Source: Thermoguttaceae bacterium (GTDB lineage: Bacteria > Planctomycetota > Planctomycetia > Pirellulales > Thermoguttaceae). From it: a stretch of DNA of 64,000 bases. Made by a program: the position numbers and the translations under genes. The stretch lies in contig JAGBAA010000112.1 of the NCBI GenBank assembly GCA_017939795.1, positions 1 to 64,000 on the forward strand, read 5' to 3'. The notes beneath the pieces are model-generated. The model saw nothing but the letters and a program-made list of their open reading frames with translations, was not told the DNA's origin and did not search any database. Of the stretch, positions 1 through 64,000 are shown piece after piece (positions within the stretch are counted from its first letter, which is position 1; the number at the start of each line of letters is the position of its first letter).

Positions 1-1
1 A

Positions 2-121
2 AACGGCACGTGGTGGGATTACCCGCTCTACGACTACCATCTCTACTACGGAACGGGAATGGCCGTCGCGTCGCTCATGCGTTACCGCGAATACCTCCCA
101 GCCGAAAAAAAGGCAGAGTGA
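2..121 (+). CDS. 3' end of an unidentified protein (5' part outside window)
   Basis: The frame is open from the left edge to a TGA at 119-121 and gives about 39 residues ending in LPAEKKAE. The segment is rich in aromatic residues (NGTWWDYPLYDYHLYYGTG) and is followed by an alanine-rich helix. This resembles the last repeat of alpha/alpha-toroid proteins of the prenyltransferase/squalene-cyclase type, which are common in planctomycetes, but too little is present for a firm call. A strong hairpin terminator follows 33 bases later. Confidence 0.5.
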   Translation, partial: NGTWWDYPLYDYHLYYGTGMAVASLMRYREYLPAEKKAE

Positions 122-153
122 CGTAAAGCACGAACCGCCGCGCGAAAAAACAG

Positions 154-191
154 AAAGCAGGAAGAGAAACGTTTCTTTTCCTGCTTTTCTT
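154..191 (+). terminator. Hairpin terminator after the partial gene
   Basis: A nearly perfect inverted repeat (154-170 against 171-187, AAAGCAGGAA...TTCCTGCTTT) with one G-T mismatch is followed by TTCTTTATT. It closes the gene that ends at 121. Confidence 0.7.
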
Positions 192-492
192 TATTGCTGA
201 AACTCTTTTGACTGTTGATTTTATTTCTCATACACAATAGAGGCGTTTTAATTAAATTTCGCTCACTTTTCGATCCGCGGCGAAAATACATCTTTCGCGA
301 AAGAAGACTTTTTCATAAAAAACATTCCTTTTCGAAATTTTCATCTTAACGATAAAAAAAGAATGAAAAAATCACGCTTTCCCGCCAAAAATCCGGAAAC
401 CTCCCTTTACAGAAATTCTGGATGTGCTATAATCAGCAGTATGTACGTAGTATTTGTTTCCATCACCTCATTTTAGCTTAAGGAGCCGACAT
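192..492. other. AT-rich intergenic region holding the promoter of the acyl-CoA synthetase
   Basis: No convincing gene is seen. The stretch is A/T rich and contains only the promoter at 406-433 and the 5' leader of the next gene. Confidence 0.6.
406..433 (+). promoter_or_regulatory. Probable sigma-70 promoter of the acyl-CoA synthetase gene
   Basis: A TTTACA -35 box (406-411) and a perfect TATAAT -10 box (428-433) are separated by 16 bases. A TG at 425-426 makes the -10 an extended type (TGnTATAAT). The start codon lies about 60 bases downstream. Confidence 0.65.
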
Positions 493-2628
493 ATGGCAGA
501 CGTTAGCAAACTTGACTCGCTGTTCTATCCGAAATCCATCGCGGTTATTGGAGCTTCCACGAAGCCGAAGACCTGCGGAAACGACATTTTGAAGAACCTG
601 CTGGACACCTTCAAAGGCGGCCCGGTCTACCCGATCAACCCGAAAGCCCCGGAAGTGCTGGGAGTCAAAGCCTACGCCTCCATCAAAGACGTTCCCGGTG
701 ATGTGGACCTCGCAGTCATCGTCGTTCCGAGCAAATTCGTCCTTCAGACGACCGAAGAATGCGCCGAAAAAGGCGTCAAAGCCCTCGTCTGCATTTCCGC
801 CGGTTTCAAAGAAGTCGACGCTGCCGGTGCCGAACTTGAAAAACAGTTCGTCGAACTGGTCCACGAAAAGGGCATGTGCCTCGTCGGTCCGAACTGCCTC
901 GGTATCCTGAATGCCGAAGACGACGCGAAAATGAACGCCACGTTCGCCGCGAAGACCCCGAAAGCCGGTTCCCTCGCCTTCATCAGCCAGTCCGGCGCGC
1001 TCTGCACCTCGGTCCTTGACTTTGCCGAAGAACGCGACATGGGCTTCAGCAAATTCGTTTCTTTCGGAAACAAAGCCGACGTCAACGAGATCGACCTGCT
1101 CAACTACCTGGCCGACGACCCGAACACGAAAGTGATCGCGATGTATCTGGAATCCATCTCCAGCGGTGCGGAATTCCAGGAAATCGCCTCGAAGATCTTC
1201 TACGAAAAGAAAAAGCCGATCCTCGTGCTGAAATCCGGCCGTTCCGCCGCGGGCGCGAAAGCCGTCTCCAGCCACACCGGTTCGCTTGCCGGTAACGACG
1301 CGGTCTACCAGGCACTGCTCATGCAGTCCGGCATCCAGCGCGTTGATTCGATCGCCGAACTGTTCGACTACGCCGCTCTGTACTGCAACCAGCCGATGCC
1401 GCGCGGCAATCGTCTCGCCATCATCACCAACGCCGGCGGCCCCGGCATCATGGCGACCGACGCTGCCGAACGCTACGGCCTGACCCTCGCGACGATCGCG
1501 GACGCCACGAAAGACGCCCTCCGCGAACAGCTTCCGGCTGCCGCTTCCCTCCGCAACCCGGTCGACGTGATCGGTGACGCGAAGCACGACCGCTACGAAG
1601 CCGCCTGCAAAGAAGTCTTCAAAGATGCCGGCGTCGACATGGGTCTGGTCATCCTGACCCCGCAGTCCATGACGGACATCGACGAGATCGGCGAGATCAT
1701 CCCGCAGGTCGCCAAAGACCTCAACATTCCGATCGTCGCCAGCTTCATGGGTGCCGAAATGGTCACGAAAGGCGTTCAGAACCTGCGTGACGGCGGTGTC
1801 CCGAACTACAGCTTCCCGGAAGATGCCGTCCGCGCTCTCGGCGCAGCCTACGCGCTTTCCGAACAGGCCAAACTCACCGACCGTGACCCGGTCAGCGTCG
1901 AAGGCACCGACAAAGCGAAGTGCGCTCAGATCATCGCTGAAAAACTCGGCGATGCGGACAGCAAATACCTCGCACAGGCGGAATGCCGTGAGATCTTCGC
2001 CTGCTACGGCCTGCCGCTCCTGAAGAGTGCCGTCGTCACCACGGCAGAAGATGCTGCCAAGACCGTTGGCGAATGGGACACCACCGTCGTCATGAAGGTC
2101 ATGTCCGCTGACGTCAAACACAAGTTCGACGCGGGCGGAGTTCTCCTCAACATCAAAGGTGCGGAAGGCGCGAAAGCCGGTTTCGAACAGATCTACGCCA
2201 ACATCGCGAAGAACGTTCCGGGCGCGAAGATCGACAGCATCCTGATCGAAGAAATGGCCCCGAAAGGCACGGAAGTCATCCTCGGATGCAACCGCGACCC
2301 GAAATTCGGTCCGCTGGTCATGTTCGGTATGGGCGGCACGACGGCGGAACTCATGAAAGACGTTCAGTTCCGTCTTGCTCCGACGAGCAAATACTTCCTA
2401 CACAGCATGCTGGAAAACACGAAGGTCTACAAGCTGATGAACAACTACCGCGGTCTGGGTCAGCATGACCTTGCGGCTCTGGAAGATGCGCTTACCCGCC
2501 TCTCCATCCTGGTCGCCGAGAACCCGGAGATCGCCGAGCTGGACATCAACCCGCTGATCGTCCATGCCGAAGGCCTTGGCTGCTCCGTCGCCGACAGCCG
2601 TATCGTCCTGAAGAAAGTCGCCAAATAA
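493..2628 (+). CDS. Acetate/acyl-CoA ligase, ADP-forming (fused alpha-beta type)
   Basis: This enzyme interconverts acyl-CoA + ADP + Pi with acid + CoA + ATP, allowing ATP synthesis from acetyl- or propionyl-CoA in the cytoplasm. The 711-residue protein has an N-terminal CoA-binding Rossmann domain (FYPKSIAVIGAS, about residues 11-22), succinyl-CoA-ligase-like domains with the phospho-histidine motif SHTGSLAG (His261), and a C-terminal ATP-grasp domain (about 480-711) ending in the typical ELDINPLIV segment. I chose the ATG at 493 because AAGGAG precedes it and the protein then starts like its family; an in-frame start at 454 has no ribosome site. It stands alone between a promoter and a terminator. 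PduL and AckA further on provide a parallel route to the same acid products. Family call is firm; acyl specificity cannot be read. Confidence 0.93.
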   Translation: MADVSKLDSLFYPKSIAVIGASTKPKTCGNDILKNLLDTFKGGPVYPINPKAPEVLGVKAYASIKDVPGDVDLAVIVVPSKFVLQTTEECAEKGVKALVCISAGFKEVDAAGAELEKQFVELVHEKGMCLVGPNCLGILNAEDDAKMNATFAAKTPKAGSLAFISQSGALCTSVLDFAEERDMGFSKFVSFGNKADVNEIDLLNYLADDPNTKVIAMYLESISSGAEFQEIASKIFYEKKKPILVLKSGRSAAGAKAVSSHTGSLAGNDAVYQALLMQSGIQRVDSIAELFDYAALYCNQPMPRGNRLAIITNAGGPGIMATDAAERYGLTLATIADATKDALREQLPAAASLRNPVDVIGDAKHDRYEAACKEVFKDAGVDMGLVILTPQSMTDIDEIGEIIPQVAKDLNIPIVASFMGAEMVTKGVQNLRDGGVPNYSFPEDAVRALGAAYALSEQAKLTDRDPVSVEGTDKAKCAQIIAEKLGDADSKYLAQAECREIFACYGLPLLKSAVVTTAEDAAKTVGEWDTTVVMKVMSADVKHKFDAGGVLLNIKGAEGAKAGFEQIYANIAKNVPGAKIDSILIEEMAPKGTEVILGCNRDPKFGPLVMFGMGGTTAELMKDVQFRLAPTSKYFLHSMLENTKVYKLMNNYRGLGQHDLAALEDALTRLSILVAENPEIAELDINPLIVHAEGLGCSVADSRIVLKKVAK

Positions 2629-2652
2629 GTTTGACTGACTTTTGATCATCCC

Positions 2653-2684
2653 AAAGAGCGCGGACTCACGTTCGCGCTTTTTTT
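2653..2684 (+). terminator. Rho-independent terminator of the acyl-CoA synthetase gene
   Basis: An AGAGCGCG / CGCGCTTT stem around a short loop is followed by a run of T's (2678-2684), about 25 bases after the stop codon. Confidence 0.8.
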
Positions 2685-2696
2685 ATGCAAAAATTC

Positions 2697-2912
2697 AGTC
2701 AAAATTTTATTAAAATCTTCAAATCAAGACAGATCTTTGCTCGATCTTATCAAATTTCATCATTTTTTAGTTAAACAGATCCGGAATTAGTCAAAATCTT
2801 GTTAGATCCTATCAAATTTAGTCAAATATTTTTAAAACTTATCAAATTTTTGTCAAATTTAGATAATTTTCGTCAAAAAATTTTAAAATTAGTCAAATTT
2901 TATTAAAATCAT
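2697..2912 (+). repeat. Helically phased array of TCAAA/TTAAA units upstream of the AlbA_2 regulator
   Basis: TCAAA begins at 2699, 2719, 2750, 2791, 2812, 2822, 2842, 2853, 2873 and 2893. Variant TTAAA or TTAGA units fall in the gaps at 2710, 2771, 2802, 2832, 2883 and 2903. The steps are 10-11 bases or multiples (mean about 10.2). Many units continue as TCAAATTT, an A3T3-type tract. The array ends just before the promoter of the gene at 2991. It could be an intrinsically bent DNA segment, a row of operator half-sites, or a decayed 10-11 bp minisatellite. Confidence 0.7.
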
Positions 2913-2924
2913 TCTATAAATTGG

Positions 2925-2953
2925 TTGCTGGATTTTTTATTTTATGGTATACT
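2925..2953 (+). promoter_or_regulatory. Probable promoter of the AlbA_2 regulator gene
   Basis: TTGCTG (2925-2930) and TATACT (2948-2953) are separated by 17 bases, immediately downstream of the phased repeat array. AGAAGGAG then precedes the ATG at 2991. Confidence 0.55.
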
Positions 2954-2990
2954 ATAAAAGTATCGAAAAAAAATAGAAGGAGTATTTTCA

Positions 2991-4436
2991 ATGACGGAAC
3001 AAGAATTGAGAGAACTGGTCCAATTGGTTCAGGAAAGAAAATGTGAATGGCGGCAGCTTGAGCTGAAAGCAGCCCATCAAGGCTGTCCGAAAAAACTCTA
3101 CGATACACTTTCAGCCTTTTCCAATCAGGACGGCGGCGGAACGATCCTGTTCGGGATCGATGAAGGAAAAGAGTACGAAGTCGTCGGTGTATACGACATG
3201 GAGGACCTCCAGAAAAAAGTCAACGAACAGTGCAAGCAGATGGAACCAGTCGTCAGGCCGACATTTACTCTGACGGTTTTCGAGGATGGAAAAGGCGTGG
3301 TCAGTGCAGAGATACCGGCAGTTGATATTTCGGAACGTCCCTGCTGCTATCGCGGAAAGGGGCGTGTTGACGGCTCCTGGGTCCGAGTAGGAGATTCCGA
3401 TGAACCAATGAGCGAATATGAAGTCTATTCCTACGAAGCATTCCGGAAACAGCTTGAGGATGATATTCGGCCTGCGCAGAAAGAAAATATTCAAATCGCG
3501 ATCGATCAGGAAAAGGTAAAGCAATATCTCACGATCCTCAAGACGGAAAATCCGCGTCTGTCTCAGCTTTCTGATACGGACATCCTCAAATTTTCCAGTC
3601 TGTATCGTGAAAATGTGCCATCCTTAATGTGTGTTCTGATGTTTTCGAACTTTCCTCAAATGTTTTATCCGCAGTACACGATCAACGCGACGGTCATTCC
3701 CGGTACGGAACGGGGCAGTGTCACAGAAGATGGAACAAGATTTCTCGATAATCGAAGGATCGAAGGAAGCATCCCGGAGATCCTCGAAAGCGCACTCGCT
3801 TTCGTCATCAAAAATATGAAAGTCCAGACCCGTATCGATCCGCGTACTGGAAAGCGATACGACAAAACAGAGTATCCGATCGCGGCAGTCCGCGAAGCGA
3901 TCCTGAATGCTTTGGTCCATCGAGACTACAGTATCCATTCCGAGGGAAAGCCGATCGAACTCACGATGTTCAGAGATCGGCTGGAGCTCCGTAATCCGGG
4001 AGGACTTTACGGCAAATTAACGATCGATCAGTTGGGAAATGTTCAGCCGGACACACGAAATAAACGTCTCGCAAGACTTCTCGAAACGCTGAAGATCACG
4101 GAAAACCGCTATTCCGGGATCCCGACCATTCGGCGTGAATTAAAGGAAGCGGGACTGCAGCCGCCGGAATTCGCGGATTCACGGAGTGAATTTCGGGTCA
4201 CGTTCTACAACGAACCGATCGAAGACAAACAACACAATGTCAATGAACAGGAAAGGGAATTGCTCGAATTCTGCCGAACACCGAGAACACGGCAGGAGAT
4301 TGCAGAATGGCTCGGAGTAAAGTCGGCAGCATATGCCATGTCGCGCAATGTGAAGCCGCTTCTTGAACAGGGACTTCTGAAAATGACGCTGCCGGAAACT
4401 CCCAAAAGCAAAGATCAGAAATTTTTCAGTGAATAA
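2991..4436 (+). CDS. AlbA_2/HATPase_c_4 DNA-binding regulator (Schlafen AAA_4-like, RecG-like annotation class)
   Basis: The 481-residue protein starts with an AlbA_2 (Schlafen/AAA_4) domain at about residues 10-135, shown by LELKAA and by FSNQDGGGTILFGIDE, the family signature. A GHKL-type HATPase_c_4 domain follows at about 280-400, with REAILNALVHRDYS and LRNPGGLYG. The C terminus (about 415-475) looks like a winged helix. Such proteins are often mis-annotated as ATP-dependent helicases. They are generally regarded as transcription regulators or parts of defence or toxin-antitoxin loci. No partner gene lies beside it: it is a single gene with its own promoter and an unusual phased A/T repeat array upstream, which could be its own operator. 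Start chosen for the AGAAGGAG site. Confidence 0.85.
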   Translation: MTEQELRELVQLVQERKCEWRQLELKAAHQGCPKKLYDTLSAFSNQDGGGTILFGIDEGKEYEVVGVYDMEDLQKKVNEQCKQMEPVVRPTFTLTVFEDGKGVVSAEIPAVDISERPCCYRGKGRVDGSWVRVGDSDEPMSEYEVYSYEAFRKQLEDDIRPAQKENIQIAIDQEKVKQYLTILKTENPRLSQLSDTDILKFSSLYRENVPSLMCVLMFSNFPQMFYPQYTINATVIPGTERGSVTEDGTRFLDNRRIEGSIPEILESALAFVIKNMKVQTRIDPRTGKRYDKTEYPIAAVREAILNALVHRDYSIHSEGKPIELTMFRDRLELRNPGGLYGKLTIDQLGNVQPDTRNKRLARLLETLKITENRYSGIPTIRRELKEAGLQPPEFADSRSEFRVTFYNEPIEDKQHNVNEQERELLEFCRTPRTRQEIAEWLGVKSAAYAMSRNVKPLLEQGLLKMTLPETPKSKDQKFFSE

Positions 4437-4551
4437 CTTGCACGAGCTTCATACTGGGTAAAATTTTACAAAAAAAACATAATATTAAAGTTTTTTCTGT
4501 AAAAAATTTCTTTTTTGAGAATTTTCCACGGAATAAACTAAAATTCATGGT

Positions 4552-4564
4552 GTATACTGTATAC
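4552..4564 (+). promoter_or_regulatory. Palindrome overlapping the probable -10 box of the PEP-CTERM gene
   Basis: GTATACTGTATAC is a perfect odd-length palindrome that contains TATACT (4553-4558), a likely -10 box. It lies about 50 bases before the start codon at 4611, so it may be both promoter and operator. No clear -35 box is visible. Confidence 0.4.
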
Positions 4565-4610
4565 GATCAATTTACTTTATGTGTCAAAGAAGTTTGGGAG
4601 GCAAGGCCAA

Positions 4611-6455
4611 ATGTCAAAACATAATCGAAGTAAAAAAACGGTCCTGATGCTGGCGGCTGCCGGTCTGCTTGGAAGTGCGGCATTGTCTCAGGCGGCGGAA
4701 CCGCTCGTTCAGCTGGATTTCAATCATGATACGATCACCAACGTTGGTTCGTTTGATCTTACCGGCCTTGGTTTCAGCGATGCGCAGGGCGACGCGCCGG
4801 TTTTCGTCGATACCGGGATCAACGGTATGAAGGCGATCAAGCTGGACGGAACGAACTACGTCAATACGACGACCCAGACGCAGGCACTCGGCATCTCCGG
4901 AGCGGCGTCCAAAACAGCATCTGCCCTCGTCAGACCCAGCGCAACGGGAAATTACGCGCTCTGGTCGATTGGCAATTGTGAAAACCTTCAAGACTTTACC
5001 GTCAAGACCTACGCCGACAAAGAACTGCGTGCTCAGCAGTGGGGATCTGATTTTTCCACATCGGTACCGTATTCGATCAAAGACACCTGGGGGCTGGTCA
5101 CGCAAACCTACGATGGAAAGACAGTCCGCATCTACTATAATGGGCAGCTCACCGGTTCGAATAACATGACGCTCAATACGGGAACCGCTGGTACTATCAA
5201 GGCCGGTTACTGGTATGATTACGCGAACAGTTTCCGCGGCGATATGGCGGATTTTCGCATTTACGATGAGTCGCTCACGGCGAAACAGGTACGTCGGGCG
5301 GCCTACGATCTCGGCGGCGGATTGTTCACTTTCAAAGAGAATATCGCAAACGGTTTCGGCGTCGGTACGGACGACGGCTGGTACGCCGGCTGTGGAAATA
5401 CGATGTTTTATACCATGTATTACGGAGACATCCATGCGATCCGCGGCGGGGCAGAGTCGGCAAATCAAGATACTGCCAGCGACACTGGAGGTGCGGGCTC
5501 GGACACCTATAATGGTATTCTCTGGGGCCAGCCTTTCACTGTTGCGGATGACACGCAGGACATTACGTTCAAAATGGCCGGCGGTACTTTCGCTGCTCCG
5601 GATACAGCCGCTGCGGACAATGGAACGAACATTTCCCAGCTCTACGGTAAAGCCGGTATGGTCCTCTACGACATTACGGATGGAAAGTTCCTGCTCGACA
5701 CCTACCGCTGTTCGTCGACAAACAATAATCAGACAAGCGAACTGAAGACCATCTCTCTGGAAGGTCTGAAAGGTCACGAAGTCGCGCTCGCACTCGTCGA
5801 TTTCGCGGTAGGCAGCTGGGGCATGACGACCGTCAGCGACATCAATATTCCGCTCGGAACCGGAACGTTCAATAATATCGGACCTTCACTCATCACGGAA
5901 ACGCTGGCGTTCAATTTCGACACAGCCGGCGACTGGGAAGGCTGGTACGAAGTCGACGCTGCAGGCAATCGGCTCGATTCCATCACGAATTTCCGTTTCG
6001 GCGCGCCGGGAGCCTGCGATTACCAGATCGGCTCGAATTTCATCACGTCCAACTCCCCGAACGGCGGGTGGGACGCTGCGGTCGGCACCCTGCGGAGCGA
6101 AACGTTCAAGATCGACGGCGACATCATTGAATTCATGATCAGTGGCGGTGCCGGCGGCGATTACGGTTTTGAACTCTGGGTCCTGCAGGACGGTGCGGAA
6201 GATTTTGAGCGGGTCCGCGAAGCACACCGTTCTTCCAGCAACAATGACTTCGAGTACAGTTTCTGGGACGTTTCCGATCTGGAAGGTCTTGATGCATTCC
6301 TCCAGCTCCGCGACAATCAGAATGCAAACTGGGGCTGGCTCGGCATCGATAATCTCCGGATGGTCGATTTCGGTCAGGTTCCGGAACCGTCCACGTGGGC
6401 ACTGCTTCTGCTCGGAACTGCCGGACTTTTGGCAGTTCACCGCAGGAAGCACTAA
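4611..6455 (+). CDS. Exported PEP-CTERM protein with LamG-like domain
   Basis: This 614-residue extracytoplasmic protein has a signal peptide (KKTVLMLAAAGLLGSAALSQAAE, cleaved near residue 30). A concanavalin/LamG-like domain (about 32-230) follows, recognisable from KTASALVRP, YAL WSIGN, WGLVTQTYDGKTVRIYYNG and FRGDMADFRIYDESLTAKQV. Then come two further beta-rich regions, and the C-terminal sorting tail VPEPSTWALLLLGTAGLLAVHRRKH: a PEP motif, a hydrophobic helix and basic residues. PEP-CTERM tails are handled by exosortase, which links the protein to the envelope or exopolysaccharide; no exosortase gene is in this window. LamG folds commonly bind glycans. ATG at 4611 is preferred over an upstream GTG at 4581 because GGGAGG precedes it. 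Confidence 0.85.
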   Translation: MSKHNRSKKTVLMLAAAGLLGSAALSQAAEPLVQLDFNHDTITNVGSFDLTGLGFSDAQGDAPVFVDTGINGMKAIKLDGTNYVNTTTQTQALGISGAASKTASALVRPSATGNYALWSIGNCENLQDFTVKTYADKELRAQQWGSDFSTSVPYSIKDTWGLVTQTYDGKTVRIYYNGQLTGSNNMTLNTGTAGTIKAGYWYDYANSFRGDMADFRIYDESLTAKQVRRAAYDLGGGLFTFKENIANGFGVGTDDGWYAGCGNTMFYTMYYGDIHAIRGGAESANQDTASDTGGAGSDTYNGILWGQPFTVADDTQDITFKMAGGTFAAPDTAAADNGTNISQLYGKAGMVLYDITDGKFLLDTYRCSSTNNNQTSELKTISLEGLKGHEVALALVDFAVGSWGMTTVSDINIPLGTGTFNNIGPSLITETLAFNFDTAGDWEGWYEVDAAGNRLDSITNFRFGAPGACDYQIGSNFITSNSPNGGWDAAVGTLRSETFKIDGDIIEFMISGGAGGDYGFELWVLQDGAEDFERVREAHRSSSNNDFEYSFWDVSDLEGLDAFLQLRDNQNANWGWLGIDNLRMVDFGQVPEPSTWALLLLGTAGLLAVHRRKH

Positions 6456-6478
6456 ACCGGATCACCAGAACTAAAAGA

Positions 6479-6516
6479 AAAACACGAAGGAAAAATTCTC
6501 TCCTTCGTGTTTTTTA
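6479..6516. terminator. Bidirectional terminator between convergent genes
   Basis: AACACGAAGGA...TCCTTCGTGTT forms a long stem with T-runs on both strands. It serves the PEP-CTERM gene (+) and the zinc-ribbon gene (-). Confidence 0.85.
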
Positions 6517-6562
6517 TGTATCTCAGACGCGGTCGGGATCTGCCGTCAGTCTCCGGAACGGT

Positions 6563-7288
6563 CTATCCCATACGGTGATTATTCGGCAGATAGAGCATAC
6601 GGCCGCACTGCCGGCATTCAAACGCATGCACGCTTTCCGCGATCGAGGCGATCATGTCGACCGGAAGTACCGTATTGCAGCCGGCACAATGCTGGTGATG
6701 GACCGGAGCCAGAGAATCGAATTTTTTATTTTCAAAGACCCTGCGGTAAAGCATACTGTGCTCCCCGTTCAGACGGCGTTCTGTCTCCCGGAATTCCACT
6801 TTCATTTCGCGGATCTTCGCTTCCGCCTTTTCCCGCATTTCCTGGCTTTTTGCCCGAATGTCCGCCAGCACCGCTTCGCTGTTTCGGATCTCCTCGCGCA
6901 CCTGTTCAGCCTTCTGTTTCAGAGAATCCAGATAATCCAGCCCCTCAAGGACCTCGTCGGAAAGTACGGCATTCGCAGCTTCCGAGGCGGCGATCTGGTT
7001 TTGGATACTCGTGAACTCCCGGTCATTTTTCGCTTCGTCCAGCTGACTTCTGCGCCGTTCAATGTTCTTCTCGTTCTCTTCCAGCTGCGCCTGCTTCTGA
7101 TCCATGGCGATCCGCTGATTCAAAACGACTTTCAAAGCCGCTTCAAGATTCCTGTTAAGCTGCGCGATCCGGTCCTCCAGACCGCGTATCCGAAGGATCC
7201 CGCCATTGACTTCATCGATCAGTACTGCAAACTGACGATGCATTTTGTGCAAAATTTCAAGAATCGGATTATAGTTTGCTGTTTCCAT
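6563..7288 (-). CDS. Coiled-coil protein with C4-type zinc ribbon
   Basis: The 241-residue protein is mostly a long charged coiled coil (about residues 20-190). It ends in a zinc ribbon with Cys201, Cys204, Cys225 and Cys228 (HCAGC...FECRQCGR). This is the architecture of the zf-RING_7/CT398-like family, found in many bacteria including chlamydiae and planctomycetes and thought to bind nucleic acid or act as a chaperone or scaffold. The molecular role is not established. The downstream boundary is the bidirectional terminator at 6479-6516. Confidence 0.85.
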   Translation of the reverse strand: METANYNPILEILHKMHRQFAVLIDEVNGGILRIRGLEDRIAQLNRNLEAALKVVLNQRIAMDQKQAQLEENEKNIERRRSQLDEAKNDREFTSIQNQIAASEAANAVLSDEVLEGLDYLDSLKQKAEQVREEIRNSEAVLADIRAKSQEMREKAEAKIREMKVEFRETERRLNGEHSMLYRRVFENKKFDSLAPVHHQHCAGCNTVLPVDMIASIAESVHAFECRQCGRMLYLPNNHRMG

Positions 7289-7420
7289 CGTTTTCGGCTT
7301 TTAATTCAGGTTTTTGATTTACGGCTGCTCTCGACCATGAAAGAACCGCTGCCCTACACTGTCCGCAGGCAGATCCCGAACAGCGGTTTCTCTCACAAAA
7401 TACGACATCACATACTGCGG

Positions 7421-8215
7421 TCAGATGAAATCTTCATCTTCTTCATCCATTCCGCCGCGGCTCGAAGAATTTCGATCCGTGGAAAGGACCTGACGCAGAA
7501 GTGCGGAGACATCTTCATATTTCGAATCACCGGGAGCCGATGCCGTACACTGGAGAACAGCACCGTGCCCTTTCTTGGGAAGGGAAAGAAGCAGTCCGGA
7601 AACGGTCTGAATGTCGCCGGAGCTGATGACGATCCCGCGGCGTCCGGAAGGATCCGGCTTACGGGCAAACGTTTTACTCGCCACTGCCAGGAACGTGACG
7701 GAAGAATCCAGACGCTGAAGCGTCAGCTGCCGGCGAACGTATTCCTGCCGCTCGTCATTATAGTCGTCCATCCGATTCCCCGAAAACATGTGCAGCCCCG
7801 GGCCGATCTCCTGCATCGAAAGCTCAAGACCGCCATAGACCACAAATGCCTGGTTTGCGTCCGCGCAGACGTAATTCACGCCGGCATAGTTCCCGGTCTG
7901 AAGTTCTTTCAGAGCCATTTCAGCCGCTTTCTGAGGATTGGAACAGTTCAGCATCTCACGGCAAAGTACACCGCGGGAACGGGGATTGAACGGCATTTCG
8001 CGCTTGGTGCGGTTGATGGCACACGCAAACATTCCGTGCTGGTTGACTCCAAACCAGGTCCCGCCGGACTTCCGATCGATCCCGCAAATAATACGCGGAC
8101 AGCCGGACTGGATACGGGGTGCCTGAGACGGACGGTCCGGACGTTCCTCACGATTGTACGCGACAAGGATCGGAGAGTCTGCTGCTGTCTTGTACTGAAA
8201 AGCCATAATTCCCAT
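7421..8215 (-). CDS. NRDE (TANGO2-like) family protein
   Basis: The 264-residue protein shows the NRDE family features VAYNREE near the N terminus, then GGTWFGVNQHGMFACAINR, NYAGVNYVCAD and SGNRMDDYNDER. Eukaryotic TANGO2 belongs to the same family and is implicated in lipid/heme handling and Golgi organisation; the bacterial function is unknown. Many members start with Met-Cys, whereas here the chain starts MGIMAF and lacks a cysteine at position 2, which argues against a processed N-terminal nucleophile. The start at 8215 (AAGGA eight bases upstream) is preferred over a longer in-frame start at 8383, which would add an unlikely extension. The C terminus is short and acidic (DEEDEDFI). Confidence 0.75.
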   Translation of the reverse strand: MGIMAFQYKTAADSPILVAYNREERPDRPSQAPRIQSGCPRIICGIDRKSGGTWFGVNQHGMFACAINRTKREMPFNPRSRGVLCREMLNCSNPQKAAEMALKELQTGNYAGVNYVCADANQAFVVYGGLELSMQEIGPGLHMFSGNRMDDYNDERQEYVRRQLTLQRLDSSVTFLAVASKTFARKPDPSGRRGIVISSGDIQTVSGLLLSLPKKGHGAVLQCTASAPGDSKYEDVSALLRQVLSTDRNSSSRGGMDEEDEDFI

Positions 8216-8519
8216 GAGTGAATCCTTTATGTATGAAAAAGCGGCCAAAATGAATTTTACTTTCGTAATTTTACCACAGATCACAAGAAAAAGAATCCCC
8301 CAAACGGGTGGATTGATGTTTTTTTTCAGACTTTTTGAAAGAAAATGCGCGAAACATTCTGTTTTTTCCGCATTTTCTTCCATTCCTTCGAAAAACTTCC
8401 ATCCTTAATGGCCATACGCAGTCTCGGTCGGATACGCAAATTTCAGGATCCTAAAGATTCGGAGCCATTCCGTTTCTCTCCATTTCCCGCTTGCTGCGCT
8501 CCTTCAAAACTTCAGCATC
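8216..8519. other. Intergenic region between NRDE gene and M16 protease
   Basis: No gene is seen. It holds the terminator-like hairpin at 8285-8314 and, on the minus strand, a TAAAAT that could be a -10 box for the NRDE gene; its -35 box is unclear. Confidence 0.5.
8285..8314 (-). terminator. Probable terminator downstream of the M16 protease gene
   Basis: On the minus strand AATCCACCC-GTTT-GGGGGATT forms a hairpin followed by CTTTTTCTT. It lies about 200 bases past the M16 stop codon and before the NRDE gene. Confidence 0.5.
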
Positions 8520-9809
8520 TCACTGTTTTTTAGGCCCGACGCTGAATGTCAGCGCATGAGTCAAAGGAAAACGGGTCAGGTATGCGTGAATCTCATCCAG
8601 TGTGATGGACCGAAGGAGGGCGTTTTCCTCTTCCACCGTTCGATATTCCCGGGCGAGAGCCCATTCGCACCCGATCCCGAAAAGACGGTTCCACGCTTTC
8701 TCGCTCCCCAAGATCATCCCCGTCGCCAGCCGATTTTTCGCCAAAGCCAATTCTTCTTCAGAAATGCCGCCGTTTTCCGCATCACGATAAATGGCCTCGG
8801 TCCGTTTCCGGTTTTCCAACGCCTCATCGGGATCGCAGGCCAGACTGGTGCTGAAGAAACCGGCGTCGGAGAATTCCGTAAATCCGAGGACCGCGTGCTC
8901 CGCCCGGCCGGAATCGACAAACTCCCAGTAAAGCCGGCTTCCGGAATCGTCCCCGAGAATGGAGGCGATCAGACGGCCGGCAAGCCGTTCGCGCATGGAA
9001 GAAACTCCCGAGGCACTGCACGAAAGAAGGTACTGCTGAGCCGCCTGAGGACGCCGAAAGGACTGAAATCCAACCGTCGGCAAAAAAGGAAGACCGCAGG
9101 CCTCGGGAATTTGCGGAAATTCTGCCTCCAGGGAAAGAGACGGTACATTTTCCCACATACCGCAATATTTTTCTGCAAGCCGGAGCAGTTGATCAAAATC
9201 GACGCAGCCGCAGGCACAAAGGGTAATGTTTTGGGGCGAATACATTTTCTGCAGCCATTCACGGAGCTGCTCCAAACGCAGACGCTTCACGCTTCTGGAA
9301 GATCCCAGGACCGGATTTCCAAGCGGGTACCCATTGAAAAAAGTCTGCCGCATTCGGTCATCCATGCAGAAGGGCGGTTCGTTTTCGTACATTCCGATCT
9401 CTTCGAGGATCACTTCCTTCTCGGCAAGAAAATCATCCTCACGGAAACCGGGACGCAGAATGTCGGCGTAGATCTCCAGGCAGTCCTCCAGATACTCCGG
9501 AAGCAGCGTCGCATAAAAAATGGTCGCTTCTTCCGTAGTGCAGGCATTGAAAGAAATCCCCAGAGTGTCGAATTCCCGATTGACGTCCTGCGCACTGCGC
9601 ATCGGACTCCCTTTGAAGATCATATGCTCAAGGAAATGGCTGACTCCCGAAATATTTTCCGACTCGTACCTTGCTCCGCAGCGAACGAAAAATCCGATGG
9701 AGACCGATTTGGCAAAAGGTAGTCTCTCCGCCGCCACGTGCAGTCCGTTTGCGAGTTTTTGATGAAAAAATGAAGTCACGGCCGGTTCTTTTCCTTTCTT
9801 TTGACGCAA
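8520..9809 (-). CDS. M16 family zinc metallopeptidase (insulinase/processing-peptidase type)
   Basis: The 429-residue single-unit M16 protease has the inverted zinc motif HFLEH (His58, Glu61 catalytic base, His62). The third ligand is in KEVILEEIGMYENEPP (about Glu137), at the spacing expected for the family. The N-terminal half is the active M16A domain and the C-terminal half (about 190-400) the inactive M16C domain. There is no signal peptide, so it is probably cytoplasmic. M16 enzymes cut short peptides or leader sequences. It lies 13 bases downstream of the CehA-like gene and is probably cotranscribed with it. Confidence 0.92.
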   Translation of the reverse strand: MRQKKGKEPAVTSFFHQKLANGLHVAAERLPFAKSVSIGFFVRCGARYESENISGVSHFLEHMIFKGSPMRSAQDVNREFDTLGISFNACTTEEATIFYATLLPEYLEDCLEIYADILRPGFREDDFLAEKEVILEEIGMYENEPPFCMDDRMRQTFFNGYPLGNPVLGSSRSVKRLRLEQLREWLQKMYSPQNITLCACGCVDFDQLLRLAEKYCGMWENVPSLSLEAEFPQIPEACGLPFLPTVGFQSFRRPQAAQQYLLSCSASGVSSMRERLAGRLIASILGDDSGSRLYWEFVDSGRAEHAVLGFTEFSDAGFFSTSLACDPDEALENRKRTEAIYRDAENGGISEEELALAKNRLATGMILGSEKAWNRLFGIGCEWALAREYRTVEEENALLRSITLDEIHAYLTRFPLTHALTFSVGPKKQ

Positions 9810-9822
9810 AGGTTTGGTCCAT

Positions 9823-11751
9823 TCAGTCTTCCGCTTTTTTGAGGATCAGCTCCCAATATGCCAGCGCGAATTCATGAAGTTTTTGGAGTTTTTGTCCTTC
9901 TTTATCGGCAAACGCTCCGCGTTTTTCAAGGATCTCCATCCGTTTTTTCTGCCAGTTCAGGAAAAATCGTGCCGATTTCCGCAGGATCTTCTGCCTTCCC
10001 GCAACTTCAACATAGTACGGTGCCGACATGACGCAGCCGTATGTGTCGGGGTCGTCGACGCGGACACGAATGAGGAACCAGCCGCTTTCTTTGATCTCAA
10101 GCATGGGAAGACGCCCGGTCTCGGCATAGTTTCGAAACGGCACGGAAAGGATCGTTCGGCCATTCATGACGACCTCGATGTACTGCGCCTTCTGCTGAAG
10201 CGTCAGCGTCATGGAAGGATTCAGCCGATCCAGCTCCCCTTCTCCCCCAGGAAAGGCGAACACTTCCCCGGGAACATACCCGTCGACCCACGGCTGAAGC
10301 AGAGGTCCGTTGGTCACGACACAACGTCCCGCCTTCAAAGCGTCCCACCACATTTTCCGGTCAAACCCGGCATTCGCCCCCTCGTACTGAAAGCCGGTCC
10401 GGTCCGCACGGGCGGCATATTCGTCCGGATCTACAAAAACGTACATTCGATTGGATCCCAGCGCATTCGGCGACATTCCCGAGCCGCTTCCGGCAGACGG
10501 CGGGATCCGATGCCCGGTATTCAGAAGATGAAAGTAGACCTCCTCCGTCCACTGCTGACGTCCGCGTTCCCCGCGATAGTTCATGGGGGCCGCATCCGGG
10601 ATGAATCCGCATTGAGAAGGTCTGAGGAAAAGATCTTCCCGCAGGTCCGCCAGTGCAGCATCCTCTTCCGCATCGGTGTCCGGAGCTGCGGCAGAGTCCG
10701 GATCTGTTTCCCGGCGGGTCTCCTTTTTCTCGACGTACCGTTCCGCCTGGATCCCGCCGATCGGCCGAACTGCGGGAAGCCGTTTCCAGAGCACATTTTC
10801 CGGAAGCAGCTGATCCCGAAGAATGTGCGGTCCAAGGATCTGGAAAGAGTCCGCGATCCCCAGTGAGATCATCAGCGGGAGATCCCAGCTTTCCGCATTC
10901 TGCACGTCGATCCAGGCGTCGGGGTACTTCTGATGGATGGCGTAAAGCATCGGGACGGCACTTCGGCGGGATTCGAGTTTCAGACGTTCAAACGGAAGCG
11001 GAACTGGCAGGTTCAGGATCCCCGCACCGCAGGCGGGATGCCGAAGAATATAGTTCTGTGTCGTGAAGAGCCGATCCGAATCAAACCAGACTTCATCCGT
11101 TTTCGCAGACTTTTCAGCACGCTCCGTTTGCTGTGCAGGATCCCGTTTCGTTCTTTCGGAAGTACTCGGACTATCCAGGTCTTTTCGGCCGGAACGTTCG
11201 CGATCTTCCGCGCGTCTCAGACTTTGCGCCTTTTTCTCTTTCGCGAAGATCCGCTTTTCCGCTGACTCCGCCAGCGGCACGAAATGGAGATCGTCCGCCA
11301 TCATCAGAAGTTCGATGTCCGCCAGCTCGCGCATGACCATCAGATCGCCGGACCACCACCCCTTTTTCGAGAGGTCCGTGAAGCGTTTCAGAGTCTCTGT
11401 TTTGGCGTCTTTTCCGTAACGGTTCAGCACAAAATGTCCGGTCCGAGGCAAGTACTCAAATCCGCGTTCGATCGTCATCGGGTACGTTCCCAGAGGCCAT
11501 TCCAGCCAGATTTTCCCCGGAATGACGAAATGATCGTACCAGAACGGGACCTCATCTGCTTTGCGGGGGATCCCTTTTTCATTCCGAATGGAGACCCGGC
11601 ACGGGATCGGGCGGCGCGTTTCGTCGTCGACGATCTCCAGCGTAAATTCTGCTTTCTGCGCACTGGCCGACTCTGGAAAAAAAACTCCCAGACCGATGAG
11701 CGTCAAAAAACAAAACGCCCCAAAGAGGGATCGGGGATCTCTGAGAGTCAT
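9823..11751 (-). CDS. Exported CehA/McbA-like protein lacking the usual HxH metal motif
   Basis: The 642-residue protein has a signal peptide (cleaved near ASA-Q, residue 31) and a beta-sandwich region at 34-110 (FTLEIVDDETRRPIPCRVSI). The next segment resembles the start of the CehA/McbA PHP-type metallohydrolase domain found in many planctomycete exported proteins. Those normally read W-x-GDLHxHR with two metal-binding histidines; here the segment is WWSGDLMVMREL, with Met138 and Met140. A charged, probably disordered linker (about 165-230) interrupts the domain. Later parts retain features such as YAIHQKYPDAWIDVQN and WWDALKAGRCVVTNGPLL. Either it has lost hydrolase activity and acts as a binding protein, or its metal site differs. 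The family call itself is by resemblance. Confidence 0.65.
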   Translation of the reverse strand: MTLRDPRSLFGAFCFLTLIGLGVFFPESASAQKAEFTLEIVDDETRRPIPCRVSIRNEKGIPRKADEVPFWYDHFVIPGKIWLEWPLGTYPMTIERGFEYLPRTGHFVLNRYGKDAKTETLKRFTDLSKKGWWSGDLMVMRELADIELLMMADDLHFVPLAESAEKRIFAKEKKAQSLRRAEDRERSGRKDLDSPSTSERTKRDPAQQTERAEKSAKTDEVWFDSDRLFTTQNYILRHPACGAGILNLPVPLPFERLKLESRRSAVPMLYAIHQKYPDAWIDVQNAESWDLPLMISLGIADSFQILGPHILRDQLLPENVLWKRLPAVRPIGGIQAERYVEKKETRRETDPDSAAAPDTDAEEDAALADLREDLFLRPSQCGFIPDAAPMNYRGERGRQQWTEEVYFHLLNTGHRIPPSAGSGSGMSPNALGSNRMYVFVDPDEYAARADRTGFQYEGANAGFDRKMWWDALKAGRCVVTNGPLLQPWVDGYVPGEVFAFPGGEGELDRLNPSMTLTLQQKAQYIEVVMNGRTILSVPFRNYAETGRLPMLEIKESGWFLIRVRVDDPDTYGCVMSAPYYVEVAGRQKILRKSARFFLNWQKKRMEILEKRGAFADKEGQKLQKLHEFALAYWELILKKAED

Positions 11752-11879
11752 TTTTCCGTCTCCTTAACTTTTCTTTGATTTCTTTTGACTTTCCTTGGGT
11801 CTCTCTTTAAAATTCCCTTAAAGAGCCGAGTCCGCAAAATGATTTTCCGAAAAAGACCGGGAATCGCTTCGTGATCCGC

Positions 11880-13106
11880 TTAAAAATCGTACCAGAAACC
11901 GGCCCCGATCTGTTTTTCCCAGCGGTCGTAGAACTGGTACTGATCGGCGTGTCCCGCCATGGCGTACAGTCCGACGCGCATCGTGTGCTGGTAGACGGTC
12001 TTCCACTGCCATCCGGCTTCAAGCGCACTGTACGTCTCGAAATCCGTATCTTCGCTCCACCGGAAATGGACCGCCATAAACGGAGATCCCTGAAAATTCG
12101 GGAGCATCATCGGAGAGTATTCCGCCCCCAGTTCAAACTGCCAGGGTTTTGCTCCTCCATCGCAGTTGAAGACGTAGTCCCCGCCGAAATAGAAACGCCA
12201 ATTGGCGTCCGGCCGAAATCCGATCCCCCACGTGATGCAGTCGCGCACATAGTTGATCCGGTAGACCTCACCCGTTTTTTCGTAATTTTTGACGATCCAC
12301 TCATCCCCCATGTGCGAGCTGATGTGGTAGTATCCGAGCTTAAACTCCCAGTTCCCCTTGCGGAACGTCAGCGGCGCACCGACCCGGTAATCCGTACCGT
12401 GAAGGTCGCGGTCCCCGGTGAGCGTCAGACGCGCGATGGCGGCACATTCCAGATCGAGCTGAAATCCTTCGGGATAGAGACGGTTCGTGGTCCCGTAGCG
12501 GAGAAAATTGATCCGTCCGCCAAGAGTCGGATCCCAGTAGGCATCGTGTGTCGTGTCTTCATTGATGAAATGGATCCCGAGCCGGCTTTCACGATTACTC
12601 GCAAAATGGGCGCGATAAAGCGTTCCTCCGGGCAGTGCCTGCCAGGTCCACGCTTCACCAGAGGTCGGAAGAGGTCTCCCAAAACCGGGAATACAGGCGC
12701 GAAAAGCCGGATCCCAGTAATGGTACTGTTCTTCCGACGGCGAGTAAAGCGGCAGTTCCCCGGAAGTTCCCCAGGAAGAAGACATTCCGGCAGACGATGA
12801 TCCTGCAGCCATTCCCTCATCCGAAAAAGTGTCCAGCGAACCCGTTTCGGAGATCCCCGCAGCCGCAGCATTTTCCGGATCGCTTTGTCCGCGCAGTATC
12901 AGGGCATCTTCCGGTACACATTCCATCCCGGCCCACGGATAGCCGAGGCATGCCGCATCTCGCGTCATGACGCAGGGCACAGCAGCTTCCTGTCCCATTA
13001 CGGACCCGCAAAAGGCATTTTCTCCCCATATCGCAAAATGCGTCAAAATCGACACAATAAACAGTCGGGCAATAGAAATTTGATTAAAATTTCGTTTGAT
13101 CCACAT
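11880..13106 (-). CDS. DUF1207 family exported protein (probable outer-membrane beta-barrel)
   Basis: The 408-residue protein has an N-terminal hydrophobic export signal (about residues 11-36), a Ser/Gly-rich low-complexity stretch (about 75-115), and a DUF1207-type body beginning FGRPLPTSGEAWTWQALPGGTLYRAHFAS. The remainder alternates polar and aromatic residues (DANWRFYFGGDYVFN, WQFELGAEYSPMM, TMRVGLYAMAGHADQYQFY) and ends in Phe (FWYDF), as expected for an outer-membrane barrel. DUF1207 proteins are common in planctomycetes and have no assigned role. A 128-base gap separates it from the CehA-like gene. Confidence 0.75.
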   Translation of the reverse strand: MWIKRNFNQISIARLFIVSILTHFAIWGENAFCGSVMGQEAAVPCVMTRDAACLGYPWAGMECVPEDALILRGQSDPENAAAAGISETGSLDTFSDEGMAAGSSSAGMSSSWGTSGELPLYSPSEEQYHYWDPAFRACIPGFGRPLPTSGEAWTWQALPGGTLYRAHFASNRESRLGIHFINEDTTHDAYWDPTLGGRINFLRYGTTNRLYPEGFQLDLECAAIARLTLTGDRDLHGTDYRVGAPLTFRKGNWEFKLGYYHISSHMGDEWIVKNYEKTGEVYRINYVRDCITWGIGFRPDANWRFYFGGDYVFNCDGGAKPWQFELGAEYSPMMLPNFQGSPFMAVHFRWSEDTDFETYSALEAGWQWKTVYQHTMRVGLYAMAGHADQYQFYDRWEKQIGAGFWYDF

Positions 13107-13222
13107 TTTTTCACCTCTATAGTCAATTCCGTGTCTTATTTTACCCGATATTTAAATTTATGGAAAGAGCAATTTTTTTTCAGAAGTTTCCCCCCCCGCC
13201 TTTCATTTTCAGGCATTTTGTA

Positions 13223-13228
13223 TATAAT
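13223..13228 (+). promoter_or_regulatory. Possible -10 box of the response regulator gene
   Basis: A perfect TATAAT lies about 80 bases before the ATG at 13308. The matching -35 region is weak (TTTCAT at 13201-13206, 16 bases upstream). Confidence 0.4.
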
Positions 13229-13307
13229 GGGGGAATGGCAGAGAAAATGACTTCTGTGCTGAACCTGAAAAATTTAAAGAAAAAAGAAAAAAGTAGGATC
13301 AAGAATC

Positions 13308-13700
13308 ATGAACGATGAACTCAAAAGAGCCAAACGGATCCTGATTATCGATGACGACCAGGAAATCACGGAATCCATGCGTCTGACGCTTGAAATGCGA
13401 GGCTACGAGGTCTTCAACGCGACTGACGGCAATCAGGGACTGCTCATGACGGAGCAAAAAAAACCGGACCTGATCATCCTCGATATGATGATGCCGAAAC
13501 GCAGCGGATTTCTTGTCCTGGAAAATCTTCGCCGTACTCTTCCTGTCCCGATCCGCGTGATCATGATCACGGCAAACGAAGGAAATCGCCACAAATCGTA
13601 TGCTGAAACCCTGGGTGTGGACGACTACATTCGCAAACCCTTCCCAATGGACCGGCTTCTGGCGAGCGTTGAGCGTCTTCTTGGGAACTCAAATGCCTGA
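13308..13700 (+). CDS. Single-domain response regulator (CheY-like receiver)
   Basis: The 130-residue protein is a receiver domain with no output domain. It keeps the acidic pocket Asp15-Asp16, phospho-acceptor Asp59 (IILDMMMP), Thr88 (MITANEG) and Lys110 (YIRKPF). Stand-alone receivers act by protein-protein contact or as phosphate relays. No histidine kinase is adjacent. The following DUF3754 gene starts 23 bases after its stop, so the two are likely cotranscribed and may act together. Confidence 0.93.
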   Translation: MNDELKRAKRILIIDDDQEITESMRLTLEMRGYEVFNATDGNQGLLMTEQKKPDLIILDMMMPKRSGFLVLENLRRTLPVPIRVIMITANEGNRHKSYAETLGVDDYIRKPFPMDRLLASVERLLGNSNA

Positions 13701-13723
13701 ATCGGATCTTCGGGAGTTCCAGA

Positions 13724-14986
13724 ATGTCCATTTCCTCAACACTGAAAAAGCTGCTGATCGTCAACAAGGAAAACCTGCCGAAGCTGGAATGGCTCTCGGC
13801 AGGGGAACATTTTATTCCCATATACTTCACGGACATTCTGGACCGGGTCCTGAAAGATGAACGGCTGAACGAGGCGGAAAGGACGCATTTTCAGCTCCTC
13901 GCCCAAATGCTGGAAGAACACTACCATCTGGACTACCAGGAAAATTTCCGTCAGCTCAAAAAAGCCTTCGCGCCGTTCGACCCGGATACAGAAGTACGCT
14001 ATTTTCCGGAATATTCCGAGGAGTACCGGGAAGCGTGCCGAACGGAACTGCTGCATGGTGTTGAACGATTTCTGAATATCTGCAATTTCCGCGAAATGAC
14101 AGAGGAACAGACGGCGGAAATTCTGGAAGCGCGCTATCCCGGCATCCTTTCCATCAAGGTCGATATGCAGAAACTGGAGTTTTTCCGGATCTTCTACCGA
14201 GGCATTCGCCACGAAGAAAAAACCGGGAAGGCTCTCTGGCTGCTGAAGGAAAATTACCCAAGTCTCAAATTCAAGCGCATTTTTATCCTGGCCCGCTACA
14301 AAAAAGAGCATGAAAGCCGGATCCTGGTCAAGGTCTTTCGGGATGTCGATGTGGAAAATCTGAAAGTCGTCGTGCCGGAAGTGCGTCTCTGCCTGCCGAT
14401 CATTGACCAGATCAAAGTCGGAGCTTCTTTTTCAGGAGCACTGGGCACGACGATCATGAAGATCCTTCTGGCGGCAAGTTTCAAACTGGCGCTTCTGATC
14501 CCGATGCTCCTCACATTCGCCCTTGGTTTTGTCCGCTCGATCTGCGGATTCTTCAATTCCCGAATGAAATGCCTGAAGACCTACTCGGAGAGTCTCTACC
14601 ATCAGAGTCTTGCAGGCAACATGGGAGCCGTCAATCTGCTGGTCGAACAGGCGGAAACTCAGGAAGTCAAGGAAGCCTTTCTGGCCTACTTCATGCTCTA
14701 CGTCTGCCGGAAGGAAAATCTGACGATGCAGAAACTCGACAGCCGGATCGAAGCCTGGCTGAACGAAAATTTCGGATTCCATATTGATTTTGAAGTGGAA
14801 GACGCACTTCAGAAACTCCTGGACAAAGGTCTGGCCCTTAAACCTGCGTGCGGGGAAACAGGCGAACCATATTTCAAAGTCTACGATCTCCCCAGTGCAC
14901 TGCGGCGTCTGGATGCATTATGGGATGAACACCATCAGGAAAACCGTGCCGGAGAGACCCAGACCGACAGACTTGCGGATGCCTGA
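13724..14986 (+). CDS. DUF3754 (TMEM143-like) membrane-associated protein
   Basis: The 420-residue protein shows the DUF3754 core FYRGIRHEEK ... LKFKRIFILARYKKE...ILVKVFRDVDVENLKVVVPEVRLCLPIIDQIKVGASF, followed by one or two hydrophobic segments (about residues 240-275, IMKILLAASFKLALLIPMLL and neighbours) and a C-terminal winged-helix-like part (LNENFGFHIDFEVEDALQKLLDKGLA). Homologues occur in cyanobacteria, planctomycetes and as TMEM143 in animals, without a known function. It shares a transcript with the response regulator and ends at the hairpin at 15019. The DUF call is from memory of the motif set. Confidence 0.75.
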   Translation: MSISSTLKKLLIVNKENLPKLEWLSAGEHFIPIYFTDILDRVLKDERLNEAERTHFQLLAQMLEEHYHLDYQENFRQLKKAFAPFDPDTEVRYFPEYSEEYREACRTELLHGVERFLNICNFREMTEEQTAEILEARYPGILSIKVDMQKLEFFRIFYRGIRHEEKTGKALWLLKENYPSLKFKRIFILARYKKEHESRILVKVFRDVDVENLKVVVPEVRLCLPIIDQIKVGASFSGALGTTIMKILLAASFKLALLIPMLLTFALGFVRSICGFFNSRMKCLKTYSESLYHQSLAGNMGAVNLLVEQAETQEVKEAFLAYFMLYVCRKENLTMQKLDSRIEAWLNENFGFHIDFEVEDALQKLLDKGLALKPACGETGEPYFKVYDLPSALRRLDALWDEHHQENRAGETQTDRLADA

Positions 14987-15018
14987 TCCACACATCCTAC
15001 CCTTTCAAATCAAAAAAA

Positions 15019-15051
15019 CCATTCTTTTACCAAAAGAGAATGGCCTTTTTT
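15019..15051 (+). terminator. Terminator after the response regulator/DUF3754 pair
   Basis: CCATTCTTTT...AAAGAGAATGG with one bulge is followed by CCTTTTTTAT, about 30 bases after the DUF3754 stop. It separates this pair from the microcompartment operon. Confidence 0.75.
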
Positions 15052-15226
15052 ATGGAAATATTTTTGAGTCCAAGTCAAAAAAACTCTCAAAAACCGCAAA
15101 ATCTGTCAGCAAAATCAGCAAAAAATTCCAATGAGGAAGATTTCGGTAAAGGGAGACCGGAGGACAGACCGAGATTTGAAAAGATACGTTTAGTTTTTTT
15201 GAAACAAAAGCCAAAACGGCATAAAA

Positions 15227-15901
15227 ATGGATACATCAAATCTCAGCGCGGAATTTATTGAGCAGATCGTTCGCCAGATCGTTTTGGAATGCGTCGGCGT
15301 TCCCGGCAAACCGGAACCCAATCCGGCTCCGGAACTCGTGGTGAGCATTTCCGCACGGCATATCCACCTGAGCGATCAGGATGTCGAGACACTTTTCGGT
15401 CCCGGCTATCAGCTCACGGTGGAAAAGGAACTTTACCAGCCCGGTTTTTTTGCGGCTAAAGAGACCCTCATGGTCGTCGGACCTCGCAAAAGAATGCTTC
15501 CGTCTGTCCGGATCCTCGGCCCCACACGCAAACAGTCTCAGGTCGAGCTTGCGTTCACGGACGGTATTTCCCTGGGGATCCCGCTTCCGGTACGCCAGTC
15601 AGGCGATCTTGCGGGCACTCCCGGCTGTGTGCTGGTCGGTCCCAAAGGCGTCGTGGAACTTCGATCCGGCGTCATCCGCGCAGAACGGCACGTGCATATG
15701 CACCCGACAGAAGCGGAATACTACGGTGTTCAGGATAAAGACCGCATGAATCTGCGTGTCTATTCCGGGTCCTGCACGACGACTTTTGAAAACGTGCTCG
15801 TGCGCGTCGATCCCGGCGTTCATCTCGAAGTCCACCTCGACACGGATGAAGGAAATGCGTGCGATATTGACCACGCGGACCGGATCGAACTTTACCGCTG
15901 A
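15227..15901 (+). CDS. pduL: PduL-type phosphate acyltransferase, BMC cargo
   Basis: PduL converts acyl-CoA and phosphate to acyl-phosphate and CoA, recycling CoA inside a microcompartment. The 224-residue protein has two PduL half-domains with the zinc ligands visible: His45 and His47 in ARHIHLS, Glu107 in QVELAF, His155/157/159 in ERHVHMHP, and His203 in [11 protein letters not shown]. The N-terminal helix [17 protein letters not shown] (residues 7-23), joined by a Pro/Gly linker, is a typical encapsulation peptide. It is the first gene of the BMC operon. The ribosome site is weak (no clear AGGAG before the ATG). The substrate is probably propionyl- or lactyl-CoA made by the aldehyde dehydrogenase at 18499. 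Confidence 0.95.
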
Positions 15902-15963
15902 ACCGAATAAATCATCGAATTCGATTACCCATCATTTAACCTGAAACAAAAAGGAAAAACGCA

Positions 15964-16266
15964 ATGGCAAAAACATTGGAAGCATTGGGAATGATTGAAA
16001 CGAAAGGTTTCGTCGCTCTCGTGGAAGGCGTAGACGCAATGATGAAATCCGCGAATGTTCAGTTTCTGGGCTGGGAAAAACCCGGATCCGGAATCGTGAC
16101 GGCCTACGTGACGGGTGATGTCGCCGCCGTGAAAGCCGCGACCGATGCCGGTGTCGCCGCCGCAAGCCGCGTGGGCGAAGTCTTGGCCGTTCAGGTCATT
16201 CCGCGTCCGTCGGAAGACATCGTTTCCCTTCTTCCCGGTCTGAAAAAGGACGGCGCGAAGAAATAG
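15964..16266 (+). CDS. BMC-H shell hexamer protein (first copy)
   Basis: The 100-residue protein is a single BMC domain: [26 protein letters not shown], the pore-loop region [23 protein letters not shown], and [16 protein letters not shown]. It is of the PduA/CcmK type that forms hexamers tiling the shell facets. A Gly-Ser-Gly in the loop expected to line the pore suggests a small polar pore. It has a short basic C-terminal tail (KKDGAKK). The 11 bases before the ATG (GGAAAAACGCA) recur exactly before the first BMC-P gene, which may matter for shell stoichiometry. Confidence 0.97.
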
Positions 16267-16325
16267 AATTTCCGTCCGTTTCCAAACCCGTTTCATTTCC
16301 CATTTTGAATTAAAGGTAACTAAAA

Positions 16326-16595
16326 ATGCAAGACGCACTTGGATTCATCGAAACTAAAGGTCTCGTCGCTCTGATCGAAGCGTGCGATGCCATGTCGAAA
16401 GCCGCAAATGTCGACATCCTCAAGAAAGTGAACATCGGCGGTGCCTTCGTGACCGCGATCGTCCGCGGAGATGTCGGAAGTGTCCGTGCCGCGATCGAAG
16501 CCGGCGCATCCGCTGCTTCCCAGACGGGTGAACTGGTCTCCAGCCACATCATTCCTCGCCCGGCCGCCGGTCTGCTTGAGGCGTTCCTCGACTAG
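16326..16595 (+). CDS. BMC-H shell hexamer protein (second copy)
   Basis: The 89-residue single BMC domain protein (LGFIETKGLVALIEACDAMSKAANVDILKKVNIGG, then IVRGDVGSVRAAIEAGASAA and SSHIIPRPAAGLLE) is about half identical to the copy at 15964. The pore loop reads KVNIGGAF, less polar than in the first copy, so the two probably form hexamers with different pores. It is translated from an AAAGG site nine bases upstream. Confidence 0.97.
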   Translation: MQDALGFIETKGLVALIEACDAMSKAANVDILKKVNIGGAFVTAIVRGDVGSVRAAIEAGASAASQTGELVSSHIIPRPAAGLLEAFLD

Positions 16596-16758
16596 GCCTT
16601 ATTTCAGAAGCCGCAAGCCGACAGAAGAAAACGAAGTCTGAGATCCGGAAAGAAAGCGGGAACCTTCCCCGTTTTCCGCTTTCCTGTCCCGGGATCCAGT
16701 TTCCGTTTGTCTTTTCTGTCTTTTCGTCCCTTTCATTTCCAACAGAAGGACATTCCGC

Positions 16759-17955
16759 ATGAAGATCCTCGTCGCGAACATCGGCTCCACGAGCTTCAAA
16801 TATCGACTCTACGACATGACGAATGAAGCGCAGCTCGCCAAAGGGCGCATTGAGCGTATTGGCGAACCTCTCAGTCCGATCGAAGTCGAGGTCGGCGGAA
16901 AAACGTTCTCCGAAGAATTTCCGGTGCCGGACCACGGCGAAGCGGTGCGTCAGTGCCTCCGTCAGCTCACGTCTCCGGAAGTCGGCTGCCTGAAAGATCC
17001 CGCGGAAGTTCAGGGGATCGGATTCAAAGCCGTTCACGGAGGCCGCGTGACGGGAGTACAGATCATCGACGAATCGGTCCTCGCCGCCATGGAAGAGATG
17101 GTCGACATCGCCCCGGCACATAATCCGCCGTACATTGCGGCCATGCGCCAGCTGCGTGCCCAGCTTCCGGAAGTCCCGCTCGTCGCGGCATTCGAAACAG
17201 GTTTTCATGCCGACATTCCCGAAGCGAACCGGCTCTATGCCGTTCCGGATGAATGGATCGATGAATTCCAGATCCGCCGATTTGGATTCCACGGTGCAAG
17301 CCACCGCTACATCTCGGTACGCAGTGCGGAAATTTTCGGCCGAAAAGATCTGCGCATCATCTCCTGCCATCTCGGCGGATCCAGTTCCATCTGCGCGATC
17401 GCAGATGGCAAAAGCCGCGCTACGAGCATGGGCGGAAGCCCTCAGGGCGGTCTGCCGCAGAACAACCGGGTCGGCGACTTTGACCCGTACCTTTTGCCGC
17501 ATTTGATGAAACGTACGGGCAAATCGTGTGAAGAACTTCTCGCGATCCTCGGCAAACAGGGAGGTCTTTACGGTCTGAGCGGCGGCGTGGGGACAGACAT
17601 CCGCGACATCCTGGCGGCCGCGAATGCCGGAAATGAAAAGGCAAAACGTGCTTTGGACGTCTACGTGTTCGACATTCGCCGCTATCTCGGAGCGTATCTC
17701 GTGGAACTCGGCGGTGCAGATCTCATCGTCTTTACCGGCGGGATCGGCGAAAATCAGTGGAGTATCCGCGAAATGATCTGCCGTGACCTTTCGGAACTGG
17801 GGATCATCCTGGACCCGGAAAAGAACCGCGAATGCCGCGCATCAGAAATGTGCATCAGTGCCGGGGAAAGCCGCGTGAAGATCTGCGTCATCCCGACGAA
17901 TGAAGAACTCATCGTCGCCCGGCAAACGGTTGAAGCTTTGAAAGCCCGCAGCTGA
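16759..17955 (+). CDS. ackA: Acetate kinase family protein (BMC operon)
   Basis: Acetate kinase transfers phosphate from acyl-phosphate to ADP. The 398-residue protein shows the ASKHA phosphate motif near the N terminus (NIGSTSFKYRL), ETGFHADIPEANRLYAVP, RFGFHGASHRYIS, the GVGTDIRDI loop, the VFTGGIGENQ adenosine motif, and TNEELIVARQT with the C-terminal catalytic-region Glu. All hallmarks are present, and the length is normal. No N-terminal encapsulation helix is present, so it probably works in the cytoplasm on acyl-phosphate released by PduL, recovering ATP. AAGGA precedes the ATG. Confidence 0.95.
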   Translation: MKILVANIGSTSFKYRLYDMTNEAQLAKGRIERIGEPLSPIEVEVGGKTFSEEFPVPDHGEAVRQCLRQLTSPEVGCLKDPAEVQGIGFKAVHGGRVTGVQIIDESVLAAMEEMVDIAPAHNPPYIAAMRQLRAQLPEVPLVAAFETGFHADIPEANRLYAVPDEWIDEFQIRRFGFHGASHRYISVRSAEIFGRKDLRIISCHLGGSSSICAIADGKSRATSMGGSPQGGLPQNNRVGDFDPYLLPHLMKRTGKSCEELLAILGKQGGLYGLSGGVGTDIRDILAAANAGNEKAKRALDVYVFDIRRYLGAYLVELGGADLIVFTGGIGENQWSIREMICRDLSELGIILDPEKNRECRASEMCISAGESRVKICVIPTNEELIVARQTVEALKARS

Positions 17956-18075
17956 CCCCCCAGCGGGAAACGAAACGCTGCCGCAGGATACGTCAGCCGT
18001 GCGTCCCTCCCGTCCATTTATTTGAAACTTCCGATTTACCCTGACATTCAGTCCAAGATCACCCGGAAAAACGCA

Positions 18076-18381
18076 ATGTTCATAGGAAAAATCGTCGGTT
18101 CGACCGTCGCCACACAAAAACTGGATTCCCTTCGCGGATGGAAGCTGCTCGTCGTGGAAGCGTATCGAGTTGACCCGGCTTCGCAGGACTCCCTGCTCCC
18201 CACAGGCCGAACGCTCATTACGCTGGACACGCTGGGAGCCGGAGAAGGAGATTTCGTGCTGGTCTGCCAGGGGTCCAGTGCCCGCATGACGCCGGAAACC
18301 AAACCGATCCCGACAGATGCCGTCACGATCGGGATCGTGGATACCGTGAATATGGGGGGAAAGGTCGTTTTCCAGCGCTGA
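18076..18381 (+). CDS. BMC-P vertex pentamer protein (EutN/CcmL family, first copy)
   Basis: The 101-residue protein starts MFIGKIVGSTVATQKLDSLRGWKLLVVE, the classic EutN/CcmL opening, and has DTLGAGEGDFVLVCQGSSAR and AVTIGIVDTVNM. These form pentamers that cap the shell vertices. The start at 18076 is chosen because the family begins M-x-I/L-G-K-I-V-G and GGAAAAACGCA precedes it; an upstream in-frame ATG at 18022 would add 18 unrelated residues. Confidence 0.95.
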   Translation: MFIGKIVGSTVATQKLDSLRGWKLLVVEAYRVDPASQDSLLPTGRTLITLDTLGAGEGDFVLVCQGSSARMTPETKPIPTDAVTIGIVDTVNMGGKVVFQR

Positions 18382-18498
18382 ACGCGGCATGGAGACGCCA
18401 TTTCGAAAAATTCCGTACCGCCAGCATACCGGATCACGGAATCCATGAAGAAAATTTGATTTGAAAGATCATGTGCTCCTGAAAACAGGAAACCAAAG

Positions 18499-19935
18499 AT
18501 GAAAATCAGCGAAAATACCATCAACAAAATCGTGGCCGAAGTCCTTCAGCAGATGGGTGGAACCGCAAATCCGCCGGCTGCCGGCCGTTCCTATGTCGGA
18601 CGTTTTGGTCAATTCACCGACCTGAATGAGGCCGTCTGTGCCGCTCGTGACGCATTCGAGCAGCTTGAGAAAAAAACGATCGCGGAACGCCGTCTGGCCA
18701 TCGACGCCATCCGGAATGTCTCAAACGCGAATGCCGTAGAATTCGGCACGATGGAAATGGCTGAAACAAAAATCGGACGCCTGGACCATAAAATTGAGAA
18801 ACAGCAGGGTGTCGGCCGAGTAACTCCCGGCATCGAATTCCTCAAAAGCGAATGCTTCAGCGGCGACTATGGTCTGACCGTCATCGAGCACGCTCCCTAC
18901 GGCGTCATTGCGGCCGTTTCGCCGGTCACGCACTCCCTGCCGACGATCACGTGCAATGCGATCAACATGATCTCGGCCGGAAACTCCATCGTCTTCAGTC
19001 CCCATCCCGGCGGGAAAAAGATCGCGGCGCTCGGCGTCAAAATGTTCAACCAGGCGATCTATGAAGCGATCGGCATCGACAATCTGCTCACCATCCTCGT
19101 GGAACCCAAAGTCGAGTACGTCGAGAAACTTTTTGCGCATCCGCTGGTCTCGCTCATTAACGTGACGGGCGGTCCAGCCGTCGGAAGTGTTGCGCTGCGG
19201 CAGCAGAAGCGTGCCGTCGTCTCCGGTCCTGGAAATCCCCCTGTCGTCGTTGATGAAACGGCAGATCTGGACCGTGCGGCCCGCTCGATCATTTACGGTG
19301 CCTCATACGACAACAATCTGCTCTGTCTTGCCGAAAAAGAAGTCTTCGTCGTCAACGAAGTCTTTGACGAGATGATGGACGCCATGAATCGTGCCGGTGC
19401 CTACCGTCTGACTCCGGATCAGGTCGCTGCCTTCACCGAAAAAGCGATCTCGTACGTCGGCGAGGGTACCGAACGCCATGCCGTGCCGAGCCGCGATTTC
19501 CTCGGCCAGTCTCCGCACACCATGGGCCAGCTCATGGGCTGGAATATTCCGGAAAATGTTGAGCTTCTCTACGGTGAGACTGACGAGACCAACCCGTTCG
19601 TCCCGGTCGAACAGATGCTTCCGTTCCTCCCGTTCGTGCGTGCCCGTGACGTCGATGACGCCATTCGTCTTGCCGTCAAATATGAGCACGGCTTCCATCA
19701 TACGGGGATCATGCACTCGCGCAACGTCGAAAATCTGACCCGTATGGGAAAAGCTCTCGACACGACGATCTTCGTGAAAAACGGCGCAAGTGTCGCTGGA
19801 CTCGGAAACGGCGGGGAAGGCTACGCATCCTACTCGATCGCAGGATGTACTGGCGAAGGGATCACGAATCCCATGGTCTACACGCGCTCGCGCCGCTGCA
19901 CGCTGGTCGATGCGCTCCACATTTTGGGAAAATAG
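18499..19935 (+). CDS. CoA-acylating aldehyde dehydrogenase, BMC cargo (PduP-like)
   Basis: It oxidises a toxic aldehyde (probably lactaldehyde or propionaldehyde) to acyl-CoA with NAD+. The 478-residue protein has an N-terminal amphipathic encapsulation helix (ENTINKIVAEVLQQMGG, residues 5-21), a linker, and the aldehyde dehydrogenase fold with SPVTHSLPT near 141-149, NVTGGPAVGS near 221-230 and the catalytic cysteine Cys276 in NNLLCLAEKEVFVV. A glycine-rich segment (AGLGNGGEGYASYSIAG) near the C terminus is also typical. It supplies acyl-CoA to PduL. The CoA-acylating subfamily is inferred from the Pdu/Eut-like motifs and context. Confidence 0.95.
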   Translation: MKISENTINKIVAEVLQQMGGTANPPAAGRSYVGRFGQFTDLNEAVCAARDAFEQLEKKTIAERRLAIDAIRNVSNANAVEFGTMEMAETKIGRLDHKIEKQQGVGRVTPGIEFLKSECFSGDYGLTVIEHAPYGVIAAVSPVTHSLPTITCNAINMISAGNSIVFSPHPGGKKIAALGVKMFNQAIYEAIGIDNLLTILVEPKVEYVEKLFAHPLVSLINVTGGPAVGSVALRQQKRAVVSGPGNPPVVVDETADLDRAARSIIYGASYDNNLLCLAEKEVFVVNEVFDEMMDAMNRAGAYRLTPDQVAAFTEKAISYVGEGTERHAVPSRDFLGQSPHTMGQLMGWNIPENVELLYGETDETNPFVPVEQMLPFLPFVRARDVDDAIRLAVKYEHGFHHTGIMHSRNVENLTRMGKALDTTIFVKNGASVAGLGNGGEGYASYSIAGCTGEGITNPMVYTRSRRCTLVDALHILGK

Positions 19936-19971
19936 ACTGACGGGCAGAAAAAAAGGGGAGGAAAACGGGAA

Positions 19972-20235
19972 ATGTTTCCGGCAAAAGTCATCGGCAAGGC
20001 TATCGCGACGGTACGGCATTCCTCACTGGAAGGTCAGCGTCTGCTCATCGTTCAGCCATTGATGCTGGATGGTGTATCGCCGGAAGGTTTTCCCCAACTC
20101 TGTCTGGATTCCCGGATCGGTGCCCGAGTCGGAGACCGGGTCATCCTCACCAGCGACGGAAGTCTCATCGCAGAGCAGGTCCAAAGCAAAAACTGCCCTG
20201 CCCGCTGGTCCGTTCTCGGCATCATGGACGAATAA
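19972..20235 (+). CDS. BMC-P vertex pentamer protein (second copy)
   Basis: The 87-residue EutN/CcmL protein (AKVIGKAIATVRHSSLEGQRLLIVQPL, RIGARVGDRVILTSDGSLIAEQV) ends in PARWSVLGIMDE. A very strong ribosome site (GGGGAGG) lies before the ATG. Three different pentamer genes for two hexamer genes is characteristic of planctomycete/verrucomicrobia BMC loci and suggests mixed or specialised vertices. Confidence 0.95.
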   Translation: MFPAKVIGKAIATVRHSSLEGQRLLIVQPLMLDGVSPEGFPQLCLDSRIGARVGDRVILTSDGSLIAEQVQSKNCPARWSVLGIMDE

Positions 20236-20362
20236 AGTCCCTGACGTTCTGGCGACGCAGGCCAGTACGCCATAAGGTATTCGTCCCCAGGAACTGCATT
20301 TGCGGAATGCGCTTTTTTATCCTTCAAGCAAATTTAACGAAGATCCCTGAGGTTTCAGGAAA

Positions 20363-21283
20363 ATGGAAGCAGGATCCCAAAACGTTCAACTCATTGAAAA
20401 TCTCGTCCGCTCGGTCGTGACGGAGGTTCTTCGTGTCCGAACGGCCGCTCCGAAATTCACGAATGGAAGACCTTTCGAAAAACGGATCGCGCGGGAAAAC
20501 AGTGGATCTGCCGCAGCTTCACGAAGATCTCCAGAAAGCCATTCCGCCGGCAGACGCATGCCGTGGGAGTCCCCTTCTTCCGAAACGCCGAAACCGCCGG
20601 TCTCCTTCCAGAGCCGCGCAGTATCCGGCACTTCGGCAAACGGAGCGGCAGAAAAGGCCTCAAATGCGGCACCGACGTCAGCAGGACGCCGTTTGAAAGC
20701 AGCGGATCTCCTGCTCGACAAAGAAATCGTTACGCTGCGCGATGTCGCGCATTTGCCGCAGAACGTCCAAAAACTCATCGTTCCCCAGACCGCACTCCTG
20801 ACGCCGTCCGTTCGGGATGAACTGGCAGAAAAGGGGATCCGCCTTGCACGCTATTCGGCAGGATCCATTGCGGCACTCCGTACAGAATCGCCCGCAATTT
20901 CCAACCGGCCCACCTCCGGCACATTGGAAGTTTACGCGCTCTTTACGCCGTACCATCCGGATCCCCTTTTTCCGGCCTGGATCCGTTCCGGTCTGCATCC
21001 GAATCTGCGCAGCGGTTTCGTCTGTTTCGATGGTCTGCGCAGTTCCATGGCCAAAAATGAGACGCTGAATGTCCTCTTCACTTCACGGGTGGACGAAGCA
21101 CTCTGCCGTCTGAACCGTGACGAAAAGATCCGCGCCATCTCCTCCGTCAGTCCACAGCGGCTGGAGGGGCAATGGAAGGATTTCCCAACCGCCAATACGC
21201 TGATCGTGGATCCTTCCGAACTTGGGATCTACCTTACCGGACAGATCGTGCAGCGGGCAGCAGAACTTTTCTACCATTCATGA
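20363..21283 (+). CDS. Conserved-locus protein of unknown function, probable BMC cargo or core organiser
   Basis: I do not recognise the family. The 306-residue protein has three parts. Residues 9-24 (QLIENLVRSVVTEVLR) form an amphipathic helix like the encapsulation peptides of the neighbouring PduL and dehydrogenase. Residues 26-110 are a Ser/Pro/Ala/Arg-rich, probably disordered linker. Residues 112-163 contain TPSVRDELAEKGIRL, which resembles short modules seen in other BMC-associated proteins (the T-P-x-A-x-D-x-L-x-E-x-G-I pattern). Residues 185-306 are an alpha/beta-looking domain (VYALFTPYH, LNVLFTSRVDEALCRLNRDEKIRAISSVSP, NTLIVDPSELGIYLTGQIVQRAAELF) with a slight similarity in pattern to RpiB-like sugar-phosphate isomerases, not enough to assign. 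Placed between two BMC-P genes. Confidence 0.8.
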   Translation: MEAGSQNVQLIENLVRSVVTEVLRVRTAAPKFTNGRPFEKRIARENSGSAAASRRSPESHSAGRRMPWESPSSETPKPPVSFQSRAVSGTSANGAAEKASNAAPTSAGRRLKAADLLLDKEIVTLRDVAHLPQNVQKLIVPQTALLTPSVRDELAEKGIRLARYSAGSIAALRTESPAISNRPTSGTLEVYALFTPYHPDPLFPAWIRSGLHPNLRSGFVCFDGLRSSMAKNETLNVLFTSRVDEALCRLNRDEKIRAISSVSPQRLEGQWKDFPTANTLIVDPSELGIYLTGQIVQRAAELFYHS

Positions 21284-21328
21284 AACGAAGAAAATCATGA
21301 AACAGAAAGGATCGAAAGGAACCAGCTC

Positions 21329-21643
21329 ATGAAACTGGCGAAAGTCATCGGTACCGTCACGCTTGCGAAACAGCATCCCACGATGGACGGCGCCGCCTTC
21401 AAACTCGCAGTTCCGCTCACCGAAGCGGATCTCGGCCGGCTTGAAGACATTCCATTAAACGATTTGGCGGAAAAAACCGAAATATCCAGTGAAGAGTTCG
21501 TCCTCTATGATTCGATGGGGGTGACGGAAGGTCAGATCATCGGAGTTGGAGAGGGCCGGGAAGCGGTGAATCCGTTTTACCCTGAATACAAACCGGTGGA
21601 CGCATATTGTGCGCTCATTCTGGATCGTATTTACCTGAGATAA
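21329..21643 (+). CDS. BMC-P vertex pentamer protein (third copy)
   Basis: The 104-residue EutN/CcmL protein (LAKVIGTVTLAKQHPTMDGAAFKLAVPL, YDSMGVTEGQIIGVGEGREAVNPF, AYCALILDRIYLR) is the most divergent of the three pentamers. It has a longer middle loop (LEDIPLNDLAEKTEISSEEF), which may alter contacts at the shell vertex. AAAGGAA precedes the ATG. Confidence 0.94.
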   Translation: MKLAKVIGTVTLAKQHPTMDGAAFKLAVPLTEADLGRLEDIPLNDLAEKTEISSEEFVLYDSMGVTEGQIIGVGEGREAVNPFYPEYKPVDAYCALILDRIYLR

Positions 21644-21697
21644 AAAACCAGATCCAATCAGAATCCACACATAATTTTTAGTTAAAGGATGGAATCC

Positions 21698-22528
21698 ATG
21701 CGGAATATTTACCAGGTCAAGCAGGAAATCTGCGCGATTGGCGACCGTCTGTACAAACGCGGCTACGCGGCTGGAAATGACGGAAACATCAGTTTTCGGA
21801 TCAGCGAGAATGAAGTCGTCTGCACCCCGACGATGATCTCCAAAGGTTTCATGACGCCGGAAGATCTGTGTGTCGTGGACATGAATGGAAAGCAGCTGGC
21901 CGGGAAACGGAAGGCGACGAGCGAGATCCGCCTTCATCTGACCATCATGAAGGAACGTCCGGAAGTCAAGTCCGTCGTCCACTGCCATCCGCCGTATGCG
22001 ACGGCCTTCGGTATGGCACGTGAGCCGATCCCGCCGTGCGCTTTGCCGGAAATTGAAATTCATCTCGGTGAAGTCCCGATCGCCAAATACGCGATCCCGG
22101 GCGGGCAGGAATTTGCGGACACGGTCCTCCAGTTTGTACATAAAACGAAGGTCGTCGTTCTGGCGAATCACGGTACGGTCAGCTGGGGTGAAAATCCGGA
22201 GCAGGCCTACTGGTACACCGAAATGCTGGATGCATACTGCCACATGCTGATCCTGGCCAAGTCGATCGGAAATGTCGGCTACTTCACGAAAGCGGAAGAA
22301 GAAGAACTTCTCGCGCTGAAGAAAAAGTGGGGGATCGATGATCCGCGTTTTGAAATGAAAGACTGCGATATTTGCTCGAACGACGTTTTCCGCGACAGCT
22401 GGAAAGAAGCCGGTCTTGCGCACCGCGGTTTCAATCCGCCGTCCTATCGTGAGGAGAAACCGGAAGATGACCAGGAAGCATTGATCGCCGAGATCACGAA
22501 ACGGGTCGTTGACGCGCTGAAGAAATAA
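21698..22528 (+). CDS. Class II aldolase (fuculose/rhamnulose-1-phosphate aldolase-like), BMC cargo
   Basis: The enzyme splits a 6-deoxy-ketose-1-phosphate into dihydroxyacetone phosphate and lactaldehyde. The 276-residue protein has the zinc ligands His95 and His97 (VVHCHPPYATAFG) and His158 (LANHGTVSWGE), the probable catalytic Glu76 (TSEIRLHL), and the NDGNISFR loop. The C-terminal 15 residues (ALIAEITKRVVDALKK, after an acidic linker) form an amphipathic helix like an encapsulation peptide, so the aldolase is probably targeted to the lumen from its C terminus. ATG 21698 is chosen over 21689 because AAGGAT is then properly spaced. It is the last gene of the BMC operon. Confidence 0.92.
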   Translation: MRNIYQVKQEICAIGDRLYKRGYAAGNDGNISFRISENEVVCTPTMISKGFMTPEDLCVVDMNGKQLAGKRKATSEIRLHLTIMKERPEVKSVVHCHPPYATAFGMAREPIPPCALPEIEIHLGEVPIAKYAIPGGQEFADTVLQFVHKTKVVVLANHGTVSWGENPEQAYWYTEMLDAYCHMLILAKSIGNVGYFTKAEEEELLALKKKWGIDDPRFEMKDCDICSNDVFRDSWKEAGLAHRGFNPPSYREEKPEDDQEALIAEITKRVVDALKK

Positions 22529-22570
22529 AATCGGCACTCGAATCGGCCAATCGGTCCAATACGGAAAAAT

Positions 22571-22608
22571 AAAAGACCGGACGAATTTCAGATTCGTTCG
22601 GTCTTTTC
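22571..22608. terminator. Bidirectional terminator at the end of the BMC operon
   Basis: AAAAGACCG-ACGAAT...ATTCGT-CGGTCTTTT forms a long stem with A-run and T-run flanks. It ends the BMC operon (+) and the thioredoxin-like gene (-). Confidence 0.88.
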
Positions 22609-22626
22609 CTATTCAGGAGACGTTTT

Positions 22627-23484
22627 TTATTTTTCGGACGATGGCTGACTCACCGGAAGAACAGGAATCGCTCTCGGTCCCGCAAGGATCAGTGCAAGTA
22701 CATCGTTCATTTCATCCAGGTCTTCCTGTGTTCCGCTGGTCCAAACGTGCCGAATGACGCCGTTTTCGACATGAAGGATCGTCGGAAATCCAATTCCGTC
22801 GATCTGGCTTCCGGTTCCTTTCAGCTCTGCTTGGGCCAGATCCATCAAATCAAGCCGGAATCGGTCTGCGGGATCCCACCAGACATTTTTGAAGTGAAAT
22901 CCACGGACCCTAAACGCCTCTTTCACAAAACGGTCCAGCCGACTCTGCTCCAGACGTTTCTGCTCCAGGAATCTCTGCCGTTCCGTTCGGTCCATTTCAT
23001 ACCATTTGACCGGAACGACCGTTTTGGCAAAATACGTAATGGGGATCACCTGAAAATTCGGCAATTTCTCCGCCTTCTGAAGGGGAGACCAAAGTCTCTG
23101 AAGCAGTTCACAGGACGGATCATCCCACGGTCCCCAAAGGATGACGAAGAAGTTTTTGTCCTTAAATTCATGAGTCGCTGGAGCCGGCTCCCCGCCAATG
23201 ACAGGCTGAAGGGAATTGAAGTCGATCAGGGGAAGTCCCACAAGAAAATGCTCACTCGACGGCGTATTAAACATTTGACGTCCAAAAAAGAAAAGCGGCA
23301 TCATCGCGATCACGATGATGATGAAGACGATCAGATTGTTCAGACTGTCCATCTTCCGCTCATAGTCCTGCCGTTCCTGCTCCGTAACGGAGTAAAATCC
23401 AGGAACGACTTCCTGCCTGTCTGGACCGGCCATTTCTCCCGAAATGAACGTGCGTTCTTCAAAAACGTCGTTGGGTTTTTCCAT
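22627..23484 (-). CDS. Membrane-anchored thioredoxin-fold protein without a CXXC pair
   Basis: The 285-residue protein has a cytoplasmic N terminus, one transmembrane segment (about 50-68, LIVFIIIVIAMMPLFFFG) and an exported domain with a thioredoxin-like pattern: FFVILWGPWDDPSCELLQRLWSPLQ, and later GIGFPTILHVENGVIRHVW with the cis-proline region GFPT. The position of the redox CXXC is WDDPSC, with only the second cysteine (Cys125), so it is probably not a disulfide reductase. It could act as a scaffold or bind a partner. The start at 23484 is chosen for GGAG six bases upstream. I find no named family. Confidence 0.6.
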   Translation of the reverse strand: MEKPNDVFEERTFISGEMAGPDRQEVVPGFYSVTEQERQDYERKMDSLNNLIVFIIIVIAMMPLFFFGRQMFNTPSSEHFLVGLPLIDFNSLQPVIGGEPAPATHEFKDKNFFVILWGPWDDPSCELLQRLWSPLQKAEKLPNFQVIPITYFAKTVVPVKWYEMDRTERQRFLEQKRLEQSRLDRFVKEAFRVRGFHFKNVWWDPADRFRLDLMDLAQAELKGTGSQIDGIGFPTILHVENGVIRHVWTSGTQEDLDEMNDVLALILAGPRAIPVLPVSQPSSEK

Positions 23485-23584
23485 AAAAGACTCCATTCTT
23501 TGCATGAAAAGGCGGGAACGGCTCGAAATGAACCCTTCCCGCAACTGATCCGGGATCGTGCTTCCGTTTCCCGAAAAGCAAAAA

Positions 23585-24256
23585 CTATTCTTCTTCCACC
23601 GCTTCTTCCGTAACCATCGGGATCAGGAAACGATCGATCGCATACGCCTGGATCGGCTCACTGACCGGCGTATTGCTGGAGTGTGCCGCAGAACTCCACG
23701 GCAAAATGTAGACGAGCGTCAGCCCCGTGTTCACTTCCGTGACGTAAAGAGCCGAAGCTCCCGGACGGCGCATCCCGGTCCCCGGCATATCGTGCATACC
23801 GGCGGTCATCATGTAGCGCGGTTCCGAAGGAAGCATCATCTCGGCAGCAGCATTCCCTTCATCATTTCGATTCCGTTTCGATGTGCGGGAAGAACGGCTG
23901 CTGGTCCGTTTCGTGGCCTTTTCTGCACGCGCACTCATGAACTTGATCGCCTTCGCCAGGTCCGCGTTGACATTTCCCTGATACTTGGCCTGAAAATTCG
24001 GAGTGCTCTTGGAAAGCACGCCGGCGGAAAGCAGGCCCGTGGAGGAATCCAAAACGTAAAGAGCTTCCACTCCCGCATCAATGTATCCCGTGCAGGTAAG
24101 GTAGCCGTCAACACGATCCGACGTATTCGCACGGGCAACCGTGACTTCCGGAGCCGCTTTTTCCGTCAGAAACGTGGTGGCGATGCTGGAAATGACACCC
24201 GTAGCGATGCAGCCGGCGCAAATCAGCGAGCAGATGATAGTATTCGAACGTTTCAC
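23585..24256 (-). CDS. Membrane-anchored protein of unknown function
   Basis: The 223-residue protein begins at a GTG with AGGAG seven bases upstream. It has an N-terminal membrane anchor (TIICSLICAGCIATGVISSIA). Two similar short beta motifs, EALYVLDSSTGLLSAGVL and SALYVTEVNTGLTLVYILPW, flank a basic Ser/Arg/Lys linker (about 105-130). Similar two-part proteins occur in planctomycetes without a role. An upstream in-frame ATG at 24343 overlaps the PhoU-like gene and lacks a ribosome site. Confidence 0.6.
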   Translation of the reverse strand: MKRSNTIICSLICAGCIATGVISSIATTFLTEKAAPEVTVARANTSDRVDGYLTCTGYIDAGVEALYVLDSSTGLLSAGVLSKSTPNFQAKYQGNVNADLAKAIKFMSARAEKATKRTSSRSSRTSKRNRNDEGNAAAEMMLPSEPRYMMTAGMHDMPGTGMRRPGASALYVTEVNTGLTLVYILPWSSAAHSSNTPVSEPIQAYAIDRFLIPMVTEEAVEEE

Positions 24257-24308
24257 GATATTTCTCCTGTACAAAACTGTATGTATTGAGGTTAAGGAAG
24301 GATTTCCA

Positions 24309-25064
24309 TTAAATTGTTTTTTCATATTTGCGGATCTCCGCATTAAATTCTTCCAAAAATTCCGCTTTGCGGTCCAGAATGGTTCCGGAGATCTCTACGG
24401 ACTTGGAAATTTTTTTGGTAAAATCCAGCTTATGGACCGGCTGAACGACACTGGAGCAAATGTTGCGCAAATGGGATGCGATCCTCTTCATAAAGCGGAA
24501 CATCAGGACATCGGAAGCCGTCCGGCATCCCGGAGTTTCGAGATTCAGCAGTGTCTTCGTGACGCCGTCGCACTGTTTTCCGATCCATCGGCACTCACAG
24601 ATCGCCTGCCGGGCAGATCCTTCATTTTCTTCCTGGATCGCCAGAATGCACAGGTCGAAGATCCGGAAGATCAAAAGCTTCAGCAATACAAGCTGTTCTT
24701 TTTCGGCACCCAAAGGAGCACACGGCGCAAGTTCGCTCATGTCGAAAATATTTTTAGCATAGTCGCCAAGCCGTTCCGCATCCTTCGCAATACTCATAAA
24801 AACGAGTGCTTCTGGACTGACCTGTCCGCGGACGGAACAGTGAATGACCAGTTCCTTGCGGATCTGCCGTTCTGCTTTATTGACCATTTTATCCAGTCTG
24901 GTGACTTCTTCACACACCGTGTCGGACGGAACACCATGGATCGCCGGCTGGCAGGCAAGAAGGAATTCTTCACGTGCCCGCTGCAGCATCTCAATAAAAT
25001 CTGCTTTGATCTTGCCGATCCCGCTGGATGATCTGGTCGCATTGGCCTGAAACCAGTTGAGCAT
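24309..25064 (-). CDS. PhoU-like domain protein
   Basis: The 251-residue all-helical protein has PhoU-type repeats (VTRLDKMVNKAERQIRKELVIH, AKDAERLGDYAKNIFDMSEL). The EAERLGDYAxNI-like motif is the metal-binding signature of PhoU. Homologues regulate phosphate transport or phosphate signalling, often fused to or beside Na/Pi cotransporters. No transporter is adjacent here. The start at 25064 follows GAGGTAA. A TTGACA lies upstream near 25135 on the minus strand, but the -10 box is uncertain. Confidence 0.8.
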   Translation of the reverse strand: MLNWFQANATRSSSGIGKIKADFIEMLQRAREEFLLACQPAIHGVPSDTVCEEVTRLDKMVNKAERQIRKELVIHCSVRGQVSPEALVFMSIAKDAERLGDYAKNIFDMSELAPCAPLGAEKEQLVLLKLLIFRIFDLCILAIQEENEGSARQAICECRWIGKQCDGVTKTLLNLETPGCRTASDVLMFRFMKRIASHLRNICSSVVQPVHKLDFTKKISKSVEISGTILDRKAEFLEEFNAEIRKYEKTI

Positions 25065-25321
25065 GAAATTACCTCTTTCGCTGTGAAAAAAGACAAAGGA
25101 CCTCGATCTCTTATTTTCCACGATATGCCCTATTCTGTCAAGAGGATCTTTTCGTTTTTTTCAAAAAAAGAGGTATCCAGCCAAAAAATTTTTACCATTG
25201 ACGCTTTTAAGACATTTGGCGAAACTTTAACGTGCCCGCGGCCTATGGAAGATTCACCGCAGGCATGGATTCCCAGCTCAAATACAGAGAGGATCAAAGA
25301 ATATCGCTCCTCTCACCGATT

Positions 25322-25801
25322 TTACGGAGCCGAGGTTTCCGCTTCTGCAAAAATACCGAGGATCGTCTTTTCGTCCTGGTATCCCAGGAGCCGATCTTCA
25401 AGCGTGCCGCCGCGGAAAATCAGGATCGTCGGAAAACCTTCGATCTGGAAACGTTCCGCAAGTGCCTGCTCTTTGTCTCCGTCCACCATTCCGACCCGGG
25501 CATTTTTCGGAAGTCTTCCGGATGTTTCCATTTCGTGGAGGAGCTTTTCAAGCATTCGGCACGGCGGACACCAGGTCGCGTGAATGACCACCATACTGCG
25601 TCCGGGATCCTGAATGAACGCCTCAAAACCGGCTGCATCCAGTTCCGTGACCTGCGGAGCCGCCGCGGTCTCCGTCCCCGCAGAAACCGGAGCTTCTGCC
25701 GGACTCTCGGAAACCGGGGATGGTGTCTTCGGTTTTTCTCCACATCCCAATGCCGGGAAAATCACGGCACACACGATCAAAGTCAAAAGAAAACGTTTCA
25801 T
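25322..25801 (-). CDS. Thioredoxin-family lipoprotein
   Basis: The 159-residue protein has a lipoprotein signal peptide (lipid-modified Cys20 in FPALGCG), a Pro/Ala/Ser-rich linker and a thioredoxin domain with an intact redox site WCPPC (Cys78, Cys81) and the cis-Pro motif GFPTILIFRGG. It is expected to be anchored to a membrane on the periplasmic side and reduce or shuffle disulfides. GGAGAAG precedes the ATG. It lies 135 bases past the stop of the sulfate adenylyltransferase gene, separated by a terminator. Confidence 0.9.
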   Translation of the reverse strand: MKRFLLTLIVCAVIFPALGCGEKPKTPSPVSESPAEAPVSAGTETAAAPQVTELDAAGFEAFIQDPGRSMVVIHATWCPPCRMLEKLLHEMETSGRLPKNARVGMVDGDKEQALAERFQIEGFPTILIFRGGTLEDRLLGYQDEKTILGIFAEAETSAP

Positions 25802-25875
25802 GATCTTCTCCTTCCGGTAAAATCGAATTAGAATTCAAAAAATTATGGTGTCTCAGGAAAATTTTCCCACAAAAA

Positions 25876-25917
25876 AACTCTGAAAGAAACTTTCCGCGGT
25901 CCGCTTCTTTCAGAGTT
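25876..25917 (-). terminator. Terminator of the ATP sulfurylase gene
   Basis: AACTCTGAAAGAA...TTCTTTCAGAGTT forms a 13 bp stem; on the minus strand it is followed by seven T's. Confidence 0.88.
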
Positions 25918-25936
25918 GAATCTCTCAAAACGGAAA

Positions 25937-27196
25937 TTATTTCTGGCTCATCGCAGCAGCAAGAATGGCACTGGTGCTCTCACGCATGATGCGCGGGTCG
26001 ACCTGATTGCCTTCCTGGAGCGTCTTGCGAACGTCTTTTCCAGAAATGAAGACCGGTTTCTCGTCTTTATGATTTTCCATCAGGTCAACACGGCCAATGG
26101 AATCATAGTACGCAGCGAAACCAACGTTCAGATTCTTGATCTTCAGATCGCCGTTGAGCTTCGTGAAAATTTCCTGCGCATCAAAGTCGCCCCAGATCGC
26201 GGTTCCGTCTTTGTACGGAGCGTCGGCGTGTTTGCGGCCGATGATGATGTCGGTGAAACCAAAGTTCTGGCGGTAGATCGCGTGCATGACCGCTTCTTTC
26301 GGGCCGCCGTAGAACATTTTGATGTCCAGTCCAAGCAGGATCACACGGTCCGGAACGCTTTCACCGCGGGGACCCCACAGTTCGGCATCGCTGTCGCCTT
26401 CGCCAAGCGCACGATTTTCGATGAGCTTTTCGTAGGTCTGCATGCGGATCTCGGCACACACGTCGTCGCCTTTCGTCTCGCCGATGAGCGGATTCAGACA
26501 GGCACCCGCGTTGAATCCCTGACGCACGAGCGTTTCCAGTCCGTAGACCAGCGCGTATTCATGCGCACGGTGAAGCGGGTTGCGCGTCTGGAAAGCGACG
26601 CAGCGTTCCCAGCCTTTGCTCTCCAGCAGCGCACGAACTTCTTTCGGGCTGAGGACATACTGGCCGAAATTCGGATTCTTCGGCTGCGGAAGGACCTGGA
26701 TCTTACCGCCGAGGAGCCAGTCTTTTCCCGCATCGTTCACAAGCACCATATCCGCACCGGGATGATCCGTCCGGTCCGTCAGGTAGACCTTTTTGATGTA
26801 GTCCATTTTATCCCACGGATACACGTCGGTGACGTCCACCGTCGCGATGATCTCGTCCGCAGAATTGACCAGCGCGACCTTCTGGCCCGGCTTGATCGTC
26901 TCGGCAAGCTCTTTCGTCATCGGGAAAGCAAGCGGGATCGTCCACGCATATTTCTGACCGTTGAACAGGATGCACTCTTCGTTCAGAACGCGGTTCCACG
27001 TTTCAGAATCCATCGGACCGTCCAGCGGGCTGAGCGCACCGTCGCCAAAACGATAGACCGTGGAAAGGTCTGCATCGGAAACCGGAACTTTGGTCAGACC
27101 GGCAGCTTCGGCCAGAAATTCATCTTTCTTGCAATTACAAATAGTGCAGCAAACAGGTTCCTGCAGTCCGCCATGCGGAAGAATAAGCTGTGCCAT
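25937..27196 (-). CDS. sat: Sulfate adenylyltransferase (ATP sulfurylase)
   Basis: It activates sulfate with ATP to adenosine 5'-phosphosulfate, for assimilation or sulfonation. The 419-residue single-polypeptide form has the ATP-binding signature [11 protein letters not shown], then [12 protein letters not shown] and a later [13 protein letters not shown] segment typical of the bacterial Sat family. The N terminus carries a cysteine cluster ([10 protein letters not shown]) that may bind metal, which is not a standard feature. No APS kinase or APS reductase is adjacent. AAGGAA precedes the ATG. It is well separated from rpiB upstream. Confidence 0.94.
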
Positions 27197-27226
27197 GGAA
27201 ATATTCCTTCAAAACAAAACAGGGGG

Positions 27227-27246
27227 GTTTCCCGACAGGAAAACCG
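27227..27246 (-). other. Hairpin in the sat leader
   Basis: On the minus strand GGTTTTCC-TGTC-GGGAAACC forms a stem about 30 bases before the sat start, followed by CCCCCTGTTTTGTTTT. It could be a weak rpiB terminator or a leader structure. Confidence 0.35.
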
Positions 27247-27359
27247 AAATTAACCGCACACGGCACGTCTCGGACCTAAAAATAAAACGCTCTGTCCAAA
27301 AACGCACACGAGATGTGCTTCTTTCTTTTTCTATCGGCAAATTCCGCCGAAAACATTCA

Positions 27360-27818
27360 CTAATTGCGCATTGCGACTTCCAATTCGATCCGCGCGATCT
27401 TGTCGATGCGGCGCTGATGGCGTCCGGCTTCAAACCCGGTCTCAAGCCACTTTGTGAGGACTCCCTCAAGCGCGCTGGCCCCCAACATGTCGCCGGAAAG
27501 GCAGAGAACGTTCAGATTATTGTGCCGACGGCTGATCTCCGCAGTCAGTTCATCGCCGCAGACAGCTGCCCGCACATTCGGAAATTTATTCGCGACGATC
27601 GACATACCGATCCCAGTCCCGCAGATCAGGATCCCGCGGTCCGCTTCGCTCTTGCTCACAAGCGCGGCGACCTGACTCGCAACATCCGGATAATCCACGG
27701 TATTGTCCCGCACTTCGCCGGTACACTCAACGACTTCATGGCCTTTCTGACGAAGAATCTCGATCGCTTTTGCCTTCATCGTCACGCCGCGGTGATCGCT
27801 TCCAATCGCAATACGCAT
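27360..27818 (-). CDS. rpiB: Ribose-5-phosphate isomerase B
   Basis: It interconverts ribose 5-phosphate and ribulose 5-phosphate in the pentose phosphate pathway. The 152-residue protein has MRIAIGSDHRGVTMK at the start, the catalytic-region DYPDVASQVA, ILICGTGIGMSIVANKFPNVRAAVCGD, and RRHNNLNVLCLSGDMLG, the standard RpiB/LacAB motifs. RpiB-type isomerases may also act on allose or tagatose phosphates. It has its own promoter at 27891-27918. Confidence 0.95.
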   Translation of the reverse strand: MRIAIGSDHRGVTMKAKAIEILRQKGHEVVECTGEVRDNTVDYPDVASQVAALVSKSEADRGILICGTGIGMSIVANKFPNVRAAVCGDELTAEISRRHNNLNVLCLSGDMLGASALEGVLTKWLETGFEAGRHQRRIDKIARIELEVAMRN

Positions 27819-27890
27819 GATAGTTCCTGTATTTTTAACTTCTATAAATGGTATATCCAGGCCAACGGATGCCGGATAGTTTCACGGTCT

Positions 27891-27918
27891 ATTCTACCAT
27901 ATTCTGATTTTTTTTCAA
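27891..27918 (-). promoter_or_regulatory. Promoter of rpiB
   Basis: On the minus strand TTGAAA (27913-27918), a 16-base spacer and TAGAAT (27891-27896). It has the same CCCTTGAAA context and 16-base spacing as the tRNA promoters. Confidence 0.75.
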
Positions 27919-28076
27919 GGGGAGCCGGACGCATTTATTTCAAAGAAATTCATTCCGAAAAAATTTCACTTCCCGCACATCAAAAAAACAATGGGGGAAA
28001 ACCGGCCAATGCGAGCGTCAAAACGGCCTTTCAGAAAGTTTTTGGAAAAATTTTGCCGTTTTTGGGCACCTCCCCC

Positions 28077-28104
28077 TTGAAATTTTTTGGATCTATGGTA
28101 GGAT
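28077..28104 (+). promoter_or_regulatory. Promoter of the first tRNA-Lys gene
   Basis: TTGAAA (28077-28082), 16 bases, TAGGAT (28099-28104); the tRNA starts 14 bases later. The second tRNA has the same arrangement. Confidence 0.8.
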
Positions 28105-28117
28105 TAGGACACTTGAC

Positions 28118-28190
28118 GGGAACGTAGCTCAGTCGGTAGAGCAACTGACTTTTAATCCGTAGGTCATGGGTTCAAGTCCCATCGTTCCCA
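28118..28190 (+). tRNA. tRNA-Lys (anticodon TTT), copy 1
   Basis: The 73-base cloverleaf has an acceptor stem GGGAACG/CGTTCCC with discriminator A, D-arm GCTCAGTCGGTAGAGC, anticodon loop CTTTTAA (anticodon TTT) and T-arm with GGTTCAAGTCC. CCA is not encoded. The anticodon stem ACTGA/TCCGT contains one T-C mismatch in its middle, present in both copies. Confidence 0.97.
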
Positions 28191-28197
28191 TTCAGGC

Positions 28198-28225
28198 GCC
28201 TCGGTTTCGGCCGAGGCTTTTTTTA
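28198..28225 (+). terminator. Terminator of tRNA-Lys copy 1
   Basis: GCCTCGG-TTTCGG-CCGAGGC followed by a T-run, seven bases after the tRNA. Confidence 0.9.
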
Positions 28226-28333
28226 TGCCGTCTTCCAAGTCATCCCGATCCGCAAAGAAAACGCAGACGGCACACTTCCCCAAACCCAAGCCAAAATCAA
28301 AAAAAGAGGGGAAAGAAATTTCATCTCCCCCCC

Positions 28334-28361
28334 TTGAAAAAATTTCGGTTTGTGGTAGGAT
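28334..28361 (+). promoter_or_regulatory. Promoter of the second tRNA-Lys gene
   Basis: TTGAAA (28334-28339), 16 bases, TAGGAT (28356-28361). The spacer differs from copy 1, but boxes and spacing are the same. Confidence 0.8.
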
Positions 28362-28374
28362 TAGGTTACTTGAC

Positions 28375-28447
28375 GGGAACGTAGCTCAGTCGGTAGAGCA
28401 ACTGACTTTTAATCCGTAGGTCATGGGTTCAAGTCCCATCGTTCCCA
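28375..28447 (+). tRNA. tRNA-Lys (anticodon TTT), copy 2
   Basis: Identical over all 73 bases to the copy at 28118, with the same T-C mismatch in the anticodon stem. Confidence 0.97.
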
Positions 28448-28454
28448 TTCAGGC

Positions 28455-28481
28455 GCCTCGGTTTCGGCCGAGGCTTTTTTT
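28455..28481 (+). terminator. Terminator of tRNA-Lys copy 2
   Basis: Identical to the copy-1 terminator: GCCTCGG stem, TTTCGG loop, T-run. It ends 10 bases before the stop codon of the convergent membrane-protein gene. Confidence 0.9.
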
Positions 28482-28491
28482 ATGGACCGAT

Positions 28492-30231
28492 TCAGGGACT
28501 GGCCTGATCCTGCGCCGCCTCTTCTCTTTTCGTGTCGGAAAGCCGGCGAAGCTCAAAATCTTTATTTTCAAAGACCAGCTCGTAATCTTCGATCCCATTG
28601 CGGGTCTTCATCAAAATGTGCCGTCCCTTCAGATCGTGTTTATTCCGCACGATGTAGTCTGCACCGTATTTCGTCTTCAAAAGCTCGATTTTCGCTTTCG
28701 GCATCTGGGTAAAAGAACCGGCTCGGCCGTAGGTCTGTCCGGGTTTGTTGATGTCGAATGCGTAAAACTGATCCTGCATCCGCTCCCACCATTCGCAAAG
28801 TCCGCCGGCATCCTGCGGAATGTCTTTCCAGACACCGACCTCCCCGCGCCGGGCAAACCATCGGAAAGTCCGTGTCGTGTACGGAACCACAAAAAGGGCA
28901 TCTTTTTCCGTATTTTCCCGAGCGAAACGGCAAAGTTCCTGCCAGGTCTCTCCGCGCGAAGCTCCGGAACAGGAGCGGGGACGCATCGGTTTTGAGAATT
29001 TTCCAAGCGCACCGTAAAACGTCATGCCGGACGCAAGAACGGCCATCCCCAGAAGGACCATACCGCTCAGCCGACGGCCGGAAAGTCGTGTATTTTGGCC
29101 GGAAAGTCGTGTATTTTGGCCGGAAATAGTATTTTGGCCGGAAAGCCGTGTATTTTGGCAGAGTCCGTCTGCGTATCGAATGAAGAGTAACGAAACCCCC
29201 AGAGGCAGCATGACGTCCGCAAGCCGGAACCAGTAGTATCGAAGCAGTGAGGCTGCCTTATCCGGAGCGATCTCAATGAAAAGATTGATCCCCCACCCGA
29301 TCATGGCGATCACCAGCGCACCGCAAATGAACGTTCGGAACGTCATGTCTCCATGCGAGGTCCGCGGTCGGGCACAAAGGAAGCCCCAAACCAGGATCAG
29401 GAGAGCAAAAAGCCCAAGTTTCACCGAGTTGTGCTCTGCCATGTGGCTCAGAAGCAGATGATGCGGCAAACGCTCATAGACGTAAAGGTACGTCGCATTC
29501 CGGGCGGTCTCAGCCGGAACGTCCGCATTGAGCTGCAGTGCCGGAACCAGCGCGGGAAGCGTAAACAGCACGGCAGCCGTCAGGCCGGGAAGAAGCTCGC
29601 GCAGTGAAGGAAGAAAGCACTTTTCCAGATCTGCCGGCGAACCGTTTTTCTTCAGAGTGCGTTCGTGAATGTTCAGTACGAGCCACGCGATCCCCAGTGC
29701 GGCGATACACCATCCGCCGACCAGAACGTGAAACATGGCGCCGATGCCGAAAAAGACCAGTGCACGATTCCACCGGTTTCGGAAAAGTTCTCCAAGGCCG
29801 AAGAACACAAAAACATACGCGAATCCTTTTGCTTCCACGCCGCCGACGACCCATTCTCCGGCACAGGAACATTTCTGGTTCAAAAAAAGGAAAAGAAGTG
29901 CCGAAAGGACCCCGAATCCCCAGCGTTTGAAGACGGGACGCGTCATCCGCCACCAGCCGGCCGCCATGCCGAACCAGGTAAGACAGCGTCCGATCCAAAT
30001 GACGGTCTCCATCGGGAAAAGAAGCGTCAGCCAGCCGAATGTCCAGTAAAATACCGCGTGCGCATCCTGGGAATCCAGAAAAAAATCCCCATGCACGTAG
30101 TCCGGATTCCAGAAATGAGCCGCTTTTTCAATATAGTGCGCCTCATTAACGTCCGGTACCGCATACGTTCCGACGAGAAAAAATATGGCAAAAATCAATA
30201 AAATTTCCAACTTGTTCAGGCAAAATTTCAT
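28492..30231 (-). CDS. Polytopic membrane protein of unknown function with tandem QNTRLSG repeats
   Basis: The 579-residue protein has about ten hydrophobic segments (for example LLIFAIFFLVGTYA, FGVLSALLFLFLN, ALVFFGIGAMFHVLVGGWCIAALGIAWLVL, TAAVLFTLPALVPAL, LGLFALLILVWGFL). The first loop is acidic and aromatic (VPDVNEAHYIEKAAHFWNPD). The topology resembles planctomycete integral-membrane glycosyltransferase-like (GT-C) proteins, but no catalytic motif is certain. Between two late transmembrane segments (residues about 357-386) lies a repeat QNTRLSG-QNTISG-QNTRLSG-QNTRLSG encoded by a 21 bp tandem repeat. The soluble C-terminal part (about 410-579) contains FVVPYTTRTFRWFARRGEVGVWKDIPQ. Confidence 0.7.
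   Translation of the reverse strand: MKFCLNKLEILLIFAIFFLVGTYAVPDVNEAHYIEKAAHFWNPDYVHGDFFLDSQDAHAVFYWTFGWLTLLFPMETVIWIGRCLTWFGMAAGWWRMTRPVFKRWGFGVLSALLFLFLNQKCSCAGEWVVGGVEAKGFAYVFVFFGLGELFRNRWNRALVFFGIGAMFHVLVGGWCIAALGIAWLVLNIHERTLKKNGSPADLEKCFLPSLRELLPGLTAAVLFTLPALVPALQLNADVPAETARNATYLYVYERLPHHLLLSHMAEHNSVKLGLFALLILVWGFLCARPRTSHGDMTFRTFICGALVIAMIGWGINLFIEIAPDKAASLLRYYWFRLADVMLPLGVSLLFIRYADGLCQNTRLSGQNTISGQNTRLSGQNTRLSGRRLSGMVLLGMAVLASGMTFYGALGKFSKPMRPRSCSGASRGETWQELCRFARENTEKDALFVVPYTTRTFRWFARRGEVGVWKDIPQDAGGLCEWWERMQDQFYAFDINKPGQTYGRAGSFTQMPKAKIELLKTKYGADYIVRNKHDLKGRHILMKTRNGIEDYELVFENKDFELRRLSDTKREEAAQDQASP
29078..29158 (-). repeat. 21 bp tandem repeats inside the membrane-protein gene
   Basis: Four units of CCGGAAAGTCGTGTATTTTGG: three of 21 bp (29078-29098, 29099-29119, 29138-29158) and one of 18 bp (29120-29137). 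All keep the reading frame and encode QNTRLSG or QNTISG. Units 1 and 2 are identical, so expansion is recent. Confidence 0.9.
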
Positions 30232-30367
30232 AAAAAAAGGCTCCGAACTCTAGGAATCAGCTAAGGGATACGATATAATGAAAGGGGCTTTCCTGATTTT
30301 GGAAACAGGAAAAGGGTCCCTCCTTTCGTGTCAGGCCGTTTTCGGGTTTCATTCGCAGGAAAAGCAT

Positions 30368-30913
30368 ATGGAAAATCGATATTCATGGGGCGTCCGGCTT
30401 CTGCTTGGACTGTTTTTGCCGAACTTTAAGGTCAATGTCGTCAATGAACTGACGCCCAACATTCTGCATCAGCTCGGGATCCGCAATATCCTGCTGGATG
30501 TGGACTGCACGCTGAAACGCTACGATTCCGACCAGTTTGAGGATTGGGTGGTCGAGTGGCTCGAGTCTCTGAAATGTGCCGGCGTGGAAGTCTGCCTTCT
30601 CTCCAACGGCAAAGGCCCCCGAATCGGCAGGATCGCGAACCACTACGGCCTCGAATATGAAGCGATGGCCCTGAAGCCTCTCCCGTTCGGCTGCTGGCGC
30701 GTCATCCGACGAAAAGGCTGGGACCGCAAACAGACCGCCATGGTCGGCGACCAGATCTTCGCGGACATTGCCGCCGGGAATCTTGCCGGAGTCAAGACCG
30801 TCCACGTGACGCCGATCCATCCGGAAACGGAACCGATCTTCACTCGAGTCAAACGTCCGCTGGAACGGATCATCTTCTTCATGGTCCCGATCCACAAGAT
30901 CAACGAAACGTAA
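30368..30913 (+). CDS. YqeG-family HAD phosphatase
   Basis: The 181-residue protein has HAD motif I as LDVDCTL (Asp nucleophile), motif II within EVCLLSNG, a lysine in MALKPLPFGCW and motif III/IV in MVGDQIFADIAAGNLAGVKTVHV. This is the YqeG type (yeast Gep4-like), which includes phosphatidylglycerophosphate phosphatases; substrate here is inferred only. The C terminus is basic and hydrophobic (TRVKRPLERIIFFMVPIHK), perhaps a membrane contact. ATG 30368 is preferred over an earlier start at 30278 because the family begins here; a TATAAT sits at 30274. Confidence 0.85.
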   Translation: MENRYSWGVRLLLGLFLPNFKVNVVNELTPNILHQLGIRNILLDVDCTLKRYDSDQFEDWVVEWLESLKCAGVEVCLLSNGKGPRIGRIANHYGLEYEAMALKPLPFGCWRVIRRKGWDRKQTAMVGDQIFADIAAGNLAGVKTVHVTPIHPETEPIFTRVKRPLERIIFFMVPIHKINET

Positions 30914-30975
30914 ATTTCCAAAACGGATCGTCCGATATTTCGGGACTGCCGAAACGTGCGGCACCGGAACCGGCA

Positions 30976-31049
30976 CAAAACGCCAAAACGGCAAGCCGCC
31001 AAAACGCCAAAACGGTAAGCCGCCAAAACGCCAAAACGCAAAAAACGGC
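30976..31049. repeat. 24 bp intergenic tandem repeat
   Basis: CAAAACGCCAAAACGGCAAGCCGC occurs at 30976-30999 and 31000-31023 (one change), with a partial third copy at 31024-31049. It lies between the stop codons of two convergent genes. Inside each unit CAAAACG is itself repeated. Confidence 0.8.
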
Positions 31050-31075
31050 AAACCTCGGAATATCGGACCCGCACT

Positions 31076-33322
31076 CTAATCCTCCAGCCCCATTTTTTCA
31101 ACCGGAAGGATCTGGTATTTCGGCACGAGTTTCCGGATCTCCTGCTGGAGAGTACGGAATCGGTCTTTCTCCAACTCACCGAGCGGGATCTGCTCATCGC
31201 GGAAGGCGGCACGCACCGATCCGTCCGGATTCAGCGGGAAAAGTTCCTGCTGGGACGCCGGGGCATTGAAAACATAATTCTCCGTAAAATCGATTCGATG
31301 CAGCGACGTTTCCCGGACCGTATTATGCATCTGGATCCACTGGGAACTTCCGACCGAAATATTCCCGCGCACCGTATTGTGAAGCGGCAGTTTCGGATCA
31401 TCCTGCATGACGTTCAGAAGGAACGGATAGCGTTCTTTCCACGGAGACTGATCGTAGTTCATTTCCTCGATCTTTGCGAGAAGATCCCATCCGTTTTTGA
31501 ACCCCTCACCCGGTTTCGCACGGCGCAGCCCGCGGTCATCAAAATGCACGGATGCGGTGCATTCGATGAACAGATTGTTCAGGATCTTATTGTATCGTCC
31601 TCCGCCGACAAACGCAGCCCAGCCGGCACGGTAGAACAGATTGTTCCGCACGGTGTCGCCGCTGTCGCAGTCATCGAGATAGACTCCCATGACCATGATG
31701 CTCTCTTTCAGAGGCTCGTAATCCGGCGAAAGCCCCTGCGCTTTCTGCCAATCCACGCCGGCCTGTCCAAAATGATGGAAGTAGTTGAACTGGATGACGT
31801 TTCCCAGTGATCCCCAGTCGCGCCCGGTATACATTCCGCCGCCGTCGCCGCTTTCCATCATCGCGCTGTGGACTTCATTGAACTCAAAAAGATGCTCATT
31901 CCCACCGTAGCAGATGCAGATATACGGGGAATCGTGCAGCAGATTATGCGCAATATAGCATCCGCAGCCGCCAAAGTACAGACAGTAGCCGCCGGAGGTA
32001 CGCTGCAGGCGTCCGGAATGATGCAGATGGCAGTTCGTTACGAAATTCTCGCACTTTTCAAGCGTCTTGCGGTCCCCGCCCATGAGCGAAACGCACGCAC
32101 GTCCGGCATTGAAGACTTCCGAGTACGCCAACCCGCTGCGTTTCCCGCCGCCGATGTGGACACCGTCGTTCGTCGTATTAAAAACACGGACATTTTTGAT
32201 GATCGAGTCTTCACAGTTGCGCAGCGCAAGTGCAGGTCCGAGAGAACATTTGGCCTGAATGCCGTCGAGGATGAAATGTTTCGCATCCCAGACTTCAAAC
32301 ATCGTCTTCTTCTGAACGGAAAGCACCACATCGGAGAGATCCCCGTCTTTCGGATAAAAGTACAGGACGTTCTTTTCCACATCGATGTACCATTCCCCCG
32401 GCACATCCAGTTCTTCCAGAAGATTGAGAGCAAAATATCGCCGTTTCGCCGTGTGCCACGCACTATGATTGCCGACTCCGTAGCGGGAGTTCACTTCTGT
32501 CGTGAACTGTTTCTTCTCCGTATCGATCGCCCCCAGCTTGATCGTTTCCGCAAACCAGTCATGGCACCAGAATCCCATGAGCCAGATCCCTTTGGAGACA
32601 TCCCAGCGTTTCGGCTCTTCTTCCGAAAATTCAAAGACGGCTGGACGCACGCCGAACTCCCACTCATCTTTCGTTCGGTCCACCGGCGCAACGCCGCGGT
32701 CGACGACTTTCGGGATCTCAAGCCAGCCCTGATTCGGAAAACGTGCGATCTGCATCGCTTTCTCATTAGAGAAAAGTTCCACGGACGGCCACGTCTGAAA
32801 TTTCTGCGGCAAAGGCTCGATCCCGGAGATCCCGACTGTCGAAAGATCAAACTCCCAGACCTTATCCCGGACATCCTCTTTCAAACGCGCTAAAACCGAC
32901 GGTTCACTGACTTTCCGAAAACCATCCTGCCTCAATGGACTTCCGCCAACCAAAAGCGCACCAGCTTTCGAAGCTCGATAAACCATCGGAGCCTGCGCAC
33001 TTTCGCCGGAATCTTCGGCCGTGAACGTCAGATTTTTTTCCGGATAAGAGAACGTACCGGTCAGCTCAACGACGAAACCGTTCTCCGGATACGCCTGAGT
33101 TTTTCGCAGTTCACGGATCGTGTCCCGTGCCTTTTCGATCGTCGCCCACGGCGCAGAAACGCTTCCATTCCCGCTCTCATCGCTGCCGGTTTCAGAATTC
33201 ACATAAAAGCACTGCTGCGCCTGCACGGCAACTGCCCCAATGCCCAGAAAAACAACAGCCAGGACCATGGATCGAAATGGCCGCGAAAAAATACGAAACA
33301 GGTGGGAGGATCGAATACTCAT
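31076..33322 (-). CDS. Exported right-handed parallel beta-helix protein
   Basis: The 748-residue protein has a signal peptide (VLAVVFLGIGAVAVQAQ). The body starts with FYVNSETGSDESGNGSVSAPWATIEKARDTIREL, the usual beginning of beta-helix polysaccharide-active proteins in this phylum. It continues with repeated short strands rich in Asn and His (IIKNVRVFNTTNDGVHIGGG, CYIAHNLLHDSPYICICYGG, VIQFNYFHHFGQAGVD, TVRNNLFYRAG). Such proteins are often lyases or glycosidases of acidic polysaccharides, or binding proteins. I cannot assign catalytic residues. Start at 33322 (AAGGA upstream); the promoter is at 33403-33431. Confidence 0.8.
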   Translation of the reverse strand: MSIRSSHLFRIFSRPFRSMVLAVVFLGIGAVAVQAQQCFYVNSETGSDESGNGSVSAPWATIEKARDTIRELRKTQAYPENGFVVELTGTFSYPEKNLTFTAEDSGESAQAPMVYRASKAGALLVGGSPLRQDGFRKVSEPSVLARLKEDVRDKVWEFDLSTVGISGIEPLPQKFQTWPSVELFSNEKAMQIARFPNQGWLEIPKVVDRGVAPVDRTKDEWEFGVRPAVFEFSEEEPKRWDVSKGIWLMGFWCHDWFAETIKLGAIDTEKKQFTTEVNSRYGVGNHSAWHTAKRRYFALNLLEELDVPGEWYIDVEKNVLYFYPKDGDLSDVVLSVQKKTMFEVWDAKHFILDGIQAKCSLGPALALRNCEDSIIKNVRVFNTTNDGVHIGGGKRSGLAYSEVFNAGRACVSLMGGDRKTLEKCENFVTNCHLHHSGRLQRTSGGYCLYFGGCGCYIAHNLLHDSPYICICYGGNEHLFEFNEVHSAMMESGDGGGMYTGRDWGSLGNVIQFNYFHHFGQAGVDWQKAQGLSPDYEPLKESIMVMGVYLDDCDSGDTVRNNLFYRAGWAAFVGGGRYNKILNNLFIECTASVHFDDRGLRRAKPGEGFKNGWDLLAKIEEMNYDQSPWKERYPFLLNVMQDDPKLPLHNTVRGNISVGSSQWIQMHNTVRETSLHRIDFTENYVFNAPASQQELFPLNPDGSVRAAFRDEQIPLGELEKDRFRTLQQEIRKLVPKYQILPVEKMGLED

Positions 33323-33402
33323 GACGGATTCCTTGCGCAAAAGGATCAAAATTTCAGGAATGGTACACAGCCTGACTCAGTGCCAGAATTGCCGTTTCTT
33401 AT

Positions 33403-33431
33403 ATTTTACCCGAAAAAGAGATTTTACGCAA
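33403..33431 (-). promoter_or_regulatory. Probable promoter of the beta-helix gene
   Basis: On the minus strand TTGCGT (33426-33431), 17 bases, TAAAAT (33403-33408), about 80 bases before the start. Confidence 0.5.
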
Positions 33432-33448
33432 GGTCTTCTTGAACGATT

Positions 33449-34156
33449 TCAGGAACGAAGTTCCTCCAGGATCCGGAAGATCTCTGCATCATTCAAATGC
33501 TCCAGACGGCAGTTGACCATCGAGAAATCATGATGCCGACTGTGTTCTCCAGGGACTGCCGTCACGAAAGCCCCCGCATTCGCTCCCGCAAGGCAGCCGT
33601 TTCGACTGTCTTCCAAAACCATCATATTTTCCGGCGCAACACCGAAACGGGACGCTGCCTTCAGGTAAATCTCCGGTTCCGGTTTGCTGTGCGTGACGTC
33701 TTCCGACGTAATGATGAAATCAAAACGTGTCTCCAAACCATGGATCGGCAGCATTTGGGAGACGAGCTCCCGACAGCTGCTCGTACAGATCGCGTGGGGG
33801 ATCTCATGCCCGTCCAGATAGTCCAGCAGCTCCATGAGTCCCGGCATCGGCTGAAGATACTCCGGCATGATCGAAAGAAAGATCTGATTCGAACGTTTCT
33901 GAAGTTCCTGCCAGGTGACCGGAAGCTGATGCCATGCGATCATTTTCTCAAACGCACTCTGCGGCGTACAGCCCATGAGCTGGTCGCTGAGTTCATGCGT
34001 ATACTGAAATCCGAACTCTGCAAGAAGCCGTGTCCCTGTTTCGAAATAAACGTCCTCAGAATTAAAAATCAGGCCGTCCATATCGAAAGCAACGGCCTGA
34101 ATCCTGAAAATTTCACGGTTTGTTTTCATTTTTAGAAAATCATGAATTGGAAACAC
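33449..34156 (-). CDS. HAD-superfamily phosphatase/phosphoglucomutase-like protein
   Basis: The 235-residue protein of the beta-phosphoglucomutase/phosphatase type has motif I FDMDGLIFNSE (nucleophile and acid Asp), an alpha-helical cap, motif II ICTSS, Lys in THSKPEPEIYLKAA, and motif IV VLEDSRNGCLAG. The substrate is likely a phosphosugar or small phosphate ester. The GTG start at 34156 overlaps the TAG stop of the gene before it (TAGTG), with GGAG just upstream, so translation is probably coupled. A second start (ATG 34129) lacks a ribosome site. Confidence 0.9.
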   Translation of the reverse strand: MFPIHDFLKMKTNREIFRIQAVAFDMDGLIFNSEDVYFETGTRLLAEFGFQYTHELSDQLMGCTPQSAFEKMIAWHQLPVTWQELQKRSNQIFLSIMPEYLQPMPGLMELLDYLDGHEIPHAICTSSCRELVSQMLPIHGLETRFDFIITSEDVTHSKPEPEIYLKAASRFGVAPENMMVLEDSRNGCLAGANAGAFVTAVPGEHSRHHDFSMVNCRLEHLNDAEIFRILEELRS

Positions 34157-35106
34157 TACTCCACAGGTTTTGCCGACGGACGGCGAAGACGTGCATTGAT
34201 GGAATCCTGGTATCCGGCCTTCTTCCGTTCCAGTTCCGCTACCCGCGCGGCAAGTGCCTGATTCGCACTCTGCATGGCACTGCTTTCCTGCTCGTAATTG
34301 GAGTAGACCTTCGCAAGATGGTTCTTGTTCTCGCCGTTGAGCACCTTGGCGATCGGCTCCAAAGCATACTCGCCGACTTCCGCCCCTTTTCCGATCAACG
34401 CCGTCATGTATTCCATCTGCTTCTTCTGCTTGGCGATAAAGTCCTGAAGGATGTACTCCTGTTCGATATAGTACCGGATCTCGGCATCAAACGGAATGTA
34501 GTCTTCATTTTCGCTGCTGACTTCCGCTTTATCGATCGGCATATTGAAGAAAAGCGTCCACGGCTCCATGCTGCGGTCAGAGAGAAGCTGGGTAAGGCGG
34601 TCGTTCTTCTCATACGCGACCCGCGCCGGCTCGATCGCCGCATACGGCTGGGCAGTATCGCCGTCCACCCCGAACTTCCGGACCGTGAACCGGCCGAGGT
34701 ACTCCATCTTGTCCGCATCATTCTTGGATGCACGGAACGCAAAGAGCGGCGTATTGATCGGAAGCTGAACTTCCGTCAACCCCGGAATAAAGACCTGGAA
34801 CATCCGGTCCGAAGAGAACGTACTGCGGACCCGGCAGTCACGATAGACCGGCCCGCGAAGATCCTGAAGCGCGCGCAGGTACTTTTCCTGTTCGAAAATG
34901 GAACGAACGTACCCTTCGGTGGCCGGAAGTCCTTTACCGACTTCGTAGACACGGAGTTCTTCCTGCAGGGATTCAAGCTGTTTGGCCTGTTTCTTCTCTT
35001 CTCCGCGCCAGACACTATGCGTTTTCAGCGTAATGGCAGAAAAGTAAAAGCATACGCCGACTGCAATGACGATCAGACCAATCAGGATTTTATTTGTCAG
35101 GCACAT
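34156..35106 (-). CDS. Membrane-anchored protein of unknown function (coiled-coil C terminus)
   Basis: The 316-residue protein has an N-terminal signal-anchor (KILIGLIVIAVGVCFYFSAI), a charged helix (about 35-70), a beta-rich middle (about 85-215, FQVFIPGLTEVQLPINTPLFAF) and a helical C terminus with heptad-like spacing (about 230-305). Similar proteins are seen in planctomycetes; no function is known. It is coupled to the HAD phosphatase by a four-base stop/start overlap and has a strong promoter. Confidence 0.65.
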   Translation of the reverse strand: MCLTNKILIGLIVIAVGVCFYFSAITLKTHSVWRGEEKKQAKQLESLQEELRVYEVGKGLPATEGYVRSIFEQEKYLRALQDLRGPVYRDCRVRSTFSSDRMFQVFIPGLTEVQLPINTPLFAFRASKNDADKMEYLGRFTVRKFGVDGDTAQPYAAIEPARVAYEKNDRLTQLLSDRSMEPWTLFFNMPIDKAEVSSENEDYIPFDAEIRYYIEQEYILQDFIAKQKKQMEYMTALIGKGAEVGEYALEPIAKVLNGENKNHLAKVYSNYEQESSAMQSANQALAARVAELERKKAGYQDSINARLRRPSAKPVE

Positions 35107-35200
35107 ACCGCCTCCATTTACCGCGATTTCGTGTCGGACCTGTCCAGAGGAAAATAAAAGGATCCCCGACCAGGCCTCAAAGAACTTACGTTACGTTTCC

Positions 35201-35228
35201 AGTATACTCCACGGGTACACTCTGTCAA
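35201..35228 (-). promoter_or_regulatory. Promoter of the anchored-protein/HAD operon
   Basis: On the minus strand a perfect TTGACA (35223-35228), 16 bases and TATACT (35201-35206). Leader of about 90 bases. Confidence 0.75.
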
Positions 35229-35410
35229 GTATGATTTTCGGTTTTTCCTCATGAATTCTGAGAGATTTTTAAAACCCTCCATTTATTCCGCACAATCGAT
35301 CCATTCCAAACATTAAACAGAGAAAATAAAAGCCAGGACCGTCCTGCCCCCAATGGAAGAAATTGCCGACTCAACGGAAGGATCTGAAGGATCAGCCCCG
35401 CAGTGAACGC

Positions 35411-35453
35411 AAAGGACACAGAGAGGATCTTGAATTTTCTCTCTGCGTCCTTT
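35411..35453 (-). terminator. Hairpin downstream of bamA
   Basis: AAAGGACACAGAGAGGA...TCTCTCTGCGTCCTTT forms a long stem with two mismatches, about 45 bases past the bamA stop. The T-run on the minus strand is short, so termination may be partial or the hairpin may protect the 3' end. Confidence 0.5.
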
Positions 35454-35498
35454 TGGTATTCCCTCTCGGCAGTTTGCCGAACCGGAAAGATCTTCCGA

Positions 35499-38400
35499 TC
35501 ACCGCTGGAGTCCCATGCGGAAACTGAAGAGTTCCTTCTCGTCGCCGTCTTCCCGGACAAGCGGGACCGCGAAGTCAAGTGCCATGGGTGCGGGACCAAG
35601 TGCCGGCATGGAGATTCGGAAACCAGCTCCGATGGCGACGCGGTAGTCGTCATCCCAGCTGTCGATCCTCGATTCGACCGTACCCGTGTCGCAGAAAAGG
35701 ACTCCGCGGATGGAATCGTCTGCCGTGATCGGGAAAAGGTACTCCAGCGAGGCCAGGATCATCATGTTGCCGCCGACTGCGTACCCGTTTTCAAGCGGCG
35801 AAACTCCGCGATACTCGAAACCGCGGATCGTCGAGGAACCGCCGGCAAAGTACGATTCGTAGATCGGCGTATCGTCTCCTGTCCAGGAGAATGAAGACGT
35901 GAAACTCAGCACGTGACGCCCCGACATATCGGCACGCTCGTAAAGGAGCCAGTACTTCTTGAACTGTGCGTTGAATCGCGGGTAGCTCCAGGTTCCAACG
36001 ACCTGCTCGAATTCGATGGACGCATAGTATCCTTCCGTCGCGAGGAATGAACTGTCTCGGCGGTCCTGCACCAGCCGGAAACTGAAACCGAACAGGCTGG
36101 AATGGCCAAGGGCATTCTCCAGACGGGAAGGTGTCGGACGCACCGGATCGTCAAGGTAAACATCAAAACCGCGGAATCCGAAATACGCACGCATATCGTG
36201 AGTCAGTGCACGGCTGAACGTGATGCTTCCGCCGACGCGCCGTTCATCCCAGTATTTATAGTTGCGCTCATAGTACATCGCGCTCGTGCCAAGACCGATC
36301 TGCGTATTAAACAGGTAGGGTTCGTCAAAACTCACGGCATACCGGGAAACTTCCGTACCTGGCATCAATTCCATACGGAAATGCTGTCCGCGTCCGCGCC
36401 ACACCGTGTTATTTTTGATGTCGCTCCAACTCTTCGGCCAACGGCGGATGTCGAAGTTCTGCTCATCCACCACCACAGAGCCGACCAGACCGGAGTCGGA
36501 ACTCACGCCTACGGAGAACATGATGCGCCCGGTCGTCGTTTCTTCTGCACTCGCAGTGATCGGAAGGCTCTGACGCTGCCAATCCCCCAGAGAGTAACCG
36601 GCTGCCGGAGTGTCGCCAATGACCGGAGTGAACGGCGTTTCATCCGGATTCGAGATCCCCGGCTGCGGAGGCGGCGCCATCGCCTGTCCTGTACGCGGAT
36701 TGATGGATTCGATCTGTGCCGCCGGTGCGGATTCCGCGAGTTCCGAAGAAGCCCACGACGGATGCGCTGACGGGGACGCACTTTCCGGACTGTTTCCGCG
36801 AACGGCCATGGACTCGCCGGAGCCAAGTTCTGAAGAATGGATGGTCTGTCCTGACGCATAGTCCGCATTCAAAAGCGGCTCGTTCATTCCGGAAGAACTC
36901 TCCGTTTCTTCGGAAACCGGGATCTGCTGGAGAGGCACATTTCCGGAAACCGCAGTATTCAGAAGATCCGCAGACCGCGCATCCCCTTCCGGTGCATAGC
37001 GTACTTCATGCCGATATTTTGCGGGACGGTTCCGGACCTGAACGGGAGAATTTCCGTAAGCCGGATCGTCATTCGTTACGCATACTTCGCCGCTGAGAAG
37101 AAGATCCGCCTCTTCTTCAGGAAATTCGTACGTACGGAAAACTTTTCCGCTTTCCCGGTCGACCAGTTCCATGCACCAGACCGTTTCCATGGCAGGAACG
37201 TCTGAAACGGCATCCGCTCCCGCAGTATCTTCCGAAAGAGAGTGCGAAACCGCGTTTCCGTCTGCGTTTCCGTCTGCGTTTTCGGTAAGATCTCCAGCTG
37301 CGTTTCCTTCGCTGTTTTCCGAACCCGCATTCTCTTCAACCGGACGCAGGACCGTATGGATATTGACGTCCATGAACGTCTCATTGTCCTGAAGCTGGAA
37401 TGATTCGTCCACGTCCGCGATGGTCGTTTTGAGGACTTTTTGAGTCCGTTCTCCCGAAAGTGCAGCACGGCCTGCACCGCCGCCAAGGCTCGCAGCTCCG
37501 GCACTGGAGGAAGTTCCGGCAGAAGAGGTACTTCCAGCCGATGCGCTTCCAGCTCCCCGTCCCTGCGCCGATTCAGATACGCCGACAGCTCCGGCATTGG
37601 AACCGACCTGCGCGGCAATTTCAGCTTCTTCCGCAAGTTCCGGCGGAGAGTAGATGATCTTCGGCATCTGCCCCTGCGCGGGATCAACGGCAAAAAGCTG
37701 CGAGGACTTCAGACGGCGTTCCGACTGCTGAAGCTCGTAAACGTTGACCAGATCCCCCGGTTTTACGGAAAGACGGTTGAGGACCGTCGAGATCTGCGTG
37801 TGCGGGAACTCGCCCTCAATGACCACGTTCACGCGTCCGACCCGGTACGTTTTCCCTTCCTTGATCGAGAACACGATGTCGCACTGTCCGGGATCGTCGA
37901 GCATTTTCATCTCGGCATTGATGTCGGCAAATACGTACCCCTGACGTCCGTAGCGTTTCCGAACGCGCATGATGCTCATGTCGAGGCGGTCTTTATTGAA
38001 GGGCTTTCCTTCTTCGATCTTCATGTCTTCCGCCAGCGCGGCAGCATCAAACTGCTCGTTTCCAACGTATCGGATCTCCCGAATGTGCGCCTGCGGGCCT
38101 TCTTCGATGACGAAGGTCACGTCATTCCATCCAGAATCGCTCGTACGCTTGACCCGGCGTCCGATCCGCGCGTAAAAGAATCCCAGCCGGCGATAGTAGT
38201 CTTCCAGCTTCCGGATGTCTTCCTGAAGCGTTTCGTCCCGCAGTTCGCCTTTGAAGATCCAAAGGAAACCGGGTTTGCTCTGCACGACGGTCTTCAGACG
38301 CGCATCCGACGCGATCGTGTTGCCGATGAACTCCGTCTTGCCGATACGGAGTTTCGGTCCGGGATTAATGAGGTAAATGACGCCGGGGTCACCGACTTTG

Positions 38401-39467
38401 TCGCCCTGGATCGTTTTGATCGAAGCACGTGCGTAGCCGCGGAAATGGTAGAATGTCTCCAGCTTCTTGCGTCCCTCTTCCACATCGTACGGACTGAACG
38501 GCCGGCCGGGGACCAGACCGCACTCGTTCTCCAGAAGACCAATGCGGATGGGACCGTTTCCCTGAAAGCGCAGGTAGCGCATGACCGGACGCTCTTCCAC
38601 CTTGAAGATCACCACGACGCCGTCATCGACCGAGCGAATGTACGGCTCCACGAGCGTGAAGAGACGCGACTGATTCAGACGCAGAATGTCGTCGTCCAGG
38701 TTCGCAGATTTAAACGTATGGCTCGGCCGCATATGAATCTGCTGAAGGATCTTTTCGGTCGAATGGCGTGAGTTTCCAATGATCTGCACATCGCGGACGA
38801 TCTTCCCCTCATGTTCCCGCCCCTGGGTCATTCGGGAATCTTCCGGCACATTCGCTGATCCGGCTGCCGTAATTTCCGCACCGGCATTGACGCCGTTTTT
38901 CGCACTGTCTGCCGTACTTCCGCTCGAAATACCGGAAGTTTCCGCAGAAGACGCCCCTGGAAGCTCCGGCTCTTTCGCTTCGGAACCATTCAGGACCGAC
39001 TCAGCATCCGCGCCCAGCGGCGCATTGATCGGCGCAATATCCATCGCCCCGGCTTCCGGAAGCGGCAGTTCGGCACGATCCCCTCCCGCAGTCAGTTCAT
39101 CGCTTCCCGGCGAATTACTGTTTCGGGCACTCAAAAGATCTCCAGGCGTTGAGGGAAGCTCAGCATTCTGCGTTCCTGCATTCTGCGTTCCTGCATTCTG
39201 TGTTCCTGCCTGCGGCGGATTCGAAGACACTGCGGCGTTTGAGAAATTCCCGTCCGGCTCAAAAGTTCCGGGAAGAATATTCGCAGCATTCTCATTTACG
39301 TAAAAGTCTGACGGCGTTCCGGGAGCTGCCCACAATTCGGCAGGTAAAAATTGAACCAGCAGGAATCCCCATCCTGCCAGAAGGCAAGAAAATCCGTACC
39401 GCGCAAACGCCTGACGACGGTGCGGAACTGCCTTTTTCTGAATTTCCTGATCGTGCGCTCGTACCAT
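35499..39467 (-). CDS. bamA: BamA/Omp85 outer-membrane assembly factor with large low-complexity insertions
   Basis: BamA folds beta-barrel proteins into the outer membrane. The 1322-residue protein is far longer than a usual 750-900-residue BamA. Signal peptide near 25-47 (LLAGWGFLLVQFLPAELWA). Disordered Asn/Gln/Ala/Ser-rich region at about 50-215, with AGTQNAGTQNAGTQNA repeats. POTRA domains at about 218-605 (IVRDVQIIGNSRHSTEKI, VMRYLRFQGNG, LRIGKTEFIGN, AHIREIRYVGN, YRVGRVNVVIEG). A second low-complexity insertion lies at about 610-970 (GNADGNADGNA) between the last POTRA and the barrel. The 16-strand barrel at 974-1322 has the lid-lock-type segment SSTIRGFEYRGVSPLENG and ends in FRMGLQR. 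Barrel and POTRA features are intact. The insertions may extend the periplasmic arm. Confidence 0.92.
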   Translation of the reverse strand: MVRAHDQEIQKKAVPHRRQAFARYGFSCLLAGWGFLLVQFLPAELWAAPGTPSDFYVNENAANILPGTFEPDGNFSNAAVSSNPPQAGTQNAGTQNAGTQNAELPSTPGDLLSARNSNSPGSDELTAGGDRAELPLPEAGAMDIAPINAPLGADAESVLNGSEAKEPELPGASSAETSGISSGSTADSAKNGVNAGAEITAAGSANVPEDSRMTQGREHEGKIVRDVQIIGNSRHSTEKILQQIHMRPSHTFKSANLDDDILRLNQSRLFTLVEPYIRSVDDGVVVIFKVEERPVMRYLRFQGNGPIRIGLLENECGLVPGRPFSPYDVEEGRKKLETFYHFRGYARASIKTIQGDKVGDPGVIYLINPGPKLRIGKTEFIGNTIASDARLKTVVQSKPGFLWIFKGELRDETLQEDIRKLEDYYRRLGFFYARIGRRVKRTSDSGWNDVTFVIEEGPQAHIREIRYVGNEQFDAAALAEDMKIEEGKPFNKDRLDMSIMRVRKRYGRQGYVFADINAEMKMLDDPGQCDIVFSIKEGKTYRVGRVNVVIEGEFPHTQISTVLNRLSVKPGDLVNVYELQQSERRLKSSQLFAVDPAQGQMPKIIYSPPELAEEAEIAAQVGSNAGAVGVSESAQGRGAGSASAGSTSSAGTSSSAGAASLGGGAGRAALSGERTQKVLKTTIADVDESFQLQDNETFMDVNIHTVLRPVEENAGSENSEGNAAGDLTENADGNADGNAVSHSLSEDTAGADAVSDVPAMETVWCMELVDRESGKVFRTYEFPEEEADLLLSGEVCVTNDDPAYGNSPVQVRNRPAKYRHEVRYAPEGDARSADLLNTAVSGNVPLQQIPVSEETESSSGMNEPLLNADYASGQTIHSSELGSGESMAVRGNSPESASPSAHPSWASSELAESAPAAQIESINPRTGQAMAPPPQPGISNPDETPFTPVIGDTPAAGYSLGDWQRQSLPITASAEETTTGRIMFSVGVSSDSGLVGSVVVDEQNFDIRRWPKSWSDIKNNTVWRGRGQHFRMELMPGTEVSRYAVSFDEPYLFNTQIGLGTSAMYYERNYKYWDERRVGGSITFSRALTHDMRAYFGFRGFDVYLDDPVRPTPSRLENALGHSSLFGFSFRLVQDRRDSSFLATEGYYASIEFEQVVGTWSYPRFNAQFKKYWLLYERADMSGRHVLSFTSSFSWTGDDTPIYESYFAGGSSTIRGFEYRGVSPLENGYAVGGNMMILASLEYLFPITADDSIRGVLFCDTGTVESRIDSWDDDYRVAIGAGFRISMPALGPAPMALDFAVPLVREDGDEKELFSFRMGLQR

Positions 39468-39847
39468 GAACGGTCTCTTCTTTTGGTATTGCGATGAAAT
39501 TTATGCGAAGGCGGTAAAGTGCTGCCGCCGGAATGTTTCTACACGCGCTCTGTATCTGTTCTTGCGTACAGGAAACGCCGTTTATTTTTGCGAGGCTCTG
39601 TATTTTTCCTAATTTCACGACCGCGAAACTCTTTTTCTGCGGCGGGAAATATACACGCTGCCACGATTAATACAAAATTTGACGATTTTCGGCAAGATTA
39701 ATTTAGGTGAAATTCCACAAATCTCAAAGATTTTGAGAAAAACCAAAGAAAAAGGCTCAAGTTTTGAGAAAAATTTACCGAAGACACTGTATTTTTATGG
39801 TTCCGCCAGCCTCTGCAAAAGTTCGCCCGCAGTCCCTGATCCTCCCA
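39468..39847. other. AT-rich spacer between bamA and ftsY
   Basis: Nothing gene-like is seen. Any bamA promoter would lie here on the minus strand, but I see no clear boxes. Confidence 0.5.
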
Positions 39848-39890
39848 TAAAAAACGGAACTCGCCGCTCCAGGAGAAACGGGAGTTCCGA
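39848..39890 (-). terminator. Terminator of ftsY
   Basis: CGGAACTC...GAGTTCCG stem; on the minus strand followed by TTTTTTAT, about 20 bases past the stop. Confidence 0.85.
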
Positions 39891-39910
39891 TTCGATGAAA
39901 AATTTCAGGC

Positions 39911-40825
39911 TCAGTCCGCAAACATGGCGTCCACATACTCATCGGGATCAAACAGAGCCAGATCTTCGGCCTGTTCGCCAACTCCCACGTACTTGACCGG
40001 AAGATCGACCTGCTTGCGGATAGCCACCGCACAGCCGCCTTTGGCCGTTCCGTCCAGCTTGGCAAGGATCAGACCATTGCAGTGCACACATTCCGTAAAA
40101 TGCTTTGCCTGACTGATCCCGTTCTGCCCAGTCGTTGCGTCCAGCACGAGCAGGATCTCATGCGGAGCACCGGGACAGACTTTACCGATGACGCGATGGA
40201 TCTTTTCCAGTTCGCGCATCAGATTCACCTGAGTCTGAAGCCGTCCGGCCGTATCGACGATACAGACGTCCGCTTTCTTTGCGACCGCAGTCTCGACGGC
40301 ATTAAAAGCGACACTCGCAGGATCGCAGCCGGGTTTCCCCGTGACGATCTCAGCCCCGAGACGCCCGGCCCAAACCGTCAGCTGCTCCACAGCTGCCGCA
40401 CGGAAAGTATCTGCAGCTCCGAGAACGACGGACTTCCCCTGATCGCGAAACATTTTGGTCAGCTTGGCGATGGAGGTCGTTTTTCCGCTTCCGTTGACTC
40501 CGCAGACCATAATGACGGTCGTCTCGCCGTCGCGGAGTTTGACCGGAGCCGCATCCTGGCTCATGATCGATTTCAGCTTCACCTTCACAGAAGCCGTAAG
40601 GTCTTCCATGAAAACGACACGCCCGCGAAATTCTTTTCCGGTCTCCTCCCGGATCTCTTTGGCGGCTTCAACCCCCATGTCGGTTCGGATAAGTGAGGCG
40701 AAAAGTTCTTCCAGAAAGGCATCGTCTACCAGCCGGCCTTCTTTTTTGAAAAGGTCACGAATGTCCGTATTTAAAATTTGCTTCGTCTTTTCCAGACCGC
40801 GCTTAATGATTCCGAAAAGTCCCAT
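39911..40825 (-). CDS. ftsY: Signal recognition particle receptor FtsY
   Basis: FtsY is the membrane-associated GTPase that docks ribosome-SRP complexes at the translocon. The 304-residue NG-type protein starts MGLFGIIKRGLEKTKQIL and has G1 GVNGSGKTT, DTFRAAAVEQL, G3 DTAGRLQTQ, G4-like AKLDGTAKGG and the closing GEQAEDLALFDPDEYVDAM. The acidic A domain of E. coli FtsY is absent, as in many bacteria. The start at 40825 has AAGGAAA upstream; an earlier in-frame ATG at 40990 lies inside nusB. ribH, nusB and ftsY run in the same direction. Confidence 0.96.
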   Translation of the reverse strand: MGLFGIIKRGLEKTKQILNTDIRDLFKKEGRLVDDAFLEELFASLIRTDMGVEAAKEIREETGKEFRGRVVFMEDLTASVKVKLKSIMSQDAAPVKLRDGETTVIMVCGVNGSGKTTSIAKLTKMFRDQGKSVVLGAADTFRAAAVEQLTVWAGRLGAEIVTGKPGCDPASVAFNAVETAVAKKADVCIVDTAGRLQTQVNLMRELEKIHRVIGKVCPGAPHEILLVLDATTGQNGISQAKHFTECVHCNGLILAKLDGTAKGGCAVAIRKQVDLPVKYVGVGEQAEDLALFDPDEYVDAMFAD

Positions 40826-40904
40826 CAGATTTCCTTTTGAAATGATGAAAATATCTGGTTTCGCCCGCCCCGCTCCAACGGAACATTCGCAAAACCCGAA
40901 AAAT

Positions 40905-41372
40905 TTAAGATTTTTTGACTTCCGAGACCGGAATGGCGGCCAAAAGCCCCGCCTCTTCCAGATTTTTACGGATCTTGTCCAGAACGCCATTCACAAAACT
41001 TCCGGATTTTTTGTCGCCGTACTCTTTCGCGATCTCAATGGCTTCATTGATGAGAATGGCGACCGGTTCTCGAACGTTCATCAGCTCGTAGGTGCCGATC
41101 CGAAGGACGTTTTTATCCGTCTCCGCAAGACGAGAAAATTTCCAGTTCTCCAAAACGGCTTTGATCTGGCCGTCCAGCTCGTCCATGCGCAGCGTCACGC
41201 CGCTGATGAGACGATTTGCATACCGGATCTGTTCTTCATCTTTTTTAACGCGCTCGGCGATCATTTCTTCCTGACTCCCCTGATTCGGATTCAGCGCATT
41301 ACTGAATAGAACCTGAAGCGCAACGACCCGGGCCCGGCGATTTTTATCGATCAGCATATTTTTTATCTCCAA
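40905..41372 (-). CDS. nusB: Transcription antitermination factor NusB
   Basis: NusB joins NusE/S10 at boxA RNA to promote antitermination of rRNA operons. The 155-residue helical protein has RRARVVALQVLFSNAL, DELDGQIKAVLENWKFSRLAETDKNVLRIGTYELM, then PVAILINEAIEIAKEYGDKKSGSFVNGVLDKI, the full NusB signature. An alternative start (MLIDKNRR, 41357) is close to the usual length. It sits between ribH and ftsY. Confidence 0.96.
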   Translation of the reverse strand: MEIKNMLIDKNRRARVVALQVLFSNALNPNQGSQEEMIAERVKKDEEQIRYANRLISGVTLRMDELDGQIKAVLENWKFSRLAETDKNVLRIGTYELMNVREPVAILINEAIEIAKEYGDKKSGSFVNGVLDKIRKNLEEAGLLAAIPVSEVKKS

Positions 41373-41610
41373 TCCTCATTTGTTCTTTTTTATGAAAAGG
41401 ACTCCGCGCTCAAAACATCCGTTTCGTTTCGCGGAGCGTATTTCCAGCGGCAAAACCCGAATGTTCTCTTCCGCATCCCATCTTCACGAAACCGTTCCAC
41501 GGGACCCGCAGCAGCCGAACAGTCCAGTAAACCGAACAGTCCAGTAAAACAGCCCGACGGCCGGTCTCCCCCTCTGGTCTGGTCCGACAGTTCGCCTCAG
41601 TGCGTCGGTC
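41373..41610. repeat. ribH-nusB spacer with an 18 bp direct repeat
   Basis: The spacer has no gene. CCGAACAGTCCAGTAAA occurs twice in tandem near 41515-41550, and CTCCGCG/CGCGGAG forms a loose hairpin near 41402-41437. Confidence 0.55.
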
Positions 41611-42111
41611 TCAGTCTGCCTGTTTCAGCAGATCGAGCATTTCGACCAGAGCTTCTGCACAATCCGCACCTTTGTTTCCCAGATGGGCTTTCTGGACCTT
41701 GTCGTGTGCAGGATCATCAAATGCACTGCGGGCCAGTGCCTGCTCCACCGTATTGCAGGTCAGGACGCCGAACAGAACCGGTTTTCCGGAACGCGCCCCC
41801 TGCTCCGCAAACATGAGGCTCACCGCTCGGTTAATGTGCTCATCATGAGACGTTTCCCCCTTAATGACGGCCCCAAGGGCCAGAATGCCGGCGTACTCCG
41901 CTTTTTGAACGAGTTTTCCGGAAACTGTCGGGATCTCAAAAGCCCCCGGCACGCGAAAAACGTCGATTTTTTCTTCGGAGATCCCGATTTCTGCAAATTT
42001 TTTCAGTGCTCCCTGGAGCAAACGTTCCGTGATCGTCTGATTGAATTTCGCCACGATGATCGCGATACGCCCCTGAATATCCGGGTTCAGTTTCCCTTCA
42101 TAAATGGTCAT
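41611..42111 (-). CDS. ribH: 6,7-dimethyl-8-ribityllumazine synthase
   Basis: It condenses the ribityl uracil with dihydroxybutanone phosphate in the penultimate step of riboflavin synthesis. The 166-residue protein has IAIIVAKFNQTITERLLQGA, the substrate loop FRVPGAFEIPTVSGKL, ILALGAVIKGETSHDEHI with the catalytic histidine, and FGVLTCNTVEQALAR. It assembles as 5- or 60-mers in other species. It is 41 bases downstream of rho, which may share its transcript. Confidence 0.96.
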   Translation of the reverse strand: MTIYEGKLNPDIQGRIAIIVAKFNQTITERLLQGALKKFAEIGISEEKIDVFRVPGAFEIPTVSGKLVQKAEYAGILALGAVIKGETSHDEHINRAVSLMFAEQGARSGKPVLFGVLTCNTVEQALARSAFDDPAHDKVQKAHLGNKGADCAEALVEMLDLLKQAD

Positions 42112-42152
42112 TTTTTATCCTGCTGGGTTTACGTTTAAGGTCCATTCCGATC

Positions 42153-45100
42153 TCATTCGGAATCCAATGTTTCTTCATTTTCGCTGTCGGCGGCATCCTC
42201 TGAAATGCATTCAGAAACAGGGGTCTCGGAATCGGCCGAAAGCTCTTCCGAAAGTCCCGCAGCAAAGGTGCCGGCAGAAAGTTCCGCACTTTCCCCTGTA
42301 CTGATTTCGCCGGCAGTTTCATCATCAGCGGCTGCAGCACTGGCACCGGTATCCGTTCCGTTCAGGATCCCGGCTAAAAACTCGGCATTCGTTTTGGTTT
42401 TTCCAAGCCGATTGGTAAGCATCGCCATGGCGTCCGCAGGATTCAGCGCAGAAAGCAGATGCCGCAGTTTAATGACCGCGTGCAGTTCCTCTTCAGTCCG
42501 ATACGCATCTTCATGCCGGGTCCCGCTGCGGCTCAGATCCACGGCAGGCCAGATCCCTTCTGCCTGCAGACGTTTTTCCAGCGTGATCTCCACACTGCCG
42601 CTGCCTCGGAACTCTTCCAGGATCGCCTCGTCCATCCCATTGTTCGTATCCGTCAAAAGTGTCGCCAGGATCGTCAAAGACCCCCCTTCTTCCACACACC
42701 GTGCAGATCCGAAAAACCGTTTCGGAAGCTGGAACGAACCGGCATGGAAACTGTTTCCGTATTCCGGAAGCATCTTCATTCCCGGAGGTGTTTCCGAATG
42801 CCAGGCCCGAGTCAGCTGGGTCATGGAATCCAGCAGGATCAGAACATTCTGCCCATACTCGACCATACGCTTCGCCTTCTCGATGACCATGTCCGCGACC
42901 TGAATGTGCCGCATCGTAGGTTCATCCGAAGTGGAACAGACGACTTCGCAGTTCATTCCCTGCACAAGTTTCCGCATATTTTCCACTTCTTCCGGGCGTT
43001 CGTCGATCAGGAGAATGAAAACGTAAAGATCCGGATAGTTCTTCAGCGCAGACTGTGCGATCTTGCGCAAAAGCGTCGTTCTACCCGTCTGCGGCGGACT
43101 CAGGATCAGACCGCGCTGACCGAATGCGAGCGGAACCATCATATCCAGAACACGGGTCTCCACATCTTCCGGGTCGGATTCCAGACTCATTCGCTGGGAC
43201 GGTGCCGTCGGCGTCAGAGTATCAAAATGTTTTTTGCGCGTAAACTCGTTTGGATCCTGATAATTGATCGCCTCGACACGCAAAAGTGCAAAGTACCGTT
43301 CATTTTCTTTTGGCGGACGGATCTGTCCCGAAACGATCGTTCCCGTCTTCAGACCAAAACGCCGAATCTGGCTCGGAGAAACGTAAATATCGTCCGGACA
43401 GGAAAGGTAATGGTATTCCGTGCTGCGAAGAAAACCGAAACCGTCAGGAAGGATCTCAAGCGTCCCCTCTCCGTAAAGAAGGCCGTTCAGTTTGATCTTT
43501 TCCTTGATGATCTGGAAGATCAGTTCCTGACGCTGTGCGTGCTCCTCATCCGGCACACCGATCTCAAAACGGCGAGCCTCCGCGATCAGTTCCTGCATGG
43601 AAAGTTTCTGAAGATGCCCGACAGATTCATTCCGCAAAGAAACGGTTTGACTCATTCCATCCCCGTCCGAAGCAGGATTCTTATGGCCGCGGCTCATTTC
43701 GTCAGCAAGTTCCTCCGCAAGTGAAAGAGGTTCCTTGGATGAGCGGTCCTCATGCAGTTCCGGAAATGCCGGATTGTACGTACTATAGCCATCCTGATTT
43801 CGTCGGTGCGGCCTGCCGTAAGGCCGATTTCCATAATCTCGCGGACCACCGAAACCACTGCGGGGCCCGGTTCCTTCTTCACCGGAAGTGGAACCATTTT
43901 CGCGCGAATAGTATCGGGAACGATATTGCGGACCACGCTGGTACGGAACACCGCCGCGAGACCAACCGCTGCGGCCAAAAGGTCTGCTTTCCTGACTCTC
44001 TTCGCCTTTTTCTTCCAGATCGGGAGCCGGATACGTCTGCTCAACACCAGATTCGAGATCCCGGTTTGCGTATCGGCGTGAACCCTGACCGTATCCGTCA
44101 CCGCCATAGTTCCGTCCGCCATAATTCCGACCATAGTTCCGGTCGCCGTAGTTCCGGTCGCCATAGTTCCGGTCGCCATAGTTCCGGTCGCCGTAGTTCC
44201 GGTCGCCGTAGTTCCGGTCGCCGTAGTTCCGGTCGCCGTAGTTCCGGTCGCCGTAGTTCCGGTCGCCATAGTTCCGGTCGCCGTAGTTCCGGTCGCCATA
44301 GTTTCGGTCGCCGTAGTTTCGATCGCCGTAGTTCCGGTCGCCATAGTTTCGATCGCCGTAGTTTCGATCGCCATAGTTCCGATCGCCATAGTTCCGATCG
44401 CCATAGTTCCGATCGCCATAGTTCCGGTCGCCGTAGTTCCGGTCGCCGTAGTTCCGATCGCCGTAGTTCCGGTCGCCGTAGTTCCGGTCGCCGTAGTTTC
44501 GATCGCCGTAGTTCCGACCGTTCCCCGATACGTAATTCTGCCGCATCATGCGTCCAGTACGGGACAGCTGACGATCCGTTCGCTGCCTAAAAGAAGAACG
44601 AGGAGCCATTTCCCCATCATGTTCCTGCATATTGCGGTCCATTCGTTCGGAAAAATATCCGGTACCGTCACGCGATTCGCCGGAAATTTCTTCATTCGCG
44701 CCCTCTGAAGGCTCTCGGTCCTGCGTTTCTGCCGGCCTGTCCTCCGAATAGATCCCATAAAAACCATCTCCTGGATCCCCACATGCGGACGTTTTCTGTA
44801 CGCCATCCGCTCCAGCTGAAGCATTCAGTCCGGAAGACATGGGTTCGGCAGAAAGCTCCAGCGGATCCGGCCTGGATCCCGAGCCGGTTCCCTCTGCGTC
44901 ATCTTCCAGCTCCAGACCATACCCGAATGCCGAAGATCCAGACCGATTGCGGGATCCCGAACGAAAACGGGAAAACGCACTCACTCCGCGAGGCTGTACC
45001 GGATCATGAGGATACGAATTTCGCGCCTTAAGATAGGGACGCTCCTGTTGAGAAACGCCGTCCATGAAAGATTCCGCAGAAGACTGATTTTCTGTGGAAG

Positions 45101-45212
45101 ATCCCTGATCTTCGATACTCTGAGCCGTTTCAAAACCGGGATCTCCGGCACGAAAGTTTTCATTGGCAGGGAAGGATTCCGGTGATCTACCGGTGATCGG
45201 ACCGTCGGACAT
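42153..45212 (-). CDS. rho: Divergent transcription termination factor Rho with RNYGD repeat domain and altered P-loop
   Basis: Rho is the hexameric RNA translocase that ends transcription. The 1019-residue protein is more than twice the usual 420. Residues 1-540 are disordered, with 25 consecutive RNYGD units at about 232-361. The RNA-binding part follows (KLSMQELIAEARRFEIG, DGFGFLRSTEYHYLSCPDDIYVSPSQIRRFGLKTG), then the RecA-type motor. The Walker A loop reads SPPQTGRTTLL, not APPKAGKTxLL: the P-loop lysine is Arg711 and the neighbouring lysine is Gln708 (codon AGA read directly at 43082-43080). The Q-loop region (EYGNSFHAG) also differs, and DSITRLARA is DSMTQLTRA. Conserved: LLIDERPEEV, PKRFFGSAR, EEGGSLTI, SRSGTRHED. 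A Glu/Ser/Asp-rich tail follows (about 950-1019). It could be a paralogue with altered activity or the only Rho. AGGAG precedes the ATG. Confidence 0.9.
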   Translation of the reverse strand: MSDGPITGRSPESFPANENFRAGDPGFETAQSIEDQGSSTENQSSAESFMDGVSQQERPYLKARNSYPHDPVQPRGVSAFSRFRSGSRNRSGSSAFGYGLELEDDAEGTGSGSRPDPLELSAEPMSSGLNASAGADGVQKTSACGDPGDGFYGIYSEDRPAETQDREPSEGANEEISGESRDGTGYFSERMDRNMQEHDGEMAPRSSFRQRTDRQLSRTGRMMRQNYVSGNGRNYGDRNYGDRNYGDRNYGDRNYGDRNYGDRNYGDRNYGDRNYGDRNYGDRNYGDRNYGDRNYGDRNYGDRNYGDRNYGDRNYGDRNYGDRNYGDRNYGDRNYGDRNYGDRNYGDRNYGDRNYGDRNYGRNYGGRNYGGDGYGQGSRRYANRDLESGVEQTYPAPDLEEKGEESQESRPFGRSGWSRGGVPYQRGPQYRSRYYSRENGSTSGEEGTGPRSGFGGPRDYGNRPYGRPHRRNQDGYSTYNPAFPELHEDRSSKEPLSLAEELADEMSRGHKNPASDGDGMSQTVSLRNESVGHLQKLSMQELIAEARRFEIGVPDEEHAQRQELIFQIIKEKIKLNGLLYGEGTLEILPDGFGFLRSTEYHYLSCPDDIYVSPSQIRRFGLKTGTIVSGQIRPPKENERYFALLRVEAINYQDPNEFTRKKHFDTLTPTAPSQRMSLESDPEDVETRVLDMMVPLAFGQRGLILSPPQTGRTTLLRKIAQSALKNYPDLYVFILLIDERPEEVENMRKLVQGMNCEVVCSTSDEPTMRHIQVADMVIEKAKRMVEYGQNVLILLDSMTQLTRAWHSETPPGMKMLPEYGNSFHAGSFQLPKRFFGSARCVEEGGSLTILATLLTDTNNGMDEAILEEFRGSGSVEITLEKRLQAEGIWPAVDLSRSGTRHEDAYRTEEELHAVIKLRHLLSALNPADAMAMLTNRLGKTKTNAEFLAGILNGTDTGASAAAADDETAGEISTGESAELSAGTFAAGLSEELSADSETPVSECISEDAADSENEETLDSE
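44131..44520 (-). repeat. 15 bp tandem repeat array (26 units) encoding RNYGD
   Basis: 26 units of 15 bp follow each other without interruption. Each encodes Arg-Asn-Tyr-Gly-Asp. Changes are almost all synonymous (CCG/CCA, GGTCG/GATCG, GTTCC/GTTTC), so the protein repeat is under selection even though DNA units vary. Confidence 0.97.
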
Positions 45213-45323
45213 GATGCTGCTCCTGAATTTTAACGAGGTTCACGCAGTCCAGGATTCACGAGAGACTGCGGAATAAGGCGGGGGGAAAACGAAAAGGGCA
45301 CATTCAAACGAATGCATATTTAA

Positions 45324-45351
45324 AATATACACGAAATCTCAATAAAATCAA
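45324..45351 (-). promoter_or_regulatory. Probable promoter of rho
   Basis: On the minus strand TTGATT (45346-45351), 16 bases and TATATT (45324-45329), giving a leader of about 105 bases before the rho ATG. Rho genes are often autoregulated in their leaders. Confidence 0.55.
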
Positions 45352-45370
45352 GGGTCTCGCACAAAATTTT

Positions 45371-45417
45371 AAAAAAAGTTGGCAGTTTTTATACAAATTA
45401 TGTAAAAAACTGCCAAT
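45371..45417 (-). terminator. Terminator of serA
   Basis: TTGGCAGTTTTT...AAAAAACTGCCAA forms a 12 bp stem with T-rich flank on the minus strand, about 90 bases after the serA stop. Confidence 0.85.
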
Positions 45418-45504
45418 TAATTTAATTTTAGGAACAAAATTCCCAATCGCAAACATTTCCCGGCGCACGTTCAGAAATCTCAGCCAGCCGCCGGGAAACC
45501 GTCA

Positions 45505-47127
45505 TTAAAGCCATGCCGGAAGTTCGTTCACGGCCGGAAGCGTCGCGCACATGATCTTCGAGATGCCCGTGACCTTCTGAAGTTCGCTCAGAGCAGCAAC
45601 CGGCGGAACCGCATCCAGTCCCAGAACGCCGAGAGCTTTGCAGTCGCACTTATCGCACGCACGGCTGACGGAAAGCTGCTCGATATTCACGTTGTTGCGG
45701 CCGAACACGTTGCCGACAGCACCGATGACGCCCGGAACATTGTCGTGCAGGAAGAGGCAGAGATTGCCGTCCAGATATGCTTCGAGACGGAAATCGTTGA
45801 CCTGGACCAGACGCGGCATGCTGTTGCCGAAGAGAGTACCGGAAAGTGTCGTGGTGCCCGTTTCACTCGTGACTTCCACCGTAATGAGCGAGCTGAACGT
45901 ATTCGATTCGCTCGTTTTGTTCTCGACCACTTCGATCCCGCGTTCTTTCAGAAGCATCTTCGCATTGATGATGTTCGACTCACCGCCCGTTGCGTTGGAG
46001 AGCAGACCAGCCGCGAATGCACCGGAGACCAGCGAGGTGACTTTCGTCGCCACATCGCCGCGGTAGGAGATCGCGCACTTCGAAATACGGCCTTTTTCGA
46101 CCTGGGAGGCCATCAGACCAAGACGCCACGCCAAAGCCAGGTAGCCGCGCATTTCGCCGAGGGTCTTTCCATCCAGCGGAGCCATGTTCACCGCCGACTT
46201 GATCGTGCCGGTCGTGAAGTAATCGATCAGGAGTTCCACAGCTTCCAGAGCCACGTTCGTCTGAGCTTCTGCCGTGCTCGCGCCAAGGTGCGGAGTGCAG
46301 AGAACGTTCTTGCGGCCGAAGAGCGGGTTTTCCGTGCACGGTTCCGTCGGGAAAACGTCGAGAGCCACACCAGCCAGATGGCCGCTGTCCAGACCTTCGA
46401 TCAAAGCGGCTTCATCATAAATGCCGCCGCGGGCACAGTTGATAAGACGGGCGCCTTTCGGGAGCATCTTGATCTCATCAAAGGAGATCATTCCGCGCGT
46501 TTCGTCCGTCAGCGGCGTGTGGACCGTCAGGTAATCGCAGTACGGAAGCATGTCGCGGTAAGACGCAAACATTTTGATTCCAAGCTCTTCTGCCATCGCG
46601 TCCGAAAGGAAGGGATCGTAGCCGACGAGTTTCATTTCCATCGCACGGGCACGGATCGCGATCGTACGGCCAATACGGCCGAGACCGATGATACCGAGGG
46701 TCTTGCCGGCAAGCTGGGAACCCGTGAAGAGTTTCTTGTCCCAGCGGCCTTCCGCCAGTGCCTGGTTCGCCGGAGCCACAAAACGGGTCAGACCGTACAT
46801 GAGAGCCAGCGCGTGTTCCGCCGTGGAGAGCGTATTGCCGCTCGGAGTGTTCATGACGATCATTCCCTGACGGGTCGCCATATTCTTGTCGATATTGTCG
46901 GTACCAACACCAGCGCGGGCGATCGCCTTCAGCCGCGTGTTCCCTTCAAGGATCTCAGCGGTCAGTTTCACGCCGCTGCGGCAGATGGCGCCGTCGAATT
47001 CCATCAGGGTATTGCGAAGTTCTTCACCTTTCAGTCCGGTCTTCACTTCATATTCAATGCCGGGAGCGGCTTCCAGAAGATTCAGTCCGTCCTGCGAAAT
47101 CGAATCAAGTACGACGATACGAGCCAT
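45505..47127 (-). CDS. serA: D-3-phosphoglycerate dehydrogenase
   Basis: It makes 3-phosphohydroxypyruvate, the first step of serine synthesis. The 540-residue long-type SerA has a substrate domain (VLDSISQDGLNLLEAAPGIEY), an NAD-binding Rossmann domain with GIIGLGRIGR, catalytic residues in INCARGGIYDEAAL and TPHLGASTAEAQ, an intervening ASB-type domain (about 325-455), and a C-terminal ACT domain (about 465-540, CLFLHDNVPGVIGAVGNVFGRNNVNIEQLSVSR) that allows serine feedback. AAAGGAG precedes the ATG and the promoter is at 47179-47206. Confidence 0.96.
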   Translation of the reverse strand: MARIVVLDSISQDGLNLLEAAPGIEYEVKTGLKGEELRNTLMEFDGAICRSGVKLTAEILEGNTRLKAIARAGVGTDNIDKNMATRQGMIVMNTPSGNTLSTAEHALALMYGLTRFVAPANQALAEGRWDKKLFTGSQLAGKTLGIIGLGRIGRTIAIRARAMEMKLVGYDPFLSDAMAEELGIKMFASYRDMLPYCDYLTVHTPLTDETRGMISFDEIKMLPKGARLINCARGGIYDEAALIEGLDSGHLAGVALDVFPTEPCTENPLFGRKNVLCTPHLGASTAEAQTNVALEAVELLIDYFTTGTIKSAVNMAPLDGKTLGEMRGYLALAWRLGLMASQVEKGRISKCAISYRGDVATKVTSLVSGAFAAGLLSNATGGESNIINAKMLLKERGIEVVENKTSESNTFSSLITVEVTSETGTTTLSGTLFGNSMPRLVQVNDFRLEAYLDGNLCLFLHDNVPGVIGAVGNVFGRNNVNIEQLSVSRACDKCDCKALGVLGLDAVPPVAALSELQKVTGISKIMCATLPAVNELPAWL

Positions 47128-47178
47128 TTCAAACTCCTTTAAATTTAAAGAACGATGGAAATAAAGTTCATTATTTAT

Positions 47179-47206
47179 ATTCTACGCATTTCCAATTTTT
47201 TTTCAA
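47179..47206 (-). promoter_or_regulatory. Promoter of serA
   Basis: On the minus strand CTTGAAA with TTGAAA (47201-47206), a 16-base spacer and TAGAAT (47179-47184), the same pattern as at rpiB and the tRNA genes. Confidence 0.75.
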
Positions 47207-47254
47207 GCCCCCCCCCACTATTTTTGATAGAAAAATATCGATTCTACTGAAATT

Positions 47255-47530
47255 TCAGAACACCACACTTGAGAAGGAAGTGCCGAACATAATGAGGCAG
47301 TGGTTTGAGGTGCGGGGACTTTTGAAGGTCATCCTCTCGGAACCCCACACCAACTCCCGGCGAATGCGCTGCCGCGCGGTATCGCCGATCAACAAAGCGG
47401 CAAAGGTCACTAACGTGCCCGCATTACCGCACACCCAAAGAGGAAGCTGAATGTGCGGACGCGCTCGCAAGAAGCCGCTCCTCCCAGGAGGGGCTGCGAG
47501 CGAAGCGAGACGGGGTGGTTGAAGAGGCTC
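47255..47530. other. Structured intergenic element of unknown nature
   Basis: A 276-base GC-rich block stands out from its AT-rich flanks. It contains a strong hairpin (GCTCGCA...TGCGAGC at about 47464-47503, enclosing CTCCTCCC-A-GGAGGGG) followed by GCGAAGCGAGACGG. A 71-codon open frame runs on the minus strand (47255-47470) but has no ribosome site or recognisable domain. It could be a mobile repeat, a structured RNA or a relic gene. Confidence 0.45.
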
Positions 47531-47640
47531 GGTACTTTTTTACTGCGTTCTTCCAGTTCATTTTCCTTTTGGCGAAATGTTTCGAATGCTTCTTCTATCG
47601 TCTTTTCAGAACGATTCAAGCAGAAACATAGCATAAGATC

Positions 47641-47690
47641 ACGGAAAGATGCGAAATACGTTCAGCAAATCGAGTCTTTCCGTGTTTTTT
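47641..47690 (+). terminator. Hairpin with T-run on the plus strand
   Basis: CACGGAAAGA...TCTTTCCGTG followed by seven T's on the plus strand. No plus-strand gene ends here, so it may end an RNA from the 47255-47530 element or act as a barrier to antisense transcription into the pseudopilin gene. Confidence 0.5.
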
Positions 47691-47709
47691 TGTGTGAATG
47701 ACTTCCAAA

Positions 47710-48696
47710 TCAGAACGAACTCTGCAGCGCACCGTCACTGCGATTGCAGAGATTCTGAAAAACCTCAGCAGTCACAGAATACGAGATCAGCGCATTATGT
47801 CCGTCGCAGAAGACCATGTTTGCCCCTCCGGCGTGCGTCGCTCCAAAAAAATGCGCATTCGAGTATCCCTGCCGGTCGCGGAGCAGCTGAGTCCCGGCGA
47901 TGCGCGTGTTGTCGTGATTGCGTCCGGAGAAATGCGTATCGTCATCCCCGCCGTCCGTCGAGGTTTGCTCCCCGGTGTAGACGGAAACGTTCAGGTGCTT
48001 TTCTCCGATGAGGATCGTACCGGAGAGACCGTCCGTGATGTCCGCGTGCGTGACTTCACTCTCCTCATGGATCACCGGACCGTATGTATCGACGTTTTTA
48101 GACAAGTTGGCATTGTTTCGCCACCCCTGATCGTACGCCACATTGTTTGGGTGTGCGCCTGCATTGGCTGCGTAGTCCTGTTTCGGAGCGTATTTGGCGA
48201 GCGTTGCGCTCTGGGCCGTTCCGTTCGGCATCCGGCCTTCCATGTGGCGAGTGAGCGAAAGATAGTTTTTCGGCGGACGGCGGGAAGGACAGTAAAAAAG
48301 CGGGATCGGCGTCGAAATGCGGTCCGCGATCGGAGCGTCATGCATCGCCTGCATATCCATGTACGGCAGGATCGCGTATGTCCAGCTGGCACGCTGGGAA
48401 ACAAGTACCCGGTCCGCATCACCAACGAACGAGTAACCGGACTGCCCGCCGCTGGGAAACGCCTGAAGCACAGAAACGTGATTCCCAAGCGCAACGCCCA
48501 TCTGGTGCAGATTGTTCGTGCACTGAAGCAGCCTCGCCGATTCACGCGCCTGCTGGACTGCCGGAAGGAGAAGTCCCATCAGCATTCCAATGATCGCGAT
48601 GACGACCAGAAGCTCCACGAGCGTGAATCCGCAGCGTCCCGTTCCACGACGGTACGCAGAATTAAAAAAAAGACGCTTTGTCTGCATATTCACCAT
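47710..48696 (-). CDS. DUF1559 type IV pseudopilin-like protein
   Basis: The 328-residue protein has a prepilin-type signal RCGFTLVELLVVIAIIGMLMGLLLPAVQQARESAR (cleavage after Gly, methylated Phe). A soluble domain follows, with FYCPSRR, ITDGLSGTILIGE and the C-terminal H-X9-DG motif (THAGGANMVFCDGH). This family is massively expanded in planctomycetes and is linked to surface or secretion structures. Start at 48696 (or MQTKR at 48687) follows GGGAATGGAAAG; a start at 48855 would run through the neighbouring low-quality region. Confidence 0.93.
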   Translation of the reverse strand: MVNMQTKRLFFNSAYRRGTGRCGFTLVELLVVIAIIGMLMGLLLPAVQQARESARLLQCTNNLHQMGVALGNHVSVLQAFPSGGQSGYSFVGDADRVLVSQRASWTYAILPYMDMQAMHDAPIADRISTPIPLFYCPSRRPPKNYLSLTRHMEGRMPNGTAQSATLAKYAPKQDYAANAGAHPNNVAYDQGWRNNANLSKNVDTYGPVIHEESEVTHADITDGLSGTILIGEKHLNVSVYTGEQTSTDGGDDDTHFSGRNHDNTRIAGTQLLRDRQGYSNAHFFGATHAGGANMVFCDGHNALISYSVTAEVFQNLCNRSDGALQSSF

Positions 48697-48716
48697 CTTT
48701 CCATTCCCTTTCTTTT

Positions 48717-49111
48717 TTACTTTTTCATTTTTCGATCCCAGCACATTCTCATCAGTCCCGCAAACGAACCGCTGACCATCCGGCTCCACGCAAAGGGCTT
48801 CAGGATCAAAGCCTCTCCTGAAGACGCACGTCCGCGAATAGACCGAAGTTTCCATTCTCCGGAACTTCGGCCGAGAGATCTGCTCTCCGCCATGAGGATG
48901 TTTTTGTTGGCTTTCAGGGAAAGCGTTCCCGTCCGGAGCGCATTCGTGAGATCCCCACGTTCGTCCCGGAATTCACGTTCTGACCGCCAAGAGAATTCCG
49001 CTCTGTCCCCCCGACAGAAACGTTGACCGAAAACATAAACACAATGTTCGCCCTGGGCCCTTCCAGACTCCACCCATTTTTCGCAAACACTACACTCATA
49101 CACTCATCCAT
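48717..49111 (-). other. Ambiguous open frames upstream of the pseudopilin gene
   Basis: Two overlapping frames (48717-49103 and 48914-49111) together read like a short repetitive protein (NVSVGGTERNSLGGQNVNSGTNV, then RTGTLSLKANKNILMAESRSLG) broken by a shift. It could be the remains of a small gene, or only the transcribed leader of the pseudopilin gene. No domain, ribosome site or signal peptide supports a functional gene. Confidence 0.3.
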
Positions 49112-49750
49112 TCAGTATATTTCACCTCTCAAAAAAATCAAGCAGATTTTCAAAATTTGAGAAAAAGATTTTTGTTTCAACACAAACAAGATCGATCAGG
49201 CAAAAGGGGCAAACTTTACCGCCAAACATAATTTAGGTCGTTTTCCGGATCCTGCAAACAAAAACAGATGGAAGGAACATTCACGCAATATGGCAAAATT
49301 CTCTCAAATTTTATGAACCAAGTCTCCCAAAATACGTAATTAGAGGAAAACAGACAAGATGGGGCAACTTTACGCGCATTGAAGAGACAGACAAAAACAT
49401 CGGCATATTTTGCCCGTTTTATGCAAGCGGAACGATTTCAACTTTTCGCAGAATAATTACCAGCAAAATAATCAAAACGACCCTCATTCTGTCAGTTTTT
49501 TTAAAAAAATTTACGATACCATTAAGACCGATAGTCTGGATATTTTCAGACGAAACCGTATTTACCCATTTTAGCAAAACTCAGGAAAATTTCCTGACCG
49601 CAGATTGTCTGTATGGAGGTCCTCCATGGAGACGCTTCTGCCGTATGTCCCTTTTCAGGCTCAAGTTCCCAATATGAGGGGATCCTGCCTTTGTTTTTTT
49701 AAGAAAAAACTTCCGAATCGGAAATTTTTTGAAAAAAATGCCTGAAAAAT
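49112..49750. other. Long AT-rich gene-free region with two perfect palindromes
   Basis: No gene, tRNA or repeat array is seen over about 640 bases. Two perfect odd-length palindromes lie 15 bases apart: TCAGGAAAATTTCCTGA (49581-49597) and ATGGAGGTCCTCCAT (49613-49627). They may be operators or ends of an unseen transcript. Confidence 0.5.
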
Positions 49751-49779
49751 TTGACATTGCACGAAAAACCGGGTAAAAT
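49751..49779 (+). promoter_or_regulatory. Strong promoter of the sigma factor gene
   Basis: Perfect TTGACA (49751-49756), 17 bases, TAAAAT (49774-49779). This implies a leader of about 180 bases before the sigma start codon. Confidence 0.8.
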
Positions 49780-49967
49780 ACAGAAAATGAACAAAATACA
49801 CAATATTTTCAACCGTGTTTTTTGGGGGCCGAGGCGAAGCTGTCAAACCGCATACCAGCTCGAGCGGAATTCCCGGCATGGGAATGATTTCGTTTTGAGT
49901 ATCGTTCGCAAGCAGTTTTGCAAAAGCGGTGCAGAATGTTTCGTTCGCTTTTTCCTACGGTGAGATG

Positions 49968-51527
49968 ATGGATTTTTCGTATTTCAATGATGATTTTTCG
50001 CAGGCTGATTCGTTTCAGGATACAGTCATGCTGAGAGGCTACGAAGATTATTCTCAGCAGAGCGAGCTCCAGCAAAGATTTCCGTCCCTGCTTGAGCTTG
50101 AAGAATTGTGCAATGAAGCCGATGGGCCGCAGGAAACGTCGCGGGAAGATGACCCGGTATTCATCTATCTTTCGCAGATGGGAGAGTTTCCGCTTCTTTC
50201 GTCCAGCGACGAGAAAAAGATCGCACAAAAAATCGAACGCTACCGTATGGACTTCTGCCGTCAGGTCCTTTCCAGTTACTATGTGCAGAACGGGATCGAA
50301 AAGATCCTGGAAGAGCTTTTGCTCCGCAAGCGCCGTCTTGAGCGAACGATCAATATTTCGATCACCAATACGGTCCAGAAACACCGTTCGATGTCGATCA
50401 TCCGCCAGAATCTGAAGACGCTTCAGTATCTCCTGCATGAAAATCGCGCTGCATTTCCGATCGCGTTCCGCGCCTCCAATCCCATGCGGACCCGGCGTCA
50501 AACGCTTAAGGAAATGAACCGCCGCAGGATGAAATGTATGCGTCTTACCGCAGAGATGCAGCTTCAGCTGTCGGTCGTCCGGAGCCTTTTTGAATCCCTG
50601 AAAAACATTTCGGAGCAGATGTCTGTTCTGTATCTTGAAATGAAGCGTTTCCAGAATGATCCCATGATGCGGGACGCCGTTTCGAGAATGCGCCGGGAAC
50701 TCCATCATTTCATGGCCATGACGCACCAGTCTCCGCGGATGCTTCAGCGTTTCGTCCAGAAGACCGAGCAGATCCAGAAACGCTACGAGGACGTGAAGAG
50801 AGAGCTTTCTGCAGGAAATCTTCGTCTGGTCGTTTCGATCGCCAAAAATTACCAGAATCGCGGTGTCGCATTCATCGACCTGATCCAGGAAGGCAACACC
50901 GGACTGATGCGGGCCGTGGATAAATTCCAGTTCCAGAAAGGGTTCAAGTTCTCCACCTACGCGACCTGGAGGATCCGTCAGGCGATCAGCCGCGCTATCG
51001 TGAATCAGGGACGGACGATCCGGGTCCCGCTGCACGTGGTCGGCGCGATGAAAAAAGTCCGTGAAGCCCGCCAGAATCTCATTCAGCAGATCGAACGGGA
51101 ACCCACGATCGAAGAGATGGCCAAATCGAGCGGGATCCGGCTCTCGGAGGCCATGACTGTCCTGCAGATGAACCGGAATCTGATCTCACTCGACCAGCCG
51201 GTCAACCGGTACGATGAGAGCGTTTTCGGCGACTTCATCGAAGACAAACGGGAAGAATCGCCGATGGAGCGCATCAACTGCGAAGCGATCCGGGAACGGC
51301 TCAATGATCTGCTTTTCGACCTCAGTTACCGGGAGCGCGAGATCATCCGTCTGCGCTACGGTCTGGCCAACGGCCACCTGTACACTCTGGAAGAAGTCGG
51401 GCAGTTCTTCGAGCTGACTCGTGAGCGCGTCCGGCAGATCGAAGCCAAGGCGATCCGGAAACTTCAGCATCCGACCCGCTACGAAAAACTCGCAGACGTC
51501 ATGATCGAGTCGGAATCCGAAGCGTAG
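49968..51527 (+). CDS. Sigma-70 family RNA polymerase sigma factor (RpoD-like)
   Basis: The 519-residue protein has region 1.2 ([30 protein letters not shown]), a long non-conserved helical insert (about 90-270), region 2 ([64 protein letters not shown]), region 3 ([30 protein letters not shown]) and region 4 ([43 protein letters not shown]). Region 2.4 reads [10 protein letters not shown] where housekeeping factors usually have YATWWIRQAI, so it may be an alternative or diverged primary factor. ATG 49965 or 49968 both follow GGTGAG. The promoter is at 49751-49779. Confidence 0.9.
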
Positions 51528-51545
51528 CCGTCCTTGACCTCCGCA

Positions 51546-52382
51546 TCACTCGTAAGCCAGATCGTCGCTTTGCGGAAGGTCGCTGATCGATTCCAGCTCA
51601 AAAAGTTTCAAAAATCTTTCCGTCGTGGAGTAGACCGTCATGAATTTGGTCCCGCGGCGGATTTTTTGTGTCCGAAGCAGCTGACGCTTTACCAGCTGTG
51701 CAAGGATCGGGCCGCTGGGAGTTCCGCGCAATTGATTGATCTCCTCGAGGGAAAGCGGCTGTTCGTAGGCGACGATGGCCAGCGTGTCGATCGCGCTCTG
51801 CGAGAGTTTCACCTGACGGATCTTTCCGTAGAAATTCTCCCGCAGCGGCGTAAATTCCTCCCGAAGCTGCATGAAATACCCATGCGCCTCTTCAAACCAC
51901 ACGATCTCCCACGGGCAGCCGGTCTGCGAGTAGTGCGTATTGAGTTCCTCGACCAGCTCATGGATCTCCGAAACGCTCACACCGCGCATGAGATTGGAAA
52001 GTGTCTCCGGCATGATCGGCGAGTTGGCCGGATTGCCGACGAAAAGCATCGCCTCAAGGATCGTTCGCGGATTCAGCGGTACGAGCTGGTCATCGTCGAT
52101 CTCATCCATCATGGAACGAAACGCATCCGAGGCGCTCTGCGGCCCATCCTCTTCTTCCGGATCTTCAAATTCGCCGTTCTCCTCATCGTCATCGAGAGGA
52201 TCTTCAAAAATATCGTCCGGGAAATCTTCCCCGAAAAATTCATCCGGGATGTCGACCAGCTCATCACCTCCGGAAGAAGCCCTCCCTTCCGGCTCAAAAC
52301 TTTCGTTTTTGACGGCATTTCCCCTGATCGCGCGCGCAAACGCCTGACTCAATTCTTCAAAGGAAAGTTCATCGGACGACAT
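51546..52382 (-). CDS. scpB: Segregation and condensation protein ScpB
   Basis: ScpB is the winged-helix kleisin-binding subunit of the SMC-ScpAB condensin. The 278-residue protein has two winged-helix domains at about 100-260 (ILEAMLFVGNPANSPIMPETLSNLM, VKLSQSAIDTLAIVAYEQPLSLEEINQLRG, LVKRQLLRTQKIRRGTKFMTVYSTTERFLKLFEL). Residues 1-95 form an unusual acidic extension (DIFEDPLDDDEENGEFEDPEEEDG), probably disordered. No scpA is adjacent. It ends 19 bases from the convergent sigma gene. Confidence 0.93.
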   Translation of the reverse strand: MSSDELSFEELSQAFARAIRGNAVKNESFEPEGRASSGGDELVDIPDEFFGEDFPDDIFEDPLDDDEENGEFEDPEEEDGPQSASDAFRSMMDEIDDDQLVPLNPRTILEAMLFVGNPANSPIMPETLSNLMRGVSVSEIHELVEELNTHYSQTGCPWEIVWFEEAHGYFMQLREEFTPLRENFYGKIRQVKLSQSAIDTLAIVAYEQPLSLEEINQLRGTPSGPILAQLVKRQLLRTQKIRRGTKFMTVYSTTERFLKLFELESISDLPQSDDLAYE

Positions 52383-52408
52383 AAAAAACTCCGCATCTCA
52401 GAAAAAAA

Positions 52409-52437
52409 CGGAAGGCCCACAAAGCAGACCTTCCGCG
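52409..52437 (-). terminator. Minus-strand terminator ahead of scpB
   Basis: CGGAAGG...CCTTCCG stem followed by TTTTTTT on the minus strand. It stops transcription from the etf/acyl-CoA dehydrogenase side before scpB. Confidence 0.8.
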
Positions 52438-52439
52438 TC

Positions 52440-52877
52440 TGGTCCCTAAATTCCTGCCTGCCATTCTACCAAAAAAAAACAAAAAAGAAAAGACCAAATC
52501 GGACACCATACCAATTTCTGTTTTTCAACGATATGGAAAAACGAAAATGTTCTCCATTCCGGCCTCGAAACGATGCCCCTGGAAATCCACAGAAGCCACC
52601 ATGCACACAGAAAATGTACGGAAATAGAAAAACGCACCCAGCCGCAAATTTCACGCGAGATCCCCCAAAGACACCAAAGGGATCCTCCAAACACAAGAAA
52701 CACCCAGCAACTCCACATTGTTCCGAAGACGTCGTTTTAAAGAACCCTTTTTCCGTCTGTTTTTATGGATCTTTCAGAAATTCAAAGATGAAAATCAGTC
52801 TGCATTGCCGGAGGTTTTCGAAATCCATTCCGGCGCATTCGCCATTCACGAATGCGCCGTTTGGAAATTTCAAAATC
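52440..52877. other. AT-rich spacer without a supported gene
   Basis: A 90-codon Trp/Phe-rich open frame on the minus strand (52446-52718) looks like translated low-complexity DNA and lacks a ribosome site. A hairpin (GGCGCATTCG...CGAATGCGCC, 52831-52859) just past the acyl-CoA dehydrogenase stop may end that transcript. Confidence 0.5.
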
Positions 52878-54623
52878 TCACTCCGCCGCGGGGACCGGGC
52901 CGACGATCTCAAGGTAGGAGTCGACGGCGAGCTGGCTGCCGGTGAGGATCTGGAGAAGGTTCTTTTCGATCAGCGGCATCTCGCGGGCAAGGAAGTACTT
53001 CAGGACCGTCTTTTTGCGGTCGCAAAGCGCGGCCTGTTTCAGGAGATAGTGGCCGATGATGACATCGCAGCCCATCTCGACCAGACGGCGCGCGTTCAGG
53101 TCCGTGTACGTGACGGATTTCGCTTTCACGAATTCCACCCCCTGGACCACCTTTTCCTTCGCGGTGACCAGCTGGGCTTTCAGAGCTTCGAGTTCCGCGT
53201 CTTCGTAGACCGTCTGCTCAAATTCTTCCACATACGACTGGAAAATACCGCTCGTGATCCCCTTGATGGCCGCGACGACCTGGAGCTGGCTCGTTCCTTC
53301 GTAAATGTTCGTGATCCGCGCGTCACGGGCATACCGTTCCGCCGCGTAGTCCTTCATGTACCCGGAACCGCCAAGGACCTGGATCGCATCGTACGCCACT
53401 TTATTGCACATTTCCGAAGAATAGAACTTCGACATCGGCGTAAGCATCGCGTTCAGACGCTTCAGGGACTTCATCAGGCGCTTGAGCGGCATCGATTTTT
53501 CTTTCGGAAGATCCGGAACCGTTTCCGTCACGCGCTGCGCATTGTGCTCCTGGTCGCAGACTGCCGCAGTCTCATACGTAAGCGCACGGGCTGCTTCGAT
53601 CGAAACGCGGGAGTCGGTCAAAAGTTCCGCGACAGCCGGGAGATTTTCGATCGGACCGCCGAACTGGCAGCGGGAATTCGCGTAAACGCGGGCAAGACGG
53701 AAAGCAGCTTCCGCAACACCCAGCGACTGGGCGGCAATGCCGAGACGCGCACCGTTCATCAGTGCCATGACGTACGTGATCAGACCGCGCTGACGGTCGC
53801 CGATGAGCTTCGCCGGGCAGTTCGTAAAGACCAGCTCGCACGTCGGGGAACCGTGGATGCCGAGTTTGTGCTCAAGGTGACGCACTTTGACGCACTCGTT
53901 CCGTTCCGAGATAAAGAGGCTAAGACCGCGTCCGTCGTCAATGTCGTGTTCACTGCGCGCCAGCGTGAGGAGGATCTCGCCGCAGCCGTTGGTGATGAAG
54001 CGCTTCACGCCGTTGAGGAGCCACTGCCCCGTCGCTTCGTCGTAATCCGCACGCAGACGGACAGCCTGAAGGTCGGAACCGGCATCCGGCTCGGTGAGGA
54101 CCATTGCGCCGGTGACTTCGCCGGAGCAGAAACGGGAGAGCGTTTCGTCCTTGATCTCCTGGCTCGCGAATGCGTTGATCGTTTCCGCAATCCCCTGGAG
54201 ACCGAACATGTTCATGAACGAAACGTCGCCGCGCGAGACGATCTCCGTCGCCATCGTGTAGATGAGCGTCGGGCAGTTCAGTCCGCCGTAACGGCGCGGA
54301 AGCGTGAAGCCCATCAGGTCCGCGGCTCCCATTTTATCGAGGTTCTCGCGCACTTTCGGATTCAGCGTGACGGTTCCGTCATCGTTGAGCGTATTTCCTT
54401 CTTCGTCCACCTGTTCGGCATTTTTCGCCAGGGTGTCCGCGGCGATCTGTCCGGCGATCTCCAGAACTCGACGGTAATTGTCTACCGCGTCATCCAGATC
54501 GTACGGCACATAATCCGCATCGCCGTTTTCGGCATAATCTTCCTGAATTTCGGCCAGTTTTTTGACGTCGATCGCCTTGAAGTAAAACTGGATGTCTTCA
54601 TTATCGAGATAAAAGTTTCCCAT
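52878..54623 (-). CDS. Acyl-CoA dehydrogenase
   Basis: The flavoenzyme introduces the alpha-beta double bond into acyl-CoA and passes electrons to ETF. The 581-residue protein is longer than a standard 380-residue enzyme. FAD/substrate segments include AMVLTEPDAGSDLQAVRLRADYD, KRFITNGCGEILLTLAR, HKLGIHGSPTCELVFTNCPA, QVLGGSGYMKDYAAERYARDARITNIYEGTSQLQVVAAIKGI. An extra C-terminal helical domain (about 460-581) is typical of the long FadE-type subgroup. The glutamate in IYEGTSQ is the usual catalytic-base position. Third gene after etfB and etfA, 35 bases after etfA. Confidence 0.94.
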   Translation of the reverse strand: MGNFYLDNEDIQFYFKAIDVKKLAEIQEDYAENGDADYVPYDLDDAVDNYRRVLEIAGQIAADTLAKNAEQVDEEGNTLNDDGTVTLNPKVRENLDKMGAADLMGFTLPRRYGGLNCPTLIYTMATEIVSRGDVSFMNMFGLQGIAETINAFASQEIKDETLSRFCSGEVTGAMVLTEPDAGSDLQAVRLRADYDEATGQWLLNGVKRFITNGCGEILLTLARSEHDIDDGRGLSLFISERNECVKVRHLEHKLGIHGSPTCELVFTNCPAKLIGDRQRGLITYVMALMNGARLGIAAQSLGVAEAAFRLARVYANSRCQFGGPIENLPAVAELLTDSRVSIEAARALTYETAAVCDQEHNAQRVTETVPDLPKEKSMPLKRLMKSLKRLNAMLTPMSKFYSSEMCNKVAYDAIQVLGGSGYMKDYAAERYARDARITNIYEGTSQLQVVAAIKGITSGIFQSYVEEFEQTVYEDAELEALKAQLVTAKEKVVQGVEFVKAKSVTYTDLNARRLVEMGCDVIIGHYLLKQAALCDRKKTVLKYFLAREMPLIEKNLLQILTGSQLAVDSYLEIVGPVPAAE

Positions 54624-54658
54624 GATCTTTTCAGTTTTTTTGGTAAAGGGTGAAAGTT

Positions 54659-55699
54659 TTAGTCTTCACGGCGTCGATTTTTGACGGCTTTCGTGAGCAT
54701 CGGCACCACTTTGTTCAGGTCGCCGACGATCCCATAGTGCGCGACCGAGAAGATCGGCGCCTGCGGGTCGGTATTGATGGCGATGATCTTCGCAGAATCC
54801 TGCATACCGGCACAGTGCTGGATCGCACCGCTGATCCCGACCGCGATATAGAGGGCCGGACGCACGGTCGTGCCGGTCTGTCCGATCTGGTATTCCTTGC
54901 CGATGAACCCGCTGTCCACGGCCGCACGGCTCGCACCGACTACACCGCCCAGTGCGGCAGCCAGTTCACGAAGCTGCTCGAAATTCTCTTTGCTTCCGAC
55001 ACCGCCGCCGCCTGCGACGATGATGCGTGCCGCTTTCAGATTGACTTTGCGTTCTTCCACGTGGCGTTCGATGACCTGAACGAGTTCCGCAAGCGGATCG
55101 AGACCTTCGATCGTCTCCGAAATGACGTTTCCGGTCCGGTTCGCATCTGCGGGCTGCATGCTCATGACGCCTTCACGCACCGTCGCCATCTGCGGCCAGC
55201 TGTCGTAGTTGACGATCGTCGCGACGATATTGCCGCCGAACGCCGGACGGATCTGAAGAAGCAGATTTTTATGCACTTCTTTCGTGCGATTGTCCGTAAC
55301 GTCGCTGATGTCCAGCTCCGTGCAGTCCGCCGTCAAACCGGAACGGGTCTCGCTCGCAATACGCGGCGCAAGGTCGCGTCCCAGCGGCGTCGCGCCGAAA
55401 AGCATGATCTGCGGCTCATATTTCGCGATGAGCGTGCAGACCGTCTTCGCATACGGACTGGAAGTAAAGTATTTCAGACACGGAGCATCCACGACGTAGA
55501 CATTATCCACGCCCTGCGCGATGAGCTGTTTCGGCATGTCGCCAAGTTCGGACCCCGGAAGCACTGCTCCGACCTTCACGCCGAGCCGGTCCGCAAGTTC
55601 CCGCGCTTTACCGCACAATTCCAGCGAAACGTCCGCAAGAATTCCGTCCTGCTGTTCCGCGTATACCCAAACTTCACCTTGTCGATTCGGTTTTCCCAT
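54659..55699 (-). CDS. etfA: Electron transfer flavoprotein alpha subunit
   Basis: EtfA binds FAD and shuttles electrons from acyl-CoA dehydrogenase to a quinone oxidoreductase or bifurcating partner. The 346-residue protein has an N-terminal beta/alpha domain (VWVYAEQQDGILADVSLELCGKARELADRLG) and the C-terminal FAD-binding signature YQIGQTGTTVRPALYIAVGISGAIQHCAGM with DPQAPIFSVAHYGIVGDL. All FAD-contact motifs are present. It starts 64 bases after etfB. Confidence 0.95.
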   Translation of the reverse strand: MGKPNRQGEVWVYAEQQDGILADVSLELCGKARELADRLGVKVGAVLPGSELGDMPKQLIAQGVDNVYVVDAPCLKYFTSSPYAKTVCTLIAKYEPQIMLFGATPLGRDLAPRIASETRSGLTADCTELDISDVTDNRTKEVHKNLLLQIRPAFGGNIVATIVNYDSWPQMATVREGVMSMQPADANRTGNVISETIEGLDPLAELVQVIERHVEERKVNLKAARIIVAGGGGVGSKENFEQLRELAAALGGVVGASRAAVDSGFIGKEYQIGQTGTTVRPALYIAVGISGAIQHCAGMQDSAKIIAINTDPQAPIFSVAHYGIVGDLNKVVPMLTKAVKNRRRED

Positions 55700-55763
55700 G
55701 ATTTTTCTTTTTTATCTTAAGGTTTGATGATTTGTTTTGTTGAATATCCGGAGAACGCAGAAA

Positions 55764-56627
55764 TTAAAGCGTGCGTTCTGAGATCAGTTCCTGGATCAGG
55801 CCCGTGATGCCTTCTTCCGTCGGTTCGACAGCAGTGAAGCCTTCCTTCGTCAGGACGATGGACTCCACGCGGAAGACCTTCGTCGGAGAACCCGCCAGAC
55901 CGCAGCGGTTCAGATCCGCATTGATGTCGTCCAGCGTCCACTGTTCGAGAAGAAGCCCCTTCGCCTTCAGTTCTTCCGCCTTTTCGGGAGTCACTTCCGC
56001 CGGAACTGCGGCGTGTTTGTTGCGCATGACTTTTTTCGCAGCAAACGGACGCGGCGCATTCGCGGTCTCGATGACCGTCAGCAGAGCCGGAAGCTGAACT
56101 TCCACGATCTCAAAACCGTTTCCAATATTGCGGCGGATCCGGGCAGTTTTCGCTGCGCCGTCTTTCACGTCAACGACTTCTTCCAGATACGTCACCTGCG
56201 GGATCTCAAGTTTTTCTGCGATCTGCGGGCCAGTCTGTGCCGTATCGCCGTCGATCGCCTGACGTCCGCAAAGAACGAAATCGTAATTTCCGATCGTGCG
56301 GACAGCCTGAGACAAAATGTAGCTCGTCGCGAGCGTATCGCTTGCCGCAGCACGACGGTCCGTCAAAAGGATCGCACGGTCCGCGCCGCGGTAAAGGCAT
56401 GCACGCAGAACATCCGCAGCCTTCGGGGGGCCCATCGTCACCACCGTCACCGTACCGCCGAAACGGTCACGGATCTCAAGGGCGGTTTCCAAAGCGTGAA
56501 GGTCTTCCGGGTTGAAGATCGTCGGGAGAGCCGATCGGTTCACTGTCCCTTCCGGCGTCATCGCATCCGAAGTCACGTTCGCCGTATCGGGTACCTGTTT
56601 GACACAAACTATCGAATTAAATCCCAC
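55764..56627 (-). CDS. etfB: Electron transfer flavoprotein beta subunit
   Basis: EtfB pairs with EtfA to form the ETF heterodimer. The 287-residue protein starts VGFNSIVCVKQVPDTANVTSDAM and has FNPEDLHALETALEIRDRFGGTVTVVTMGPPKA, TYLEEVVDVKDG and GRQAIDGDTAQTGPQIAEKLEIPQVT, the family signature. A GTG start at 56627 is chosen because GGAG lies eight bases upstream; an earlier ATG at 56693 overlaps the promoter. The CxxxQVPD opening and the DGDTAQ loop match family members that bind AMP or FAD, so bifurcation is possible but not shown. Confidence 0.94.
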   Translation of the reverse strand: MGFNSIVCVKQVPDTANVTSDAMTPEGTVNRSALPTIFNPEDLHALETALEIRDRFGGTVTVVTMGPPKAADVLRACLYRGADRAILLTDRRAAASDTLATSYILSQAVRTIGNYDFVLCGRQAIDGDTAQTGPQIAEKLEIPQVTYLEEVVDVKDGAAKTARIRRNIGNGFEIVEVQLPALLTVIETANAPRPFAAKKVMRNKHAAVPAEVTPEKAEELKAKGLLLEQWTLDDINADLNRCGLAGSPTKVFRVESIVLTKEGFTAVEPTEEGITGLIQELISERTL

Positions 56628-56683
56628 GGAAATTACTCCATTTCTACTTTCGTTAAAGTTTACACAATATTTCCATTTCGTGT

Positions 56684-56712
56684 ATTTTAGCACATTTTGA
56701 CGGTTTCGTCAA
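56684..56712 (-). promoter_or_regulatory. Promoter of the etfB-etfA-acyl-CoA dehydrogenase operon
   Basis: On the minus strand TTGACG (56707-56712), 17 bases and TAAAAT (56684-56689), about 55 bases before the GTG. Confidence 0.7.
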
Positions 56713-57277
56713 GACTATACGCAAAACGACATTTCTTCATTAGTTTCGGCAAAATTTCACACAAAACTAAAATTTTTTTGGTTTTTATTCCCGTTTTGGG
56801 ACTAATTTGCGTTTTTTTCCGATAAAAAATTTTTTCAAACCTCCTTTTTTCACACAAACCTGCTCATTACAAACGGTTTCTCCACGCGATCCCTGCCCCA
56901 AAAAATACTGAAAACTTACAGAATGTGCCTGAACTGAAAATTTAAACACAAAATTCCCGAAAAGATACGGCACCCGGAAGCGATTTAAAAAATTTTAAAA
57001 TTTCTTTTTGTCTCCATTGGTGTCTTTTGTGGAACTCGCGTCAGAACACGTTCATTCTCTTTCCGCATACTTTCGATCCGCACATTCGCCGGGATCTCAA
57101 TGATGAGATCCGCAGCAACCTGTCGGAGGAACTTTTTTTGTATTTTCAGACGAAAACGAAACAGGAACGGCAAACAGGCTGCCAAAATAAAAAGCCCCCC
57201 GTTGAAAATTTGAGAGTTCCGGATAAAATGAAAGAAAATTTGAATTTCCACCCTGTCCTATTTAAAAAGGAATCCGT
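56713..57277. other. AT-rich divergent intergenic region
   Basis: The region between the etf operon and the GH43 gene shows no supported gene. Short frames on both strands around 56985-57290 overlap each other and look accidental. No clear promoter for the GH43 gene could be fixed. Confidence 0.5.
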
Positions 57278-58438
57278 ATGCGAAATTTTTTGATGAAATT
57301 CAGCGCGATCGTCAGTCTTCTGATCTCCACCTGCCTTTCCCTGCAGGCAGAAGCTCCCCAGTCGAAAAAATATGAAAGTTTCCGTCCCGGTGAAGTCTGG
57401 CTCGATGGATCCGGAGTTCCGATCAACGCACACGGCGGCGGGATCCTCTTTCATGAAGGACGCTACTATTGGTTCGGCGAGCACAAGATCGAAGGGGAAG
57501 CCGGGAATCTCGCGCAGGTCGGCGTTCACTGCTATTCCTCGGCGGATCTCTACAATTGGCGGGATGAAGGCATCGCGCTGAAAGTCTCCGAAAACCCGCG
57601 CTCCGACATCGCGAAAGGCTGCATTCTGGAGCGTCCCAAAGTCATTTATTGTGCCAAAACAAAATCTTTCGTCATGTGGTTCCATCTCGAACTCGGCCAA
57701 AACTACTCCTCGGCACGCAGCGGGGTCGCGGTCGCCAAAAACATCACGGGGCCGTACCGTTTCATTGAATCGAAACGCATCAACGCAGGTTTCTGGCCGA
57801 TGAATGTTTTCGGACGATTCAAGGAACCGCTCCGTCCGGAAGAAAAAGAGTACCTCAGCGGGATCAAAATGTACGGAGGCCCGGTCGACGGCTACCCGCT
57901 CGACATGATCTACCGCCGTGACTTCTTCGACGGGCAAATGGCGCGCGACATGACGCTTTTCGTAGACGATGACGGAACGGCATACCATATTTACTCCTCG
58001 GAAGAGAACGGTACGCTGCACATCGCGCAGCTTTCCGACGACTACCTGTCGCACACCGGATTCTGGGTCCGTACCTTCCCGGGAAAATTCAACGAAGCCC
58101 CCGCGATCTTTAAAAAAGACGGAAAATACTATCTCTTCTCCTCCGGATGCACCGGCTGGGCACCCAATGCGGCTCGGCTGGCGGTCGCAGATTCCCTGAC
58201 GGGCGAGTGGACCGAACTTGGAAATCCATGCCGCGGGACCGACGAAGAAAAGTCGCTGACCTTCCGCTCACAGAGCACGTATGTCCTTCCGGTCGTTGGA
58301 AAACCCGGCACGTTCATCTTCATGGCAGACCGATGGAATCCGAAAAACGCCATCGACGGCCGATACGTCTGGCTTCCCGTCCTTTTCGACGAAGAGGGTG
58401 CTCCGTATCTGGAATGGCAGGATGAATGGAAATATTGA
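57278..58438 (+). CDS. Exported glycoside hydrolase family 43-like enzyme
   Basis: The 386-residue protein has a signal peptide (FLMKFSAIVSLLISTCLSLQAEA) and a five-bladed beta-propeller of the GH43 type: INAHGGGILFHEGRYYWFGEHKIEG, VGVHCYSSADLYNWRDEG, ILERPKVIYCAKTKSFVMWFHLE, ARDMTLFVDDDGTAYHIYSS, NEAPAIFKKDGKYYLFSSGCTGW. GH43 members cleave arabinosides, xylosides or galactosides; candidate catalytic residues are Asp in RDMTLFVDDDG and Glu in NEAPAIFK. This points to periplasmic or surface plant-polysaccharide or glycan degradation. Specificity cannot be read. Confidence 0.88.
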   Translation: MRNFLMKFSAIVSLLISTCLSLQAEAPQSKKYESFRPGEVWLDGSGVPINAHGGGILFHEGRYYWFGEHKIEGEAGNLAQVGVHCYSSADLYNWRDEGIALKVSENPRSDIAKGCILERPKVIYCAKTKSFVMWFHLELGQNYSSARSGVAVAKNITGPYRFIESKRINAGFWPMNVFGRFKEPLRPEEKEYLSGIKMYGGPVDGYPLDMIYRRDFFDGQMARDMTLFVDDDGTAYHIYSSEENGTLHIAQLSDDYLSHTGFWVRTFPGKFNEAPAIFKKDGKYYLFSSGCTGWAPNAARLAVADSLTGEWTELGNPCRGTDEEKSLTFRSQSTYVLPVVGKPGTFIFMADRWNPKNAIDGRYVWLPVLFDEEGAPYLEWQDEWKY

Positions 58439-58464
58439 ACCAGCGGAAGAACCGGATCTGAATC

Positions 58465-58506
58465 AAAAACGTGAGTTTCTGCCATCGGAAATTCACGTTT
58501 TTTCTT
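58465..58506 (+). terminator. Terminator of the GH43 gene
   Basis: AAAACGTGAGTTTC...GGAAATTCACGTTTT stem followed by TTTTTTCTT, about 30 bases after the stop. Confidence 0.85.
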
Positions 58507-58922
58507 CCAAAAGTCTTGAAATATACAAAAAAAATCAAAGTTTCATACTTTACTTTAGAAAAAATTAAAAAATTTTTCCAAAATCCTGAATTTCTTCAAA
58601 AGGCGCCGTATCTCTCTCATCTTCACTTTTATTTTATCTATTTTCATATTTTCTTATTCAAACCCCAGAGAAAAACGTTCCATGACTCTCAAACACCCCC
58701 AACAAGCAGTAAAATAGACAAAATACAAAAACTTTTCCAATTTTAACGATTTGTAAGAAAAGAAAAACTTTTCCAAATTTTCAAGATTTAACGTCAAACT
58801 GGTCGATAAAAGAAGGAGAGAGTTTCCAGAGTGTATGGATCGTGTATATCTATGCGTGGAAAAACCTGGAGACCCCGAATTTTAATTGACTTCCCCATTA
58901 AGCTCAATTAGGACAAGGTAAA
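58507..58922. other. AT-rich region before the TolC-family gene
   Basis: No gene is seen. AACTTTTCCAA(A/T)TTTTAACGATTT-like segments occur twice near 58728-58795. A TTGACT at 58888-58893 might be part of a promoter for the TolC gene, but the -10 box is unclear. Confidence 0.4.
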
Positions 58923-61166
58923 ATGAAACGAATCAATTTTCAAAAACTTTCCGCCCGGCTTTGTGCGGCGGCACTCCTGCTCGGAACACTGATTCCGATG
59001 ACGGGATGCAATCCGCAGATGCCGCTTTACCTCGGAAAGCACAACGCCCCGCTTCCGGTAGATCCGTACCTTGATATGGCGACCCAGATCGAGTATCCGG
59101 ACACGGAAACGGAGACGATCGAAGAGGTCAAAGGTGCGCAGGCGCCTCTGACGATCAACAATTCCAAAGGCAAGGAGATCGTCAACATTTCGCTTGAAGA
59201 AGCGATCCGCTGCGGTCTCTACAACAGCACAGTCATTCGCAATCTGGGAGGGATCTCCTACGGCGCGAACGGCTCGAGCGGCCAGCCTTCCGCCCTGACG
59301 ACGAATCCGTCCAGTGCCTCGACGATCTACAATCCGGCCATCACGGAAACCGACGGCCGTTACGGTGTCGAAGCGGTCCTCGCGGATTTCGATGCCCAGT
59401 GGTCCAGCTCCTTGACGTTCCAGGACAATCGGTCCGTGGAAAACCTGGCGAGCAACGGACGTCTGGCCCGTCTGAAGACCCGCGGAAGTTCCTTCTCCAC
59501 TCAGCTGCAGAAAACCAACGCCACGGGCGGTACGTGGACGACCCGTCTCACGTCCGACTACACGTGGTCCAATTCTTCCTCGCTGGCCGTGGACGGATAC
59601 TATAATGTGGGCCTCGAAACGGAATTCCGTCAGCCTTTGCTTCGCGGAGCAGGTACACAGTTCAACCGCATCGCCGGTCCCGGCGCCCTGCCCGGTTTCT
59701 ACAACGGCGTGATGATCGCCCGTCTTCGCACGGACCTGTCGCTGGTCGACTTTGAATCCTCCGTCCGCAATCTGGCGGTGGACATCGAACGCGCCTACTG
59801 GGAACTGTACTTCGCATACCGTCGTCTCGACTCGGTCGTCGCCGGCCGCAACAAGGCGCTGGAGACCTGGCGTCAGGCGCAGGCGAAATACGAATCCGGC
59901 TACCGCGGCGGTTCGGCTCAGGAACGTGCCCAGGCGCAGCAGCAGTACTTCATGTTCAAGGGTTCTGTTGAATCCGCGCTGGATGCCCTCTACAAAGCCG
60001 AAGCCAACTTTCGCTACATCATCGGTCTGACGAGTGCCGACGGCCGTCTGTTCCGTCCGAGCGATGAACCGAGTGTCGCGAAGATCACCTTCGACTGGAA
60101 CGAAGTCCACTGCGAAAGCATGAGCCGCAATATCGAACTGCGCCGTCAGAAGTGGGTCATCAAACAGTCCGAACTGGAACTGCTCGCCTCGAAGAACTTC
60201 CTTCTCCCGACCCTTGATCTGGTGGGACGCGGAAGTGTCGGCGGCGCGAATGAACACTACTGGGACGTCAACGGCGGAAGCAACAGTGCGATGGGCCAGA
60301 TGACGAACGATGGTCTCTGGAGCGGTTTGATCGGTGCTGAATTCACCGTCCCGATCGGATTCCGCCGCGAACGCTCTGCCGTACGCAACGCAGAACTGGT
60401 CCTGGCCCGCAACCGCGCGCTCCTTCAGGAACAGGAACTGGAAGTCACCCACCGTCTGGCGCACGCCGTCCGTGACCTCGAAGACAATTACGTCCTGGCT
60501 CAGACCTACTTCAACCGCCGTGTCGCGGCCCAGAAGGAAGTCGAAGCGACGAGTGCCGCCTACGAAACCGGAAGCATCACGCTGAACATCCTCCTCGACG
60601 CCCAGCGCCGTCTGGCCGAGGCCGAGATCGACTTCTTCCGCGCAGTCATCGACTACAATCTGGCGATCGTGGACATCCACACGCAGAAAGGTTCGCTGCT
60701 CGAATACGACGGCATCACGCTGACCGAAGGCCCGTGGGCATCCAAAGCATACTTTGACGCTCAGAAACGTGCCCGGATCCGTGAAAAAGGCCGCTACATG
60801 AACTACGGCTTCACCCGTCCGAACGTGATCTCCGAAGGCGCCTACCGCCAGCACACCGGTCTGGTCGATCCGGCAGCACTCCGGAAGCAGATGGAAGAAC
60901 ACTTCTCCAACGCCGGAACCATCCCGCAGGCGCAGGGAATGCAGCCGCAGGGAACGCTGGAAGTCATCCCGACGCCGGCTCCGAATGGTCAGTCGATCCT
61001 CAGCCCGGCACCGGCTGCCTCGATGGAAGTCATCCCGACGCCGGCTCCGCGCCAGGTCACGAGCACCGGGATCACGCAGACCAGCTACATCGATCCGACG
61101 AACGTCGCGGTCGGCCCGGTCCCCGGAGAAGTCGGAAGCAAGACCTTCCTGAAACTCAAGAAATAA
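58923..61166 (+). CDS. TolC-family outer-membrane efflux lipoprotein
   Basis: TolC-type proteins form trimeric outer-membrane channels for efflux or type I secretion. The 747-residue protein is lipidated (lipobox MTGC, Cys29). The helical-barrel repeats are seen in VDFESSVRNLAVDIERAYWELYFAYRRLDSVVAGRNKALETWRQAQAKYESGYRGGSAQERAQAQQQ (first half) and LEVTHRLAHAVRDLEDNYVLAQTYFNRRVAAQKEVEATSAAYETGSITLNILLDAQRRLAEAEIDFFRAVIDYNLAIVDIHTQKGSLLEYDGI (second half). The C terminus (about 645-747) is Pro/Ala/Thr rich, with EVIPTPAP twice, and probably lies in the periplasm. No inner-membrane pump gene is adjacent. AAGGTAAA precedes the ATG. Confidence 0.93.
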   Translation: MKRINFQKLSARLCAAALLLGTLIPMTGCNPQMPLYLGKHNAPLPVDPYLDMATQIEYPDTETETIEEVKGAQAPLTINNSKGKEIVNISLEEAIRCGLYNSTVIRNLGGISYGANGSSGQPSALTTNPSSASTIYNPAITETDGRYGVEAVLADFDAQWSSSLTFQDNRSVENLASNGRLARLKTRGSSFSTQLQKTNATGGTWTTRLTSDYTWSNSSSLAVDGYYNVGLETEFRQPLLRGAGTQFNRIAGPGALPGFYNGVMIARLRTDLSLVDFESSVRNLAVDIERAYWELYFAYRRLDSVVAGRNKALETWRQAQAKYESGYRGGSAQERAQAQQQYFMFKGSVESALDALYKAEANFRYIIGLTSADGRLFRPSDEPSVAKITFDWNEVHCESMSRNIELRRQKWVIKQSELELLASKNFLLPTLDLVGRGSVGGANEHYWDVNGGSNSAMGQMTNDGLWSGLIGAEFTVPIGFRRERSAVRNAELVLARNRALLQEQELEVTHRLAHAVRDLEDNYVLAQTYFNRRVAAQKEVEATSAAYETGSITLNILLDAQRRLAEAEIDFFRAVIDYNLAIVDIHTQKGSLLEYDGITLTEGPWASKAYFDAQKRARIREKGRYMNYGFTRPNVISEGAYRQHTGLVDPAALRKQMEEHFSNAGTIPQAQGMQPQGTLEVIPTPAPNGQSILSPAPAASMEVIPTPAPRQVTSTGITQTSYIDPTNVAVGPVPGEVGSKTFLKLKK

Positions 61167-61219
61167 ACCGGATCTGAATCAGATCGGAATCGTACTCTGC
61201 CTTGCAGAGCTTAATGGGA

Positions 61220-61256
61220 GAAAATCCGCCGGAAAACCTTCGGCGGATTTTTTTGT
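61220..61256 (+). terminator. Terminator of the TolC-family gene
   Basis: AAATCCGCCG-GAAAACCTT-CGGCGGATTT followed by TTTTTGTT, about 55 bases after the stop. Confidence 0.9.
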
Positions 61257-61428
61257 TCATCCAGCAGCCGTGCATCCGTTCCCCTCGCAGATCCTGCCGC
61301 TAAAAAAACAAAAACAAAAACAAAAAGATCAAAAAGTTTTTGAAGGGAGAGTCTGAGAGGGAAACAATTTCCAAAATGTTTCCCTCTCACGGCCGCAGCG
61401 ACATGACGGGCAGCCAGACGGCTCTCGA

Positions 61429-61514
61429 AGAGTGCCGGCGCGCGTGGGACCTTCCCTGCCGGAGTTCCCGCCGAGGTTTCTGCTGGACAGAGTGCCGCCG
61501 CGCGTGGGACCTTC
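61429..61514. repeat. Direct repeat pair in a non-coding region
   Basis: AGAGTGCCGGCGCGCGTGGG (61429 on) and a one-base variant 60 bases later (61489 on, GCCGCCGCGCGTGGGACCTT) frame GC-rich DNA unlike its AT-rich neighbours. Read on the minus strand, the unit encodes the peptide pattern EGPTRxGTL twice, but no gene signals support translation. Confidence 0.55.
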
Positions 61515-61581
61515 AGCCGAAGATCTCAACCACTGAGAACACAGAATACCAACAGGATCCCCCTTCAAAAGCACTCGATGC

Positions 61582-62823
61582 TTAAAGGATCTGGCAGACT
61601 TCCTTCAGACGGTTCGCCAACTCATACGCGAGTTTCCGGATCTCCCAGAGGTCCGCGTTCGGATCGTTTCGAAATTTCTCGATCTTCGCGGTCGGCAGGT
61701 CGCACATCGGGACCAGCTCGCAGGCTTCCAGAAGGTTGGCGGCCACCTCACAGGCGTCGAGCAGCTTTTTCTTGTCGCTGCGGCGATAGTCAAAAGCATC
61801 CGACGTATACTCTTTCAGAGCTTCTTCGATCAGCGCGATGGCACGGTCCGCTTTTCCTTCACGATTCGGATTCGGCGGAATGACGGAAGTTCCCCGGTTG
61901 CGGAAGCATCCAAACATGGCGGCGATGGTCCCCGCGTCGCGGATGGTGCCGTCCTCATAGAAAATACCGTGCTCGTCGATGCAGCGTCCGTGGATCATCA
62001 GCTCGAACAGGACCCAGCCCATCTGGTACTCATGGCAGTACTGAAGGACCATTTCATACGGATTAGCTCGTGCGAGGCACCCCATTTCCGTATTGATGAC
62101 GGGCTTTCCGAGCTTTTCGCCCCATTCCTTCGCTTTATCGAAGTTGGCGCGAATGCGTTCCCGACGGTCACTGTAGTCGTGGAAGGAAATGACGTCCAGC
62201 ATCTTTGCCGTCGATTCCTCGATCTCAAACGCCGTCGTGTATCCGACCGTCAAAAGCGCGTTCGGCGCAAGTTTCGCGACCAGCGCGATCTCCCGGCGCA
62301 GGAACGCCCACGTCTCGGCTTTCCGCGCTTCACGCTCTTCTTTCGGAGCCTCGCTGATGTACTTATTGCAAAGCGGTTCGTTCATTAAGTCGAACATCAA
62401 AAGTCCCGGTTCGTCCTTCAGCGCATTCACAAACGCAGTCGCGAAGGCATCTGCAGAGGCATACGCTTCCGGTTTGATCGTTGCGGGATCCAGCATGTTG
62501 CCGTTGAAAAGGATCGGCATCGATTTGTACCCGCACGCATGGCACGTCCGCACAAATTCAACGATCCGCTGAACATACGCATCGCCGTCCTTTTCATACG
62601 CCCCGCGGCTGAGCCAAAATCGGACCGTATTCAGCCCAACGCGCGATCCGTAGGCCAACTCCTTCTTCGCCTGCTCCGTCGGCCGCCAATTATAGCAGAC
62701 TCCGCGGATCTTCGAACAGTCGATCTGCGGTTTTTCGGCAAAAACAGCAGACGTTATTCCCAAACAGACCAGCAAAAGCACGGCCGTAAACAGACGGCAG
62801 GACAAAAATTTTCTTCCAGACAT
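61582..62823 (-). CDS. Exported GH5-like glycoside hydrolase (cellulase superfamily)
   Basis: The 413-residue protein has a signal peptide (LFTAVLLLVCLGITSAVFA) and a (beta/alpha)8 fold: IRGVCYNWRP, VGLNTVRFWLSRGAY, GYKSMPILFNGNM, the acid/base motif LMFDLMNEP (Glu149), VISFHDYSD, and the nucleophile motif INTEMGC (Glu246). The C-terminal 90 residues are helical and not part of the usual catalytic domain. Similar enzymes act on beta-glucans or mannans; specificity is unknown. A promoter is at 62926-62953. Confidence 0.85.
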   Translation of the reverse strand: MSGRKFLSCRLFTAVLLLVCLGITSAVFAEKPQIDCSKIRGVCYNWRPTEQAKKELAYGSRVGLNTVRFWLSRGAYEKDGDAYVQRIVEFVRTCHACGYKSMPILFNGNMLDPATIKPEAYASADAFATAFVNALKDEPGLLMFDLMNEPLCNKYISEAPKEEREARKAETWAFLRREIALVAKLAPNALLTVGYTTAFEIEESTAKMLDVISFHDYSDRRERIRANFDKAKEWGEKLGKPVINTEMGCLARANPYEMVLQYCHEYQMGWVLFELMIHGRCIDEHGIFYEDGTIRDAGTIAAMFGCFRNRGTSVIPPNPNREGKADRAIALIEEALKEYTSDAFDYRRSDKKKLLDACEVAANLLEACELVPMCDLPTAKIEKFRNDPNADLWEIRKLAYELANRLKEVCQIL

Positions 62824-62925
62824 AAAATTCCCTTTCCGGATCCTGAAAAGGCTGGAGGATCCATACGAACATTTTTAAAATAAAAGCGTCCTCACTCTTG
62901 AACCGAACGCGGACAGTCTGCTTTG

Positions 62926-62953
62926 ATTATACTGGACGCATCCTGAATTTCAA
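62926..62953 (-). promoter_or_regulatory. Promoter of the GH5-like gene
   Basis: On the minus strand CCCTTGAAA with TTGAAA (62948-62953), 16 bases and a perfect TATAAT (62926-62931). Confidence 0.8.
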
Positions 62954-63007
62954 GGGTGAAGACGCTGAAAATTTGGAAAATTTCGGAATTTATCCGGTCC
63001 GCGGTGC

Positions 63008-64000
63008 TCAGTCTTCCAGCATCGCGCGGATATTTTCTTCCGTGACGGGCGAAATGACGCCGTTTTCGGTGATGATCCCGGCAATGTATTTCGCGGGAGT
63101 CACGTCAAACGCAGGATTGTAGACGTCTACATCTTCCGGAGCCGTCTGTTTGCCGAATCCATGCGTCACTTCACGTGCACTGCGCTGCTCGATCGGGATC
63201 TGATCTCCGGTCGAGAGCGTCAGGTCGAATGTGCTTTTCGGAGCCGCAACGTAGAACGGGATCCCGTGCAGATGCGCCAGACACGCAACGCTGTACGTCC
63301 CGATCTTATTCGCCGTGTCGCCGTTTGCCGTGATCCGGTCCGCACCAACAACGACAGCCTGGATCTTTCCTTCACGCATGACCTGCGCCGCCATATTGTC
63401 GCAGATGAGCGTGACGGGGATCCCGTGCTGCTGGAGTTCCCATGCCGTCAGACGCGCTCCCTGAAGCAGCGGCCGGGTCTCGTCGGCGTAAATGTGAAGT
63501 TTCTTTCCATGCTCCGCCGCCCAGAAAAACGTCGCCAGAGCCGTTCCGTAATCCGCAGTCGCCAATCCGCCTGCATTGCAGTGCGTCAGTACTCCGGCAC
63601 CGTCCGGAAGCAGTTCCGCCCCATGTTTTCCGATCGCACGGCAGATCTCGCGGTCTTCTTCATGAATGGCGCGCGCCTCCATCAAAAGCCGGTTCGCAAC
63701 TTCCAGCGGATGGAATGTCTGTGTCGCATCCATGAGTTTCTTCACCGCAGCCGCGATCTCCTTCATCCGGTCCAAAGCCCAGAAAAGATTCACGGCCGTC
63801 GGACGGCTCGAGGCCAGGTACGCGGTCACTTCATCAAAACGGGCAAAGAACTTCTCTTCATCCATTTCATCCAGCACGGTCTGAATACCGATGCACACGC
63901 CGTATGCCGCAGCGATGCCGATCGCCGGCGCACCGCGGACCCGCAGAGAATGGATCGCTTCCCAGACTTTTTCCACGCAGCCTTTCGAATAGTCCAGCTG
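63008..64000 (-). CDS. mtnA: S-methyl-5-thioribose-1-phosphate isomerase (5' end outside window)
   Basis: It isomerises methylthioribose 1-phosphate in the methionine salvage pathway. The frame is open to the right edge of the window (the last codons read [16 protein letters not shown]), so about 30-40 N-terminal residues are missing. Motifs: [35 protein letters not shown] with the catalytic cysteine, [15 protein letters not shown], and [22 protein letters not shown] with the catalytic aspartate. Related regulatory subunits of eIF2B share the fold, but the catalytic Cys and Asp are both present here. Confidence 0.94.

Follow-up and report, generated by a model that had tools for sequence, protein, structure and literature searches.

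The window, that is, the whole stretch of 64,000 nucleotides that was analysed, carries a helically phased array of short words between an acyl-CoA synthetase gene (454/493-2628) and the gene of a 481-residue regulator-like protein. The features considered below are as follows:

2656-2681, + strand: terminator-like hairpin (stem 2656-2673) followed by a T-run, tail GCGCTTTTTT
2697-2912, + strand: helically phased array of 15 TYAAA words, unit about TTAGTCAAAT, period 10.2 bp
2925-2930, + strand: likely weak −35 element TTGCTG, from sequence and promoter pick
2945-2953, + strand: likely extended −10 element TGG TATACT (TGGTATACT), 17 bp after the −35
2976-2982, + strand: ribosome-binding site GAAGGAG, by inspection
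2991-4436, + strand: gene of the 481-residue regulator-like protein
3045-3413, + strand: SLFN_AlbA_2 domain, residues 19-141 (E 4e-15; 56.8 bits against a Pfam gathering score of 25.3)
3945-4205, + strand: HATPase_c_4 domain, residues 319-405 (E 2e-26; 92.1 bits against a cut-off of 26)
4254-4424, + strand: C-terminal winged helix, Fic-like_C, residues 422-478 (E 1e-7; 32.1 bits against a cut-off of 27)

The hairpin lies 3' of the acyl-CoA synthetase gene and suggests that the array escapes transcription from upstream; placed between this hairpin and the promoter, the array is probably untranscribed, which makes a role at the DNA level likely. A cis-regulatory RNA was considered and set aside, as the Rfam search gave two matches only, both below the gathering score. 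The promoter at 2925-2953 was assigned by eye and by simple scoring; its match to consensus is weak, and a generic promoter scan did not pick it up. The last word of the array (2903-2907) ends shortly before the likely −35, as the first-pass annotation had described.

The array, its gene and their genus

Fifteen TYAAA words start in phase at 2699, 2710, 2719, 2750, 2771, 2791, 2812, 2822, 2832, 2842, 2853, 2873, 2883, 2893 and 2903, with a best period of 10.2 bp and a Rayleigh power of 14.25, the maximum possible being 15. None of 3000 dinucleotide-preserving shuffles reached 15 words or the power of the array, the mean count being 5.4, so that the phasing at 10.2 bp claimed in the first-pass annotation is borne out. 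Of the sixteen in-phase positions it had counted, fifteen stand; the possible sixteenth word, TCAA at 2724, lies 5 bp off the array phase. Likewise, its description of the units as A3T3-like holds for some but not for others, the constant part being TYAAA. A motif-blind Fourier scan of base composition ranked the array first in the 64-kb window for signal at 9.8-11.2 bp (score 13.1, against 7.1 for the runner-up), and across a 424-kb sample of the same genome, about a tenth of it, no helical periodicity was stronger. The only site in that sample to come near it was a simple tandem of TTTTTTGAGA units on contig C4 (score 12.2), and a second long array of this type was not found there, for which reason genome-wide A-tract phasing was rejected as an explanation. 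Short TYAAA triples do occur elsewhere in the genus.

Several other repeats were recorded. The tandem on contig C4 (G000; L062, 8481-8680) consists of about six 10-bp units flanked by an oxidoreductase-like gene and a divergent one, and a TCAAAAAATC array resembling it lies on contig C44 at 10718. Genome G003 contains a dispersed repeat family of more than 25 copies (e.g. L029, L039, L046), with TCAAAACCACCTCAAAAACAATTAAA inside a longer conserved element. In the window itself, a 15-bp repeat present 25 times at 44134-44516 encodes RNYGD repeats within a long extension at the N-terminus of a Rho-like protein (42153-45212, minus strand; by eye, transcription termination factor Rho), and tandem repeats of 21 bp x4 and of 8/24-bp units are found at 29076-29159 and 30976-31044, respectively.

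The product of 2991-4436 is a member of the SLFN_AlbA_2 / HATPase_c_4 family (COG2865-like), each of the three domain tests being positive; HATPase_c_4, SLFN_AlbA_2 and Fic-like_C were its only Pfam matches, and an NCBIfam search gave no match. Among 64 orthologues E24 is invariant and E19 and K26 are nearly so, the three being the positions of a Schlafen-type E-x4-E-x-K signature. An AlphaFold2 model (mean pLDDT 84; pTM 0.63, the relative placement of the domains being uncertain) matched DIP2311 (PDB 3lmm) with Z 21.7 over 328 residues, but with an rmsd of 13.9 A. By parts, its N-terminus resembles 2kyy, a RecG-related N-terminal domain (Z 12.8), and Schlafen cores (Z 9-11), residues 221-411 resemble a histidine-kinase ATPase domain (6rgy, Z 8.2), and the C-terminus resembles winged-helix folds of the MarR/ArsR type (Z 8-9). 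Proteins combining AlbA_2 and HATPase_c_4 are present in many bacteria, plasmids and phages. Assignment to a defence system was rejected as insufficiently supported, the PADLOC matches being partial and to pAgo-associated models, and so was membership of the SARP or response-regulator families, given that the Pfam search gave no SARP/BTAD or receiver domain.

Within the genus, the acyl-CoA synthetase gene was found in seven of seven relatives, but in G001 and G003-G007 inspection of the 900 bp that follow it revealed neither an AlbA_2 gene nor an array. Arrays with periods of 10.1-10.2 bp accompany both a 95% identical orthologue at the same location (G002) and a 62% identical one beside prmC (G006), the latter being an array of its own at another site than that of the window. 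As judged from these comparisons, it is the gene, and not the genomic locus, that the array tracks. The G002 array is set apart from that of the window by one indel alone, 51 bp long or five turns of 10.2 bp, and by 25 substitutions in 170 positions, against 26 in 78 for the adjoining promoter and leader. Changes affected 5 of 65 positions in words and 17 of 94 in spacers, a difference that is merely suggestive.

Phasing and words across the subfamily

Orthologues were drawn from 52 related loci in GTDB genomes, from 31 matching genomes in the same family as G060 and from later additions, mostly metagenome-assembled. Of the named genomes, those nearest to the window are goat-gut ones labelled 'Thermoguttaceae bacterium', which points to a gut planctomycete as its probable source. 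They are about 46-78% identical and come mostly from gut Firmicutes, plus Bifidobacterium, Akkermansia and one spirochaete, a spread over distant bacteria that indicates horizontal transfer. Two orthologues of 55-56% identity (L217, L218) lie on unverified faecal 'Bacteriophage sp.' contigs (MT837137, MT836711), L218 with a clean TTTTAGTGTTGATCTTC array at a spacing of about 21 bp.

Conservation upstream of orthologues had been named as a check on the array, and the phasing proved to be kept. Repeated 7-mers (p<=0.02) were found in 10 of 41 orthologue upstream regions, against 1 of 87 AT-matched controls from the same contigs. In 61 orthologues, mostly of Firmicutes and with the three planctomycete ones left out, the distances between repeated 7-mers cluster at about 11, 21, 31, 41, 52 and 62 bp, giving a best period of 10.4 bp with a score of 15.0, the top of 200 shuffles being 3.8. 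With the period fixed beforehand, 13 held-out orthologues scored 8.9 against 3.0. Taken one by one, 43 of 48 informative orthologues were positive for phasing versus 10 of 24 controls, and the signal still stood at 10.2 once the seven cleanest arrays were removed. These are counts that are not fully independent, as orthologues share descent, and p-values therefore overstate the certainty. Given how many different words occur, and given the result for the held-out set, neither chance nor a single inherited repeat is a likely explanation. Some orthologues (e.g. L166, L237) have no clear array upstream, and distant relatives of 25-33% identity are mostly without obvious or consistent arrays, one of them (L006) carrying three copies of ATCGATTNTA at 10-bp spacing.

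The arrays also keep a position relative to the promoter. Among the Lachnospiraceae, four orthologues have their closest TCAAA upstream of the −35 at 30-32 bp from the −10, which places the array in register with the promoter. Repeats in orthologues are densest 80-140 bp ahead of the start codon, and no more than 6 of 57 have them overlapping the called −35; sites cover the −35 in L129, L095 and L135. Sites upstream of the −35 are typical for activators and sites over it for repressors, and the positions seen here, mostly upstream and sometimes over it, do not decide between activation and repression for the presumed autoregulation.

The phasing is constant while the word differs between clades: AATAAGCAAA; AACTCAAA/AACTAAA; CGTTAATTC; GTTATCAAA or GTTGTCAAAC; and, in planctomycetes, GTCAAAT and AGTGAAA. 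The GTTGTCAAAC array of L184, at a spacing of 21 bp, is cleaner than that of the window. Residues in the putative recognition helix of the winged helix differ between the word clades as well. In a partial matrix comparison, corrected for the rest of the protein, similarity of the winged helix tracked similarity of the operator at p 0.007, the partial correlation being small (0.09); AlbA_2 gave p 0.06 and the other parts of the protein showed no association. Since a C-terminal winged helix exists and is the only part to track the operator at p 0.007, it is probably this domain, rather than AlbA_2, that would read the word. In the AACTCAAA clade (L096, L097, L098, L099, L102, L108, L168, L171, L175) the start codon and one copy of the word overlap (GGAAACTCAAATG), a possible source of further control at the leader.

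Proposed control by the gene's own product and its alternatives

The repeats lie at whole helical turns and adjoin the promoter, an arrangement of the kind seen in phased direct-repeat operators. Taken with the comparisons above, this makes it quite probable that the array is a cooperative operator by which the product of 2991-4436 controls its own promoter. Each word would be read by a C-terminal winged helix, and neighbouring subunits would touch along one face of the helix, resulting in switch-like occupancy. The GHKL-type ATPase domain is a candidate for a nucleotide-dependent contact between subunits, and its presence raises the hypothesis of ATP-dependent assembly.

An alternative, to which we give little credence, is that the conserved function is intrinsic curvature from phased A-tracts, an upstream bend aiding RNA polymerase with no dedicated protein. 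A wedge model, its behaviour checked on phased A-tracts, predicted for the window array an end-to-contour ratio of 0.35 against 0.87 +/- 0.07 for shuffles, none of 500 being as curved, and predicted strong curvature in both genus relatives too. However, the phased arrays of L181 and L135 fall within the shuffle range and that of L184 is only mildly above it, so it is the phase of the sites that is conserved, and not curvature. Moreover, the words vary between clades, some being less A-rich (GTTGTCAAACTC, CGTTAATTC), and the array is bound up with one gene. Curvature is thus probably a by-product of phased A-rich words, or an aid in this genus, as far as the model goes. The first-pass annotation had offered either programmed curvature or a cooperative operator: the second is strongly supported by the orthologues, while the uncurved arrays weaken the first.

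It is similarly improbable that what binds the array is not the product of the gene but a nucleoid protein or a different regulator. In favour of this reading, nucleoid proteins are attracted by A-rich phased DNA. Against it, the array accompanies the gene through distant bacteria into new surroundings, and word similarity follows the gene's winged helix. A survey of 46 loci found no conserved neighbour, and in three genomes searched whole (G451, G391 and G060) clean arrays cluster at the orthologue gene only, which together make the circuit look self-contained. The same survey revealed no conserved partition or replication partner, and a centromere or iteron site was rejected.

That the array is a functionless minisatellite produced by tandem-repeat expansion (slippage) is very hard to credit: near-identical units in L184 and L162 and the short run of TTTTTTGAGA units on C4 would fit it, but the window units have diverged with their phase retained, the adjoining leader has taken up more substitutions than the array, and the 10.4-bp rule and the position are common to different words in many clades.

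Known systems and significance

Phased direct-repeat operators are already known; the present arrays are longer, lie at the regulator's own gene and go with an unrelated protein architecture. Regulators of the PhoB/OmpR type are winged-helix proteins that bind in head-to-tail order along a single DNA face at steps of about 11 bp; unlike the system in the window, they are receiver-domain response regulators with short arrays and a fixed consensus. The SARP-LAL operators of Streptomyces (e.g. that of PimR) are heptamer direct repeats at 10-11 bp bound cooperatively with one monomer per repeat (PMC5930380). SARP and SARP-LAL systems share with the window the 10-11 bp steps, repeats upstream of the −35 and a protein in which DNA binding is paired with an ATPase region. 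They differ in having two or three heptamers, against up to 15 words here, in that the described target is another gene, whereas the window array adjoins the regulator's own, and in an unrelated architecture with neither AlbA_2 nor a GHKL ATPase.

By domains, the nearest characterised protein is TrlG of Photorhabdus, which has both SLFN_AlbA_2 and HATPase_c_4 in common with the window protein and whose known genetic phenotype is temperature restriction (PMC7554251). Its gene belongs to a three-gene operon, and no operator array is reported in the passages covered. The solved relatives DIP2311 (3lmm) and 2kyy were deposited as uncharacterised, and their entries give no operator. Our literature search found no operator for the AlbA_2/HATPase_c_4 family, which is not proof of absence.

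A more far-reaching and rather unlikely possibility is that the locus represents a widely transferred single-gene control unit, in which a Schlafen-core/GHKL-ATPase/winged-helix protein would form a nucleotide-gated chain on an array found at its own gene only, word and winged helix co-diversifying to give lineage-specific recognition. If true, such a co-diversifying, self-contained unit is what one would look for in a gene of immunity-like or selfish character that is restrained until triggered.

The labels 'RNA-binding', 'DNA-binding' or 'RecG-like helicase' given to AlbA_2/HATPase_c_4 proteins have no evidence behind them. A phased array at its own promoter provides each protein of the subfamily with a concrete predicted ligand, and the arrays thereby open a direct route to the DNA binding and ATP dependence of the subfamily, while the co-varying words and winged helices constitute a natural series for work on specificity.
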